Assembly (NCBI RefSeq): GCF_900343025.1
Contig: NZ_OUND01000005.1
Span: 186,001 to 250,000 of the forward strand
Length of the DNA stretch: 64,000 nt
DNA from: Arsenophonus endosymbiont of Aleurodicus floccissimus
GTDB taxonomy: Bacteria; Pseudomonadota; Gammaproteobacteria; Enterobacterales; Enterobacteriaceae
Direction: 5' to 3'
Shown here: positions 1 to 64,000 of the stretch, one piece after another
Position numbering within the stretch: position 1 is the first letter of the stretch
Layout of the letters: each line of letters begins with the position of its first letter
Program-made: the position numbers and the translations under genes
Notes under the pieces: generated by a model
The model's database searches: none
Told to the model about the DNA's origin: nothing
Seen by the model: only the letters and a program-made list of their open reading frames with translations

Positions 1-1
1 A

Positions 2-295
2 CTGAGAAAAATTTGTCGAGCAGAAAGACTAACTCAACCAGAGTTTTCTCAATTAACAGGTGTAAGCCTTGGTGCTATAAGAAATTATGAAACAGGACAG
101 CGAGATGTTGGATTGAGTGTTATTGATAAAATAGTCAAACATTCTAGATTTGGGAAATATACTATGTGGCTAATGAGAGGTGAAGCTAACCCCGAAGCCG
201 GACAAGTCGAACCGGCTTTCTCTCTCAGTGGCTCAGAGATCTCGGAGAAGAAAGATCAAAAAAAATCCTTCCATACGAAGGTAAATGGCTGCTAG
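2..295 (+). CDS. XRE-family (helix-turn-helix) phage-like regulator, 5' end outside window
   Basis: The reading frame is open from base 2 to a TAG at 293-295, so the N-terminus lies outside the window. The first visible ~35 residues contain a helix-turn-helix of the Cro/CI type (TQPEFSQLTG, then SLGAIRNYETGQR), followed by a short linker (IVKHSRFGKYTMWLM) typical of small phage or plasmid repressors. The tail is polar and lysine-rich. Such proteins bind operator DNA to control a prophage or element. The remainder of any phage would lie to the left. A call starting at the internal TTG at 113 would miss the DNA-binding domain. Identification as a regulator is firm; the phage origin is inferred. 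Confidence 0.75.
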   Translation: MRKICRAERLTQPEFSQLTGVSLGAIRNYETGQRDVGLSVIDKIVKHSRFGKYTMWLMRGEANPEAGQVEPAFSLSGSEISEKKDQKKSFHTKVNGC

Positions 296-457
296 CGCTA
301 TATGATTTCTGGATGATCGCAGAAAGAATAGTGATATAACTAGCTAGAAAATCAGAATAGTTTCTGCTGAAAAAAATAGTCAAACATATAAATAATGTAT
401 TCTTTTATTTAAAAATTTACCTATTAGCTAGAGGTAGAGGCAAGCTAGCTTCTTGCC
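296..457. other. Short AT-rich gap between regulator and Rpn pseudogene
   Basis: I see no gene here, and no clear terminator. It separates the rightward regulator from the 3' end of the leftward Rpn-family pseudogene. Confidence 0.4.
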
Positions 458-1046
458 TCATAGTTTATCTAGTTCACTATCTGAAAGACCAGTGGCAATC
501 TTTATCAGATTTCGCTCTGCGCCGTTGACTAATAACTGTTGTGCAATTTTACGAGAAGCGGCTTTCTCGCCCTGCTGCAATCCCTCATTAACCCGATCTT
601 GTCGACCTAGCTGGTAACCTTCCTGCTTGCCTAGTTGGATGCCTCTAGCCTCGCCTTTAGCCTCTAATTGCTCTGCAATCGTCATAAAATCCCTCCCGGT
701 AAGTCGGTGCTTTTTCCGCAAGGGTACGTATGAATCCCTCGCCGTCAATCGTGTTTCCTGCTTTAGCTATATAATATAATAAGCTCTTGCATTGTTCTTT
801 GGAATACTGCCATTTTTCTATTAGATTAGCTAACTCTACGGCAAGTTCCAACATATCTCGCGTTCGGATGTGCTTTTGTACCAGTTGCAGGAGAGCTACT
901 CGGCGGTGCGTCAGGATCTTCTCATCCGGTATCGTTGTGATATCAACCAGCGGGAACGCTTGTCTATAGACTGATTCTGCCAGTTCAGGGTCAGCAAAGC
1001 AATCAAACCATTGGGTAGTGTACGGATAGGGTGATGTGGTGCCGTG

Positions 1047-1858
1047 GTCGGGTAGCAGCAGCCCATTTCTGGGCCGACGCCCCCTAAGAACCGTACGTGC
1101 GAGTTTCCCCGCATACTTCTCAAGCATGAAGAAAGGCTATCAGATACTGATAACCCAGCGGTGGTTCGACTATGGAGTTGCACCGCCTTCACAATTCTCA
1201 CTTGTATCTTTCGAACCTGCATCTCAATTTGTCGCCAATTGATACTGGCCCAGGTTACTTGGTCCTCAGGAGCGCTAATGACATCGGTCATTTCTATTCG
1301 TCTTCCTGATAAAGAAAGTGAACAAGGTCCTTGTGATTTCACACCATCTGGAAGTCAGCCCCGTTACCGGTAACAAAGTGAATCTGTTTATCCTGCCCAT
1401 TACAGGTACGCCTTCGCTTTTTCCAGACTCCTTTACCCTGCCTTTAATCAAGGCAATGGCTTACCCAGTTCCGCTTGCTTGCCATCAGTAACTTAGGTTG
1501 CTCCTCTTCACCGTTGGATGATTGTCCGCGCTAACGCATTCTACAAACGTTAGACCTTCCACATACCTTTTGGTCACAGCCTATCAGCATCTTTGGCTAT
1601 TTCGCTGCTCACGATGATTACGCAGAACTTCGCTTACGCTAACCTTATTACTTCACCTATCCCTCTCGCCGCATGATGCTTGCAGTCTTCAGTTCTCTTT
1701 GCAGAGGCGCCTTATGTTTTCACTAGAGGTACATTGTGCCAAGCGCTTCACACCTAGCTGTTTCCGGCTACGCATGGCCTGGGGTAGGTGCAGGTGACGG
1801 AACACCTGGCTGTATCTTCTTGTACAGCAGACATAACAAGCGACTTTTCTGGTCGCAC
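1047..1858 (-). mobile_element. Group II intron remnant with internally deleted maturase gene
   Basis: On the minus strand the element begins GTGCGACC (1858-1851), matching the group II 5' consensus GUGYG. It carries an exact 34-nt domain V hairpin at 1121-1088 (GAGAAGTATGCG, GGAAAC loop, CGCACGTACGGTTC), followed by a domain VI-like stem and an end ...CTACCCGAC at 1047. A maturase start at 1291 encodes MTDVISAPEDQ, TWASINWRQIE and VQVRIVKAVQ-like residues typical of LtrA-type proteins. The reverse transcriptase, X and endonuclease domains are absent: the element is 812 bp, against about 2 kb or more for a full one. It could splice only with help in trans. The flanking exons join in frame. 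Confidence 0.85.
1135..1291 (-). pseudogene. N-terminal fragment of group II intron reverse transcriptase/maturase
   Basis: The fragment starts at ATG 1291 inside the intron and encodes about 35 recognisable maturase N-terminal residues (SAPEDQVTWASINWRQIE, then KIQVRIVKAV). It then runs directly into the 3' structural part of the intron, so more than 90% of the usual ~420-residue protein is deleted. It overlaps longer spurious frames and has no function left. Confidence 0.7.
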
Positions 1859-2222
1859 ATAGAATAACAGCGGGATCAAGACAGGCAAAGAGTCATTGCC
1901 TTGTTCAAGGTGCAGCTGTATGGCTGCTACACTGTACCGTAGAAGCCTGAATGCCATTAGCTTTTCAGGACGGCTCTGGTGCTCGACTACTGTATATATA
2001 ACCTTTCCCCGAATTCGTCTGCACAGAGTAGAGTATATTTGAACACTGGGTGCGCAGGTCGTCTTCGATAAAGCTGCCTGACTCCATAGCAAGAGTATTA
2101 AAATCGCAATGTTCTAGCAGATGAGGCGGCAAATGGGCTTCTAGAAAGTCTCTAACTATAGCAATATCGCCAAGAAACTTATTGAACAGAGCGTCGTGTT
2201 AGGATAGTGAAGTTTTTTTCAT

Positions 2223-2733
2223 CGGCAAAGTATACCTTGGGAAGGTTGCGATATGCCATCAAAATCTCAGCTTCTTCAGCGAGCTAGAGGGGTTTGTACT
2301 TAGCTCATGAGTCAGCGTATCGGTATCAACAAGTTGCCCTGGTTAGCTTCCGTAAGCCAGCTATCTATTTAATCCTTCACACTATCCACATTCTTACGCT
2401 TACAGGCGTTATTGAATAAATAGAGATTATGCTGCGAACTTACAAAGACATCGAACTCTCCTAACGTAAAATCAGTAGGTTAAAGTCAGAATAGGGAGGA
2501 GCACGCAAGAGTGACAAGTATATTTGACCAAAACAGGCATGTCAAAACAGCATGATTCCCTATTATTCAACAAAGCCACGCTTACATACAAGTTGCCGGA
2601 TGGTTCGCTTCTCAGTGGCTTTAAATACTTTTTTGTTAAAACGATCCATTTGAGTCATATTGCATAGTTACGCAAATCACAAAACGGGATATTCTGAATG
2701 GTAAGAGGCTACGAACGTAACCCCTTGAAATCA
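2223..2733. other. Accessory gap with no recognisable gene; IS5/IS903-like inverted ends
   Basis: No intact gene is visible. Minus-strand conceptual translation gives protein-like stretches separated by stops (for example GEFDVFVSSQHNLYLFNN), which I cannot assign. At 2405-2420 (GGCGTTATTGAATAAA) and 2562-2577 (the complement of GGCTTTGTTGAATAAT) there is an imperfect inverted pair resembling the ends of IS903/IS5-type elements. It encloses only ~170 bp, so this could be an IS relic or a MITE-like remnant. Confidence 0.35.
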
Positions 2734-2809
2734 TGGTGCCCGGAGGCGGAATCGAACCACCGACACGAGGATTTTCAATCCTCTGCTCTACCGACTGAGC
2801 TATCCGGGC
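2734..2809 (-). tRNA. pheV: tRNA-Phe (GAA)
   Basis: The complement of this interval folds as a standard 76-nt elongator tRNA. It has acceptor GCCCGGA pairing with TCCGGGC, D-arm GCTCAGTCGGTAGAGC, anticodon loop TTGAAAA with GAA, T-arm GGTTCGATTCC, and an encoded CCA end at 2736-2734. It is nearly identical to enterobacterial tRNA-Phe. It lies immediately downstream of mltC, as pheV does in related genomes. tRNA-Phe 3' ends are frequent integration sites, which fits the phage-like and mobile genes to its left. Confidence 0.97.
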
Positions 2810-2940
2810 AACAGGGCGTATTAAACCTGATTATGATATTTTCGTCAATTAAAATTATTGCAATAAGCTTTCTTATTTTTTTCAATAAGTTAACAAGTGG
2901 TATATAAAAATTGTTCGAAGCTTTTTTGCCGATTAGAAAT

Positions 2941-2964
2941 GGTACCCTTTATTATAAGGGTACC
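2941..2964. terminator. Inverted repeat downstream of mltC
   Basis: A perfect 9-bp stem GGTACCCTT/AAGGGTACC with a 6-nt loop lies between the mltC stop and tRNA-Phe. It could end mltC transcription or act as a processing site. There is no strong T-run on the mltC strand, so the terminator role is tentative. Confidence 0.45.
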
Positions 2965-2987
2965 AACTTAACTAAGTAAAAAGGCTG

Positions 2988-4058
2988 TTAACGATAATTT
3001 TTCTGCGCATTATTTACTTTAATCAGATAATTACGTGATTGAGCAGCCGGATGTTTAGTCATTAATGTTTGGTAAACATCACCTGGTGGCATTTGGTTAA
3101 TAATCTGTGCTGCTAGTTTTTATCGTTATGGAATACTCTTAATACACTACCGGCTCCACCATTATAGGCAGTGATGATCGCATAGCGGCGCAAGGTAGCA
3201 TTAGTGATTTCACCTAAATAAGTGTTTTGTAGCAATGATAAATAGGCGGTTCCCAGATCAATATTATTGGCAGGATCAAAATAAATAATTGCGACTTGGT
3301 ATGCCTGATTTTCCTTGGGCACGAAAAACGTCTCTGCCAGCAGTGTTTGGCATAATTTGCATTAAACCTAAAGCATCAGAGCGACTGACTGCTTAAGGAT
3401 TAAAACTAGACTCTATTTGCATAATTGCCAAGATCAACGATTGATCAACGCCATATTTTGCCGCTGCCTGGCGGATATATGGTAAATATTTATAAGCACG
3501 TTTATCCAGGGGATTAGGCACTAATTGGATAGTAATTGACCAGATAACGTGTAATCGTGACTGACGTCGCTGTAATTTATTTTCTAATAGATAGTCGGCA
3601 AATTTTGTTGCTCGCCATTCCCAGCGGATCGGTTGATTCGCGTGATCAAGTACTTGTCCATATAAAAAAGGCTCTTTACTGATAGCGATATTATTAATAT
3701 CAGAAGAGAGATCAATAGCGCCTGGATCATCGCCGATCAATAAAGTAGTAACAATGGCTTTTTTTAAGTATTCCTTTGGTTCTATGCCAGCGATGGTTTC
3801 AATTGTGATGCTGCCGCTGTCAAAATTAATATGGCTACGGGTTTGGTATTGATCAGTATATTTGACATAATCTTTTGGCCCAGCAATCAGCACTTCCTGA
3901 ATTCCCCAAATATTCTCAATATTGTGAGCAAATTGCTGAACTAAAATATCAAATCCATTGGTATCTTTGATGTATTCAGGATGAAATGAGAACTCTTTTT
4001 TACTGGGACAAGCCAGCAAAAGTTAGACAATGATCAGAGGGAGCAGCAGCTTTTTCAT
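2988..4058 (-). pseudogene. mltC: Membrane-bound lytic murein transglycosylase C (broken)
   Basis: The family is outer-membrane lipoproteins that cleave the glycan strand of peptidoglycan. A start at 4058 gives a signal peptide with lipobox LLAC, but a TAA interrupts the signal peptide at codon 12. The central domain reads well through to [18 protein letters not shown], which contains the SLT catalytic glutamate. There a TAA follows FNP at 3393-3395. The rest ([10 protein letters not shown], then [23 protein letters not shown]) is split by frameshifts near 3325 and 3115, and the C-terminus reads to TAA at 2988. The protein cannot be full length. Its neighbours yggX and mutY are intact and in the usual order. 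Confidence 0.92.
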
Positions 4059-4121
4059 ATCATTCACTGTTTGTCAGATAAAAAACCATCAGAATGGAAA
4101 AAATTCTGAGGGGGTTAACAA

Positions 4122-4394
4122 TTATTTTTCAGGCGGGGTGTAGCCTTCAATATGAATTTCTTGCCCTTCAAACAGAAATTTTACCATCTCTTGCTCTAAT
4201 AGCTTTCGGTCTTCAGGATTCATCGTGCTAAGCTTTTTTTCATTGATCAGCATGGTTTGTTTGCTCATCCATTGTCCCCAGGCTTCTTTAGATATTTGAT
4301 TAAAAATCCGTTTACCTATTTCACCAGGATAAAGCTGAAAATCCAAACCTTCAGCTTCACGTTGTAAAAAAGTACAAAAAATAGTTCTACTCAT
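4122..4394 (-). CDS. yggX: YggX family protein, Fe(II)/Fe-S trafficking and oxidation protection
   Basis: A 90-residue protein starting [18 protein letters not shown], which is the family signature with its single conserved N-terminal cysteine. The end [12 protein letters not shown] also matches E. coli YggX in length and sequence. It is thought to protect labile iron-sulfur clusters, including that of MutY next door. The start at 4394 follows family alignment; an upstream ATG at 4451 would overlap mutY. It lies 25 bp after the mutY stop and is probably co-transcribed with it. The frame is intact. Confidence 0.95.
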
Positions 4395-4419
4395 TAAGTG
4401 GATCCTCAGAATGGTAAAG

Positions 4420-5460
4420 TTAATATCTAAATTGTTTAAGTAAGTTTTCAACCGGTGCTGCTAAGCCAATTTTTATATCTTGCTGTAAGTTATACCAAAG
4501 TCCTTGTGTTTCATCCATACAAGCAGAAAACTGATTAATAGTGACATAAATAGGTATAACATCTAAATGAAAGTGGCTAAAGGGATGATGAAATGTAATT
4601 AATTGCTCAATTTTGTTATATACAATACCGGAATTATTAAGCCACTCGTTTAGTGCATCAAGCGTATCAAATTGTGGAAAAATATATAAGCCTCCCCAAA
4701 TACCAGAAGGAGGACGCTTCTCCAGCCAAATTGAATTTTCATATTGTAGGATCAAAAACCAGCCACATTTGGTGGGAATTTGCTGTTTAGGTTTTTTGGC
4801 TGGAAAATTTTGCCAGCTATGGTTCATAAAAGCATAGCAACCTTTTTGTAACGGGCAGAGTTCGCATTTAGGTTTACTACGACTACAGATCATAGCACCT
4901 AGATCCATCATCGCCTGATTAAAATATTGAGCATCATTTGCAGGAGTTAACAGAGTACTGATAGCCCAAAGTTGGTTTTCAACTTCTTTTTTACCAGGCC
5001 AACCATCAATTCCATAGTAACGAGTAAGCACGCGTTTGACATTACCATCCAGGATCGGGAAATATTGGTTTTGGGATAACGATAAAATAGCGCCAGCAGT
5101 GGAGCGTCCGATGCCTGGAAGTGAAATAATTTGTTCGAATTTATTGGGAAAATGGCCATCATATTTAGCCACAATTTGTTGTGCTGCTTTATGCAAATTA
5201 CGGGCTCTGGCATAGTAACCTAGGCCTGTCCATAGGTGTAAAATTTCATCTTGCGGGGCATTGGCTAAAGATGTGATGTCAGGGAAATGGCTAATAAATT
5301 TCTCAAAATAGGGGATCACGGTAGCGACCTGTGTTTGCTGCAACATTACTTCAGATAACCAGACGTGATAGGGGGATTTTTCTCGTTGCCAGGGAAGTGT
5401 TTTGCGCCCATAACGATGATACCAGTTAAGTATAGCTTGCGACAATTGCAGTGTATCCAT
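4420..5460 (-). CDS. mutY: A/G-specific adenine DNA glycosylase
   Basis: A 346-residue protein that removes adenine mispaired with 8-oxoguanine. Visible features are the catalytic glutamate in [10 protein letters not shown], the helix-hairpin-helix [12 protein letters not shown], and the catalytic aspartate in [12 protein letters not shown]. The four-cysteine 4Fe-4S loop follows as C-x6-C-x2-C-x5-C ([17 protein letters not shown]). A C-terminal NUDIX-like 8-oxoG recognition domain ends the protein. The start at 5460 ([11 protein letters not shown]) matches homologues better than the upstream in-frame ATG at 5502. It is intact although other repair genes in the window (recA, dinB) are broken. 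Confidence 0.96.
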
Positions 5461-5710
5461 ATAAAAAGTCTTTACCCTAAACAGTTTTATAAAAAGTAGC
5501 ATTTGATACGAGCGATGGTATCATTGCTAGTTGTTTTTTCCGCAAGGAATAAATATTTACTCTTTAGCCAGATATTAGCTTTGATGAAGCTTTTTATGCC
5601 GTCAATAGAGTAATGCTTTTTACCTGCCATTTTCATATTCAACTGCTCATAATATAATTATCTCTATTATGGAATAGTATTAATTGGTAAAAATAATCTC
5701 AATATTTATG

Positions 5711-6427
5711 ATGAAAAATGTTATTACTCCAGAAGTTAATGAAGAGGGCAAAGTAATACGTCGTGTTCGTAGCTTTGTCCGCCGTCAGGGGAGATTAACT
5801 CCTCGTCAGGAAAATGCGCTGCAAGTGTTATGGCCTGAGATGGGGGTAAATTTTACCGGCGAGCCTCTATCATTTGATTCACTATTTGACAATGATGCGC
5901 CGGTGATCCTGGAAATTGGTTTTGGTATGGGGGCATCATTAGTTGCCATGGCCGAACAAAATCCGGTTAAAAATTTTCTCGGTATTGAAGTCCATACACC
6001 GGGAATTGGTGCTTGTTTGGCAGCGGCGAAAGAAGCCAATCTGAGTAATTTACGGGTTATGTGTTATGACGCAATTGAAGTATTGGAGAAAATGTTGCCA
6101 GATGGTTCGTTAAATATGGTGCAACTTTTTTTCCCTGATCCCTGGCATAAAGTAAGGCATAATAAGCGCCGAATTGTGCAGCAGTCCTTTGCTAAGCTTG
6201 TTTTACATAAATTGGAATTAGGTGGTATATTTCATATGGCAACCGATTGGCAGCCTTATGCCGAGCATATGTTAAATGTAATACGTGAAATCAGTGATTA
6301 TCGAAATTTGTCAGCAGCAGGCGATTATGTTCAGCGACCCGCTCCGCGACCGGTGACTAAATTTGAAAAGCGTGGCCAACAGTTAGGCCATGGAGTATTT
6401 GATCTTATGTTTGAGAGGATAAAATAA
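5711..6427 (+). CDS. trmB: tRNA (guanine-N7)-methyltransferase
   Basis: Makes m7G46 in tRNA using S-adenosylmethionine. The chain begins [18 protein letters not shown], aligning with E. coli TrmB. It continues with [13 protein letters not shown], the SAM-binding motif [24 protein letters not shown], and the signature [14 protein letters not shown]. The start is ATG 5711 (or 5708); a TTG at 5684 in the same frame is less likely. It is divergent from mutY and overlaps yggL by one base (TAATG), indicating coupled translation. The frame is intact. Confidence 0.95.
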
Positions 6428-6783
6428 TGCCTAAACAGCGTAGCCGTCGTTTACGTAAAAAACTACATATAGACGAATTTCAAGAGGTTGGTTTCTCAGT
6501 AAATTGGTCTTTTCCCGCTAAAACGCCCGTTGATAAGATTGATAGTATGGTTGATACCTTTATTATAGAGCTTATTCAACCTAACGGTTTAGTGATGGAC
6601 GCCAGTGGTTATTTAGATTGGGAAGGATTGATCTGTATGGAGAAAACTGGTAAATGTATAGAAGAGCATCGTAAATTAGTAGAAGAATGGTTAAAAAATC
6701 ACGGTATGAAAAAGGTGGTTACTTCTGAATTATTTGATATTTTGTGGGATGCTACTACTGTATGCCGTAGCTCCTCATATTGA
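6427..6783 (+). CDS. yggL: YggL family protein (50S ribosome-associated)
   Basis: The first ~106 residues (RSRRLRKKLHIDEFQE, then LDWEGLICMEKTGKC, then TSELFDILWD) match the DUF469/YggL family throughout. In E. coli the protein ends at this Trp-Asp. Here the frame runs on for ten extra residues (ATTVCRSSSY) before a stop, so the ancestral stop has been lost or shifted. The start overlaps the trmB stop. YggL has been reported to bind the large ribosomal subunit. It is probably functional. Confidence 0.88.
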   Translation: MPKQRSRRLRKKLHIDEFQEVGFSVNWSFPAKTPVDKIDSMVDTFIIELIQPNGLVMDASGYLDWEGLICMEKTGKCIEEHRKLVEEWLKNHGMKKVVTSELFDILWDATTVCRSSSY

Positions 6784-6973
6784 TATTTTCATTCAGTCGT
6801 TGACAAACGGTAATCCCATTGATTGGCCGAATGGTAGGTATGATACCATTAAGGTTCTAATTGAAAATAAAAGTCCTCTTATCAGTGCGGAAACTATTCA
6901 ATCACTACATGAACAGGTTATTGGTGATACAGATGGCAAGCATAGAAATACTATAGTAGATAAAAGAGTATAG
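6734..6973 (+). CDS. Uncharacterised 79-residue frame overlapping the end of yggL
   Basis: This frame overlaps the 3' end of yggL and continues to 6973, encoding LYAVAPHIDIFIQSLTNGN, PIDWPNGRYDTIKVL and SAETIQSLHEQVIGD. The composition looks protein-like but I do not recognise a family. It may be the 3' remnant of a gene that has become fused to yggL by deletion, or a chance frame. No ribosome-binding site is evident. Confidence 0.3.
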   Translation: MIFCGMLLLYAVAPHIDIFIQSLTNGNPIDWPNGRYDTIKVLIENKSPLISAETIQSLHEQVIGDTDGKHRNTIVDKRV

Positions 6974-7000
6974 TTGATCAGAAAAGTAGAATAATATGCC

Positions 7001-7037
7001 GTCATTTACATCCCATCTAAGGTGGGATGTAAATGAC
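7001..7037. terminator. Strong bidirectional hairpin between yggL region and hemW
   Basis: A perfect 15-bp stem (GTCATTTACATCCCA and its complement) with a 7-nt loop lies between the convergent yggL and hemW genes. It ends two bases before the hemW stop. The position and symmetry suggest it terminates both transcripts. Confidence 0.75.
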
Positions 7038-7038
7038 T

Positions 7039-8169
7039 TTATAAAAATAGTGCTAACAAAGAATTAAGAAATAATTTGCCTTGTTCGGTGATCTGCCAGC
7101 TCGATTCTGTTTCTGTGATATAACCTTGCTCCAGAGCGTTATCAAGTTGACGGCGAATGACATTTTCCGTTAAACCGGTGTAATCAATAAAATCCTTTCT
7201 TGGTAATGCCTCAAGTAAGCGAAAACGATTCATAAAGAATTCAAAAGGTCTATCTGGTTGGTTTACTTCCTTTTGCTGATAGAGATAGTTCCCCGATAGA
7301 TAGCCACGGGGATGTTTTGTTTTCATTGTTCGCAAAATACGACCATCGGCAAAAGAGATTTTTCTGTGTGCGCCACAGCCAATTCCTAGATAATCGCCAA
7401 AACGCCAATAATTTAAATTGTGCTGACACTGATAGCCAGGCTTGGCATAACCAGATATTTCATATTGTTGATATCCGGCTTTATTAAGTAGTTGATGTCC
7501 TTCTGAAAAAATCTTCCACAGCGCATCATCATTAGGTAATACTGGCGGGCAGGAGCCAAAATGGGTATTCGGTTCAATCGTTAATTGATACCAAGAAATA
7601 TGGGGCGGAGATAAATCAATTGCTTGTTGTAGATCAGAAAGTGCCTGTTCAAGTGATTGATCAGGTAAACCATGCATTAGATCAAGATTAAAACTACGTA
7701 AATTTAATGCTGAAGCCAGAAAAGCGGCTTGGATAGCTTCTTGGGGGCCATGTATTCTGCCTAATCTTGTGAGTTTATCGGCAGCAAAACTTTGTACTCC
7801 AATAGAAATTCGATTAATGCCAGCCTGTTGATATTGGCTAAAACGTTCAGCCTCAACGGTACCAGGATTTGCTTCCATGGTGATTTCGGCATCAGCTGCC
7901 AGCGATAATCTTTGACGTATACCATCAAGTAAAGATTGAATTGCCTTAGCGTCAAGTAGACTGGGTGTACCGCCACCAATAAAAATACTATTAACTTGAC
8001 GACCATTTATCAGTGCAAGGTCAGTTTGAAGATCGGTTAGTAGATGTGTGACATATTCTTGTTGGGGCAACTCACCTTTTAGTGCATGTGAATTAAAATC
8101 ACAATAAGGGCATTTTTGCACGCACCAGGGAATATGCACATACAGACTCAATGGCGGTAATTTAAGCAT
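7039..8169 (-). CDS. hemW: Radical SAM heme chaperone HemW
   Basis: A 376-residue protein. The N-terminal radical-SAM domain has the CxxxCxxC cluster motif (CVQKCPYC), then the GGTPS SAM-binding loop. The HemW-specific HNLNYW motif lies near residue 245, followed by a HemN-like C-terminal winged domain. It binds heme and delivers it to respiratory proteins. It lacks coproporphyrinogen dehydrogenase activity despite its homology to HemN. The start (8169) overlaps the rdgB end by 8 bp, so the two are translationally linked. The frame is intact. Confidence 0.95.
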
Positions 8170-8755
8170 TAGTTAAAGATCCTAATAACATCTTTAATGC
8201 TTGCCCACGATGCGATACTGCATTTTTTTGCGCTTTGGTTAATTGAGCTGCGGTAAGTTTTAGTTTGCTGTCATAAAAAATCGGATCATAACCAAAACCG
8301 TTGCTACCTTTAGGTTCATGGGTTATCACACCTTGCCATATACCGTGACATATAATCGGTGTTGGGTCAGCAAAATGGCGTAGATAAACGAGTACACAAT
8401 GGAATTGAGCTTGGCGTTGGTTATCCGGGATATCTTTCATGATGGATAATAGTTTGTGCAAATTTTCTTCGTCAGATGCATTTTTACCCACGAAGCGAGC
8501 TGAATAGATCCCCGGTGCACCTTTTAATACATTAACCGAAAGACCTGAATCATCGGCAATGGCCACGAAACCAGAAGCTTTTGCTGCATGACGTGCTTTT
8601 AATATCGCATTCTCAATAAAGGTTAACCCAGTTTCTTCAATTGCACTAATAGATAACTCAGTTTGGGCAATAATATTTAAGTTACACTCTTTTAACAGAT
8701 CAGCGAATTCACTTACCTTGCTGGGATTACCTGTTGCTAATATCACTTTATGCAT
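8162..8755 (-). CDS. rdgB: XTP/dITP pyrophosphatase
   Basis: A 197-residue HAM1/RdgB family protein that hydrolyses dITP, XTP and dHAPTP and so keeps deaminated purines out of DNA. Motifs seen are the N-terminal [11 protein letters not shown], the catalytic [19 protein letters not shown], the substrate-specificity loop [10 protein letters not shown], and C-terminal SHRGQAL. In E. coli rdgB is essential when recA is absent. Its retention beside a broken recA in this genome is therefore consistent. It overlaps hemW and lies 15 bp after yggT. Confidence 0.95.
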
Positions 8756-8770
8756 GAAATTTGCTCACCT

Positions 8771-9358
8771 TTACATTAAATAGCCAACTGAATAGAGTAT
8801 GCTGGCAATAGTCGGATCAATAAATAGCAGAATATCCAGGCGCAGATAATTTAAAGCAATCAAAATCAGCATTACTATCATGGCCGAGAAATCTAATCCG
8901 CCCATAGCAGGGATAATACGACGAATATGTGACATTAAAGGTTCAGTTAATTGCATAAGCATATAATCAATAGGATTACGGCCTTGGCTTATCCAACTAA
9001 GAATAGCTCGAATTAAGATCAGCCAAAAAACTAACTTGCCGGCATAAGTTAATAATTGAATAAAGCTAATAGGTAATAGCGCTATGCTGATTAAAGCGAG
9101 CGTGTTTGTTGCCCACATGACAAAAAGAATATTGGCTATGGTAAGAATATAGGCGACCAATAAAGTTGCGGTATCAATCGCTCCAATGGCAGGAATAAAG
9201 CGCCGTAAGGGTCCTACAATGGGTTGAGTTATTTTGACCACAAATTGGGAAAATGGATTATAGAAATCCGCTCTGACCCATTGCATCCAAACTCGTAGCA
9301 ATAGAATAATTATGTATAGTTGAATAATGGTTGGTACGATAAAAGTTAAAAATTGCAT
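8771..9358 (-). CDS. yggT: YggT family inner-membrane protein
   Basis: A 195-residue hydrophobic protein with two tandem YGGT domains. Each has a membrane helix and a short loop containing a proline- and arginine-rich turn (QPIVGPLRRFIPAIG in the first, EPLMSHIRRIIPAMG in the second). The family is implicated in osmotic stress and membrane organisation; the exact role is unknown. It sits between rdgB and proC as in E. coli. The frame is intact. Confidence 0.93.
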   Translation of the reverse strand: MQFLTFIVPTIIQLYIIILLLRVWMQWVRADFYNPFSQFVVKITQPIVGPLRRFIPAIGAIDTATLLVAYILTIANILFVMWATNTLALISIALLPISFIQLLTYAGKLVFWLILIRAILSWISQGRNPIDYMLMQLTEPLMSHIRRIIPAMGGLDFSAMIVMLILIALNYLRLDILLFIDPTIASILYSVGYLM

Positions 9359-9375
9359 TTAATTATCCTGATAAA

Positions 9376-10197
9376 TCAATATTGTTTTTCCATTTCTTCA
9401 GCGCGGCGGATTGCAGCACTCATTGCGTTGGTGATAATTTGAGCTAAATTAGCTTGGTAAAACTGCTCTAAGGCTTTAGCCGTAGTGCCGTCTTTCGAAG
9501 TCACTTGTTCTCTTAGTGTCGCAAAAGAGAGATCTGATTTGCTTGCCGCCAGAGCAGCAGAACCTTGGGCGGTGTATAAAACCAGCTCTCTTGCTATTTT
9601 ACTATCAAAACCAAGTCGTTCAGCTTCCTGTTGGATTAATTCCATAAATAGGAAAAAGTAAGCAGGTGCACTACCAGTAACGGCAATAATATCATTAATT
9701 GCAGCTTCGTTAGTCAGCCAGAAAACTTTGCCAACACTAGCCATTAGTTCTGTGGCAAAAGTTTTATCATTCTCTAATACTGAATCCATGGCATACAAAC
9801 CACTAACACCTTGGCCTACTAGAGATGGTGTGTTAGGCATAACACGCAGCAGATTTATGTTAGGCGCGAGATATTGTTGATAACGTTTCACTGGAATTCC
9901 AGCGGCAATTGTCAAAACTAGTTTATTGGCAAAATTAACCTGTTCTTTTAGTGGTTGACAAACAGTTTCCATAATCTGGGGCTTAACAGCAAGCATAATA
10001 ACATCTGCATGTTTGCTTGCATCACTGTTATCGCTTTTTCCGTGTATACCATATTTTTTTACCAGTTGATCGCGATTTTTGGTGGTGGGGGAGCAGACTG
10101 TGATGTTATTTGCCGGATAGCCGGCTGAAATTAATCCGGCAATAATCGCGTGAGCCATATTCCCAGCGCCGATAAAAGTAATTTTTCGCTGTTGCAT
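9376..10197 (-). CDS. proC: Pyrroline-5-carboxylate reductase
   Basis: A 273-residue protein catalysing the NADPH-dependent last step of proline synthesis. Seen are the N-terminal Rossmann motif FIGAGNMAHAI, AVKPQIM, RVMPNTPSLVG, and the dimerisation and active-site region GSAPAYFFLFMEL, then LREQVTSKDGTT. The start at 10197 (MQQRKITFIG) fits homologues; an upstream ATG at 10233 has no support. With intact proB and proA elsewhere in the window, the whole glutamate-to-proline route is present. Confidence 0.96.
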   Translation of the reverse strand: MQQRKITFIGAGNMAHAIIAGLISAGYPANNITVCSPTTKNRDQLVKKYGIHGKSDNSDASKHADVIMLAVKPQIMETVCQPLKEQVNFANKLVLTIAAGIPVKRYQQYLAPNINLLRVMPNTPSLVGQGVSGLYAMDSVLENDKTFATELMASVGKVFWLTNEAAINDIIAVTGSAPAYFFLFMELIQQEAERLGFDSKIARELVLYTAQGSAALAASKSDLSFATLREQVTSKDGTTAKALEQFYQANLAQIITNAMSAAIRRAEEMEKQY

Positions 10198-10242
10198 TAT
10201 ATTGCTCCTTTTATTGATTGCTTTAATTTTCAAATTGATTCA

Positions 10243-10927
10243 TTATCGGGAACCAAAAATAGCTGTGCTAATTCTAACTAATGTTGAACGACAAGCAATT
10301 GCAATATCAAGATCATGCGGTCATGCCCATTGAAAGTGTATCAATATCTGGATATTGTTTTTTTAACTGATTTAATAAATTTTCCATATTACGAAAAATT
10401 GACATCTGTTGGCTAAGCTCAATTATTTGGTGCTGGAATTGCCATTAAACCACGTAATTTTAGGTTTGGTAATAATACATTTCAGCCGCTAATTTATCTA
10501 ACTCTGCTGGTGTGATACCTGATTTACTTATTTCATCACTGATATTAATTTGGATTAGCACGTTTAGTGGCGCTTTAATTATCGGACGCTGATTATTTAA
10601 TCGTTGTGCTATTTTTAATCTATCAATAGTATGACACCAATCAAAATGCTCTGCTACTAATCGACTTTTATTGGATTGTAGCGCGCCGATAAAATGCCAT
10701 ATTAAATCTTGTTTGTTACTAAAATAGGCGATTTTTTCTATCCCTTCTTGCAGATAATTTTCGCCAAACTGGTATTGACCGGCATTGATAGCCTCTTGAA
10801 TTGCATCACAAGATTTAGTTTTACTGACAGCCAGCAGAGTAATATCTTCTGGCTCTCGATGATATTTATTGGCCGCTTGTATAATGCGGTTTTTGACATT
10901 ACCCAGGTTTTGTTGAATTGTTTTCAT
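10243..10927 (-). pseudogene. yggS: PLP homeostasis protein YggS (broken)
   Basis: The N-terminal two thirds are well preserved: the PLP lysine in LLAVSKTK, FGENYLQEG, WHFIGALQSNKS, and INISDEISKSG. A frameshift near 10462 then truncates the main frame. The C-terminal part is spread over other frames (LRGLMAIPAP, then MENLLNQLKKQYPDIDTLSMGMTA, then DIAIACRSTLVRI) with a further shift near 10320, ending at TAA 10243. The family binds pyridoxal phosphate and buffers its level. Multiple indels make a single sequencing error unlikely. Confidence 0.9.
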
Positions 10928-11017
10928 AAAATTTAGATGCTAAATAAAAATGAAATAGGATAAAAACATAATTTCATTGTCACGGCTATGCCTGACAGTC
11001 TATTATAATTATGCTGA

Positions 11018-11437
11018 TTAAGCATGTTGTTCAAACCAACTTTCTAAAATAATGACAGCAGAAATGGAATCAATCTTACTTTTATTTAACGCCCGATAGC
11101 CACCCTGATTAAATAGTTGTGCTCGCGCTTCTATTGTTGTTAAGCGTTCATCGTGTAATGTAACTTGGATACCAAAGCGCCCATGCAGACGATTAGCAAA
11201 TTTACGGGCTTGATTACTTATTGGCTGCTCTGTTCCGTCCATATTGAGCGGAAGTCCAACAATAGCCAGTTCAGGTTGAGACTCTTGTATTATTTTTTCA
11301 ATGTCTAACCAGTTGGGCTTACCATCTTTTGCTTTTATTGCAGTTAAAGGGCGTGCAGTTGCTGTAATTTCGTGCCCAATGGCGATACCTATACTCAGTG
11401 TACCGAAATCAAAAGCAATAATTGTTCTGTTTGCCAT
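11018..11437 (-). CDS. ruvX: RuvX/YqgF, RNase H-fold nuclease for pre-16S rRNA processing
   Basis: A 139-residue RNase H-like protein. The first acidic motif is [13 protein letters not shown], then [15 protein letters not shown], and the C-terminal DERLTTIEA plus [15 protein letters not shown] carry the other acidic residues. Homologues trim the 5' end of 16S rRNA and are usually essential. The start overlaps the yqgE stop by one base (TAATG). It is intact although the upstream yqgE is frameshifted. Confidence 0.94.
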
Positions 11438-11984
11438 TATGCATTACCCGCTTGATTTGAAATATTAAAGATATCAATCCCAATTAAAGCAGCCGCTTCA
11501 CGCCAACGTTCAGAAATGGGGGTGTGAAAAATGATATTGCTATTTGCTTTGGCGGTTAGCCAACTATTTTCCATTATCTCTTTTTCCAATTGCCTTTGTT
11601 CCCAGCTTGAATATCGCAAGGCGATAAGTGTTTTTTCTGGTTGTTTGGTAGTGTCTAAAGTTTCGAAAATGTCTTTTGACGTTTTGATCATAATTTCATC
11701 AGAAAGCTTTAGGGTAGAGCTAAAACTATTTTGTGGCGAATGTAGAATAAAACGATGAGCTTCTGCGATCGGGCCACCAGAAAAAACAGGTTGACTTAAT
11801 TCAGTTATATGATCGTATTCTGTCGTTTTAATGTGCTATTGATTGAAATTTGTTCAATTTGTCTATTGATAACGAGACCTATAGCACCTTTTTCATTATG
11901 CTCACAGATATAAACCACCGACTTTTGAAAATACGGATCTAATAACGTTGGTATGGCAATGAGAAGGTGGTTTTGTAAATTCAT
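11437..11984 (-). pseudogene. yqgE: YqgE/AlgH (DUF179) family protein, frameshifted
   Basis: The N-terminal frame ([17 protein letters not shown], then [20 protein letters not shown]) and the C-terminal frame (PVFSGGPIAEAHRFILHSP, then SSWEQRQLEKEI, NSWLTA, ISERWREAAALIG) together make an almost complete YqgE of about 183 residues. A single indel near 11825-11835, in an A-rich run, separates them. Function in the family is uncertain. Only one lesion is seen, so sequencing error or recent loss are both possible. Confidence 0.88.
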
Positions 11985-12166
11985 ATTATTAAACTTATTT
12001 TCCTGAATTATCAATAAAATATACCTGAATTAAAAAATTAAAAAATAATTAATGAAACACATTCGCGATTGTTTAAATTTTATTTTCGGCTGACTGTAAG
12101 ATATTAATATTTTATAACAATAGAAAACATTTATAGTATCCTATCTTATTATTCAGTTAGCTGTGG

Positions 12167-13132
12167 TTAATTTACTGTTTTTGCAGCCAGTCGTTTTTCT
12201 ATTGCATCAAATAACATACCTGTAATTGATATAGCCGAAAATGCCGCTTCAATTTCACGTATACAGGTAGGACTGGTAACATTAATTTCGGTTAAGCGAT
12301 CACCAATAATATCTAAGCCAACGAAAATTAATCCTTTTTCCTTTAATATAGGTGCCACCGTTCTGGCAATTTTCCAATCGCTTTCTGTCAATGGTCTCGC
12401 TTCACCATATCCTCCTGCTGCTAAATTTCCTCGCGTTTCACCTTGAGCAGGAATACGAGCTAAGCAATAAGGAACTGGTTCACCATCGACAACCAACACC
12501 CGTTTATCACCTTGCTTGATAGCAGGTAAGTAATCCTGAGCCATACAGAACCGCTGGCCATGTTGAGTTAATGTTTCAATAATGACACTGACATTAAGAT
12601 CATCTTTCTTTAAACGGAAAATCGATGCGCCACCCATTCCATCTAGAGGTTTAAAGATGACATCACCATGTTTTTGATGAAATTCTCGCAGTTTTTTATT
12701 ATTTCGGGTTACTAACGTATCAGGTGTTAACTGAGGAAACCAGGAGGTAAATAATTTTTCGTTACAATCCCGCAGGCTTTGAGGTTTATTGACAATTAGA
12801 CTACCCGCTTGTTCTGCCCTTTCAAGAATATAAGTGGCATAAATATATTCAGTATCAAAGGGGGGATCTTTCCGCATTAAAATAACATCAAGATTTTTCA
12901 AAGCAATATCTTGTTCAATACCAAATTCATACCATTGTGCAGTATCTTGTTTGATGTTAAGCAGTTGTCTGGTACGTCCGTATGCTTCACCTTGTAATAA
13001 ATAGAGATCGTCCATTTCCATATAGTGAATTTCATATCCATGGCGTTGTGCTTCTAATAGCATAGCGAAACTACTATCTTTTTTAATTTTTATGGTTGAG
13101 ATGGGATCCATCACAATACCTAATTTGAACAT
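12167..13132 (-). CDS. gshB: Glutathione synthetase
   Basis: A 321-residue ATP-grasp enzyme joining glycine to gamma-glutamylcysteine. Seen are the N-terminal domain MFKLGIVMDPI, the ATP-grasp phosphate loop FKPLDGMGGASIFR, RVLVVDGEPVPY, the flexible loop ARIPAQGETRGNLAAGG, and metal ligands in EINVTSPTCIREIE. The length equals that of E. coli GshB (316). It complements intact gshA in this window, so glutathione synthesis appears complete. It lies 9 bp downstream of the broken rsmE. Confidence 0.96.
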   Translation of the reverse strand: MFKLGIVMDPISTIKIKKDSSFAMLLEAQRHGYEIHYMEMDDLYLLQGEAYGRTRQLLNIKQDTAQWYEFGIEQDIALKNLDVILMRKDPPFDTEYIYATYILERAEQAGSLIVNKPQSLRDCNEKLFTSWFPQLTPDTLVTRNNKKLREFHQKHGDVIFKPLDGMGGASIFRLKKDDLNVSVIIETLTQHGQRFCMAQDYLPAIKQGDKRVLVVDGEPVPYCLARIPAQGETRGNLAAGGYGEARPLTESDWKIARTVAPILKEKGLIFVGLDIIGDRLTEINVTSPTCIREIEAAFSAISITGMLFDAIEKRLAAKTVN

Positions 13133-13141
13133 TTTGTCTCC

Positions 13142-13877
13142 TTAACCAAGATCGCCGAAGCGAACTTGTAATGCGGTGATTGCAGTTAACGCAGTGGTTT
13201 CTGTTTTTAATATCCGAGGCCAAAAAAGTAGGATATTAGTAAATTGATAATTAGTTGTCATTATGATTTCATCTAGCGAAAGCCCGCCTTCTGGGCCAAT
13301 GAGTAACCTAATTTTATTTACTGCTGTGCGCAGTGTATTAATACTTGATTGGGCTTTAGGATGGAGATTAATTTTTAATGCATCATCTTTTTCTGTGCAT
13401 CAAGCTTCAAGAGGCATGACTGGACGGATTAAGGGAATTTTGTTACGTCCACATTATTCCCAATCAGAAATGGCAATGTTCTGCCATTGTTGTTGCTTTT
13501 TACTGAGTCGCCCAGGATCTAATTTAATATTACAGCGTTCAGAAATAAGTGGAGTAATGATATTGACGCCCAGTTCTACTGATTTTTGAATAGTGAATTC
13601 CATTTTTTTTTCACGAGAAATAACTTGTCCAAGATGGAGATCTAAAGGGGATTCTCTGTTTGCTATTGTCGCCAGCCCGAGCTGGGCTTTAACTGACTTT
13701 TTATTAACTTCAAGTATTTGCCCTATGAAAATAGAATTACTGCCATCAAATAACTCAATATTTTGGTCCTACACTCATACGTAGAACTCGACTAACGTGG
13801 TTAGTGGCATTATCGCTTAATCATATTATTGCGCCTGATTATAATGCTTTAGGATGATAGATCCGAGGAATGCGCAT
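13142..13877 (-). pseudogene. rsmE: 16S rRNA m3U1498 methyltransferase (broken)
   Basis: The chain begins MRIPRIYHPKAL at 13877 and ends at TAA 13142 with [16 protein letters not shown]. Recognisable blocks are [32 protein letters not shown], and [12 protein letters not shown], which forms the SPOUT knot. Lesions are several stops in the first 50 codons, a frameshift near 13765, and two in-frame stops. One stop is a TAA where homologues have Gln before Cys-Gly-Arg; the other is a TGA where they have Trp. Plus-strand frames here are shadows. Confidence 0.92.
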
Positions 13878-14124
13878 AGCCATGCTTCCTTATAAATTCG
13901 ATGCTAGCAAAATATTGTGCCTATAATAAAGATGGGAAAATAAACTAGCAAGCTGTCTTGCTAGCTATTGATTTTCCTTTTTTATTTTGCGCAAAAATTC
14001 GCTTACAACCGGATTATTGTTAATATCTATTGTAGAATTGTTATAAAGTATTGTTTTTTTATTTATGGATATTGGAAAAGAATGCTGAGTGAATAATGCG
14101 GTTTTTTCAAAAAGGAATTTGAAG

Positions 14125-14812
14125 ATGGCAACACATGGCCCACCACTTTTTCGTATTGGCTGTTGATTCAAGCATTTGTTATAACAATTATTTTATTACC
14201 ATTAAGCCATTTATTAGTTAGTTATTTACCCCTTTATCTATTTAATTATAGGTCCCATGACTCACCTAGTAGATATCGCCTTTTTATTACTCTTTTTATT
14301 CCTTTCACTATCATATTTTTGCTGATCACAGATCTTAGCCATATAGTGATTTTACTTTTTTTCGTCTGGTTTAGCGTATTACTTGCGTTTATTGATCATC
14401 AGACAGGTTATTTGCCAGATTTATTAGTCTACCCATTACTTTTGTTAGCGTTGCTTTTTCATACCATGCAATCTAATGAACAGTTGTTATTAGCTATTTA
14501 TGGTGCCTTGATTAGTTATTTAATATTTTGGTTTATTTATGGTTTTTTTTAAATTAGCTATTAAGCCGTAGAGGATTAGCACAAGGAGATATTAAACTTG
14601 TGGCGGCTTATGGGGCGCTTGGTTAGGGGTATATATTTTACCTTATTTAATGCTATTATCTGCTTGTCTTGGCTTACTTAATTATATTCTTTTATGGATT
14701 AGGCTATAAGCCAAATAAAATTGCTTTTGGCCCTGCATTAGCTAGTGTAGGTATTGGTTTAATGTTGATTAAATATTTTAAAGAAGATTGGCTCATAAAA
14801 ATTATTCTCTAA
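14125..14812 (+). pseudogene. Type IV prepilin peptidase-like (broken)
   Basis: The frame from about 14163 encodes membrane helices and the aspartyl protease motif AFIDHQTGYLPDLL, then more helices. After a stop near 14550 the sequence continues in another frame with the second catalytic motif region LAQGDIKLVAAYGALG. It then runs through further stops to FGPALASVGIGL, ending at TAA 14812. This is the GspO/PilD family that cleaves prepilin leaders at the inner membrane. The N-terminal zinc-binding domain is absent. A possible start with a ribosome site lies at ATG 14125 in a shifted frame. No pilus or secretion genes lie nearby, so it is a relic. Confidence 0.8.
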
Positions 14813-14944
14813 CAAGTTAGCATGTCGATATTTGGGGCTATGGGTAACTTTGTTAAACTTAGACTGGTATTTTTTTATTGAAAAGAGATTTTATTAATTT
14901 TTATGTGCTTTTAACTCGTTAGATGAAATATGAGGAAAGTTAAA

Positions 14945-15319
14945 ATGAAAAAAGCAAGTTTGTTATTATCGTTTCTTTTCTGTTGTTCATTTTCAATTAT
15001 GGCATCTGTGCCAGATGGTATTACGGTATTTGCTAGCCAAAAAGAAGACGGTAGTATTTCTTCTGTAAAAAAATCCTATTACACAAAAACATTTCATGTT
15101 ACGGTGGTAAATGCGTCTGAAAAATACATTGATCTATCTAAATATTGTTTCAAAGCTTTTTTAGGTTCAAGAGAGTTTAAGGTAGATACTATTGATGAGA
15201 ATTTACATAATAAAGTGCTAAAAAATAACGAAAGTGCAAAAGGCATGATAGTATTTGCATCTATTAATCGTGATATTAATAAAGCAGCAGTGGTTAAATT
15301 AACTGATAAATGTAAATAA
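14945..15319 (+). CDS. Small secreted protein, DUF4354-like
   Basis: A 124-residue protein with a clear signal peptide (MKKASLLLSFLFCCSFSIMA) and a mature domain containing DGITVFASQKEDGSISS, KSYYTKTFHVTVVNAS, DLSKYCFKAF, and a terminal VKLTDKC. The two cysteines could form a disulfide. A GAGGAAAG ribosome site precedes ATG 14945; the ATG at 14930 is too far upstream. It resembles periplasmic DUF4354 proteins of Proteus/Providencia, from memory and not searched. It is intact in a region where neighbours are broken. Function is unknown. Confidence 0.7.
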   Translation: MKKASLLLSFLFCCSFSIMASVPDGITVFASQKEDGSISSVKKSYYTKTFHVTVVNASEKYIDLSKYCFKAFLGSREFKVDTIDENLHNKVLKNNESAKGMIVFASINRDINKAAVVKLTDKCK

Positions 15320-15339
15320 TAACTGATAAATGTAAATAA
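15302..15339 (+). repeat. 19-bp tandem duplication at the 3' end of the DUF4354-like gene
   Basis: The last codons and stop (ACTGATAAATGTAAATAAT) are repeated immediately downstream (ACTGATAAATGTAAATAAA). This is a recent slippage-type duplication. It leaves the protein unchanged because the first copy keeps the stop. Confidence 0.85.
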
Positions 15340-15480
15340 ATAATCTCTAAACGCAGTCTAACTTTACAATAATAGGCTGCGTTAAATTACTAAAGGCTCC
15401 ATTTTAATTGCGTTTAAATTTATTATGCTAAATAAACAATAGTTAACCTCTTTCCATCCATGGAAAAGCATAAATAATTT

Positions 15481-16131
15481 TTATGATAAGGAAGCCGCCG
15501 ATAAATTTTCCAGATATTTTTGCCATAGTTGTGATTGAGTAAAATATTTATCTAAATTTATTACCATAAGGTTTTCATTATGCTGAGCAATTAGGATCGG
15601 AAAACCGGAACGAGCAACTTGATGTAATAAGGTACGACTTGATTGGATATGCTTGTTTGTTGGTTCATCTTTATTTATGGCAAAAGTTTGTTGAAATAAC
15701 TATTTGTCTAGCCCAATCTGTTGGGCTAATTGCAATAAAATGTTTTCGTCACTAGCCCGAAGGCCATCAATATAGTGCCCTGTTTGGATGGCGTTTAACA
15801 TTGCTAAACTTTTATTTGCTAATTCATCAGTGGTAATAATTGCTGTTATCGGTGGTAATGAATCAAGTATTACATCATTTTGTTGTAACATTTGGTAATA
15901 ATTATCTCCAAATGTTTCCCCCGTTATACCGGCTATCTGCTTATCAGTATCCAACAAAAATTGACGCCATTGATCGTCTATTTTTACTCGGTTGTGGCCT
16001 GTCAGCATACCACCACCATGAAGTTGTAGTTTAATATTTTGCTGACTAGCTGCAATTTCTATCAATAGAGACGCGCCATAACACCAACCACAGAAAGGAT
16101 CAAAAATATAGTGTAAGGTTATTGGTGACAT
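15481..16131 (-). pseudogene. DsbA/FrnE-like thiol oxidoreductase with one in-frame TAG
   Basis: Read from ATG 16131 the product is a 216-residue thioredoxin-fold protein with active site FDPFCGWCYGA. GGGMLTGHN and a long helical domain follow. A single in-frame TAG at 15700-15702 interrupts it, after IGLDK. Beyond it the same frame runs LFQQTFAINKDEPTNKHI, then SGFPILIAQH (the cis-proline region), to the natural stop at 15481. No indel is seen. Without the C-terminal third the fold lacks its cis-Pro strand, so the product is probably inactive. It is followed by a broken hydrolase gene on the same strand. Confidence 0.85.
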
Positions 16132-16155
16132 TTTTTCTTCGCGAAATTATTGTGG

Positions 16156-17019
16156 TCATTTCATTTCGTCCTTCAATACTTTGGCGCTTAATTCAAGATT
16201 AGCAGGCTCCTTTAAATTTGGGTAAGCTTGCTGCATCATATCAATAACTTCAGTTGAATTTTTACTTTTTGCTAAAACTTTTTCTAGTTTTTTTAAATAG
16301 TTTTGCGTAAAAGTAACGGTAGTAATATCTTTTGCTGATGGTTCAAGGTAATGACCGGGAATAACGACTTTTGGCTTAAGCTGTTTGATACTTTCAAGGG
16401 TTTGTTGCCAGTCTTGGCGAGATGCTTTGCTTTGTATATCAGCCGTCCAGACATGGATATTGTCAGAGACAAGTACGCCACCAACAACAGCTTTAAGTTT
16501 TGGGATCTAGACAAAAGTACGATCAGGTGCGGCACTTTTTAATCCCTGAATTTTAATTTTTTCACTATCAACCACTAATGTATTACCTTGTAACACTTCA
16601 GGAACAATAATCTTGGTTGGTGCATGTTCTTTCAATATAGGTCCCCAATAGGCCAGTTTACCATCTTTGGTCGCTTTTATCGCTTTAACAGTTTCGGCAG
16701 TTGCTAATACTTTTGCGTTAGGAAAAGCTTTAGTAATGATCTCTAATGCAAAATAATAATCGGGATCAGAATGACTAATATAAATTGTTGTTAGTTTTTT
16801 ATTTAGTTTTTTTATACGATTAACTAATTATTCTGCATCATTTTTTTGAAATTGTGCATCAATAAGGATTGCTTGGTGATCACCGCTAATAATTTCAGAA
16901 GAGACGGGAAAAATACTTTTTTCACCTGGATTGTAGAATGATATTTTCAAATTAGTGGCTTGAGCTAATGCGCTGAAAGTAAAGAGAGTTGCCATTGTAA
17001 TAATGGAAACAACTTTCAT
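16156..17019 (-). pseudogene. Secreted metallo-beta-lactamase-fold hydrolase with two in-frame stops
   Basis: From ATG 17019 there is a signal peptide (MKVVSIITMATLFTFSALAQA), then FYNPGEKSIFPVSSEI, AILIDAQF, and the metal-binding loop ISHSDPDYY. In a normal enzyme this loop reads HxHxDH, so it is already degenerate (SHSDPDY). Further on are VVGGVLVSDNIHVW and VVIPGHYLEP. In-frame stops lie at 16828-16830 (TAA) and 16507-16509 (TAG). The frame is otherwise continuous to TGA 16156. It belongs to the MBL fold superfamily, probably periplasmic; the substrate is unknown. Confidence 0.85.
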
Positions 17020-17482
17020 AATGTTTTCCTTAATACTGAATGTTGAATCACTTATAGCAAATAGTAAAAATTGGAAGAAAAATAATACAATTGACAGTAA
17101 AGTGTGGCAAAAAATGAGTATCCACACTGGATAGCAACACCATTTCACCAGATTTGTTACCTTTATTGCCCCAGTAATTTGGTGGTATAAAAATTTAGTT
17201 TGTCTCTAATAACCATTAATGTTCACAATTATCCAGCAAATAGTATTCTAATCGCTAGTTTGGCAAATTTCGCCCATTTATAAAAGAGTATTACTGTGGA
17301 TAGACAATTTATCAATAAAACAGTTAACTAAGGAAATGATCCTATTGTCTCAGCATGACAGATTATTAAATAATCTAATTATCTTTAATTATCATTGTGT
17401 TAATTAAAAAGAAGTTAATAATATTAAGATTATTATTGAATTCTATAAACTTAAGTTGGTTAATGGATCAGATTAAAAATAA
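17020..17482. other. AT-rich intergenic region, no gene seen
   Basis: About 460 bp between the MBL-fold gene start and the 3' end of lysR. Only a spurious upstream extension of the hydrolase frame is present. I see no RNA gene, repeat or clear terminator. Confidence 0.4.
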
Positions 17483-18415
17483 TCAATAATCAAAGGCAGT
17501 CAGTAACTGAGTTTCAAATTCTTTAATCGTAATTTTTAGGCATTGAATAAATCGTTCGGTAAGTTCAGAAGAAGGCCGATGCATTGGTTTAATTAAATTG
17601 ACATTGAAAGGAATGGGTTTAATAAAAGGTCTGATGCAAAGGCTATCAGGATCATGCTGTAAAAAATCGATAAAGGTAAATGGGTTGACGATTGATATAC
17701 CTAATCCTTCCCTTACCATAACACAAACAGAGGAAGTATTATGGACTTCCATTATCATTCGCCGGCTAATATGTTGTTCTGCAAAAAATGTATCAACGGC
17801 TTGTCGATAACTATCCGTTATTGAAAGACTAATAAAAGCAACATTATTAAAATCTTTAGCAGTTAAATATTTTTTTACTCAGTGGGTGCATACGAGGTAA
17901 CACAACGACTTCATTTAGGCTAGTTAAAATGTCACCAGAGGTGCCGGTGGGTATCTGCCGATGTTCTCTGTCAAACCTATATCATAATGTTGTGCCGAAA
18001 GCCATTCCTCTAATATAGGTGACTCTTGAGAGGTAATGGTAAAGTTAACTTCAGGGTAATCGAGTAGAAACCGCTTACAGGCTTTAGGTAATAACGACTG
18101 ACTAAATACCGGTAAACAGGCAATTGAAAGTTGAGTATCTCTAAATTGTCTGATAATTTCCGCCATATTATAGATCCTTTCTAATCCATAATAAGAACGT
18201 TCGACTTCTGCGAATAACCTTAATCCCTGAGCCGTTGGCAATAGCCGTCCTTTGATCCTATCAAATAACTTAAATCGTAACAGACTTTCTAGACGACTAA
18301 TTTCACGGCTGACGGTAGGCTGAGATGTTCTAACTAATTGTGCTGCATCGGTTAGGTTTTTGGTGGTCATGACCGCGCGAAAAATTTCTATATGACGCCA
18401 GGAAAAAGTTTTCAT
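17483..18415 (-). pseudogene. lysR: LysR, activator of lysA (broken)
   Basis: The N-terminal frame from 18415 has the LysR-type winged helix (WRHIEIFRAVMTTKNLTDAAQ, then TSQPTVSREISRLE) and the effector domain start (LSIACLPVFSQSLLP, EEWLSAQHYDIGLTE). Frameshifts near 17940 and in an A-run near 17870 break the middle. The C-terminal frame (SSVCVMVREGLGISIVNP, then LIKPMHRPSSELTERF) runs to the stop at 17483. It is divergent from lysA with the usual short intergenic region, in which LysR would bind. Loss parallels the decay of lysA itself. Confidence 0.92.
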
Positions 18416-18536
18416 TTAAATAACTCGCTGCTGTTATCTATATCTTATATGAATAGACTATAGCTAAATAGATATTTTTAATCCTTATTTTCTCTTATTA
18501 AAAATAAAAAAATGAAAAAATAAATTAAGGTTATCA
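18416..18536. promoter_or_regulatory. Divergent lysR-lysA control region
   Basis: A 121-bp AT-rich space between the divergent lysR and lysA starts. By analogy with E. coli it should hold overlapping promoters and the LysR site. No sequence-specific operator could be confirmed by eye, and both genes are broken. Confidence 0.4.
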
Positions 18537-19947
18537 ATGACAACGTTTGCAACCACCATAAGTCTATGTTTGACGGCAGAACAATTAATTAAATTGCCCG
18601 CTCAATTCGTGACTCCTATTTGGATCTACGATAGTGAGGTCATTACACAGGCGATTAAGCAGTTAGCTGCGTTCGATGTGATCCGTTTTGCACAAAAAGC
18701 GTGCTCCAATATTCATATTTTACGTTTGATACGTCAACAAGGCGTGAAAGTTGATGCTGTATCATTAGGCGAAATCGAAAGGGCGTTAGTTGTAGGTTTT
18801 CGCCCAGGTAGAGAACAAGCCGAAATTGTGTTCACCACAGATGTCATTGAAAAGCAAACTATTGAGCGTGTAATAGAGTTAGATATTTCCGTTAATGTCG
18901 GCTCTATTGACATGCTCGTTCAATTGGAAAAAGCCAAACGACATCATCCTATTTGGTTACGTATTAATCCAGGGTTTGGCCATGGACATAGCCAAAAAAC
19001 CAACACCGGTGGAGAAAATAGTAAGCACGGTATCTGGTTTAGTGATCTGCCATTAGCGATTGAAAAAATTAATCAGTATCAGTTAACGCTGGTCGGTATA
19101 CATATGCATATTGGTTCTGTGGTTGATTATTGCCACTTGGCTAAAGTCTGTGAGGCAATGGTAGAACAGGTCATCTTAAGTGGCTGTGATATACAAGCAA
19201 TTTCAGCTGGTGGAGGATTGTCAATCCCTTATAATTTAGCTGAAAAGCGAATTGATATTAACCATTATTTTGCCTTGTGGCATGGTGCTCGCGAACGTAT
19301 TTCAGCTCATTTGGGGCATCATATAACGTTGAAAATTGAGCCAGGTCGTTATTTGGTAACAGAATCTGGCGTGCTTTTAGCTGAAGTAAGAGCAATCAAA
19401 AGAATGGGCAAAAATCATTATGTGTTAGTTGATAGTGGTTTTAATGATCTAATGCGTCCTCTATGTATGGTTGTTATCATCATATTTCTGTCTTGCCAGC
19501 GTATAATCGTGATCTTACTGACGGAAATTTACGTGAAACACTAGTAGCTGGTCCTTTATGTGAGTCTGGTGATGTTTTTACCCAGGCAAATAGCGGTGCT
19601 GTTGTTCCTCGTTTATTACCTGAAATTTATGTGGGAGATTATTTAGTCTTTCATGATACTGGTGCTTATGGTGCTTATGGTGCTTATGGTGCTTATGGTG
19701 CTTATGGTGCTTATGGTGCTTATGGTGCTTATGGTGCTTATGGTGCTTATGGTGCTTATGGTGCTTATGGTGCTTATGGTGCTTATGGTGCTTATGGTGC
19801 TTATGGTGCTTTAATGTCTTCTAATTATAATAGTCGACCGTTAATCGCTGAGGTAATGTATTAAATGGTTAGGCAAAATTAATTCGTCGGCGTCAAACAT
19901 TAGCAGAATTGTTGGCATTAGAAACGTGTTTGATAAGTAGTGATTAA
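18537..19947 (+). pseudogene. lysA: Diaminopimelate decarboxylase, frameshifted and carrying a 16-copy GAY expansion
   Basis: The PLP-dependent last step of lysine synthesis. The N-terminal barrel is good: FAQKACSNIHILR holds the PLP lysine, then SLGEIERAL, HMHIGS, and IEPGRYLV. A one-base deletion near 19462 shifts the frame between DLMRP and MYG. The C-terminal frame continues CESGDVF to VFHDTGAYG, where the active-site GAY motif is repeated 16 times by a 9-bp tandem array before ALMSSNYNSRPL. A second indel near 19857-19865 precedes the C-terminal LIRRRQTLAELLALE, ending at TAA 19947. No active enzyme is expected. Confidence 0.94.
19661..19810 (+). repeat. 9-bp minisatellite (GGTGCTTAT) x16 inside lysA
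   Basis: Sixteen perfect head-to-tail copies occupy 19661-19804, followed by a partial GGTGCT. Each encodes Gly-Ala-Tyr. Homologues have a single GAYGA at this point, so 15 extra units (45 residues) have been inserted at the conserved catalytic loop. The copies are identical, so the expansion is very recent or still active. It is in frame with both flanks. Confidence 0.97.
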
Positions 19948-19978
19948 GGAGCTTAAAGCCCCCCTGCAAGTTCTACAA

Positions 19979-22289
19979 TTATGCCGCTTGCTCTTTATCT
20001 AATGGGGAACTATTTTTCTGTTTGTCAGATTTTTTACTCGCTACCGCCAATGTATCATATTCAAATTCATTAACATTGATCGATCTTAAACGGCTGGTTT
20101 CTGCTTTACATAAAATGTCAGCTTCTTGTCAGCTAATTTTACCATCGGCGAGTCCTTGTTCGGTAAGTTTATCTAAATTGGTAAAGTGTGGTTTATGGCT
20201 AGCTTGACTGGTCAAGCGTTCAAAAATTAGCTCGGCGGCAATAATATCTGATAATGCGGCATTAATTATGCCATGAGGGTTATGCTCACTTGGCGTCATA
20301 TATTGACCGCGACCAATACGCTCGCGTGTTTCTGATGGTGTCATCATAATTTTTGCTAGTTTATGATCAAGTTGATCGTTAGGTGGTGCATAACGATAAC
20401 CCAATGGAAAAATGATAATACGGCTTAACATGGCAACCAGACGATTGGGAAAGTTTCGTAGCAGTGCTTGCATGGCTTTTTCTGATTGAAATAGACAATC
20501 TTTTATTACCCATTCAACAATCGGTAAATCCATTGCTGGGCGGCCATCATCTTCAAAACGTTTTAGTGTGGCCGATGCTAAATAGAGGTGGCTGAAAATA
20601 TCGCCTAAACGGGCAGAAATCTGCTCACGACGTTTTAACCCGCCACCTAATACGGCCATAGAGATATCAGCAAGTAAGGCAAGATTAGCACTTTGGCGAT
20701 TCAATTGCTGATAGAAGCGGTGAGTATTATCTTTTATTGGCGTTTTACTTGTTCTGCCGTTTGTTATACCCAAGTAGAAACTGCGTAATAGGTTACTTAT
20801 TGTATGACTTAAGTGGCTAAAGAGTAATTTATCAAAGGCGATAATATCGTTATTTTGTGTTGCGGCTATTTCATGCAAAATATAAGGATGACAGCAAATA
20901 GCCCCTTGGCCAAAAATCATCATACTGCGTGTTAAAATATTAGCACCTTCAACAGTGATAGCAATGGGAGCCCCTTGATAAAAGCGAACGAGAAAATTTG
21001 AGGGACCTAGACAAATTCCTTTACTGCCAGCAATATCCATCGCATCAATAATGGCTCTTTGGCCTCGATGGATACAGTGATATTTGACAATCGCAGAGAG
21101 GACTGCTGGTTTTTCGCCAGATATAATTGCTGTCGTAATTAAGGTTGAAGCGGCATCTATTAAATAAGCATTAGCAGCGATACGTGCTAAAGGCTCTTCA
21201 ATACCTTCCCTTTTTCCAATAGGTACTTTGAATTGACGGCGAATATATAGGCGTATGCACCGATTGCCATCGCGACACTTTTTAAGCCGCCCGTGGCATT
21301 AGACGGAAGCGTGATGCCACGACCAATAGAAAGACATTCCATTAACATACGCCAACCTTGGCCGGCCATTTTGGTACCACCAATAAATATAATCAATCGG
21401 CACAAAAATATCTTTACCGCGCGTAGGGCCATTTTGGAAAGGGATATTCAAAGGAAAATGGCGATGGCCAATTTCTACTCCTGCAACATTGGTTGGGATT
21501 AGTGCTGCGCAGGTAATGCCGAGATCGGTTATATCGCCAAGTAAATAGTCTGGATCATAAAGTTTAAATGCTAGCCCTAATACCGTAGCAATGGGTGCTA
21601 ATGTAATATAACGTTTATTCCAATTTAAACGCATACCTAATATCTGTTGGTTTTCCCATTCGTCCATACAGACAACACCAGTGTCAGGGATAGCTCCAGC
21701 ATCAGAAACGGCTTCAGGACTTGTTAAAGCAAAACAGGGGATCTCTTCACCGCTAGCAAGTCTAGGAAGATAGTGCTATTTTTGTTCATCGGTACCATAA
21801 TGTTGTAAAAGTTCTCCTGGGCCTAATGAGTTAGGCATACCTACAGTAATGGCTAATATGCCGGAAACTCCGGCCAATTTTTGTAACACTAGCACTTGAG
21901 CATAGGTAGAAAATTCGAGGCCACCATACTCTTTTTTGATGATCATATGTAATTTATCCCAATCAAGCATATACCCTGAAATAGATCACCTTCCCACCAG
22001 GTTGTGCACGCTTCGATGGCTTCTTTCTCGGTTTTTGGTATGGAATGGAGAATTTTCTGAAAAATTTGTAAGACTTTGCTAGAAATGAATGAGCAACGTA
22101 CTGGGAGATAGACTAATGGAAATAATACCCCGCCGCTGCGAGCAATAACGTCCAAAAATACCATAAATCAGCACTAGCCATAATTAAACAATAAGCAAGT
22201 ATAAGTAAGCTACTAAATAGTAGATTTGCTTTGTGATAGCAAAGAATTCCGATTAAACCAATAAGTAGAAAAATAGTGAGTAGAGCCAT
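19979..22289 (-). pseudogene. fadE: Acyl-CoA dehydrogenase FadE (heavily broken)
   Basis: Fragments from several frames reassemble into the ~815-residue FadE of beta-oxidation. They run from an N-terminal membrane segment from ATG 22289 (ALLTIFLLIGLIGILCYH) through [20 protein letters not shown], and [20 protein letters not shown]. Then come [27 protein letters not shown]-like and [18 protein letters not shown], to a C-terminus ending at TAA 19979 (KNSSPLDKEQAA). At least four frameshifts plus stops are present, including an in-frame TGA near 20129. It lies convergent to lysA and divergent from gmhA, the latter as in E. coli. Confidence 0.92.
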
Positions 22290-22524
22290 AATGCTACTCC
22301 TGATTATGATTAAGCTAAGTCATCGGAGGTCATATCTATGTTTTTCTTATATTTAATCTATGTAATTTTATTTATCAATATTTTTATATATTAATTACAA
22401 TGAAGTTCACAAATTATTTATTGAGCTTAACTTGGTTGTGATAAGTAGTATTGATACTTCTTTCGTAAAGTTTAATCCGTTACACTGGGATTGTTGAAAA
22501 AATAATATTTTATTAGGAGTAAAT
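22290..22524. other. Divergent fadE-gmhA intergenic region
   Basis: AT-rich spacer containing the likely gmhA promoter. An AGGAG ribosome site at 22515-22519 precedes gmhA. No FadR-type operator was confidently identified. Confidence 0.4.
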
Positions 22525-22527
22525 ATG

Positions 22528-23106
22528 ATGTATCAGGAGCTTATTTGTGCTGAATTAAAAGAAGCCGCGGTGACATTGAACAATTTTCTTAATAACAGAG
22601 AAAATATCGAAGCGATTGAACAAGCCGCGATTATGTTGTCAAATGCCTTTAAAGCGGGAGGAAAAGTATTATCTTGTGGTAATGGAGGTTCGCACTGTGA
22701 TGCTATGCATTTTGCAGAAGAATTAACCGGACGTTATCGTGAAAATCGCCCAGGTTATCCAGCCATTGCGATTTCTGATGTTAGTCATCTCTCTTGCGTT
22801 GGTAATGATTTTGGTTATGACTATGTTTTTTCCCGTTATATAGAGGCTGTCGGTAAAGAAGGGGATATATTATTTGCGCTCTCAACATCAGGTAATTCTG
22901 GCAATATCATCAAGGCAATTGCGGTTGCACGTGCTAAAAAGATGCAAGTGATCATATTGACAGGTAAAGAGGGTGGAAAAATGGCAGGAACCGCTGATAT
23001 TGAGATCAGAGTACCTCATTTTGGTTATGCCGACCGTATCCAAGAAATTCATATTAAAGTGATCCATATTTTAATTCAGCTAATAGAAAAAAAAATGGTG
23101 AAATAA
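22528..23106 (+). CDS. gmhA: Sedoheptulose-7-phosphate isomerase
   Basis: A 192-residue SIS-domain enzyme (lpcA) making D-glycero-D-manno-heptose 7-phosphate, the first step of ADP-heptose synthesis for the LPS inner core. Seen are [18 protein letters not shown], with the phosphate-binding and catalytic residues, then [10 protein letters not shown], and the C-terminal [17 protein letters not shown]. The start at 22528 is eight bases after AGGAG and matches E. coli; the ATG at 22525 is the alternative. The frame is intact, suggesting the LPS core is still needed. The downstream gene yafJ is broken. Confidence 0.95.
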
Positions 23107-23202
23107 CATTGCTAGGTAATATTGTCGGGTAGAGATGTGATTAGTTAGCGTGATTATGCTTAGATTTGGAAATTTCATTCTGGCATACATATAGGAGGCA
23201 TT

Positions 23203-23973
23203 ATGTGTGAATTGCTTGGTATGAGTGCTAGTGTCCCGATAGATATTAATTTTAGTTTAAGTGGTCTTATCCCGCGAGGAGGCTAGACTGGGCCACATAA
23301 AGATGGTTGGTTGATCACTTTTTATAAAGGTAGTGGTTGCCGAACGTTTAAAGAACCCAAGCCATGTTATCAATCGCCTATTGCACGCTTTGTGTAAGAT
23401 TACCCGATTAAGTCAGAGGCAGTTATTGCGTATATTCGCCAGGCAATATCGGGGTGATGTCTTATTAGAAAATACCCATCCTTTAACCAGGGAACTGTGA
23501 GGCAGAAATTGGACTTATGCACACAACGGCCAACTTGAGGGTTATAAAAAATTACCAGTAGGGAATTATCGTCCAATTGGAAAGACGGATAGTGAGTGGG
23601 TGTTTTGTTGGATTTTATATCAATCAGCAGAAAAATATCCTAAAAAACCAACAAACTGGTTAACTGTATATCGGTTTATTGCCAAACTGGCTGATCAATT
23701 AAAACTGATGGGGGTACTTAAAATATGTTGATTTCAGATGGACAATATATGATGACCTATTGCTCGACTGATTTGCATTGGCTTACCCGCAAAGCACCTT
23801 TTGGTAAGGCAAAATTGCTTGATAATGATATTGAAATCGATTTTCAGCAACATACACAAACAACTGATATAGTCTCAGTGATTGCAACCAAGCCCTTAAC
23901 TGGCAATGAGAATTGTCCCCGAATTCAGCCGGGGAGTTTTGTTTTATTCCATTTTGGTAAGCGCATATTGTAG
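23203..23973 (+). pseudogene. yafJ: Class II glutamine amidotransferase-like YafJ (broken)
   Basis: A strong AGGAGG site precedes ATG 23203. The N-terminus [15 protein letters not shown] holds the nucleophilic Cys2, followed by [12 protein letters not shown]. An in-frame TAG directly follows IPRGG, a TAA follows SPIARFV, and frameshifts follow near 23440-23500. Later blocks (YAHNGQL, SEWVFCW) are in shifted frames. The last part (LISDGQYMMTYCSTDLHW, then PLTGNENC) runs to the stop at 23973. The order gmhA-yafJ-yafK is the E. coli one. Confidence 0.92.
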
Positions 23974-24060
23974 CCTTTCATCTGCTATAGCTGGCGATGA
24001 TTGATGGTTAGGAAATTTGTTTACTAAGTATTGTTCTTGCTGAATATTAATTACCGGCAA

Positions 24061-24696
24061 TTAATTTGCTTTAGTAAAATATTCATATGCGGGTTGCAGT
24101 TGTCGCCAGAAGGTATAGTAACGTGAATTACGGTGGCGATTCATATTGCTAGAAGTCATTTTAAATGGATATATATTGACCTGTATTTCATATTGACCAT
24201 TTTGTAATGCATTTTCCACATAAGGATAGATTTCATTTATATAGCGATCAGTCATCGCGTAGCAGCCAATTGATTTAAGGCCACCATGTACCATCAAATA
24301 AGCGCCAGTATAGCCATGAGCTTGGTCGTATTTATTGGAAAAACCTAAATTAAAAGCGCGATAATATTTGCTATCAGGTTTTAATTATGAGCGTGTGATG
24401 CGATAAAATCCTTATAGACTCTTTAAGTCACCTTGTCTTTTCTTAGGTCCTAATCCATCAGAGAAATTACAGATTGGATAGCTTTTGAACAGTGAAAATA
24501 AGCCTTTTTCATTTTTAGTATAGAGTTCTAGCACTCTTTTTTCTTTGAAAATTTGAATAAATATTGAATTATTTAAATATTTTTTGCCGTTATAACTACT
24601 ATCTAATGGATAATATAGCTTTGTCGCTGAGTAGCTATTATTGATGAAAAATGACAGGGAAAAGATCCCTATGCTAATAAAAAAAGAGAGTTTCAT
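24061..24696 (-). pseudogene. yafK: YafK/DpaA L,D-transpeptidase-family protein with two in-frame stops
   Basis: From ATG 24696 the product has a signal peptide, FIQIFKEKRVLELYTKN, and GLGPKKRQGDLKS. It then continues in the same frame through two stops (24412-24414 and 24385-24387) into LKPDSKYYRAFNLGF, YDQAHGYTGAYLMVHGG, and the catalytic YkuD-type SIGCYAMT. E. coli YafK/DpaA releases Braun lipoprotein from peptidoglycan. The C-terminal tail is about 30 residues shorter than in E. coli. No indel is seen; only nonsense mutations inactivate it. Confidence 0.9.
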
Positions 24697-25120
24697 AAGC
24701 TTCCATACAAAAGTGATGTATTGTACAAAAAATACACAAATATTAATTATACATTTGTATTGTAGTTTTTTATATTAAAAATTAATAATTTTGTCTCCTG
24801 TCATTTTTGGCTTATTTTGCCAAAAATTCTGACATTCTTCAAAAAAAATGATTTAAATAATCGCTTTTTACGAAGTGTTCTCAATATATTAAAAAATTTA
24901 TTCTTATTTGCTTGAACTAAATCACTTGTTCTATCAGACAGAAAGCGAGGGAACTGATAAAATCATCTGCGTTAAAATAATAGGTAAATTGTAATTAATT
25001 AGTGGATATTCATTAGCTAACTTGTTTCAATTATTCAACAGCCTTTTGATTATTGGTTGCTATCTGATTTCATTTGAAATCGTTAGCTTAGGGTTTAACT
25101 GATAAACTTGTGCAATTCTT
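24697..25120. other. Intergenic region upstream of nqrA, with a small inverted repeat
   Basis: An AT-rich 424-bp region between divergent yafK and nqrA, presumably holding the nqr promoter. It contains an 8-bp stem TTTTTGGC/GCCAAAAA with a 7-nt loop at 24804-24826. No gene is seen. No good ribosome site is visible before nqrA. Confidence 0.4.
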
Positions 25121-26465
25121 ATGATTAAAATTAAAAAAGGACTCGACCTCCCGATTGCAGGAGCGCCCGCTCAAGTAGTAGAGGATGGCCCTGTTATTCA
25201 TCATGTAGCAGTATTGGGTGAAGAGTATATAGGGATGCGTCCTCCAATGTTGATGAAGGAAGGTGAGCAAGTTTAAAAGGGGCAAATTCTTTTCGAAGAT
25301 AAGAAAAATCCAGGCGTATTTTTCACCAGCCCGGCTTGTGGTACTATCATAAAAATCAATCGAGGTGAACGCCGAGTTCTTCAATCTATTGTTATTGAAA
25401 TTAATGGCGATGAGCAAATCGTATTTAACCGCTATGATAATAATCAAATCGATACATTAACGTATCAACAAGTAGAAGCTAACTTACTTCAGTCAGGTTT
25501 GTGGACAGCATTGCGAACAAGTCCTTTTAGCCATACTCCAGTGCCAGGTACTAGCCCAAAAGCAATTTTTGTTACTGCGATGGATACGCGTCCACTGGCG
25601 GCTGATCCCTTGTTGATTATTTCAGCGGAGGAAACGGCTTTCAATAATGGTTTGAAAATATTGACTAAATTAACAGAAGGAAAAATTTATATATGCCATG
25701 GAACCGGCAACTTAGTCAAGTTAACTGATAATGAAAAAATTATTTATAAGCAATTTATTGGACCACATCCTGCAGGGTTAGTCGGTACCCATATCCATTT
25801 TCTAGAGCCGGTAAGTATAGAGAAAACTGTTTGGCATTTAAATTATCAAGATGTGATTGCGATTGGTAAACTTTTTACAACGGGTCATCTTTATTCGGAT
25901 CGCGTTATCTCACTTGCTGGGCCTCAAGTTAAAAAGCCACGTTTAGCTCGCACATGTTTAGGCGCTGATCTCTATGAGTTAACTGATGGTGAATTAAAAA
26001 TAGGCGAAAATAGGATTATTTCAGGGTCAATCTTGTGGGGCAATAAATGTGATGATACTCGGGGTTATTTGGGAAGATTCCATAATCAAGTTTCGGTATT
26101 GAGTGAAGGACGTAAAAAAGAGTTATTTGGCTGGATTGCGCCTGGAATAAATAAGTTTACTATCACCCATACAACACTTGGCCATTTCCTGAAAAATAAA
26201 CAGTTTAATTTCACCACGACGACTAATGGTAGTGAACGTTCTATGGTTCCTATTAGTAATTATGAACGTATTATGCCACTTGATATTATGATCACTCATT
26301 TATTACGAGATCTGCTTGTTGGTGATTTAGCCAGCTCACAGCAACTTGGTTGTCTGGAACTGGATGAAGAAGATTTGGAGCTGTGCACCTATGTATGGCC
26401 CAGCCAAATATGAGTATGGTCCTGTACTACATGAGGTATTGGCCAGAATTGAGCAAGAAGGTTAA
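25121..26465 (+). pseudogene. nqrA: Na+-translocating NADH:quinone reductase subunit A (broken)
   Basis: NqrA is the membrane-peripheral quinone-binding subunit. From ATG 25121 ([16 protein letters not shown]) the frame is stopped by TAA at 25274-25276, in the position of a charged residue after EGEQV. It then continues unchanged for nearly the whole protein ([16 protein letters not shown], then [29 protein letters not shown]). A one-base insertion near 26398 shifts the last 20 residues (EYGPVLHEVLARIEQEG) to a stop at 26465. nqrB starts 4 bp later. This is the first gene of a decaying nqr operon. Confidence 0.92.
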
Positions 26466-26469
26466 CTAC

Positions 26470-27706
26470 ATGGGCTTAAAAAATTCATTTGAAAAGTATG
26501 AACGTCATTTTGAACCCGGTGGAAAACTAGAAAAATACTATGTGCTCTATGAAGCTGTGGCAACTATTTTTTATACTCCGGGAACCATCATACATGGGAG
26601 TTCCCATGTTCGTGATAGTATTGATCTAAAGCGAATGATGATTTTGTCTGACTGTCGGTTTTTCCAGCCATGTTTTGGGGCACGCATAATGTCGGTGCAC
26701 AAGCGATCCCAGCTCTTTATCAATTACATAGTGAAGCTGAGTTGCAAAAGACCTTGTTTCTGATTGGCACTATAGAGTCGCTCAATTTTTGGGCGCTTCA
26801 TTGACACCAGAGGCAGGCTGGGTAAGTAAAATATTGCTTGGGTCGGTATATTTTTTACCTATCTATATGGTTGTTTTTTTGGTTGGTGGTTTTTGGGAAG
26901 TATTATTTTTGCTGCTCCGTGGTCATGAAATCAACGAAGGTTTTTTTGTCTCTTCTATTTGCCCTTATTGTGCCGCCTACTATACTAATTTGGCAGGCGG
27001 CATTAGGTATTACGTTTGGTATTGTTGTGGTGAAAGAAATTTTTGGTGTACTGGGCGTAATTTTTTAAATCCAGCATTAGCTGGGCGTGCATTTCTATTT
27101 TTTGCTTATCCAGCTCAAATTTCAGGTGATTTAGTTTGGACTGGGATAAGATGGTTACTCTGGCGCTACGCCATTATCACAATGGGCTAGAGGCGGAGAT
27201 CATGCACTAATAAATAATTTGACACATCAGCCTATTACCTGGATGGATGCTTTTTTGGGCAATATTCCAGGCTCAATTGGTGAAGTTTCAACATTAATGA
27301 TCTTAATCGGTGGAGCGTTAATTATTTTTTGCAGAATAGCTTCATGGTGTATCGTTACCGTTGTAATGATAGGCATGATGGTAATGTCTTATCTATTTAA
27401 TGTTATTGGGTCAACGACTAATCCTTTATTTGCGATGCCTTGGTACTGGCATTTGGTACTAGGCGGTTTTGCTTTTGGCATGATGTTTATGGCGACTGAT
27501 CCTTTTTCGGCTTCTTTTACCAATAAAGGTAAATGGGCATACGGAATATTGATCGGTGTAATGTGTGTTCTCATCAGAGTCATTAATCCTGCTTATCCGG
27601 AAGGGATGGGATGATGTTGGCAATTCTGTTTGCCAACTTGTTTGCGCCTCTGTTTGATTATCTGGTAGTTCAGGCAAATATTAAACGGAGAAAAGCCCGT
27701 GGATAA
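26470..27706 (+). pseudogene. nqrB: Na+-NQR subunit B (broken)
   Basis: A hydrophobic subunit that carries covalent FMN. ATG 26470 starts MGLKNSFEKYERHFEPGGKL. Several frameshifts (near 26650, 26760, 26945, 27065, 27150 and 27610) scatter the helices over three frames. The FMN attachment motif region [17 protein letters not shown] is still encoded around 27152-27200. The last part [20 protein letters not shown] ends at TAA 27704-27706, overlapping the nqrC start. Clearly non-functional. Confidence 0.9.
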
Positions 27707-28494
27707 CAATAAAATAAAAAATCCAAAAGATAGCACTAGCAGAACATTTCTTGTGGTATTTATTCTGTGTTTAGTGTGTTCAGTAGTTATATCTGGTGCA
27801 GCGGTAGGTTTGAAATCTAAACAGCAAGCGCAAAAATTATTAGATAAGCAACGTAATATTCTTGATGTTGCTGGTTTACTCAAACCAAAAATGTCAGCTG
27901 AAGAGATACAATCTCTTTATAACTCGTGTTAGCGCTAAGATTTTGGATTTCAACACAACTGAAATATCAAATAGTAATGGCAACTTCGATCTTAATAGTA
28001 AGCTACGTAATGATGAAACCCGAATTGCATTATCTCCTGAATAGGATGTTGCTAAGATCCGTTATAGAGCCAACTCGGCAGAAATTTATTTAGTCAACGA
28101 TGATAATGGAAAAACCATCGCACTGGTGTTACCGGTTTATGGTTCTGGTTTATGGTCGGTAATGTATGCTTTTATCGCTGTTGATATAGATAGTATAACA
28201 TCACGAGGTATAACTTATTATTATCATGGTGAAACCCCAGGTCTAGGTGGCGAGGTAGATAATCCACAATGGTGCGCCCAATGGATTGGTAAAAAACTTT
28301 ATAATCAACAAGGGAAACCGGCGATAAAAATTGTGCTAGGTGGAGCATTAGATGGTCCCTCTAGTATCGATGGCCTATCAGGGGCAACACTGACATCAAA
28401 CAGTATCCAGAATATGTTTGATTTCTGGTTGGGTAATAATGGTTTTGGCCCATTCCTAAATAAAGTATGCAAAGGAGAGTTAAATCATGGCTGA
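27699..28494 (+). pseudogene. nqrC: Na+-NQR subunit C (broken)
   Basis: A GTG start at 27699 overlaps nqrB and opens with NNKIKNPKDSTSRTFLVVF and an N-terminal membrane helix. A frameshift near 27925 and an in-frame TAG at 28042-28044 break it. The remaining frame carries [15 protein letters not shown] and the FMN-threonine motif [12 protein letters not shown], ending at 28494 and overlapping nqrD. NqrC passes electrons through covalently bound FMN in the periplasm. Confidence 0.92.
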
Positions 28495-29117
28495 TAGTAA
28501 AGAGATTAAACGCGTGCTAATTAGACCTTTATTGGATAACAATCCTATTGCATTTCAAGTTCTAGGTGTTTGTTCGGCTTTGGCGGTAACGACTAAATTA
28601 GAAATTGCCCTTGTGATGGCCATGGCTGTGGCTTTAGTCACTGGTTTTTCTGGTTTTTTTATTTCATTGATCCGTCATTATATTCCTAATAGTGTGCGAA
28701 TTATTGCTCAAATGACAATCATAGCTTCTTTGGTTATCGTTGTAGATCAAATTCTGCGCGCTTAGGCTTATGAAGTTTCTAAGCAACTTTCAGTATTTGT
28801 CGGTTTAATTATTACTAATTGTATCGTCATGGGACGTGCTGAAGCTTATGCAATGAAATCACTACCAATTGAAAGTTTCATGGATGGTTATTGGTAATGG
28901 TTTGGGATATGGTGCTATTTTAATTTTAGTTGTTTTCCTAAGAGAACTATTTGGTTCAGGTAAACTATTCGGTCTTACTATTCTGCAATCGGTTCAGAAT
29001 GGTGGTTGGTATCAGACAAATGGCTTGTTCCTGCTTGCACCAAGCTCGTTTTTCATCATAGGTATGTTGATCTGGGGACTGCGCACATTGAAACCTTCAC
29101 AGGTTGAAAAGGAGTAA
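28487..29117 (+). pseudogene. nqrD: Na+-NQR subunit D (broken)
   Basis: A membrane subunit of the RnfE/NqrD type. It reads [21 protein letters not shown] well to [11 protein letters not shown]. An in-frame TAG (28763-28765) follows, where homologues have Tyr. It then continues as [24 protein letters not shown] frameshift near 28885 separates SLPIESF from [21 protein letters not shown], which runs to TAA 29117. The ATG overlaps the nqrC end. Confidence 0.92.
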
Positions 29118-29125
29118 CTGACACA

Positions 29126-29722
29126 ATGGAACATTATGTCAGCTTGTTTGTTCGAGCTGTGTTTATTGAAAACATGGCTCTTGCCTTTTTTCTGGGTATG
29201 TGTACATTTTTGGCGGTTTCTAAAAATGTCAAAACAGCCTTTGGATTAGGAATTGCAGTTACTGTTGTTCTGGGTATTTCAGTACCTGCGAATAATTTAG
29301 TTTATAATTTCATTCTACGTGATGGTGCCGTGATAGAGGGCGTTGATTTAAGTTTTTTAAACTTCATTACTTTTATCGGTGTGATTGCTGCATTAGTACA
29401 AATTCTAGAAATGATTTTGGATCGTTATTTTCCCGTCCTTTATAACGCATTAGGTATTTTTCTACCACTAATAACCGTTAATTGTGCGATTTTTGGTGGT
29501 GTCTCGTTTATGGCTCAGCGCGAATATAATTTTAGTGAATCTATTGTTTATGGATTTGGTTCAGGATTGGGATGGATGCTAGCCATTGTTTTATTAGCAT
29601 CTATTCGTGAGAAAATGAAATATGTAGATATCCCATCGGGTTTAAAAGGTTTAGGAATCACCTTTGTCACTACTGGTTTAATGGTATTGGTTTTTATGTC
29701 TTTTTCCGGTGTACAGTTATAA
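29126..29722 (+). CDS. nqrE: Na+-NQR subunit E
   Basis: A 198-residue membrane protein with six predicted helices. It has the N-terminal [34 protein letters not shown] (a cysteine of the intramembrane Fe centre), and [14 protein letters not shown] (the partner cysteine). It pairs with NqrD to carry electrons and Na+. It is the only one of the six structural genes without a lesion. Because NqrA-D and F are broken it cannot form a complex here, so intactness may simply reflect recent decay. Confidence 0.95.
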
Positions 29723-29737
29723 GGGTGAAAATAATTC

Positions 29738-30962
29738 ATGGATATTATTATTCTTGGTGTAGTAATGTTTACCCTAATTGTGTTAATTCTAACGGCAATG
29801 ATTTTATTTGCCAAATCTAAGTTAGTAAACACAGGGGATGTAAAAATTGAAGTTAATGGTGACCCTGAAAAGAGTTTCGCTGCGCCAGGAGGTGACAAGC
29901 TATTAAATATGTTGTCCAATCAGGGAATTTTTGTTTCATCTGGCGGTGGTGGTTCTTGTGGCTAATGTCGGGTGACAATCAAGTATGGTGGCGGTGATAT
30001 CTTGCCTACTGAACTCGCCCATATTAATAAGCGTGAAGCTAGAGCTGGATGTCGTTTGGCTTGCCAGGTTAATGTAAAACAGGATCTGGAAATCGAATTA
30101 CCTGAGGAAATTTTTGGCGTAAAAAAATGGGAATGTGAAGTTATTTCGAATGAGAATAAAGCGACTTTCATTAAAGAATTAAAATTGAAAATTCCAGCAG
30201 GGGAAGTTGTCCCATTTAGGGCGGGTGGCTTTATTCAGATCGAATGTCCTCCACATAAAGTTTCTTATGCTGATTTTGATGTACCTTATGAGTATCGTGA
30301 AGATTGGGATAAATTTAATTTATTCCGTTATATCTCTGAAGTAAAACAGCAGACAGTAAGAGCTTATTCGATGGCAAATTATCCAGAAGAGCATGGGATA
30401 ATCATGTTAAATGTCAGGATAGCAACACCTCCGCCGAAAGCTGCAGATTTAGCTCCGGGTGTTAATGTCTTTATACATTTGGTCATTAAAACCAGGCAAC
30501 AAAGTCACTATTTCTGGGCCATTTGGTGAATTTTTTGCTAAAGAAACCAATGCGGAAATGATTTTTATTGGTGGCGGTGCGGGGGTATGGGCACCAATGC
30601 GGTCACATATTTTTGATCAATTAAAGCGTTTAAAATCTAAACGAAAAATCAGTTTTTGGTATGTGGCTCGTTCAAAACGTGAATTATTTTATGTTGAAAA
30701 TTTTGATCAATTAGCTGCTGATAATGAAAATTTTACCTGGCATGTTGCGCTATTAGATGCAATTACTGAAGATAACTGGCAAGAGTATACTGGCTTTATT
30801 CATAACGTTTTATATGAAAACTATTTGAAAGAGCAACCAGCGCCAGAGGATTGTGAGTTTTATATGTGTGGTCCTCCTGTGATGAACGCCGCAGTTATTA
30901 AGATGCTTAAAGATTTAGGTGTTGAAGATGAAAATATTTTATTAGATGATTTTGGTGGTTGA
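29738..30962 (+). pseudogene. nqrF: Na+-NQR subunit F, NADH dehydrogenase subunit (broken)
   Basis: An N-terminal helix is followed by a ferredoxin domain with [10 protein letters not shown]. The next codon, Gln in the C-G-Q-C cluster motif, is TAA (29963-29965). The same frame continues [26 protein letters not shown], and the FAD-binding [12 protein letters not shown] one-base insertion near 30460 shifts to [34 protein letters not shown], and [14 protein letters not shown], ending at TGA 30962. The domains are 2Fe-2S, FAD and NADH, in that order. The lesion falls at the very start of the iron-sulfur ligand cluster. Confidence 0.93.
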
Positions 30963-31022
30963 TTGTTTCCGGTATTTTAACTTTTTGTGTCATCATTGGG
31001 TTAATATGCTTAAAAAAATTTT

Positions 31023-32054
31023 ATGCTAAAAAATAAATTATTCAATTGGATTATTACCTTATCTACTATTTTCATGCTTTGTGGTTGTTTTGAGACAGAG
31101 CAAAAGAGTATTCAAGGGCAAACGATGGGAACTTACTATGTTGTTAAGTATGTTAGTGAATCATCTCATCCTTTTGGGGAAACATTACGTGACGATATTG
31201 ACAGCCGTTTAGAAGAAGTTAACAATCAAATGTCAACTTACCGCCCTAAATCTAAATTAAGCCAGTTTAATCAATTTCAACATGTAAATACGCCATTTCC
31301 TGTTTCGTTAGCTATGATGACAGTGATTAAAGAAGCGATTCATATTAATAAATTAACCAATGGTGCACTCGATATTACTATCGGACCATTAGTTAATTTA
31401 TGGGGATTTGGCCCGGAAGGAAGGATAACCAAAGCACCGCCGGAAGAGACGCTGCAGTTGCGCCGGCAATGGATTGGTATTTATAAACTTGCGATTAGTG
31501 GTAATAGCCTGATAAAAAAAATAACTCAGCTCTATATAGATCTCTCAGCTATCGCCAAGGGTTACAGCGTTGATGTTATATCAGAATATTTAGAGTCACA
31601 AAATATTGATAATTATATGGTCGATATTGGTGGTGAAGTCCGTACAAAAGGCCATAATGGTAAAGGTGTAGCGTGGCGTATTGCGATTGAAAAACCTTCG
31701 GATAAACGGCTAGAACAGTCGGTACAAGAAATTATTGAGCCTGGAAATATGTCAGTTGCTACCTCTGGTGACTATCGTAATTATTTTGAACAAGATGGAG
31801 TTTATTATTCACATACTATTGATCCGAAGACCGGTAGACCGATTATTCATAATTTGATTTCTATTACTGTTATCGCCCCAACTTGCATGATGGCAGATGG
31901 TTTATCTACTGGCCTAAATGTGTTGGGGGCTGAAAAAGGAATGGAGTTAGCTGAACGTTTAAATTTACCGGTTTTCATGGTCGTTACGACTAATAAAGGT
32001 TTCGAAGAACGTTATAGTTCAGCATTTAAACCTTACTTAGTAAAAAAAATGTAG
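31023..32054 (+). CDS. apbE: FAD:protein FMN transferase (flavin transferase ApbE)
   Basis: A 343-residue lipoprotein with a signal peptide and a cysteine at LCGC. The enzyme covalently attaches FMN to threonine in NqrB and NqrC (SGAT motifs) in the periplasm. Seen are GALDITIGPLVNLWGFG, LSAIAKGYSVD, VDIGGEVRTKGHN, SHTIDPKTGRP and MADGLSTGLNVLG. No strong ribosome site is visible; the ATG at 31023 is the first one that opens the frame. It is intact although its known substrates here are broken, so it may serve another flavoprotein or be newly relaxed. Confidence 0.95.
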   Translation: MLKNKLFNWIITLSTIFMLCGCFETEQKSIQGQTMGTYYVVKYVSESSHPFGETLRDDIDSRLEEVNNQMSTYRPKSKLSQFNQFQHVNTPFPVSLAMMTVIKEAIHINKLTNGALDITIGPLVNLWGFGPEGRITKAPPEETLQLRRQWIGIYKLAISGNSLIKKITQLYIDLSAIAKGYSVDVISEYLESQNIDNYMVDIGGEVRTKGHNGKGVAWRIAIEKPSDKRLEQSVQEIIEPGNMSVATSGDYRNYFEQDGVYYSHTIDPKTGRPIIHNLISITVIAPTCMMADGLSTGLNVLGAEKGMELAERLNLPVFMVVTTNKGFEERYSSAFKPYLVKKM

Positions 32055-32064
32055 CGGAGTCATT

Positions 32065-32292
32065 ATGTTAAAAATATTTATCGCTACTTTGGTTTTCTTC
32101 CTGCTTGCTTTTATTGCTATGTCACTTGGGTATATTATTAAACGCAAGCAACTTCAAGGAAATTGTGGTGGATTAAGTAATATAGGCATTGAAAAAGTTT
32201 GTGATTGTCAGCAGCCATGTGAGCTTCGCAAGAAACGTATAGCAATCGAAAAGCGTCAAAAGCATCAGCAGATTAACAACCGTATTATTTAA
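32065..32292 (+). CDS. nqrM: Na+-NQR maturation protein NqrM
   Basis: A 75-residue protein with one N-terminal membrane helix followed by GNCGGLSNIGIEKVCDCQQPC. The four cysteines are characteristic of NqrM, needed for insertion of the intramembrane iron centre between NqrD and NqrE. It lies 10 bp after apbE with GGAG upstream. The frame is intact, like apbE and nqrE. Confidence 0.93.
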   Translation: MLKIFIATLVFFLLAFIAMSLGYIIKRKQLQGNCGGLSNIGIEKVCDCQQPCELRKKRIAIEKRQKHQQINNRII

Positions 32293-32297
32293 CAAAA

Positions 32298-32327
32298 AAT
32301 CTCGTTACTAATAGTAATAACGAGATT
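32298..32327. terminator. Hairpin after nqrM, shared with convergent GDPD gene
   Basis: A perfect 10-bp stem AATCTCGTTA/TAACGAGATT with a 10-nt loop lies just after the nqrM stop, before the convergent phosphodiesterase gene. AT-rich sequence flanks both sides, and it is likely a bidirectional terminator for the nqr operon. Confidence 0.65.
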
Positions 32328-32348
32328 ATTAATATTTTGATTTTTTTA

Positions 32349-33220
32349 TTATTTTATATCTTTAAAATATTTAGGTGAATCGACCATAACTTCATCTGCG
32401 CCTAGCTCTTTAGCCAGTTTATAATCAGCTTCATCTTTTAATGCCAAATAAAACGATATGTGCACCACCGCTGGCGCGGAAACATTTCATTGCTTCATGA
32501 TCCCAAACTAGATCTGAGGATGAGCGGGCTTCACCAAGAGTATATTTTTCCACAACTTCTACTTTACGTCGCAGTTCCAGTCCATACCAGCGCTGAGTAT
32601 TAACTTTTTTATCAATCAAACAATGATGATTCATGGTAATATTTGCCAGAATATCACGACTTTCAAAACGTTGTACATGATCAGATAAAGCATTCAAGAA
32701 AGCTTGGTTGGTGGAATAAAAGCGAGTACGTCGAAACGCTTTTTCTTCTTTTAACACTTTTTCAATTGCTTTGGCTTGTTCGTAAGGATCGGCATCGGGA
32801 GATTTCAGATCGATATAGAAATCGGTTGCTGGAAACTTTTTGCAGTACTTGCTTCAATGTCGGAATGACTATTCCTTTATTACAATAAAGATGGTTATGA
32901 CGGGAACCGAAACAGTAGCCGGCATCAGCCTTTATAAGCTGCTGTGCAGGGTAAGAGGAAACCGTTCCACTTCTATTGGTTAATGTATTTAAATCAGATG
33001 GACTATATAATACGGGGACTTTATCACTGGAAAGTTGTAAGGTGATCCATATCTTATCTGCGCCGTTTTTCAATGCCTGATTAATGGCATAAATGGTATT
33101 TTTTGGCGCATCGGCAGTTCCTCCACGATGCGCAACGATTTTCGGTGAATTTGCTAAGGCAGTAACTGAACAGAGCAAAAGCAGTACAGCTGTCATACTT
33201 TTATGTATTATTTTCTCCAT
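32349..33220 (-). pseudogene. Secreted glycerophosphodiester phosphodiesterase-like protein (frameshifted)
   Basis: From ATG 33220 a signal peptide (MTAVLLLLCSVTALA) is followed by the GDPD motif KIVAHRGGTADAPKNT. LYSPSDLNTLTNRSG and IPTLKQVLQKV come next. A frameshift near 32830 moves the frame to FYIDLKSPDADPYEQAKA, then WDHEAMKCFRASGG. Another near 32450 leads to LAKELGADEVMVDSPKYF and TAA 32349. The catalytic HRGG is present, but homologues have EN where this has KN, so it may have been degenerate before the frameshift. Periplasmic location is inferred. Confidence 0.82.
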
Positions 33221-33840
33221 AAGTTGTGTGTATGAAAAATATTATAAATTAATTTTTTTATTAAAGTAAAAGATTAAATATAAATTAATATAGCAGATTT
33301 TTATTATTTTTTATCGTAAATTTAATGATATAACTTTACCTTATATTAGTTATAAAACTATTTATTTTTTAATTATAATTAAAGCTTAAAGAATATTTGC
33401 TTGTCAGATAAATTTATATCTTTAAATGAAAACAACATATTTTTAAAAAGTGTTTTTATGCTTATAATGATCAGTTTCTACAATAATTTTTTATCCATCA
33501 GATGAAACTTAAATACTATATATTATTTAAAAATAGTAAAGATAGACTGTCCAATCTTTATTTTACAATTAGATTACATTAATATATCTTAACTTTTAAT
33601 GTAATTGTTATATGTAATTGTATTAAAAGGTTTTTTATTAATTTAAAATGATTTAATTTTATTAATAATGATAATGTCTATAGCTTAATATAAAATAGAA
33701 TATTAGAACTACAATGTTTTAGATGGACTTATTGGGTTGTATATTATAGTAAAATAGTATTGTTGAATTAGTTAAATTAAATAAATAATAGTAAATATTA
33801 TTATTTATTTTGTATTATTAATTAAATAAGGCTGTTAATT
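33221..33840. other. 620-bp extremely AT-rich region without recognisable genes
   Basis: Long runs of A and T with scattered stops in all frames lie between the divergent phosphodiesterase and C45-family pseudogenes. I recognise no coding remnant, RNA or repeat array. It probably holds the two promoters plus eroded DNA. Confidence 0.5.
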
Positions 33841-34951
33841 ATGAAAACTTATACCTTTAATAATGTAGAAAAGGATCCTTTTTGTCGTGGGAAACAGATT
33901 GGAGAGTGTTGGGCAACACAAATAAAACAGATTGTAATGCTATATTTAGATTTTTTTCTTGTATTGGCATAACTGGCGATCAGGTAAGAAAAATTGGCGA
34001 GAATAGCTTATCTGCCTTGGAGTATTGGTGTCCAGATTTGGCAAGTGAAATTGAAGCAACGGCTCTTGGTGCAGATCTTCCCGTTTGGTATTTGGCAAGT
34101 CTAAATGCACGAACTGAAATTTTATCAACCAAAGCAACATCATATTTAGGTGAATGCTCTACCTCAATTTATGCAGCTCCTGATATTAATATGCCACAAA
34201 CTATACAAACTTGGGATTGGCATGATGTTTTAGCGCCTTGCGGATTAATGACTAAATTGCAGAATAAAAAAGGGATACGATTTAAGCTTTTTACCAAATT
34301 TGGCATGTTAGGTAAAATTGGTGTTAATAGCGCTGGATTAGGATTACATTTTAATATCGTACATCATATAAGCGATAATGATTCTGGTGGAGTGCCTGTA
34401 CATGCAGGTAGCTCACAGAATATTAGAAGAAGCAACAACCATAGAAGAGCTATTGCTTTAGCATTTTCTGCGTAAGTGAGTGCATCGTCAGTATTAAGTA
34501 TATTTCCCATCGTGCTGAAAGATGCAGAGTGGTAAATATTGAGTTAAGTGCATTTCGGACAGCACAGCGATCATTTATCCGCAACAAAATGATTGGTTAC
34601 TACATACTAATTATTTTCTGGCATCTGAATTAGTTTCGGGGGAACGCACTACCGATGATACTACTTATAAACGTTATGAGCATCTTAAAATAGTCGCTAG
34701 TAATATGAAAAATAAAGGCATTATAGAGTCTGCTGCGGCAATGTGTGGTCCCGAAGGTGAGCAGTCACCAATTTGTTTTTTTACCTGATAGTTCGCAACC
34801 TGATACAGAGCGCTGGGAAACTTTATTGACAATTAGTATTAATACTAAAAATCGTATATTAAAATATGCCGCAGGGCAATCCTTATCAATTATCTTAAAC
34901 AGGTTACCGCTCTTTTTAGCAAAAAATTTAGTTAGTATAGCAAAAAAGTAA
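33841..34951 (+). pseudogene. C45-family acyltransferase/peptidase (penicillin acyltransferase-like), broken
   Basis: ATG 33841 opens MKTYTFNNVEKDPFCRGKQIG. A frameshift near 33960 leads to LASLNARTEIL, then GECSTSIYA. In this Ntn-hydrolase family (acyl-CoA:6-aminopenicillanate acyltransferase-like) that Cys is the expected self-cleavage nucleophile. TWDWHD, IGVNSAGLGLHFN and VPVHA follow. After TAA 34473 the remainder (QQNDWLLHTNYFLASE, GERTTDDTTYKRYEHL) is spread over other frames to 34951. The natural substrate in bacteria is usually unknown. The adjacent AT-rich region and absence from the standard gene order suggest an acquired gene. Confidence 0.78.
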
Positions 34952-35048
34952 TACATTATTTTAATAAAATATTTTATGGCCATAATCTCTATTATTGAGT
35001 TGTTATTTTCTTTAAAGTTTTTTATTTACGATTAATAAAATCATCACT

Positions 35049-35070
35049 ATACTGTTTATTTAAACAGTAT
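35049..35070. promoter_or_regulatory. LexA (SOS) box upstream of dinB
   Basis: CTGTTTATTTAAACAG at 35052-35067 matches the LexA consensus CTG-N10-CAG with perfect dyad symmetry. The symmetry extends to 13-bp arms at 35046-35073. It lies about 20 bp before the first dinB codon, as in E. coli, where LexA represses dinB. It remains although both dinB and recA are broken. Confidence 0.85.
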
Positions 35071-35088
35071 AGTTGGGGGAAAGTTGCG

Positions 35089-35823
35089 CGCAAAATTATC
35101 CATATTGATATGGATTGCTTTTATGCAGCTATAGAAATTCGTGACAATCCTTCTTTGCGCAATATTCCGCTAGTGATTGGCGGTAGAGAGGATCGGCGTG
35201 GGGTAATTAGTACAGCTAATTATACGGCTTGACGTTATGGTGTGTATAGTGCAATGTCTATAGCTTTAGCACTTAAACGTTGTCCACAATTGAAAATTAT
35301 CCCTGGCCGCATGTCTTTATATAAAGAAATATCATGGCAGATACGGCAAATTCTGCTCGATTTAAAATGGAATTGGAGACCTGTGGCGATATTCAAAAAT
35401 TTGATTTGATTACATTAGTGAAAGAATTAGGTAAGTTTGGGTCAACTTTTATGGGATCTTAGTCATGGCATAGATCCACGTAGCATTAATAGTCAGCGTT
35501 TACCTAAATCAGTTGGGGTAGAGCGTACTGTTGCTAAGGATATTTATCAATGGGATGACTGTATGAAAATTATTGAACGACTTTATCCAGAGCTTGAGAC
35601 TCGATTAGCAAAAATTAAACCGGAGCTTAGCATAGCAAGTCAAGGAGTTAAGATGAAATTTACCGATTTTCAGTTAACGACTCAAGAGCATAGTTATCGG
35701 ATTTTCAGTAAAGGTGATCTTATCCAAATAGTGCAACAAATTTTGCAACAACGGCGAGCAGATCGCGGTGTTAGATTAGTAGGTCTACATGTCACTTTAC
35801 AAAATCCACAGATAGATAAGTAG
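35089..35823 (+). pseudogene. dinB: DNA polymerase IV with catalytic-core deletion
   Basis: The Y-family polymerase N-terminus [16 protein letters not shown] is clear, with the first catalytic Asp present, but the ATG is not. A TGA lies at 35230-35232 (after TANYTA). Near 35360 the sequence jumps from the YKEISWQIRQIL region, about residue 90, to ELETCGDIQKFDL, about residue 215. The second acidic pair (SLDEAYLD) and most of the palm and fingers are therefore deleted. A frameshift follows near 35440. The little-finger part SVGVERTVAKDI to GVRLVGLHVTL runs to TAG 35823. Confidence 0.93.
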
Positions 35824-35871
35824 TTGATACTGAGCTGGTGAAAAGCAGGCTAGTTTAGCCTGCTACAATTA

Positions 35872-37325
35872 TTAACCTTTTTCAGGTATTTTAAGTACTG
35901 ATGTTAACAATTGCCAGTATTTCTCGACACTTTTAATGTTAGCTCGCTCGTCGGGTGAGTGGGCGCCATATATAATTGGCCCAATCGAAACCATATCCAT
36001 TTGAGGATAAGGCTTTTTAAATAGTCCATATTCTAAACCAGCATTGATCACCATGATCTTGGGTGTTTTGCCAAATAGTTGCTGATAGATATCGCTAACA
36101 AGTGCGATGACCGGGAATTTCGGATCTGGTTTCCAGCCAGGATAACTGCCTTTATGTTCACATTCCGCACCGGCAAGCATCGATAATGATGTCAACATGT
36201 TAACAACATAATCTTTGCCCGTTTCAATTAATGAGCGAATTAAAAAAGTAATTTCGGCCTTTTTTCATCCATATTAACAACGCCGGTATTGAGTGAAGTT
36301 TCAACAACCTCTTTTATGTCGTCACTCATTCGAATAACACCGTTAGGCGCAGCATTGAGAAAGTGTAATAAACGAGATTGACAATCTGTGGTTAGCACAA
36401 ATAATTCTGTTGTTGTCTCATCAAGGGTAATGACTAAGTTTTTTTTCAATCGCGGCAAATTCAGATTTTAGCATCGCTAGATAGTGATTTTTACTGGTTT
36501 CTAAATTAGCTGCTACACTGATATGGGCATAGCAATAATTGCTTCACTCTCACGGGGGATCGCATTACGTAAGCTACCCCCTTTGAATATGAATGAGCTT
36601 TAATTGTAATTCACTGGCATGGCCTGTTAGAAAACGCGCCAATAGTTTATTCGCATTAGCTAATCCTAAATGAATATCACCACCCGAGTGACCGCCGGTT
36701 AAACCTTTAAGGTTTATTTTGAAGACTGTATGATTAACTGGAATGGCTTCTCTGGCCAATTTAAAGGTGGTGGTAAAATCAACGCCGCCGGCACAACCAA
36801 TGTAGATCTCGCCTTCTTCTTCGGAATCGGTATTGATCAGAATATCTGCTTGTAGCCAATTTAGCTGTATGCCAAAAGCACCAACCATGCCGGTTTCTTC
36901 CGTCATGGTGAGTAAAACCTCTATTGGTGTCCATGTTTAACATGCTCATCATCCAGTACAGCTAAAGCAGAGGCCATACCGATGCCATTATCTGCACCTA
37001 ATGTGGTACCTTGCGCTTTCACCTATTCATTATCTAAGTAAGGACGGATAGGATCCTGAGTAAAATCGTGCTGAGTATCATTGTTTTTTTGTGGCACCAT
37101 ATCCAAATGGGCTTGAAGCACGACAGGCCGAAGATTCTCCAAGCCAGTTGTTGCGGGTTTGCGAATAAGAATATTACCGACTTTATCGCGTTCAACGCTA
37201 AATTTTTTGCTCTCCGCCCATTGAATAATATAGAAAGCAAGTTCTTCTTCATGTCCAGATGGATGAGGAATTGCACAAATTTGTGCAAAAATATCCCAAA
37301 GCGGCTGTGGTGAAAGCTCAGAAAC
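35872..37325 (-). pseudogene. pepD: Cytosol non-specific dipeptidase (peptidase D), broken
   Basis: An M20-family zinc aminoacyl-histidine dipeptidase. The N-terminal sequence [16 protein letters not shown] lacks an ATG start. [16 protein letters not shown] (metal ligands), [51 protein letters not shown], and C-terminal GLEYGLFKKPYPQMDMVSIGP are all recognisable. An in-frame stop near 37021 and frameshifts near 36930, 36580, 36470 and 36230 split it into at least five pieces. It is convergent to dinB and divergent from gpt, as in related genomes. Confidence 0.93.
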
Positions 37326-37565
37326 GTTTTATCTCCTATTACTACCCTTATTATTAAGATTGCTAATTAATTCCGCAGTCTTGGTAAATATTATTTATTT
37401 TATTAATTCAGAATATCACCTTCTAACATCTATTCCTTTAGTTAATTGTGATAATATTAATTAATTTCTGGTTTTTGTTATTACAAATCACTATAATCTC
37501 GCGCAATATTTTCTCCACTAATGTGCTTTTCTAAAATTGTCTCTAGTCGTTGGGATCAGAATTTT
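37326..37565. promoter_or_regulatory. Divergent pepD-gpt intergenic region
   Basis: An AT-rich spacer of 240 bp expected to contain the gpt promoter. TTGTTA (about 37476) and TATAATC (about 37492-37498) form a plausible -10/-35 pair, but the spacing was judged only by eye. Confidence 0.35.
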
Positions 37566-38027
37566 ATGAGTGAAAAATACATCGTAACATGGGATATGTT
37601 GCAAATACATGCCCGTATTTTGGCACAACGCTTACTACCTGCCAAGCAATGGAAAGGCATTATTGCAGTTAGCCGCGGTGGACTTGTTCCAAGTGCTATT
37701 GTTGCTCGTGAATTAGGTCTACGCCATATTGATACGGTCTGTATTTCAAGTTACGACCATAGTAACCAGAAGGAAATTAAGGTTATTAAGCGAGTGGAAG
37801 GTGATGGTGAAGGTTATATTGTGGTCGACGATTTGGTCGATACCGGCGGGACAGCACAAGCTATCAGGGATATGTATCCCAAAGGCTATTTTGTGACTAT
37901 TTTTGCTAAACCCGCTGGGCGTCCATTAGTTGATAATTATGTTATTGATATACCCGAAAATACCTGGATAGAACAACCTTGGGATATGGAAAAAGAGGTT
38001 TTTATTAAGCCGCTTTATGAACAATAA
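37566..38027 (+). CDS. gpt: Xanthine-guanine phosphoribosyltransferase
   Basis: A 153-residue purine salvage enzyme converting guanine and xanthine to their nucleotides with PRPP. It opens [17 protein letters not shown], identical in pattern to E. coli. The PRPP-binding motif [15 protein letters not shown] and the conserved [12 protein letters not shown] are present. The start at 37566 is preferred over an upstream ATG at 37521, which adds 15 unrelated residues. The frame is intact. Its promoter lies in the spacer shared with broken pepD. Confidence 0.96.
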
Positions 38028-38038
38028 TAATTATTTTA

Positions 38039-38066
38039 TTTATTTCGCTTTGATCCGCGAAATAAA
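38039..38066 (+). terminator. Hairpin downstream of gpt
   Basis: A perfect 10-bp stem TTTATTTCGC/GCGAAATAAA with an 8-nt loop begins 11 bp after the gpt stop. It is a likely terminator, though the following sequence is A-rich and not T-rich. Confidence 0.55.
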
Positions 38067-38070
38067 GTAA

Positions 38071-38106
38071 ATGATATAGGGATGCTATATCGCATCCCTA
38101 TATCAT
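38071..38106. terminator. Long inverted repeat between gpt and frsA
   Basis: A perfect 15-bp stem ATGATATAGGGATGC with its complement and a 6-nt loop lies just after the gpt hairpin and 30 bp before frsA. It is either a second terminator or a regulatory hairpin in the frsA leader. Confidence 0.6.
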
Positions 38107-38136
38107 TGCTAAAGTTTTTAACTGAATAAAGTCAAT

Positions 38137-39393
38137 ATGAGTGAAAAAAATCTGTCAGAAAAGCTATTTAAGCCTAAATCAAAACTGAAACAAACTGAGA
38201 CCTCTGTTCTGGTGACTTATAGCGTGCCTAAAACGCATTTATTGAAGCATAGCTCAACATTCGAAGGGACGAGTTATGTTAGTTGGTATCGTATGCTTAA
38301 CCGGCTAATACGGATTTGGCGTGGCAACGATGGGCTGGAGATTGAAGCAGTATTAAGTCGTATTGCGGCAAATAATCGTATTCGAAGTTTTGATAATTTA
38401 CTCGATACCATAATTGGTTACCAGCCAGGAAATTGGGCGTATGAGTGGTCACAACAAGTGATGGGCTGGCAGAAAAAAGCACTTGAATTGCCAACAAAAA
38501 TAGCAGCAAGCCAAGCTTGGTTACGGGCAGCTAATTTATATAGTATTGCCGCATATCCTCATATTAAAGGTGATAGTCTTGCCGAACAAGCGGTGTTATT
38601 AGCTAATAAAGCTTATGAAAATGCAGTGCAATTGACCGATTTTTGATTGAAAAAAATTTCTTTCAAAATAGCGGATGGTAAAAAAGAGGTGATTAGTTTT
38701 TTGCATTTACCGGATACTAGTCAAGGCCCGTGTCCCACGATTTTAGTTTGTGGCACATTAGATAGTTTACAGCTACATTATTATCGCCTTTTCAGCAACT
38801 ATTTGGCCCCGCAAGGTTTTGCTATGTTAACCCTGGATATGCCATCAATTGGCTATTCTATTAAATATAAACTTTCTCAGGATACTAGCGCGCTGCATCA
38901 AAAGGTACTTAATCAATTGGCTAATATTCTATGGATCGATCATACTCGAATAGGTGTAATTGGTTTGCGTTTTGGTGCCAATATTGCACTTCGATTAGCT
39001 TATTTAGAACCCAAGCGCTTAAAAGGTGTTGCAGTTTTAGGGCCCATTGTCCACAGCTTGCTTACTGAATAAAAATATCAGGATCAAATACCGGTAATGA
39101 ATATTGACCTCTTTGCCAGTCGATTAGGTTTCTATCAGGTAGATGAAGCCTTTTTACGTTCAGAACTAAGTTGTTATTCGCTAAAAAACAGGGATTATTA
39201 GGGCGTCGCTGTGCTGTACCGTTTATGGCTGTCAACTGACAAAATGATATTTTTAGTTCTAAAGAACGCACTACTCGTCCTACGTTTGTCGATTGAAGGT
39301 AAGTTATTGACTTTGCCGACCAAGCCGCTGTATCAAAATTTTCATCAGTCACTTTCTACAGTAGTGAGTTGTCTGAAAAGCAAAATTGAATAA
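38137..39393 (+). pseudogene. frsA: FrsA/YafA alpha/beta-hydrolase-like protein (broken)
   Basis: Opens MSEKNLSEKLFKPKSKLKQ, then WYRMLNRLIRIWRG, GYQPGNWAYEWSQQ. An in-frame TGA (38644-38646) is followed in the same frame by the hydrolase part [15 protein letters not shown] and [20 protein letters not shown] at 39070-39072 and a pair of compensating frameshifts near 39190 and 39290 follow. The end is GKLLTLPTKPLYQNFHQSL at 39393. FrsA was reported to bind PTS EIIAGlc and is an esterase or decarboxylase candidate. It lies in the conserved order gpt-frsA-crl. Confidence 0.92.
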
Positions 39394-39463
39394 TAGTTGT
39401 GATTACTTGATTATTTTTCCTTATTTGCTAAAAAGGTAGCTTAACAACAAGGAGATCCTTATT

Positions 39464-39852
39464 ATGGCTTTAACTTCAAATTATTCTAAAAGTAAATTAT
39501 TGAAGCATTTTAACAGGTTAGGACCTTATCTCCGTGAATCTCAATGTCAGGATGATCTCTTTTTTTCGACTGCCTTGCTATTTGTGTTAATGCAAAGACT
39601 GCTCCAGAAAAGCGTGAATTTTGGGGATGGTGGTTGGAATTAAGACGAGAACTTGACGGATTTGTATATCATTATAAATTAGGTATGTTTGATAAAGCGG
39701 GTAATTGGCAGCATATCGAAATTAATAAATCAAATATTATCAAGTCGCTTGAAGAGACATTGCAAGAATTCCACAAAGGTTTAAGTGATTCACTTAATAC
39801 ATTGGAATTAACATTAACCCCTTGCCCCAAAATGGTTGCAATTAATATATAG
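39464..39852 (+). pseudogene. crl: Crl, sigma-S activator (single frameshift)
   Basis: GGAG precedes ATG 39464. The chain reads SNYSKSKLLKHFNRLGPYLRESQCQDDLFF, then a one-base change in a run of seven T (39560-39566) moves it to the frame DCLAICVNAKTAPEKREFWGWWLELRRELDGFVYHYK, ending at TAG 39852. Crl helps sigma-S bind core RNA polymerase. Only this homopolymer lesion is visible, so a sequencing error or slippage-rescued expression cannot be excluded. Confidence 0.88.
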
Positions 39853-39899
39853 CTTAATATTGTTGGCAACTATTATAAAATTAACTTTTCATTAAAATT

Positions 39900-39923
39900 G
39901 CGTTATGTCAGTTGGCATAACGC
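39900..39923 (+). terminator. Hairpin after crl
   Basis: An 8-bp stem GCGTTATG/CATAACGC with an 8-nt loop is followed by TTCTTA. It sits between crl and proB, so proB probably has its own promoter just downstream. Confidence 0.6.
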
Positions 39924-39984
39924 TTCTTACTTGGTAAAACTGATGACTAAATATTTATTGTTATAGAGAGTTAATAGCAGAAGC

Positions 39985-41094
39985 ATGATGAACAATAGCA
40001 AAACTTTGGTGATAAAATTAGGAACAAGTGTATTAACGGGTGGATCGCGTTGTCTGGATCATGCTCGTATTGTTGAATTAGTGCGACAATGCGCACAGCA
40101 GCATGAAAAAGGTCACCACATTATCATTGTCACTTCGGGTGCAATTACTGCTGGTAGAGCGCATTTAGGTTATCCAACATTACCTGAAACAATTGCTTCG
40201 AAACAATTACTCGCGGCGGTTGGGCAAAGCCATCTGATCCAACTTTGGGAACGATTGTTTTCCATTTATGGTATTCATATTGGTCAGATGTTATTGACCC
40301 GAGCTGATATTGAAGATCGCGAACGTTTTTTGAATGCACGCGACACATTACAAGCGTTACTGGATAACCGTATTATTCCTGTTATCAATGAAAATGATGC
40401 CGTTGCGACAGCCGAAATTAAAGTTGGTGATAATGATAATTTATCGGCATTGGTTGCAATTTTAGCTGATGCGGATAAGTTACTATTATTAACGGATATC
40501 GAGGGACTGTATACCGCAGATCCCCTCAACAATCCAAATGCACAATTGATCACTGAAGTTCATGATATTAATGATGAACTAAGATGCATGGCAGGTGATA
40601 GTGTGACCGGTTTAGGCACTGGTGGAATGGCAACAAAGTTGCAAGCAGCGGGTATTGCTGGCCGAGCGGGAATTGAAGTGATTATCACCGCTGGTGATAA
40701 GCCTAATGTGATCGCAAATGTGCTCGAAGGTCTGCAAGTAGGAACAAAATTTCATCGCTTAAAAACGCCAATGGAAAACCGAAAACGGTGGATTTTTGGC
40801 GCGCCTCTGGCGGGTGAAATTGTTGTCGATGAGGGTGCTGCTTTGGCTATCCAGCAAAAAGGCAGTTCATTATTACCAAAAGGAATAAAGAAAATTAGTG
40901 GTAATTTTTCGCGCGGCGACGTTGTGTGTATTCTTAATTTATTAGGCAAAGATTTAGCGCATGGGGTGACTCATTATAATAGCGATGCTTTACGCCTGAT
41001 CGCAGGATATCATTCGCAAGAAATTAATCGAATTTTGGGTTATGAGTATGGTGCTGTTGCTATTCACCGTGACGATATGATAGTGAGTAAATGA
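39985..41094 (+). CDS. proB: Glutamate 5-kinase
   Basis: A 369-residue enzyme catalysing the first step of proline synthesis, feedback-inhibited by proline. The amino-acid kinase domain shows [51 protein letters not shown], and [16 protein letters not shown]-terminal PUA domain follows (about residue 275 on, [20 protein letters not shown]). The start is 39985 or 39988, with GAG upstream. The stop overlaps the proA start (TGATG), giving a proBA operon. Intact. Confidence 0.96.
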
Positions 41095-42347
41095 TGTTGG
41101 AAAAAATAGGCAAAGCGGCTAAACAAACTTCATGGTACCTGGCAAGGTTAAATACAAAACAGAAAAATAATGTCTTAATGGATATTGCTGATTGCCTTCA
41201 ACAACAGAGTGATGCAATTTTAGCTGCGAATGCTCAGGATATGGAAGCCGCAAAAGCTGGCCATATGAGTGCAGCTATGCAAGACAGACTATTGCTAACT
41301 GTTGAGCGATTAGATGCTATTGCGAATGATGTAAGAAAGGTATGCCAATTAGTTGATCCGGTTGGACGTATACTCGATGGCGGTTTATTAGATAATGGCT
41401 TAAATATACAACGTCGAAGTGTTCCACTGGGCGTGATTGGTGTTATTTATGAAGCGCGTCCGAATGTAACAATCGATGTTGCCTCGTTATGTTTGAAAAC
41501 CGGTAATGCGGTAATTTTGCGTGGTGGTAAAGAGACCTCACAGACTAATCAAGCAATCGTTAACGTTATTCAGCAAGCGTTGCAACAAAATGATATTCCA
41601 CAGGCAGCGGTTCAATCTATTGATGATCCAGACAGAAAATTAGTAACCCAATTGCTGAAAATGGATCGCTATGTAGATATGTTGATCCCGCGTGGTGGTG
41701 CAGGTTTACATAAGCTATGCCGTGAACAATCAACTATCCCAGTGATCACTGGTGGTATTGGTGTCTGTCATATTTATGTCGATCAGCATATTGATTTTAA
41801 CAAAGCACTGCCACTGATCGTCAATGCTAAAGTGCAGCGTCCAAGTGCATGTAATTCATTGGAAACTTTATTAGTTCATAAAAGTATTGCGGCTACATTT
41901 CTACCAGTTTTGGCTGAGAAAATGGCTGAGCAAAATGTGACGTTACATGCCAGCCGGCATGCAATGTCATATTTAAAGTCAAGTCCGGCAAGCGTTGTTG
42001 AAGTGATGGAGCAGAATTACCGCGATGAATGGTTATCGCTTGATGTTAACGTTAAAGTCGTCAACGATATTGATGCTGCGATTAATCACATTCGGGATTA
42101 TGGAACGGCCCATTCTGATGCTATTTTGACCCAATCAATTCAACAAGCAGATTATTTTGTTCAGAGCGTTGATTCTGCGGCTGTTTATGTTAATGTCAGT
42201 ACGCGATTTACAGATGGCGGACAATTTGGTTTAGGTGCAGAGGTTGCGGTAAGCACACAAAAACTGCATGCAAGAGGTCCGATGGGATTAGATACATTAA
42301 CAACCTATAAATGGATTGGTTATGGAGATAATTTAACACGTTCTTGA
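41094..42347 (+). CDS. proA: Gamma-glutamyl phosphate reductase
   Basis: A 417-residue aldehyde-dehydrogenase-fold enzyme making glutamate-5-semialdehyde with NADPH. Motifs include [46 protein letters not shown], the nucleophile Cys in [16 protein letters not shown], and [19 protein letters not shown]. The ATG at 41094 overlaps the proB stop by one base; 41091 is the alternative. It is intact, with a good terminator downstream. Confidence 0.96.
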
Positions 42348-42369
42348 GTCATTACTTCACGATTTTTTG

Positions 42370-42400
42370 AGCCACACTGTTGTTGTGTGGCTTTATTTTA
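42370..42400 (+). terminator. Rho-independent terminator of proBA
   Basis: An 8-bp stem AGCCACAC/GTGTGGCT with a short loop is followed by TTATTTTA, 22 bp after the proA stop. Confidence 0.85.
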
Positions 42401-42507
42401 ATCGTGGAAATTTAGAATTTTTACTTTTGTAAATTTTAAATCTCGCTTGTTAAGCTGACATATATGTTCTAACTAATTAAATAAATTATCGATTAGGACG
42501 ACTTGAT

Positions 42508-43030
42508 ATGCTTTATCTTATTGGACCAAGAGGTGCAGGGAAGACAACAGCAGGAAGAACGTTAGCTGAATCTAGGATGTGTCATTTTTTTGATACCGAT
42601 TTGTTAGTTAAACAAAATGCTAAAATAAGTATTGCCGAGTTAATTGAACGAGATGGTTGGGATTGCTTTCGTGATTTGGAGTCCAGCGTGTTGCGATCAA
42701 TACGACAGCCAAACTCAGTAATCTCAACGGGGAGGAGGGATTATTTTACTGAAAGAAAATCGTGATTTTATGAAAAAAAATGGCTGTATTATTTATTTAC
42801 AAGCCCCATTTGATGTATTAAGTAGGCGTTTTTCTGCTGATCCTGAAATTTCACAACGACCAACATTAACAGGTAAGCCCTTAGCAGAAGAGATAGCTGA
42901 AATAATGAATGAAAGAGAAGGCTACTATATAGATATCGCTGATTACATTATTGATGCCGCTTTACCGACGACAAAAGTTATTTACCAAATAGACCGTTTT
43001 TTGCAAAACGATAAAAAATACTTTGTATGA
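42508..43030 (+). pseudogene. aroL: Shikimate kinase II (single frameshift)
   Basis: Shows the P-loop LIGPRGAGKTTAGRTLAE, FFDTDLLV (shikimate Asp), and ERDGWDCFRDLE. In the glycine-rich ISTGGG motif a one-base insertion near 42733 shifts the frame. The rest (KKNGCIIYLQAPFDVL, SQRPTLTGKPLAEEI) is in the next frame to TGA 43030. Only one indel is visible, in a G-rich run, so recent inactivation or error are both possible. Loss would block chorismate synthesis unless aroK is present elsewhere. Confidence 0.88.
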
Positions 43031-43112
43031 TCTCAATTTTGCTAAGTTAGTTATCTTCAGTGATAGATGTACTCTAAAATGATCGATAACATTAAGGGGT
43101 AAGGAAAGAGAT

Positions 43113-45260
43113 ATGCTGATAAAATTATTGCGCGCAATATTCCAGTTTCTTTTTCGCGTGACTGTGGTTGGTGAAATAAAAGTTAAAGAATATGAGCGAT
43201 GTTTAATAACACCTAATCATATCTCTTTTTTAGATGGGATCCTGCTCACTCTTTTTTTTTTACCTATTCGCCCGCTTTTTGCTGTTTATTCATCTATCGG
43301 CACACCACGCTTTATTAAATTATTAACACCCTATGCCGATGTTGTTCCGCTTGATCCTGCCAACCCAATCACTATTCGAACTTTAGTTAGAGAAATAGAA
43401 AAAGGGCGTCCGATCGTCATTTTTCCTGAAGGAAGAATTAGCGTTCATGGTTCACTGATGAAAATTTATGATGGTGTTGCTTTTGTTGCGGCAAAAACAG
43501 GCGCTAAAGTTATTCCGATTAGAATTGATGGACCTGAATTGAGTTACTTCAGTCGGTTGAAAGGCATTTTTAAGCTCAAATATTTTCCTAAAATAACATT
43601 GACGATTTTACCAGCCACAAAAATTACCATGCCTGAGGCGAAACGAGCGGCAGAGCGCCGGCGGTAGGCAGGAGTACAACTTTATAAGATTATGAAAGAA
43701 GCTCGACTGCATAGTCGCTGCCAGTAAACATTAATGAAAGCTTATTTTGCTGCGATGAAACGTTTTGGCCGTTTCACGGCTTGTATTGAAGATATTAGTT
43801 TTAGAAGACAGCTATCAAAGTTTTCTCAAGAAAACCTTAGCGGCGGGGCTTATTATTGAACGTTATACCAAACAGCATGAACATATCGGCTTACTTTTAC
43901 CTAATGCAACAATGACTGCGGCTACTATTTTTGGCGCAATATTACGTGGCCGGATCCCTGCCATGATGAATTATACTGCTGGTAGCAATGGCTTAAAAAT
44001 GCCATCAAAGCGGCATCCATTAAAACAATTTTTAGTTCTCATCAGTTTATTGAAAAAGGTAAGTTATTACATTTGCCTGAACAGGTTACTGAAGTCAATT
44101 GGATTTTTTTAGAAGATCTACAAAACACCCTGACTTGGCAAGATAAAAAATGGATCCTATATCACTTACTATTGCCAAAAAAAGCGCTTATACCAGCAAA
44201 ACCAGATGATGCGGCATTGATCCTTTTTACCTCAAGATCGGAGGGAACTCCTAAAGGGGTAGTTAATAGCCATATCAGTTTATTGGCTAATGTAGAGCAA
44301 GTTAAAACAGTGGCCTGATTTTATGCCTAAAGATCGATTTATGTCCGCATTACCGCTTTTCCATGCTTTTGGGCTGACGGTAGGTTTATTCATTCCTATT
44401 TTTTCCGGTAGTCATGTCCTGTTTTATCCTAGTCCACTACATTATCGGGTGATCACAGAGTTGGTTTATGACAAAAATTGCACAGTACTTTTTGCTACTC
44501 CTACTTTTCTGGCACATTATGCCCGTTTTGCTCACCCTTATGATTTTGCGCGCGTGCGTTATGTTGTTGCAGGTGTTGAAAAACTTATTAAAAGCACAAA
44601 AAAATTTGGTTCGACAAATTCGGTATCCGAATACTTGAAGGCTATGGTATGACCGAATGTACCCCAATTGTATCAATCAACGTTACTATGGCGGCTAAAG
44701 TTGATACTGTTGGTCAAATTTTGCCTGGTATTGAAACCAGACTACTGCCGGTGTCAGGTATTGAGAAATCCGGCCGTTTACAGTTACGTGGCCCAAATGT
44801 CATGAAAGGTTATTTACGAGTCGAGGATCCTAATCATTTAGAATCGCCTCATGCAAAAAATAGCCAAGGAGAGAATGTGGAGGGATGGTATGATACCGGT
44901 GATATTGTTGAACTTGATAATGATGATTATTGTATTATCCGTGGTAGAGCAAAACGTTTTGCAAAACTAGCAGGTGAAATGGTTTCATTAGAAACAGTCG
45001 AGCATCTTGCTGGTAGTTTATCACCCCATGCTCAGCATGGCGTGGTTATCAAAACTACCAATAATAAAGGTGAAAGCCTGATCTTATATACCACCGATAA
45101 CACATTAAATCGTCGTCGATTATTGGCGGCAGCAAAAGAAAAAGGATTACCTGAATTAGCGGTACCAAGAGATATTCGTTACCTAAAAACATTTTCTGTA
45201 CTTGGCAGTGGAAAACCGGATTTTGTGGCGTTAATAAAAATTGCGGGAGAGCAGTCTTGA
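43113..45260 (+). pseudogene. aas: Bifunctional lysophospholipid acyltransferase/acyl-ACP synthetase (broken)
   Basis: The N-terminal acyltransferase domain has the catalytic NHISFLDG (HxxxxD) and [18 protein letters not shown], and reads to a TAG at 43665. The linker and AMP-binding domain are split over at least four frames. They include [42 protein letters not shown] (the AMP motif), [24 protein letters not shown], and [25 protein letters not shown]. The natural stop is at 45260. Aas repairs lysophosphatidylethanolamine in the inner membrane together with LplT, whose gene overlaps by one base. Confidence 0.93.
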
Positions 45261-46479
45261 TGAAAGATTTAATAGTATCGCCGCCGCTATTAACTAGAGG
45301 TATAAAAGCGCTACTTTTATCTCAATTTTTTTCTGCTTTTGCTGATAATGCCCTATTATTTGTCATTTTAGCGCAACTCAAAGCCACGCTTTATTTCGAT
45401 TGGAGCCAACCTATCTTACAAGTGGTGTTTATTTTTACTTATATTATAGTTAGCGCCTTTTGTGGGACAAATAGCAGATTGTTTTGCCAAAGGTCGGGTC
45501 ATGTTATACTAATATTAGTGAGTTGATCGGAGCGGTAGGCATTCTGTTAGGACTGGATCCTTTTCTCTGCTATGGTTTAGTTGGCATTGGTGCTGCAGCT
45601 TACTCGCCAGCAAAATATGGCATCTTAGCTGAGCTCACCACTGGCAATAATTTAGTTAAAGCAAATGGCTTTATCGAAGCTTCGACAATAGAGGCAATTT
45701 TGTTTGGTTCTGTTGCGGGTGGTTTTTTTGCCGATATCGATCTGTTATTTGCTTTATCTATGTGTGTCCTGTTTTATGTAATTGCGGAGGTGATTAATTT
45801 ATATATTCCTCGATTAGCGTCGGTTAAAAATAAACAAAAATGGGCTTTTCACCAGCTAATTTTGAATTTTATTGGTCTATTTAAAACACTTTGGCGTGAT
45901 CATGGCGGGCGATTTTCTTTAATTGGTACCAGTCTTTTTTGGGGCGCCGGTGTAACACTGCGTTTTTTATTAGTGCTCTGGGTGCCAATAGCACTTAATA
46001 TTACCGATAATACTATACCTACATTTCTTAATGGGGTGTTGGCAATAGGTATCATCATTGGTGCTGGATTTGCGGTACATATCATTACATTCAATAAAGT
46101 TAGTCGTTGTATGACGGTAGGGATCTTTATTGGTGTGATAATTATTATTTTATCAATGCAACAACATCTTTTTTCTACTTATTTGATCCTTATTATATTA
46201 GGTGTTTTAGGTGGTTTATTTATTGTTCCGCTTAATGCTTTACTACAAGAAAAAGGCAAACACACGATTGGCGCAGGTAATGCTGTCGCTATTCAGAATT
46301 TAAGTGAAAATACCATTATGCTAATTATCTTAGGCTTTTATTCATTAGCGCTCAAAACAGGTATTTCTATTATTACGATAGGAATAGTGTTTGGTATAAC
46401 CTTTGCAACAGCAATCGGCATCCTCTGGATTTGGTATCTATATCGCAAGATGTATGAAAAAGGAAAATGGCTAAAATGA
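45260..46479 (+). pseudogene. lplT: Lysophospholipid transporter LplT (frameshifted)
   Basis: An MFS-type flippase. The N-terminal frame from ATG 45260 (LLSQFFSAFADNALLFVILAQ) is lost near 45465-45520, around the region encoding QIADCFAKGR. The remaining 330 residues (ELIGAVGILLGL, AAYSPAKYGILAELTTGNNLVKANG, about ten helices) read intact to TGA 46479. Two close indels explain it. It overlaps both aas and pncC, as in an operon. Loss matches that of aas. Confidence 0.9.
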
Positions 46480-46983
46480 ATAGTGAGCAGCTGCTCTATG
46501 AATTAAGTAATAATCTTGCTAATAGCCTAAAGGAACAGGGTAAAACAATAATTTGTGCAGAGTCATGTACAGGAAGGAGGATGGATTGCTAAAGTCATTA
46601 CTGATATTTCAGGTAGTTATGCCTATTTTCAGCGAGGTTTTGTTACTTATAGTAATGAAGCTAAGCATGATATGCTAGGTGTGAGTAAAAATACGTTGTA
46701 TAAATATGGGTGCTATTAGTGAACAGGTTGTCATAGAGATGGCAGAAAGAGCGTTAGCTAGGGGCTAATGCTGATTTTGCGGTTTCAGTTAGCGGTATTG
46801 CCGGCCCTGATGGTAGTACTGATGAAAAACCGATTGGTACAGTTTGGTTTTGCTAGCAAATCTCTTTCTGTTACAAGGATAGTAACTCGTTGTTGCTTGT
46901 TTAAAGGCGATTGTATTCAGATCCGACGCCAAGCCGTGATATTTTCATTAACAACATTATTGAAAGAAATAATCAAAAACTAA
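46476..46983 (+). pseudogene. pncC: Nicotinamide-nucleotide amidase PncC (broken)
   Basis: ATG 46476 overlaps the lplT stop. The chain EQGKTIICAESCTGG contains the catalytic serine region, then shifts at a small duplication near 46573 (WIAKVITDISGSYAYFQRGFVTYSNEAK). It shifts again near 46708 and 46762 before [31 protein letters not shown], ending at TAA 46983. It recycles NMN to nicotinate mononucleotide. It lies directly before recA, as in E. coli. Confidence 0.9.
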
Positions 46984-47085
46984 CTTGATGATGTATATTT
47001 ATACAGCATAATTATCAACAACCGATATCAAATCGTCTTATCTGCAGTGAAGTATTATCTTCACTTCATTGCTCGGGGGAGTTAA

Positions 47086-48148
<1,063 letters not shown>

Positions 48149-48908
48149 CTTAATAAATAAAATTGATTAAATCTATGGGCTGTATTCGATCTGGATATGG
48201 CCTTTTGCTTATTATAAATTAGTTATTAATACAAGTTAGATTGAATTATCATTTGAAACACTCTTTAATAAAATAGTATTAGGATTTACAATGTTATTAA
48301 CAATTAATGGATATGATTAGTTCATTTTTTACAAAAAGTGCTTTGTTTTGTTATATATAGCAAATTGTTATTATTGGCTTAATATATTCAAGCGCAGTTT
48401 TTGATTAATTTGTGTTAGACTTACGCTATTGCTTTCCTTAATCTTCTATTTAGCTGATAACTATAGCTTATACGTAATTTAAACTAAGTGAAATTAACCA
48501 CTGGAGTTATCTATTGGCAATTATCTTTCTAAATGTAGATGGAGACAAAATTTAACCGCTTTGTCCCAATAATAGGAAAATAAATATAATGAAATAGTGT
48601 TAATGTAGTGTTAGTTTCCCTGCATAATAGTTAAATCGTTTTATGTTAAACTAATCAGACTAGTCGTTGTTGTATTAGTTAAAAAACGACATATTTAGGG
48701 AAAGGTGTAACTATAAAGCCTGAGCATTTGAGCGATGTATCAATACACGTCAGTTAGTAGATCCTTGTCACCGATTTAGTCATAAAACAATTTAAGGATT
48801 TCTCAGGTTTGCCAGGTAAAAATGCCGTCGGTAACTTGATTGATGATAAAAATGTGTTTATCACATCAAGTCATAGATCTATTTTCCCAGCTTGATTTCA
48901 GGATAATT
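48149..48908. other. 760-bp gap where recX would be expected
   Basis: AT-rich sequence between recA and alaS with no recognisable coding remnant. In relatives recX lies here. A small inverted repeat TGATAAA/TTTATCA occurs at 48844-48863, just before alaS. The region presumably contains the alaS promoter. Confidence 0.45.
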
Positions 48909-51551
48909 ATGAGTAGTAAAAGCACCGCTGAGATCCGTCAAGCGTTTCTCAACTTTTTTCATACTAAAGGGCATGAAGTTGTACCTAGTAGTTCATTAGT
49001 ACCAAATAATGACCCAACATTATTGTTTACTAATGCAGGCATGAACCAATTTAAAGATGTATTTTTGGGATTGGATAAAAGAGCTTATTCTCGAGCAACA
49101 ACCGCACAACGTTGTGTTCGAGCTGGAGGCAAACATAATGATTTAGAAAATGTAGGATATACCGCTCACCATCATACTTTTTTTGAAATGTTAGGAAATT
49201 TTAGCTTTGGTGATTATTTTAAACAGGATGCAATCAAATATGCCTGGGAACTACTGACAAGTGAGCAGTGGTTTAATTTACCCAAAGAGCGACTTTGGAT
49301 CACCGTTTATCACACTGATGAGGAAGCTTATAATATTTGGCAGCAAGAAATTGGTATTCCGGCTGAACGTATTATTCGGATAGGTGATAATAAGGGTGCA
49401 CCTTATGCTTCTGACAATTTCTGGCAAATGGGGGATACCGGTCCTTGTGGCCCTTGTACAGAAATTTTTTATGATCATGGGGAACATATGAGGGGGGGGC
49501 CGCCAGGGTCACCTGAAGAGCCTGAAGAGGATGGTGATCGCTATATTGAAATCTGGAATATTGTTTTCATGCAATTTAACCGCCAATCTGATGGCAGTTT
49601 AAAGGCACTTCCAACACCTTCTGTTGATACAGGTATGGGGCTTGAACGTATTGCCGCAGTATTACAACATGTTAACTCAAATTATGAGATTGATTTATTT
49701 CGTCAATTAATTACTGCTATTGCTAAAGTGATTGCTTTATCGGATCTAAATAATAAATCATTACGTGTCATCGCTGATCATATTCGATCAAGCGCTTTTC
49801 TTATTGGTGATGGTGTATTTCCTGCTAATGAAGGACGTGGATATGTATTGCGTCGTATTATTCGTCGAGCGGTTCGTCATGGATATATGCTAGGAGCGAA
49901 AGAGACATTTTTCTATAAATTAGTTGCACCATTAATTCAGGTAATGGGTAACGCAGCTGATGAGCTAAAATCTCAACAAGCAACGATTGAAAAAACATTG
50001 AAGAATGAAGAGGAACAGTTTGCTCGTACTTTAGCGCGTGGTTTGCAACTACTGGATGATGAATTAGCACAATTACAAGGCGACACTTTAGCTGGTGAAA
50101 TCGCATTTCGGCTCTATGATACTTATGGTTTCCCATTTGATTTAACCGCTGATGTTTGCCGTGAACGCAATATTAAAGTCGACGAGTTAGGTTTTAACGC
50201 TGCGATGGAGCAGCAAAGAGATCGAGCTCGAGAGTCGAGTGGATTTGCGACCGATTATAATGATGTCATTCAAGTAGATAGTCATAGTGATTTCTCAGGT
50301 TATGAAAATAACAACCAACAAGCTGCAGTAACGGCTATTTTTCATTATGGTAAGCCTGTCAATGTATTAAACCAAGGTGAAGAAGGGATTATTATTCTTG
50401 ATAAAACCTCTTTTTATGCTGAGTCAGGTGGTCAGGTTGGTGATAGCGGTATACTTAGCAATAGCCATTGTCAATTTGCTGTGTCTGACACACAAAAATA
50501 TGCTCAAGCAATTGGACATATTGGTAAGGTAATGACTGGCTCAATAGCGATAAATAATTTGGTCGACGCAAGAATTGACATTGAACGTCGTAACGCTATT
50601 CGTCTCAATCACTCAGCTACCCATTTGTTGCATGCCGCTTTGCGTGATGTATTGGGAAATCATGTAAGCCAAAAAGGATCTTTAGTGAATGAGAAATATT
50701 TGCGTTTTGATTTTTCTTATTTTGCTGCAATGACGCCAATGCAAATACGCCAAATAGAAGATATCGTAAATTATCAAATTCGTAAAAATGAACCTATTAT
50801 AACGACATTAATCGATTTAGAGGCGGCAAAAGAAAAAGGTGCGATGGCGCTTTTTGGTGAAAAATATGATGCACAGGTACGCGTTCTTAGTATTGGCGAT
50901 TTTTCTATTGAGTTATGCGGCGGCACTCATGCCAATCGGACTGGCGATATAGGATTATTTCGTATTAGCAGCGAATCGGGTACGGCCGCCGGAATTCGGC
51001 GGATAGAAGCTATAACCGGGCAAGTTGCTATAGATGATCTTCACCAGCAATCCAATTTATTGGCTGAAATTGGCCAATTAATGAAAGGTGATGCTAATAA
51101 TCTAATGGAAAAAATTAAAACGGCATTAGATAAAGTTAAGTTATTAGAAAGGTCGTTAGATCAATTAAAAGGGCAACAAGCTGCCCAAGAAAGTGTTTCT
51201 TTAAGTCAACAAGTTAAAAAAATTAACGGAGTTAACCTATTAGTTACTCAGTTAAATAACACTGAACCTAAACAGCTACGTATCATTGTTGATGACTTAA
51301 AAAATCAATTAAAATCAGCAATTATTGTGCTTTCTACTATAAGTAATGATAAAGTCAGTCTAATTGTTGGTGTAACCAATGATTTGACTGTTAAAATAAA
51401 GGCTGGTGATTTAATTTCATTTGTTGCGCAGCAAGTAGGTGGAAAAGGGGGTGGTCGTCCTGACATGGCTCAGGCCGGCGGCTCTAATATAACAGCACTT
51501 CCTGCTGCATTAGCATCGGTTGAAGAGTGGGTTAATTCGCGCTTGACATGA
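48909..51551 (+). CDS. alaS: Alanyl-tRNA synthetase
   Basis: An 880-residue protein charging tRNA-Ala. The catalytic domain shows the class II motif [36 protein letters not shown], and [15 protein letters not shown]. It is followed by the tRNA-recognition domain and the editing domain with the zinc ligands [11 protein letters not shown] and [13 protein letters not shown]. The C-terminal oligomerisation domain is [13 protein letters not shown]. The start at 48909 ([14 protein letters not shown]) matches homologues; an in-frame ATG at 48840 adds unrelated residues. The frame is intact over 2.6 kb in a region full of broken genes. Confidence 0.97.
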
Positions 51552-51773
51552 ATTAACCATGATGGTTGCATAACTTAATTATGCAACCTTTAACGGATTA
51601 TTTTTAAATGACCTAAGTACAAAATTATATTTTTAGCTACAATATTAGTATGATGATTGCTTTAGGTTAAATACTTTAGGTGAATATCATTGCTTTACGT
51701 TTTCACGGTGTGTGATGGATAATAGTGGGGAAACCTAGAGACCCGACTCTTTTTAATTTTCAAGGAGCAAAGA

Positions 51774-51959
51774 ATGCTTATTCTGACTCGTCGAGTTGGT
51801 GAAACGCTCATGATAGGCGATGAGGTAACAGTAACGGTGCTGGGTGTAAAAGGCAACCAGGTACGTATAGGGGTTAATGCACCCAAAGAGGTTTCTGTTC
51901 ACCGTGAAGAAATTTATCAACGGATCCAAGCTGAAAAAAGCCAGCCCAATAATCAGTAA
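51774..51959 (+). CDS. csrA: Carbon storage regulator CsrA
   Basis: A 61-residue RNA-binding dimer, starting [18 protein letters not shown] and with [20 protein letters not shown], identical in layout to E. coli CsrA including the RNA-contacting Leu4 and Arg44 regions. AAGGAG lies 8 bp upstream of the ATG. It controls translation of many mRNAs at GGA motifs. It is intact despite loss of other regulators (crl, lysR, luxS). Confidence 0.97.
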
Positions 51960-52528
51960 TTTTTAGTAAAGCGTTCATTCTTAGGTATATGTTAATTATA
52001 TTTATAGAATAAGCGCTGTTTCTTATTGCCATCTATTTTATGTCTGTATTTTTTCAAGTTTAGTATCCTATAAAACCAATTAGATAGATTGTAAAAAATG
52101 TCTTTTTTTAGTATTTTTTACATTATGAATCAAATGCCGGATTTTAATTGTTAGATACCAACGCATTTTTTTTAAAAAATTACAAATAAATCAATAGATT
52201 ATTAGTTGACATAACTTATAAAAAGAAAATATTCAGGTTAACTATTTTTACTCTGGAATAGTTTTCTTTATTAAAGGATAAGAACCTACTTTTGATCTGT
52301 TTTTTTCTGTTAATCTTCCTGTTTTGATGATTTTTTATTGGTGAATATAAAATACCATATTATTTTATTTCGTTGTTAAACTACTCATCTTGATTGTGAA
52401 ATGTGTAAACGAACTAAAAAAAGAACGTAAAAAGATTGGAAAAATTGTTTGACTTCTAAGTCGGGGAAAGTAATATGAGTGCCACGCAAGAGAGAGATGG
52501 TTTGAAATTGTCTCGTTGCTTATTCGAT
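51960..52528. other. AT-rich gap between csrA and the serV-argV tRNAs
   Basis: No gene recognised. Minus-strand frames through the tRNA genes are shadows. The tRNA promoter is presumably close to 52440-52500, but I could not assign boxes with confidence. Confidence 0.4.
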
Positions 52529-52621
52529 GGTGAGGTGGCCGAGAGGCTGAAGGCGCTCCCCTGCTAAGGGAGTATGCGGTTAATAGCTGCATCGAGGGTT
52601 CGAATCCCTCTCTCACCGCCA
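52529..52621 (+). tRNA. serV: tRNA-Ser (GCT)
   Basis: A 93-nt type II tRNA with GGTGAGG/CTCTCACC acceptor pairing, a long variable arm after CTGCTAAGGGAG, anticodon GCT, T-loop GGTTCGAATCC and encoded CCA. It nearly matches E. coli serV and lies between csrA and gshA, as there. Confidence 0.97.
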
Positions 52622-52631
52622 TTTTGATAGT

Positions 52632-52708
52632 GCATCCATAGCTCAGCTGGATAGAGTACTCGGCTACGAACCGAGCGGTCGGAGGTTCGAATCCTTCTGG
52701 ATGCGCCA
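52632..52708 (+). tRNA. argV: tRNA-Arg (ACG)
   Basis: A 77-nt tRNA with GCATCCA/TGGATGC acceptor stem, anticodon ACG (read as inosine at the wobble position), T-loop GGTTCGAATCC and encoded CCA. E. coli has four tandem copies (argVYZQ) here; only one is present. It is the main decoder of CGN arginine codons. Confidence 0.97.
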
Positions 52709-52720
52709 TATCATAAAACC

Positions 52721-52750
52721 TACCCTGTCAATTAACGGCAGGGTTTTTTG
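52721..52750 (+). terminator. Rho-independent terminator of the serV-argV transcript
   Basis: ACCCTG and CAGGGT form a stem over an 11-nt loop, followed by TTTTTTG, 13 bp after the tRNA-Arg CCA end. Confidence 0.85.
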
Positions 52751-52898
52751 TTTTATAATTCAAATGTGTTTGTTAAAAAAATATATCAATTACTTTAGTG
52801 ATTTGCTCTAGATAATCTAGACGGCGACAATTTTAATTATTTACGCTAAAGTAACTTTTCTAAAAGTAAAAATAACAAACGGATAACGAGAGGTCAAT

Positions 52899-54458
52899 TT
52901 GATCCCGAATGTATTAAAAGCGCTATCATGGTTAGAGGCACGCCCCAATATTTCACATGGTCTTCGTCGAGGTATTGAACGTGAAACACTGAGAATTACG
53001 CGAACTGGCGGATTGGCTAAGTCTCCGCATCCTGATAGCTTAGGGAAAGCGTTAACTCATCCATGGATCACGACTGACTTTGCTGAAGCTTTGTTGGAAT
53101 TCATCACCTCAGTTGATAATAATATTGGGCACGTTCTGGCATTTTTAAGAGATTTACATCGTTATACAGCACGTCATCTTGATCATGAATTGATGTGGCC
53201 ATTAAGTATGCCTTGTTTTATAGAGCGCCAAGATAATATTAAACTGGCTCAATATGGTGTTTCTAATATTGGTCGTTTTAAAACTTTATATCGGGAAGGA
53301 TTAAAGAATCGTTATGGGGCGTTAATGCAAACAATTGCAGGGATCCATTATAATTTTTCTTTACCGATTGAATTCTGGCAAGCGTTGGTTGGTGTTAAGG
53401 ATGCTGAAAGTGGTAAGGATGAAATTTCTGCTGGTTACTTTCGACTGATCCGTAATTATTACCGCTTTGGTTGGGTTATCCCCTATTTATTTGGCGCCTC
53501 GCCTGCAATTTGTGGTTCTTTTTTGCATGGAAATGCTAGGCATCTTCCTTTTGAGAAGACAGCTAAAGGAACCTATTATCTCCCTTATGCTACATCGCTA
53601 CGAATGAGTGATTTGGGATATACCAATAAATCTCAAAGTGATCTGAAAATCACCTTTAATGATCTAACGACTTATGTTACTGGTCTTAAGCAAGCAATAA
53701 AACAGCCTTCACCCGAGTTTACAAAATTAGGTATATACAATAAAGATGGTAAACATTTGCAGCTGAATACCAATATTTTACAAATTGAAAATGAGTTATA
53801 TGCTCCGATTCGACCCAAACGAGTGCTTATTGGTGATGAGTCTCCATCCGATGCACTGTTAAACAGAGGAATCGAATATATTGAAGTTAGAGCTTTGGAT
53901 ATTAACCCATTTACTGCCATTGGTATTGATGAAGCGCAGATCCATTTTCTTGATCTCTTTTTAATCTGGTGTGTATTAGCGGATGCGCCCGTGATGGATG
54001 AAAGAGAATTAAATTGTTGTCGCATGAATTGGAATCGAGTGATCCTTGAAGGTCGTAAACCTGAACAAATAATCGGTGTGGGTTGTGGTGAATCAATGAG
54101 ACCTTTAAAAGAGGTAGGGCAGATATTATTTGATGATTTAATTAGAGTTGCTGATGTGTTAGATGTTAGTGGTAATACGCGATATCGTGAAATTTGTTCT
54201 CAATTGATAGCAATGTTTGAAAATCCAGATCTTACTTATTCTGGCCAAATATTATCCCCGATGATTGAACAAAGTATTAGTCAATATGGTTTGCAATTGG
54301 CCAAAAGCTATTATCAACAATTAAGCAATGAACCTTATGAAGTGATTACTGAAACTGAGTTTACTAATGTTCATCATACCTCGATTAGCAAACAGTTTGC
54401 AATTGAACAAGCGGATAAAATAAGTTTTGAGCGCTACTTAAAGACCCATATCGGGTAA
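52899..54458 (+). CDS. gshA: Glutamate-cysteine ligase
   Basis: A 519-residue enzyme joining glutamate and cysteine, the first step of glutathione synthesis. It starts with TTG (52899) and reads [15 protein letters not shown], like E. coli gshA, which also uses UUG. GAGAGG lies just upstream. Conserved parts are [47 protein letters not shown], and [16 protein letters not shown]. The frame is intact. With gshB it gives a complete pathway. A terminator follows. Confidence 0.96.
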
Positions 54459-54470
54459 AAATAAAAGAAA

Positions 54471-54490
54471 TGGCCACTTTGAAGTGGCCA
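54471..54490 (+). terminator. Hairpin after gshA
   Basis: A perfect 9-bp stem TGGCCACTT/AAGTGGCCA with a 2-nt loop (more realistically a 4-nt loop) lies 13 bp after the gshA stop, with an AT-rich tail. Confidence 0.7.
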
Positions 54491-54614
54491 AAATAAAATC
54501 TCTTAGAGAAATAGGATGATAACAATTTTTTCTCGTCTTGCTAAAGTAAGAGTTGCGATATGAAAGGAAGTTCCATTTATTTTGTAAAAAATTAATTTTT
54601 TGGAGATCACAGTA

Positions 54615-55097
54615 ATGCTATTACTTGATAGTTTTATGGTTGATCATACCCTGATGAAAGCACCTGCTGTGCGTATTGCTAAAACGATGAAGACTCCTCG
54701 TGGTGATGCAATCACGGTATTTGATCTTCGTTTTTGTGTGCCAAACAGCTATTAACGGAGAAAGGTATCCATACATTAGAACATTTATTTGCCGGTTTTA
54801 TGCGTGATCACCTCAATAGTAGTAATGTAGAGATTATTGATATTTCACCGATGGGGTGTCATACAGGATTTATATGAGTCTAATCGGCCAGCCTAATGAA
54901 CAATCTGTTGCTAATGCCTGGAAAATGGCCATGCAAGATGTACTTAAAGTCACGGCTCAGAATCAAATACCTGAGTTAAATAAATATCAGTGTGGTACTT
55001 ATGAAATGCACTCTTTAGTTGAAGCTCAGCAAATTGCTCGCAATGTGATTGAAAGTGGGCATTGTGGTTAATAAAAATAACGAACTAATGTTATAGA
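54615..55097 (+). pseudogene. luxS: S-ribosylhomocysteine lyase (broken)
   Basis: The gene opens [23 protein letters not shown], then [16 protein letters not shown] frameshift near 54755 moves it to [17 protein letters not shown], with the HTLEH metal site. Another near 54873 (FI to [10 protein letters not shown]) and one near 55057 follow. The terminal residues NKNNELML fall in a third frame. LuxS makes the AI-2 precursor and recycles S-ribosylhomocysteine. Three indels argue for genuine loss. Confidence 0.92.
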
Positions 55098-55145
55098 AAG
55101 AAAAGTTAACACAATTATCATCATAAAATAGCCTATAAAAAGCGG

Positions 55146-56452
55146 CTAAAATGATAGCCAGGATGGTTTTTGTTCTATCGTAAAAGGCAGCTCAATCGGC
55201 ATTGCTTTAACTTGTTTAATCATGTTGCTATTGATAGCTAATACTATAAAACGGTACTTACCTATTAGGATTTCAGTATTTAGCATTGGAATGTCACCTA
55301 GCTCTTCTAATAACAGATCATTGATAGTTCTGGCGCCGTCAATTGGTAAGTGCCAATCAAAAGCTTTATTGATTTCTTGTATATTAGCGGTACCATCAAA
55401 TTCATACAGAACCATCGGTTTGTGGTAAAGCTTCCTCGGCTAAACCGGGAGACATTGAGGTAGTAAAATCACCAACAATTTCTTCAAGAATATCTTCTAC
55501 CGTTACCAGCTCTTGAATATCAGCATATTCATCAATAATAATACCTACTTTTTCATTATTACGTTGAAATTTTATTAGCTGTGTATTTAATGGCGTACTC
55601 TCTGGAATAAAATAAATTTTATCCGCAGCTCTGATTAGATTTTGCTTGTTAAATTCTTTCTTTTCGACCATTATTCGATAGGCTTCACGAACACGTAGCA
55701 TGCCGATAATATCATCAAGGGTATCTCGGTAAAGAACAATTCGACCGTCTGGTGAATGAGTTAATTGGCGGATAATCGATTTCCATTCGGTATTAACGTC
55801 GATCCCAACGATTTCATTACGGGGAACCATAATGTCGCCTACAGTAACTTTTTCTAAATCTAAGATTGATATCAACATATCCTGATTACGGCGAGAAAGT
55901 TTACTTTTGGATTCATTAACAATCGTACGCAATTCATCTTTGCTAATCCCATCGCTGTTAATAATGGGTGATTTAATACCAAAGAAACGCATGAACATAA
56001 GGGTGATGGTGTTAAATAACCAAACAATGGGTACAATTTCTGTAGCGGTTTAAGCGGAAGACTGCTAGGAAAAGCCACTTTTTCTGGATAGAGTAGAGTG
56101 CCGCCATTGTCTTTGGTAGCACTTCAGCAAAAACCAGGATCACAAAAGTTAAGATACCAGTAGCGATGGCAACACCGACATCACCATAAAGTCTCCTACC
56201 AACAATGGTTGCTAACGATGAGGCCAATATATTAATTACATTATTACCAATCAAAATAAGACTGATTAGGCGATCTGGTTGTTTTAATAGTGATTCAACG
56301 CGACGAGCAGCTTGATGGCCATGTTTGGCTAAATGGCGTAATCGATATCGATTAAGGGTCATCATTCCTGTTTCTGAGGCAGAAAAATAGGCTGATAAGA
56401 TAATCATGACAATAAGTATGATGATTAAAGTACTTGTTGAGATCTACTCCAA
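55146..56452 (-). pseudogene. corB: CNNM/CBS-domain transporter-like protein CorB/YfjD (broken)
   Basis: From a TTG at 56452 an in-frame TAG occurs at codon 3. The DUF21 membrane domain then reads ILSAYFSASETGMMTLNRYRLRHLAKHG, LISLILIGNNVINILAS, and FVILVFAEVLPKTMAALY. Frameshifts near 56085 and 56000 lead to the CBS-pair region (KDELRTIVNESKSKLSRRNQDML, IMVPRNEIVGID, LVTVEDILEEIVGDFTTSMSP). Another near 55415 precedes the CorC-like C-terminal domain (DGTANIQEINKAFDWHLP). The family is linked to Mg/Co resistance. It lies next to ypjD, as in E. coli. Confidence 0.9.
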
Positions 56453-56502
56453 GGTAAAATTCCTATGTTGTTCATTAGTTAATCATAAAATAGTCTAAAA
56501 AA

Positions 56503-57289
56503 TTAAATGACGATTACATGCTGTAGTAATCGATTACCAAAAAAAGCCAATGTTAAAATAAATGCGCCAATCAGATTAAAAACAATCACCCTTCTACCGC
56601 ACCATCCGTGATGAAAGTGACCCCATAACAAAATAATGTAAATAACCCAAGCACAAATAGATAAAATAGCTTTATGGATGTTTTCTTTATTAAAAATATT
56701 ATCCATAAACATCATTCCTGTCCCGAGGGTGAGTGTCAGTAAAATAACACCAACTTGTATAATGTGGAACATTTTGCGTTCAATAACCATTAATAGTGGC
56801 ATATCAGGTGTAAATATTAATTTTATTTTTTAATTGATAGTCTAATAAAGCTAACTGTAGGGCATATAAAGCGGCAATTATCAGGGTTGCATAGCCTAAT
56901 AATGTTAGCCCGATATGAATAAAAGTCGCCACACTTGCTTCTAAGTGGGTAATAAACTCACCGTGCATAATGGTTGCTAATAGTAAGTTGATAATAGACA
57001 AACTATAAACGATTGGTAGTAGAAACCAAACGCGGCTGTTAAAGGCAACAATGGTCATAATAATACTGATTAACAAACTGACGATAGAGCCTAAGTTTAA
57101 TAAAGTTAAATTCTGACCTCCGCTAACAAAGATCAATGTTTTTAATGCGATACCATGACTTACTAGAGCAATAATCGCTGATATGAGTGTCAGCCTGGCA
57201 TAAAGTTTTTGTTTACCAGCTAAAGCTGGCATGATGAGTATCACACTCAAAAAATAGGTACTAATGGTGATAATAGCGAATACTGGCAT
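56503..57289 (-). pseudogene. ypjD: YpjD, cytochrome c assembly (CcsA/HemX-like) membrane protein, single frameshift
   Basis: The frame from ATG 57289 encodes five helices (MPVFAIITISTYFLS, GGQNLTLLNLGSIVSLLI, HGEFITHLEAS) to ALLDYQLKNK, then stops. The next frame resumes at FTPDMPLLMVIERKMFHIIQVG and runs to 56503 (LLWGHFHHGWCGRR). One extra base in an A-run near 56820-56830 accounts for this. The role in E. coli is unknown. Slippage or error could restore it. Confidence 0.88.
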
Positions 57290-57467
57290 AATATTTTATT
57301 TGTTAGCTAATTTATTAAATGTGAGTTAGTTAGTATAGCGTTTGCCAGCATTGTCTCCAACAGTTGTTCATTATTCTTATGAAACTCGATGCAGAGATTG
57401 AATTATCATCGTGTTATAATAAAAATTAACTGACAGCAGATCCCTTTAACAGAATTGAGTTAAGTAC

Positions 57468-58829
57468 ATGTTTGATAATTTAACTGACAGACTTTCGCGT
57501 ACATTGCGCAATATTAGTGGCCGTGGAAGATTGACTGATGGTAATATTAAAGAAACTTTACGTGAAGTTCGCATGGCATTATTAGAAGCTGATGTTGCTT
57601 TGCCAGTCGTACGCGAATTTATTCAATCGGTAAAAGAAAGTGCAGTAGGTCAAGATGTCAATAAAAGCCTAACACCGGGCCAAGAATTCGTTAAAATTGT
57701 GCAAAATGAGCTCATTAAAGCGATGGGCGAGGAGAACAGTGCTTTAAATTTAGCCGTACAACCTCCCGCAGTTATTCTTATGGCTGGCTTGCAAGGTGCG
57801 GGTAAAACTACCACTGTGGCTAAATTAGGCAAATTATTAAAAGAAAAACAGAAGAAAAAAGTTTTAGTGGTTTCTGCTGATATTTATCGTCCTGCGGCTA
57901 TAAAGCAATTAGAAACACTCACTCAAACAGTAGGGATTGATTTTTTTCCATCAACTGCCAGCGAGAAACCCGTTGAAATTGCGACTAATGCGCTACAACA
58001 TGCAAAATTAAAATTTTACGATGTGCTAATCATCGATACCGCTGGCCGTCTGCATGTTGATGAAGTCATGATGGAAGAAATTCAGGCAATCCATAGTACT
58101 ATTAATCCAATTGAAACCTTATTTATCGTTGATGCGATGACCGGGCAAGATGCCGCTAACACTGCTAAGTCTTTTAATGAAACGTTACCATTGACCGGTA
58201 TTATATTAACGAAAATTGATGGTGATGCTCGTGGTGGTGCCGCATTATCAATCCGCCATATTACGGGTAAACCGATTAAATTTTCGGGTATAGGCGAGAA
58301 AATTGATGGCTTAGAGCCTTTTTATCCTGACAGGATTGCCTCTCGTATCCTTGGTATGGGAGATGTCTTATCACTGATTGAAGAGATAGAAAGCAAAGTT
58401 GACCGTGAAAAGGCCGAGAAGCTTGCTAATAAACTTAAAAAAGGGAATAGTTTTGATTTAAATGATTTTCTTGAGCAGCTTAAACAGATGCGAAATATGG
58501 GCGGTATAGCGAGTATGTTAAGTAAAATGCCAGGCATATCCCAAGTTCCTGATGCGGTTAAGTCACAAATGGATGATAAAGTGTTAGTTAGAATGGAAGC
58601 GATTATTAGCTCGATGACCACTAAAGAACGACAAAAACCAGAGATTATTAAGGGATCACGCAAGCGGCGGATTGCAGCCGGTTCTGGCACACAGGTACAG
58701 GATGTTAACCGACTACTTAAACAGTTTGATGATATGCACCGCATGATGAAGAAAATGAAAAAAGGCGGGTTAGCTAAGATGATGCGTGGGATGAAAGGGA
58801 TGATGCCACCGGGTTTCCCTGGCGATTAA
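57468..58829 (+). CDS. ffh: Signal recognition particle protein Ffh
   Basis: A 453-residue SRP54 GTPase that, with 4.5S RNA, targets nascent membrane proteins to FtsY and SecYEG. The N domain is followed by the G domain with [15 protein letters not shown] (P-loop), [40 protein letters not shown], and the M domain rich in Met and Lys ([26 protein letters not shown]). The length equals E. coli. Intact, divergent from ypjD. Confidence 0.97.
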
Positions 58830-58908
58830 CAACCAGGCATTAAATAAACGATTCGTACTTTTGATCGCTTTTTATCTTAAAAAGAGTAAAATATTGGGGC
58901 TTTTATAT

Positions 58909-58950
58909 ACAACCAGACTCTATTCCTCGATAGGGGCTCTGGTTGTTTTG
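58909..58950 (+). terminator. Terminator between ffh and rpsP
   Basis: The arms ACAACCAGA and TCTGGTTGT flank a 20-nt loop and are followed by TTTGTT, 80 bp after the ffh stop and about 20 bp before rpsP. It may act as a terminator or as an attenuator in the rpsP leader. Confidence 0.7.
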
Positions 58951-58968
58951 TTAACTAATGAGGATGTT

Positions 58969-59217
58969 ATGGTAACAATTCGTTTAGCTCGTGGTGGTGC
59001 AAAGAGGCGTCCGTTTTATCAAATCGTTGTCACAGATAGCCGTAATGCACGTGATGGTCGCTTTATTGAGCGTATAGGCTTTTTTAACCCTATCGCATCA
59101 GGTAATGCGGAAGAGTTGCGTCTAGATTTAGATCGTGTTGAACATTGGGTTGGTTTGGGTGCATCAGTTTCTGATCGTGTTTCGGCGTTGATCAAGCAAG
59201 CAAAAAAAGCAGCTTAA
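58969..59217 (+). CDS. rpsP: 30S ribosomal protein S16
   Basis: An 82-residue protein starting [25 protein letters not shown] and containing [14 protein letters not shown], as in all bacterial S16. The start at 58969 is preceded by GAGG. The long upstream extension in this frame is spurious. It is the first gene of the conserved rpsP-rimM-trmD-rplS operon. Intact. Confidence 0.97.
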
Positions 59218-59226
59218 TTTACTACG

Positions 59227-59781
59227 GTGGTGGTGAGCAAAGAGGTTTGCCTTAAGATCCCTGTTAATCCTATTGTGTTAGGAAAATTAGGCTCTGCGCA
59301 TGGCATTCGTGGTTGGCTCAGAGTTTTTTCATCCACCGAATATGCCGAAGATATTTTTGAGTATCAGCCTTGGTTTATTCAACGTTCAGTTCAGTGGCAA
59401 CGACTGGAATTAGAAGGTTGGAAACATCATAACCAAGATATTATCATCAAAATAAAGCATATTGATGATAGAAGTTCTGCTAATTCAATGGTTAATTGCG
59501 AAATTATCGTCGATTCAGCACAACTACCTATACTTGAAGGTAATGAGTATTATTGGAAGGATCTGATTGGTTGCCAGGTCATAACTACTAAAGGTTATAG
59601 TTTAGGCTATGTTCAGGATTTAATGGAAACAGGCTCAAATGATGTACTGGTAATTAAGGCAAATCTGAAAGATGCATTCGGTATTAAAGAACGGCTAATA
59701 CCGTTTCTTGATGAACAGGTGATCAAAAACGTTGATCTTACTACTAAGACAATTGAAGTAGATTGGGATCCTGGATTTTAA
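59227..59781 (+). CDS. rimM: Ribosome maturation factor RimM
   Basis: A 16S rRNA processing factor that binds S19 in the 30S head. It reads [25 protein letters not shown] (N-terminal RimM domain), then [11 protein letters not shown], and the PRC-barrel with [30 protein letters not shown] and EVDWDPGF. Three tandem GTG codons (59227, 59230, 59233) are possible starts. Homologues begin MSK, so 59233 is most likely. It lies 9-15 bp after rpsP. Intact. Confidence 0.95.
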
Positions 59782-59818
59782 ACGTCGATTGAAGGTTTTA
59801 TGAGTGGAACGCAAGATG

Positions 59819-60574
59819 ATGTGGATTGGGATTATTAGCCTGTTTCCAGAAATGTTTCGCACAATAACAGAGTATGGAGTGATAGGTCGTGCAGTAAAAA
59901 ATGGCCTATTGAATATACAGTGTTGGGATCCGCGAGATTATACTCACGACAGGCACCGCACTGTAGATGATCACCCTTATGGCGGTGGTCCAGGTATGTT
60001 GATGATGGTAAAACCTCTTAGAGATGCCATTCATGCAGCAAAATCTGAGATCGGTGAAGATGCTAAAGTAATTTATCTTTCACCGCAGGGACGCAAACTT
60101 AATCAGCAAGGTGTTTGCCAATTGACGGCAAATAAAAAGCTTATTTTAGTTTGTGGTCGATATGAAGGTATTGATGAACGGATCATTGAAACCGAAATTG
60201 ATGAAGAATGGTCAGTTGGTGATTATATTCTTAGTGGAGGAGAATTACCAGCAATGGTAATGATCGATTCAATTTCCCGGTTTATTCCTGGTGTATTAGG
60301 GCATCATGCATCAGCGGAAGAAGATTCTTTCATGACTGGGTTACTTGATTGTCCTCACTATACCCGTCCTGAGGTGTTAGAAGGCATGGAAGTTCCGAGT
60401 GTCTTATTGTCTGGCAACCATGCTGAAATAGAGCGTTGGAGAAGAAAACAGTCACTAGGCCGAACTTGGCTTAGAAGACCTGAACTTCTAACAAGCCTAG
60501 CTCTGACTGACGAGCAGAGAATGTTGTTGGCAGAATTCCAACAGGAATATGAAGAACAGCAACGTATTAATTGA
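59819..60574 (+). CDS. trmD: tRNA (guanine-N1)-methyltransferase TrmD
   Basis: A SPOUT-family enzyme making m1G37, which prevents +1 frameshifting. Starting [21 protein letters not shown] at 59819, it shows [27 protein letters not shown], the knot motif [13 protein letters not shown] and [15 protein letters not shown], and [14 protein letters not shown] 59816 and GTG 59804 in the same frame are alternatives. About 250 residues, as in E. coli. Intact. Confidence 0.96.
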
Positions 60575-60614
60575 GAATTGTATCAAACTGTCTTGTATAT
60601 ATCAGTTTACCTAG

Positions 60615-60983
<369 letters not shown>

Positions 60984-61012
60984 TTCGCTTTTCGCTTCAT
61001 CCTGCAAATCTT

Positions 61013-61041
61013 AAAAGCTCGCAATTTTTGCGAGCTTTTTT
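61013..61041 (+). terminator. Rho-independent terminator of the rpsP-rplS operon
   Basis: An AAAAGCTCGCAA stem with its complement, a short T-rich loop and a run of six T, 30 bp after the rplS stop. Confidence 0.93.
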
Positions 61042-61167
61042 ATTACCTATTTTCAGCTTATTGCATTATTCGTTGTTATTTTTATTAAATCTTTTGTGTA
61101 ATTTTTTATAAACGGGAAAATATTTCTCTTTATTTTAGGCGTAAATTTTTTTTATTTTCATTTGATT

Positions 61168-62066
<899 letters not shown>

Positions 62067-62080
62067 TTCAAGGTAAATTG

Positions 62081-63206
62081 ATGTCAGCAGAATTATTACA
62101 ATTACGTCAACAAATTGATGAAATCGATAAATCATTACTAGCTTTATTAGCAAAAAGAATGCAATTAGTGACGGCAGTTGGTGAAGTAAAAAGCCAAAAC
62201 AAGGGTTACCTATCTATGTGCCAGAGCTTGAGGCTTCAATCTTGGAGGCGCGTCGCAAAGAAGCGGAAAAAATAGGTATTGCCCCTGATCTGATTGAAGA
62301 TATCTTACGTCGCATTATGCGAGAATCTTACCTACATGAAAATAATCAAGGATTTAAAAAATTAAATGCTGATTTAGGACCGATTATCATTGTAGGTGGC
62401 CAAGGTCGGATGGGAAAATTATTTAGTCGTTTATTTAGACTTTCGGGCTATGAAGTTTATAGTTTGAGCGAACAAGATTGGCATAGAGCTGATGAATTAT
62501 TGGCTAATCCGGCGGTAGTAATGATTAGTGTTCTCATCCACTCAACGCTAGAAGTTATCCATAGATTGCCGAAATTGTCTGAAGATACTTTATTGATGGA
62601 TATCTTTTCTATTAAGCAGCAACCGCTTGAAGCTATGTTATCAGCGCATAATGGGCCTGTTGTTAGCTTACATCTCATGTTTGGCTCAGATGTAAATAGT
62701 ATTGCTAAACATGTTATTATTTATTGTGAAGGGAGAAATTCACAAGCATACCAATGGTTATTAGAACAATTGACTGTTTGGGGAGCGAGATTACATAAAA
62801 TTAATGCTGTAGAACATGATAAATGTATGGGATTTATCCAGACACTTCGTCATTTTTCTACTTTTGCTTATGGACAATATTTATCAGAACAAAAAGTCGA
62901 TCTGCAACAATTGTTAACCCTTTCATCGCCTATTTATCGATTAGAGTTAGCACAATGGTTGGACGTCTGTTTGCTCAGGATCCACAGCTTTATGCAGATA
63001 TTATTATGGCATCCAATCAAGAGATTGATTTAATTGCTAAATATTACCAAAGCTTTGGTCATTCTGTTGCATTGCTTAAAGAGAAAGATAAGGAAGAGTT
63101 TATTTCTCAATTTGATAGAATTAGCTAATGGTTTGGTCAAGATGCTAAACGATTCATGCAAGAAAGTAATACCTTATTACAACAAGCTAATGATATTAGC
63201 TGTTAA
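62081..63206 (+). pseudogene. tyrA: Chorismate mutase/prephenate dehydrogenase (T-protein), broken
   Basis: The chorismate mutase start LLQLRQQIDEIDKSLLALLAKRM is followed by a frameshift near 62205 (VPELEASILEARRKEAE is in the next frame). The NAD-binding region IIIVGGQGRMGKLFSRLF, then VVSLHLMFGSD (HPMFG in active enzymes) and MGFIQTLRHFSTFAYG follow. Frameshifts near 62950 and an in-frame TAA near 63126 (in ISxWFGQDAKRFMQESNTLL) finish it. The natural stop is 63206. Tyrosine synthesis from prephenate is presumably lost here. Confidence 0.93.
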
Positions 63207-63229
63207 TTTATTGTTACTAATACTTTTTT

Positions 63230-63256
63230 AAAAACCGGTTATACAACCGGTTTTTT
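63230..63256. terminator. Bidirectional terminator between tyrA and pheA
   Basis: AAAAACCGGTT/AACCGGTTTTT forms an 11-bp stem with a 4-nt loop. It has A-runs and T-runs on both sides and lies between the convergent tyrA and pheA genes; it overlaps the pheA stop by two bases. Confidence 0.9.
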
Positions 63257-64000
63257 AGTTAGCAACATCGGTAGATGCTAAATTATCAGCTGGATAGCAG
63301 CCTAAAATTTTTATTGAGCGTGTCATTGCAGTTAACTTTTCTAAAGCATGTTGCATATCTAATGAGCGTAAGTTTGCCTGTACATCAATATAAAACATTT
63401 CTTCCCATGGTTTGTTATCGCTAGGGCGAGATTCTAATTTACTCATAACAATATTATGTTCTTTCAGTACTAATAATGCATCGACTAAAGCACCGGCATG
63501 TTGGCTGGTCGCGATCAACAATGTAGTTTTAGCGGGAATTTGCTCTGATACTTGTACCGCATCACGTGCGATAACAATAAAACAGGTCATATTATTCGAT
63601 TGATTGGCTATATTATGTTCTAAAATGGTCAAGCCATATAACGCGCCGCCAATTTCACTACCCAATGCGGCCACTTTAGCTGAATTAATTTTAGCCACTT
63701 TCTGCATGGCACTGGAACTACTATCGCAATATTCAATTTTCCAATTAGGGTATTGTTGTAGAAATTGATTACATTGTTGAAATGGTTGTGGATAGCTATA
63801 TACCGTCTCAATATTTTCTAATGGTACTTTAGTTATTGCTAGTAGGCAGTGATTAATAGGTAAACGCATTTCGCCTACGATTGAAAGTAGAGTGGTTTGT
63901 AGTAAATCATATACATCATTAATTGCACCTGAACTCGAATTTTCTATAGGTAAAATGCCGTAATCAGCTTGCTTTGTCTCGACTAGAGCAAAGATATCTT
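63255..64000 (-). CDS. pheA: Chorismate mutase/prephenate dehydratase (P-protein), 5' part outside window
   Basis: The frame is open from the window edge ([22 protein letters not shown]) to TAG/TAA at 63255. The visible ~247 residues are the prephenate dehydratase domain ([24 protein letters not shown] where E. coli has QNFTRF). The regulatory ACT domain ([19 protein letters not shown] and the Phe-binding [19 protein letters not shown]) follows. In active enzymes the dehydratase motif is TRF; here TCF replaces it, so activity is not certain. The ATG at 63869 is internal and is not the start. The chorismate mutase domain is off-window. Confidence 0.93.

Follow-up and report, generated by a model that had tools for sequence, protein, structure and literature searches.

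The lysA locus and its tandem array

The window, by which we mean the whole 64,000-nucleotide stretch of the Arsenophonus genome that was analyzed, contains a tandem array inside a gene that is identified by profile TIGR01048 as lysA, encoding diaminopimelate decarboxylase. Tandem Repeats Finder (TRF) reports this array on the forward strand at 19660 to 19811 with a period of 9, 16.9 copies of TGGTGCTTA, 100% matches, and zero indels. An exact search likewise finds GGTGCTTAT repeated 16 times without a mismatch at 19661 to 19804, with a partial copy directly after, so that the 16 flawless 9-bp copies described in the initial annotation, and with them the presence of the array in the assembly, are confirmed. 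Three exact GGTGCTTAT units in succession occur at this site alone in the genome (14 overlapping matches, all of them here). Five 1-Mb sequences were simulated with a first-order Markov model of the base transitions of this genome. None contained a perfect array that reaches 34 bp and 3 copies with units of 5 to 30 bp, and the lysA array is therefore not a product of chance.

The gene around the array is broken. We called its lesions by alignment to the lysA loci of Arsenophonus nasoniae (L009), the Aphis craccivora symbiont (L031; hereafter Ash), and a third genome of the genus, G004 (L091). The 5' part, recognized by its TIGR01048 match and this alignment, runs on the forward strand from the start codon to the first frameshift (18537 to 19460), where a one-base deletion relative to all three relatives (19460 to 19461) destroys the lysA frame 200 bp upstream of the array. 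The open frame then continues out of register to a stop codon that ends at 19544, 115 bases before the array, and because the deletion lies upstream, no LysA begun at the start codon extends into the repeat. A second open frame of 133 amino acids on the same strand (19463 to 19864) carries the Gly-Ala-Tyr repeat together with a C-terminal part of LysA (TIGR01048 positions 319 to 378), and it is terminated by an early stop at 19862 to 19864 that follows from a second one-base deletion (19861 to 19862), again relative to all three relatives. Just beyond it, the old lysA frame has a TAG nonsense codon at 19870 to 19872 where the three relatives have GAG.

A functional LysA would be expected to cover the profile in a single uninterrupted frame and to exceed the curated cut-off of 297.9 bits. 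Here the coverage is split between two frames (positions 7 to 315 and 319 to 378 of 417), and each part scored alone stays below the cut-off, with 272.2 bits for residues 1 to 306 of the 5' part and 65.6 bits for the 3' frame. For comparison, A. nasoniae lysA is open over 425 residues, the first 420 of which score 413 bits. The lysA gene of Ash carries two one-base deletions of its own that differ from those described here, so selection on the gene is relaxed in that symbiont, too. It had been proposed that the array adds 45 residues in frame to a catalytic LysA, but the gene is multiply broken and the array lies behind a frameshift. A functional 45-residue insertion is thus rejected by the split frames, the deletions, the TAG codon, and the profile scores below the cut-off: lysA is a pseudogene, and no working active site gains residues.

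Decay may extend to both flanks of the gene. A divergently oriented LysR-family regulator on the reverse strand (17483 to 18415) is, like lysA itself, broken; its two pieces at 17924 to 18415 and 17483 to 17758 match profile NF008239 at positions 1 to 152 and 220 to 303 of 309, respectively. On the other side, an ORF of 303 amino acids covers, for that ORF alone, positions 465 to 770 of the 816-position FadE profile. With lysA broken, its LysR neighbor split, and the FadE-matching ORF partial, the array resides in decaying DNA. A plasmid search with the lysA region as query gave no match.

The seed of the repeat in related genomes

At the site of the array, Ash, G004, and G001 each have TGGTGCTTATGGTGCTT, which amounts to 1.9 copies of the unit in all three relatives aligned, and the symbiont studied here has gained 15 units or 135 bp over them. 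This short sequence corresponds to the codons of GAYGA, a motif conserved in LysA that we take to be located in the active site of the enzyme; a chance repetition within its codons enabled it to supply a seed. In all of the 80 best loci, out of 443 related ones, GAYG occurs exactly once before xxMSS, reading GAYGASMSS in 77 and GAYGSSMSS in 3. The initial annotation had claimed that the GAYGA motif of lysA seeded the array, and both the 1.9 copies in three relatives and the single motif in these 80 loci bear this out. The alignment of lysA across sister genomes that it had suggested agrees as well, since growth of the array is absent from all three relatives aligned. The closest solved LysA structures are those of E. 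coli (PDB 1KNW and 1KO0), to which the motif aligns. Functional LysA (TIGR01048; PDB 1KNW and 1KO0) is thus homologous to the gene studied here and has the seed at the same place, whereas the frameshifts, the nonsense codon, and the array set the latter apart from a working enzyme.

Near-identical head-to-tail copies and a short ancestral seed in relatives are, next to a copy number that varies between strains, features of a slippage-derived minisatellite or variable number tandem repeat (VNTR), and the lysA array shows the first two, with 16.9 copies at 100% match and a seed in 3 of 3 genomes aligned. In a sample of 394 genomes from the order, a degenerate pattern for DNA of the GAYGAYGA type matched in only 2, with 15 matches here and one in G308, whose surroundings do not look lysA-like as judged by eye. 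The idea that lysA is a preferred site of such growth is therefore not supported.

Perfect short-unit arrays across the genome

A census of perfect arrays (minimum 34 bp and 3 copies) covered the window and 55 further stretches of this genome, together 1,124,130 bases or 37% of the total, and found 28. These correspond to about 26 places, since L230 and L236 each contain two neighboring arrays. As the window had been chosen for its array, the count can also be given without it and is then 27 in 1,060,130 bases. The units are 6 bp (3 arrays), 7 bp (3), 8 bp (14), 9 bp (6), 16 bp (1), and 22 bp (1) long and thus fall between 6 and 9 bp for 26 of the 28 arrays. The same census yielded 5 arrays in 398,944 bases of Ash, one in 400,000 bases of G004, and none in 380,000 bases of G003, which we take to be the relative ARAD. 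Compared to this genome, the array density is not significantly different in Ash (p = 0.17) but differs in G004 (p = 0.0025) and G003 (p = 0.0006) in two-sided binomial tests that were each taken singly and include the window. Half of the arrays here (14/28) are at least 100 bp long, as opposed to 0/5 in Ash and 0/1 in G004. The highest number of arrays per base and the longest arrays among the four sampled genomes are therefore those of the one genome whose recA is broken (see below).

Seeds were traced in relatives for 5 of the 28 arrays, i.e., lysA and four others whose names, where given, reflect our reading of open frames by eye. In Ash, the comF-like array has a counterpart of about 2.4 imperfect copies; in relatives, the EamA-like array corresponds to about 2 and the array in L157 to two to three copies, imperfect in both cases. 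For the mgsA-like array, about one copy is present in G004 and G001, while Ash fails to align across the site. Four other sites thus went from one to three copies to an array just as lysA did, and the suggestion that a catalytic motif is a special repeat seed is not supported: the lysA site is not special because other sequences in the genome expanded likewise.

Repair genes and the array load

The recA gene of this symbiont is located on the forward strand in the same window (47104 to 48050), and its TIGR02012 match is divided between different frames (profile positions 1 to 272 and 240 to 320, with 4 and 1 stops inside, respectively), in line with the earlier description of the gene as broken. 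Among eight other genomes of the genus, a profile search finds recA intact in 5, including Ash, G003, and G004, and without a match in G002, G006, and G008. For recJ (TIGR00644), there is no match in this genome; the gene is matched in 4 of 9 genus genomes and intact in Ash, G001, and G004. By contrast with these losses, mutS and the C-terminal domain of exonuclease I (ExoI) are both intact here and are matched in 8 and 7 of 9 genus genomes, respectively. Taken for itself, the lack of a recJ match alongside a broken recA is a notable loss of repair genes.

One alternative to growth at lysA as a matter of local decay is a mutator state in which the loss of recA, with or without that of recJ, raised tandem-repeat growth throughout the genome. 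It would fit that the three other genomes sampled for arrays all have an intact recA while the gene is broken in this one, that recJ has no match here, and that this genome has the most arrays per base of the four and is alone in having arrays that reach 100 bp. However, Ash has 5 arrays despite intact recA and recJ, at a density that does not differ significantly from the one seen here, while ARAD (G003), which has an intact recA but no match to recJ or the ExoI C-terminal domain, has none. Furthermore, the intact mutS and ExoI domain in this genome speak against a mutator, and the association concerns a single lineage; arrays were sampled in four genomes (this one, Ash, G003, and G004), and three further genomes of the genus, G002, G006, and G008, have no recA match. 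The E. coli work cited in PMC4627823 describes tandem-repeat rearrangement as RecA-independent and as raised in DNA polymerase III mutants. We regard a mutator state as doubtful. Neither loss can be the sole cause, as Ash combines intact recA with arrays and ARAD lacks arrays without a recJ match. No simple repair-gene cause emerges from these two patterns; the broken recA is compatible with slippage, but a role as its driver is unsupported so far.

Reliability of the assembled copy number

The assembly comprises 3,001,875 bases in 11 contigs with an N50 of 510,728, and PMC6167482 gives the same figures for ARAF, an Arsenophonus symbiont from the whitefly Aleurodicus floccissimus. It further lists 1,213 pseudogenes and a coding density of 41% for ARAF, as well as a size of 3,080,136 bp for ARTV, its relative from Trialeurodes vaporariorum. 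As described there, the ARAF reads are 2 × 100-base mate pairs with 3-kb inserts from whole-genome amplified DNA (GenomiPhi), which were assembled with SPAdes followed by GapFiller and manual extension by iterative mapping. Reads of 100 bases cannot span 152 bases, and 16 is thus an assembled and not a measured copy number.

It could accordingly be argued that all or most of the array's length is a product of assembly in which gap filling or manual extension walked repeatedly along a short repeat. The combination of amplified DNA, short mate pairs, and the steps listed in PMC6167482 would allow this, the 152-bp length of the array may stem from the assembler or gap filler, and 13 of the 28 arrays exceed 100 bp. 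Yet ARAD, which according to the text of the same study (PMC6167482) was processed by the same methods, has no array in 380,000 bases; 10 of the 28 arrays are shorter than 80 bp and fit within single reads; and the 5 arrays of Ash were found in a separately deposited complete genome (NZ_CP038155.1). These three observations suggest that the pipeline does not account for the arrays as such, and we consider an artifact at lysA improbable. Arrays that are longer than a read should not be counted in short-read assemblies of symbionts.

Origin of the lysA array

The reading that we favor, at a probability of roughly 85%, is that slippage during replication acted on a seed present by chance in lysA, now a pseudogene, of a decaying symbiont under relaxed selection. 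Growth would have started from a direct repeat of 17 bp and 1.9 copies that lies in lysA only owing to the codons for Gly-Ala-Tyr-Gly-Ala. Slipped-strand mispairing during replication would then have lengthened this seed into the perfect array, in a gene that is now a pseudogene and was probably already free of selection, a condition that may have let the array persist. Slippage had also been named as the process by the initial annotation and is the likely one, with the proviso that one sequence alone cannot separate slippage from unequal exchange. The copies are identical, which suggests that the array is young, and the setting of decay is supported by three further lesions in lysA as well as the lysR and recA genes of the window, both of which are broken. 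Short-unit arrays inside genes act as switches in some bacteria, but a function of the repeat as such a length-variable contingency locus, which would need a frame-changing unit in a living gene, is very hard to credit here because units of 9 bases cannot shift the frame, lysA is disabled by other lesions, and the neighboring lysR is split.

Relation to known repeats and further observations

VNTRs serve as typing markers for Wolbachia and Xylella fastidiosa (PMC3287509, PMC7331650). The lysA array resembles them in its short head-to-tail units, and Wolbachia is likewise a symbiont of insects, but the array differs in being located within a recognizable pseudogene with a seed that is legible in relatives, and it is known from one strain. 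A second parallel is given by the Portiera genomes of whiteflies, which PMC7821994 portrays as unstable and rich in repeats. Portiera, too, is a whitefly symbiont with repeats and lost genes for replication or repair; the gene reported there as lost is dnaQ, whereas the losses noted here are a broken recA and the lack of a recJ match, and the symbiont studied here is another bacterium, whose decay is less advanced. In the Arsenophonus literature on tandem repeats, minisatellites, or VNTRs, judged by title, we found no report of such arrays.

Taken alone, the lysA array represents ordinary decay by an ordinary mechanism, and it is the genome-wide load of 6- to 9-bp arrays that is mildly interesting. 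This load might tentatively, and against the odds as we judge them, be seen as a burst of minisatellite birth in which dozens of chance repeats of one to three copies, in and outside open frames, became perfect arrays with a narrow preference for 6- to 9-bp units after the loss of recA and perhaps recJ. If true, the lineage would display the transition from seed to array at many sites simultaneously. Because close relatives still show the short precursors of new arrays, this lineage offers a way to test how minisatellites are born, which unit lengths they prefer, and how far they depend on repair genes.

Several individual repeats deserve mention. The longest array (L234, 14815 to 15150) spans 336 bp with 37.3 perfect copies of a 9-bp unit and reads as Asn-Asn-Ser repeats in an open stretch of 235 amino acids on the reverse strand. 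In Ash, a 9-bp array of 7.8 copies (L169, 9319 to 9388) encodes Glu-Gln-Ala repeats directly before the matched radical-SAM region of ThiC and is perhaps another case in which a seed in a conserved gene has expanded. The adjacent pairs in L230 (14251 to 14424) and L236 (13720 to 13837) each consist of two side-by-side arrays with related but different 8-bp units and look as if one had derived from the other. Within the window itself, a perfect 20-bp duplication (2 copies, 15300 to 15339) is located at the 3' end of the ORF at 14930 to 15319.
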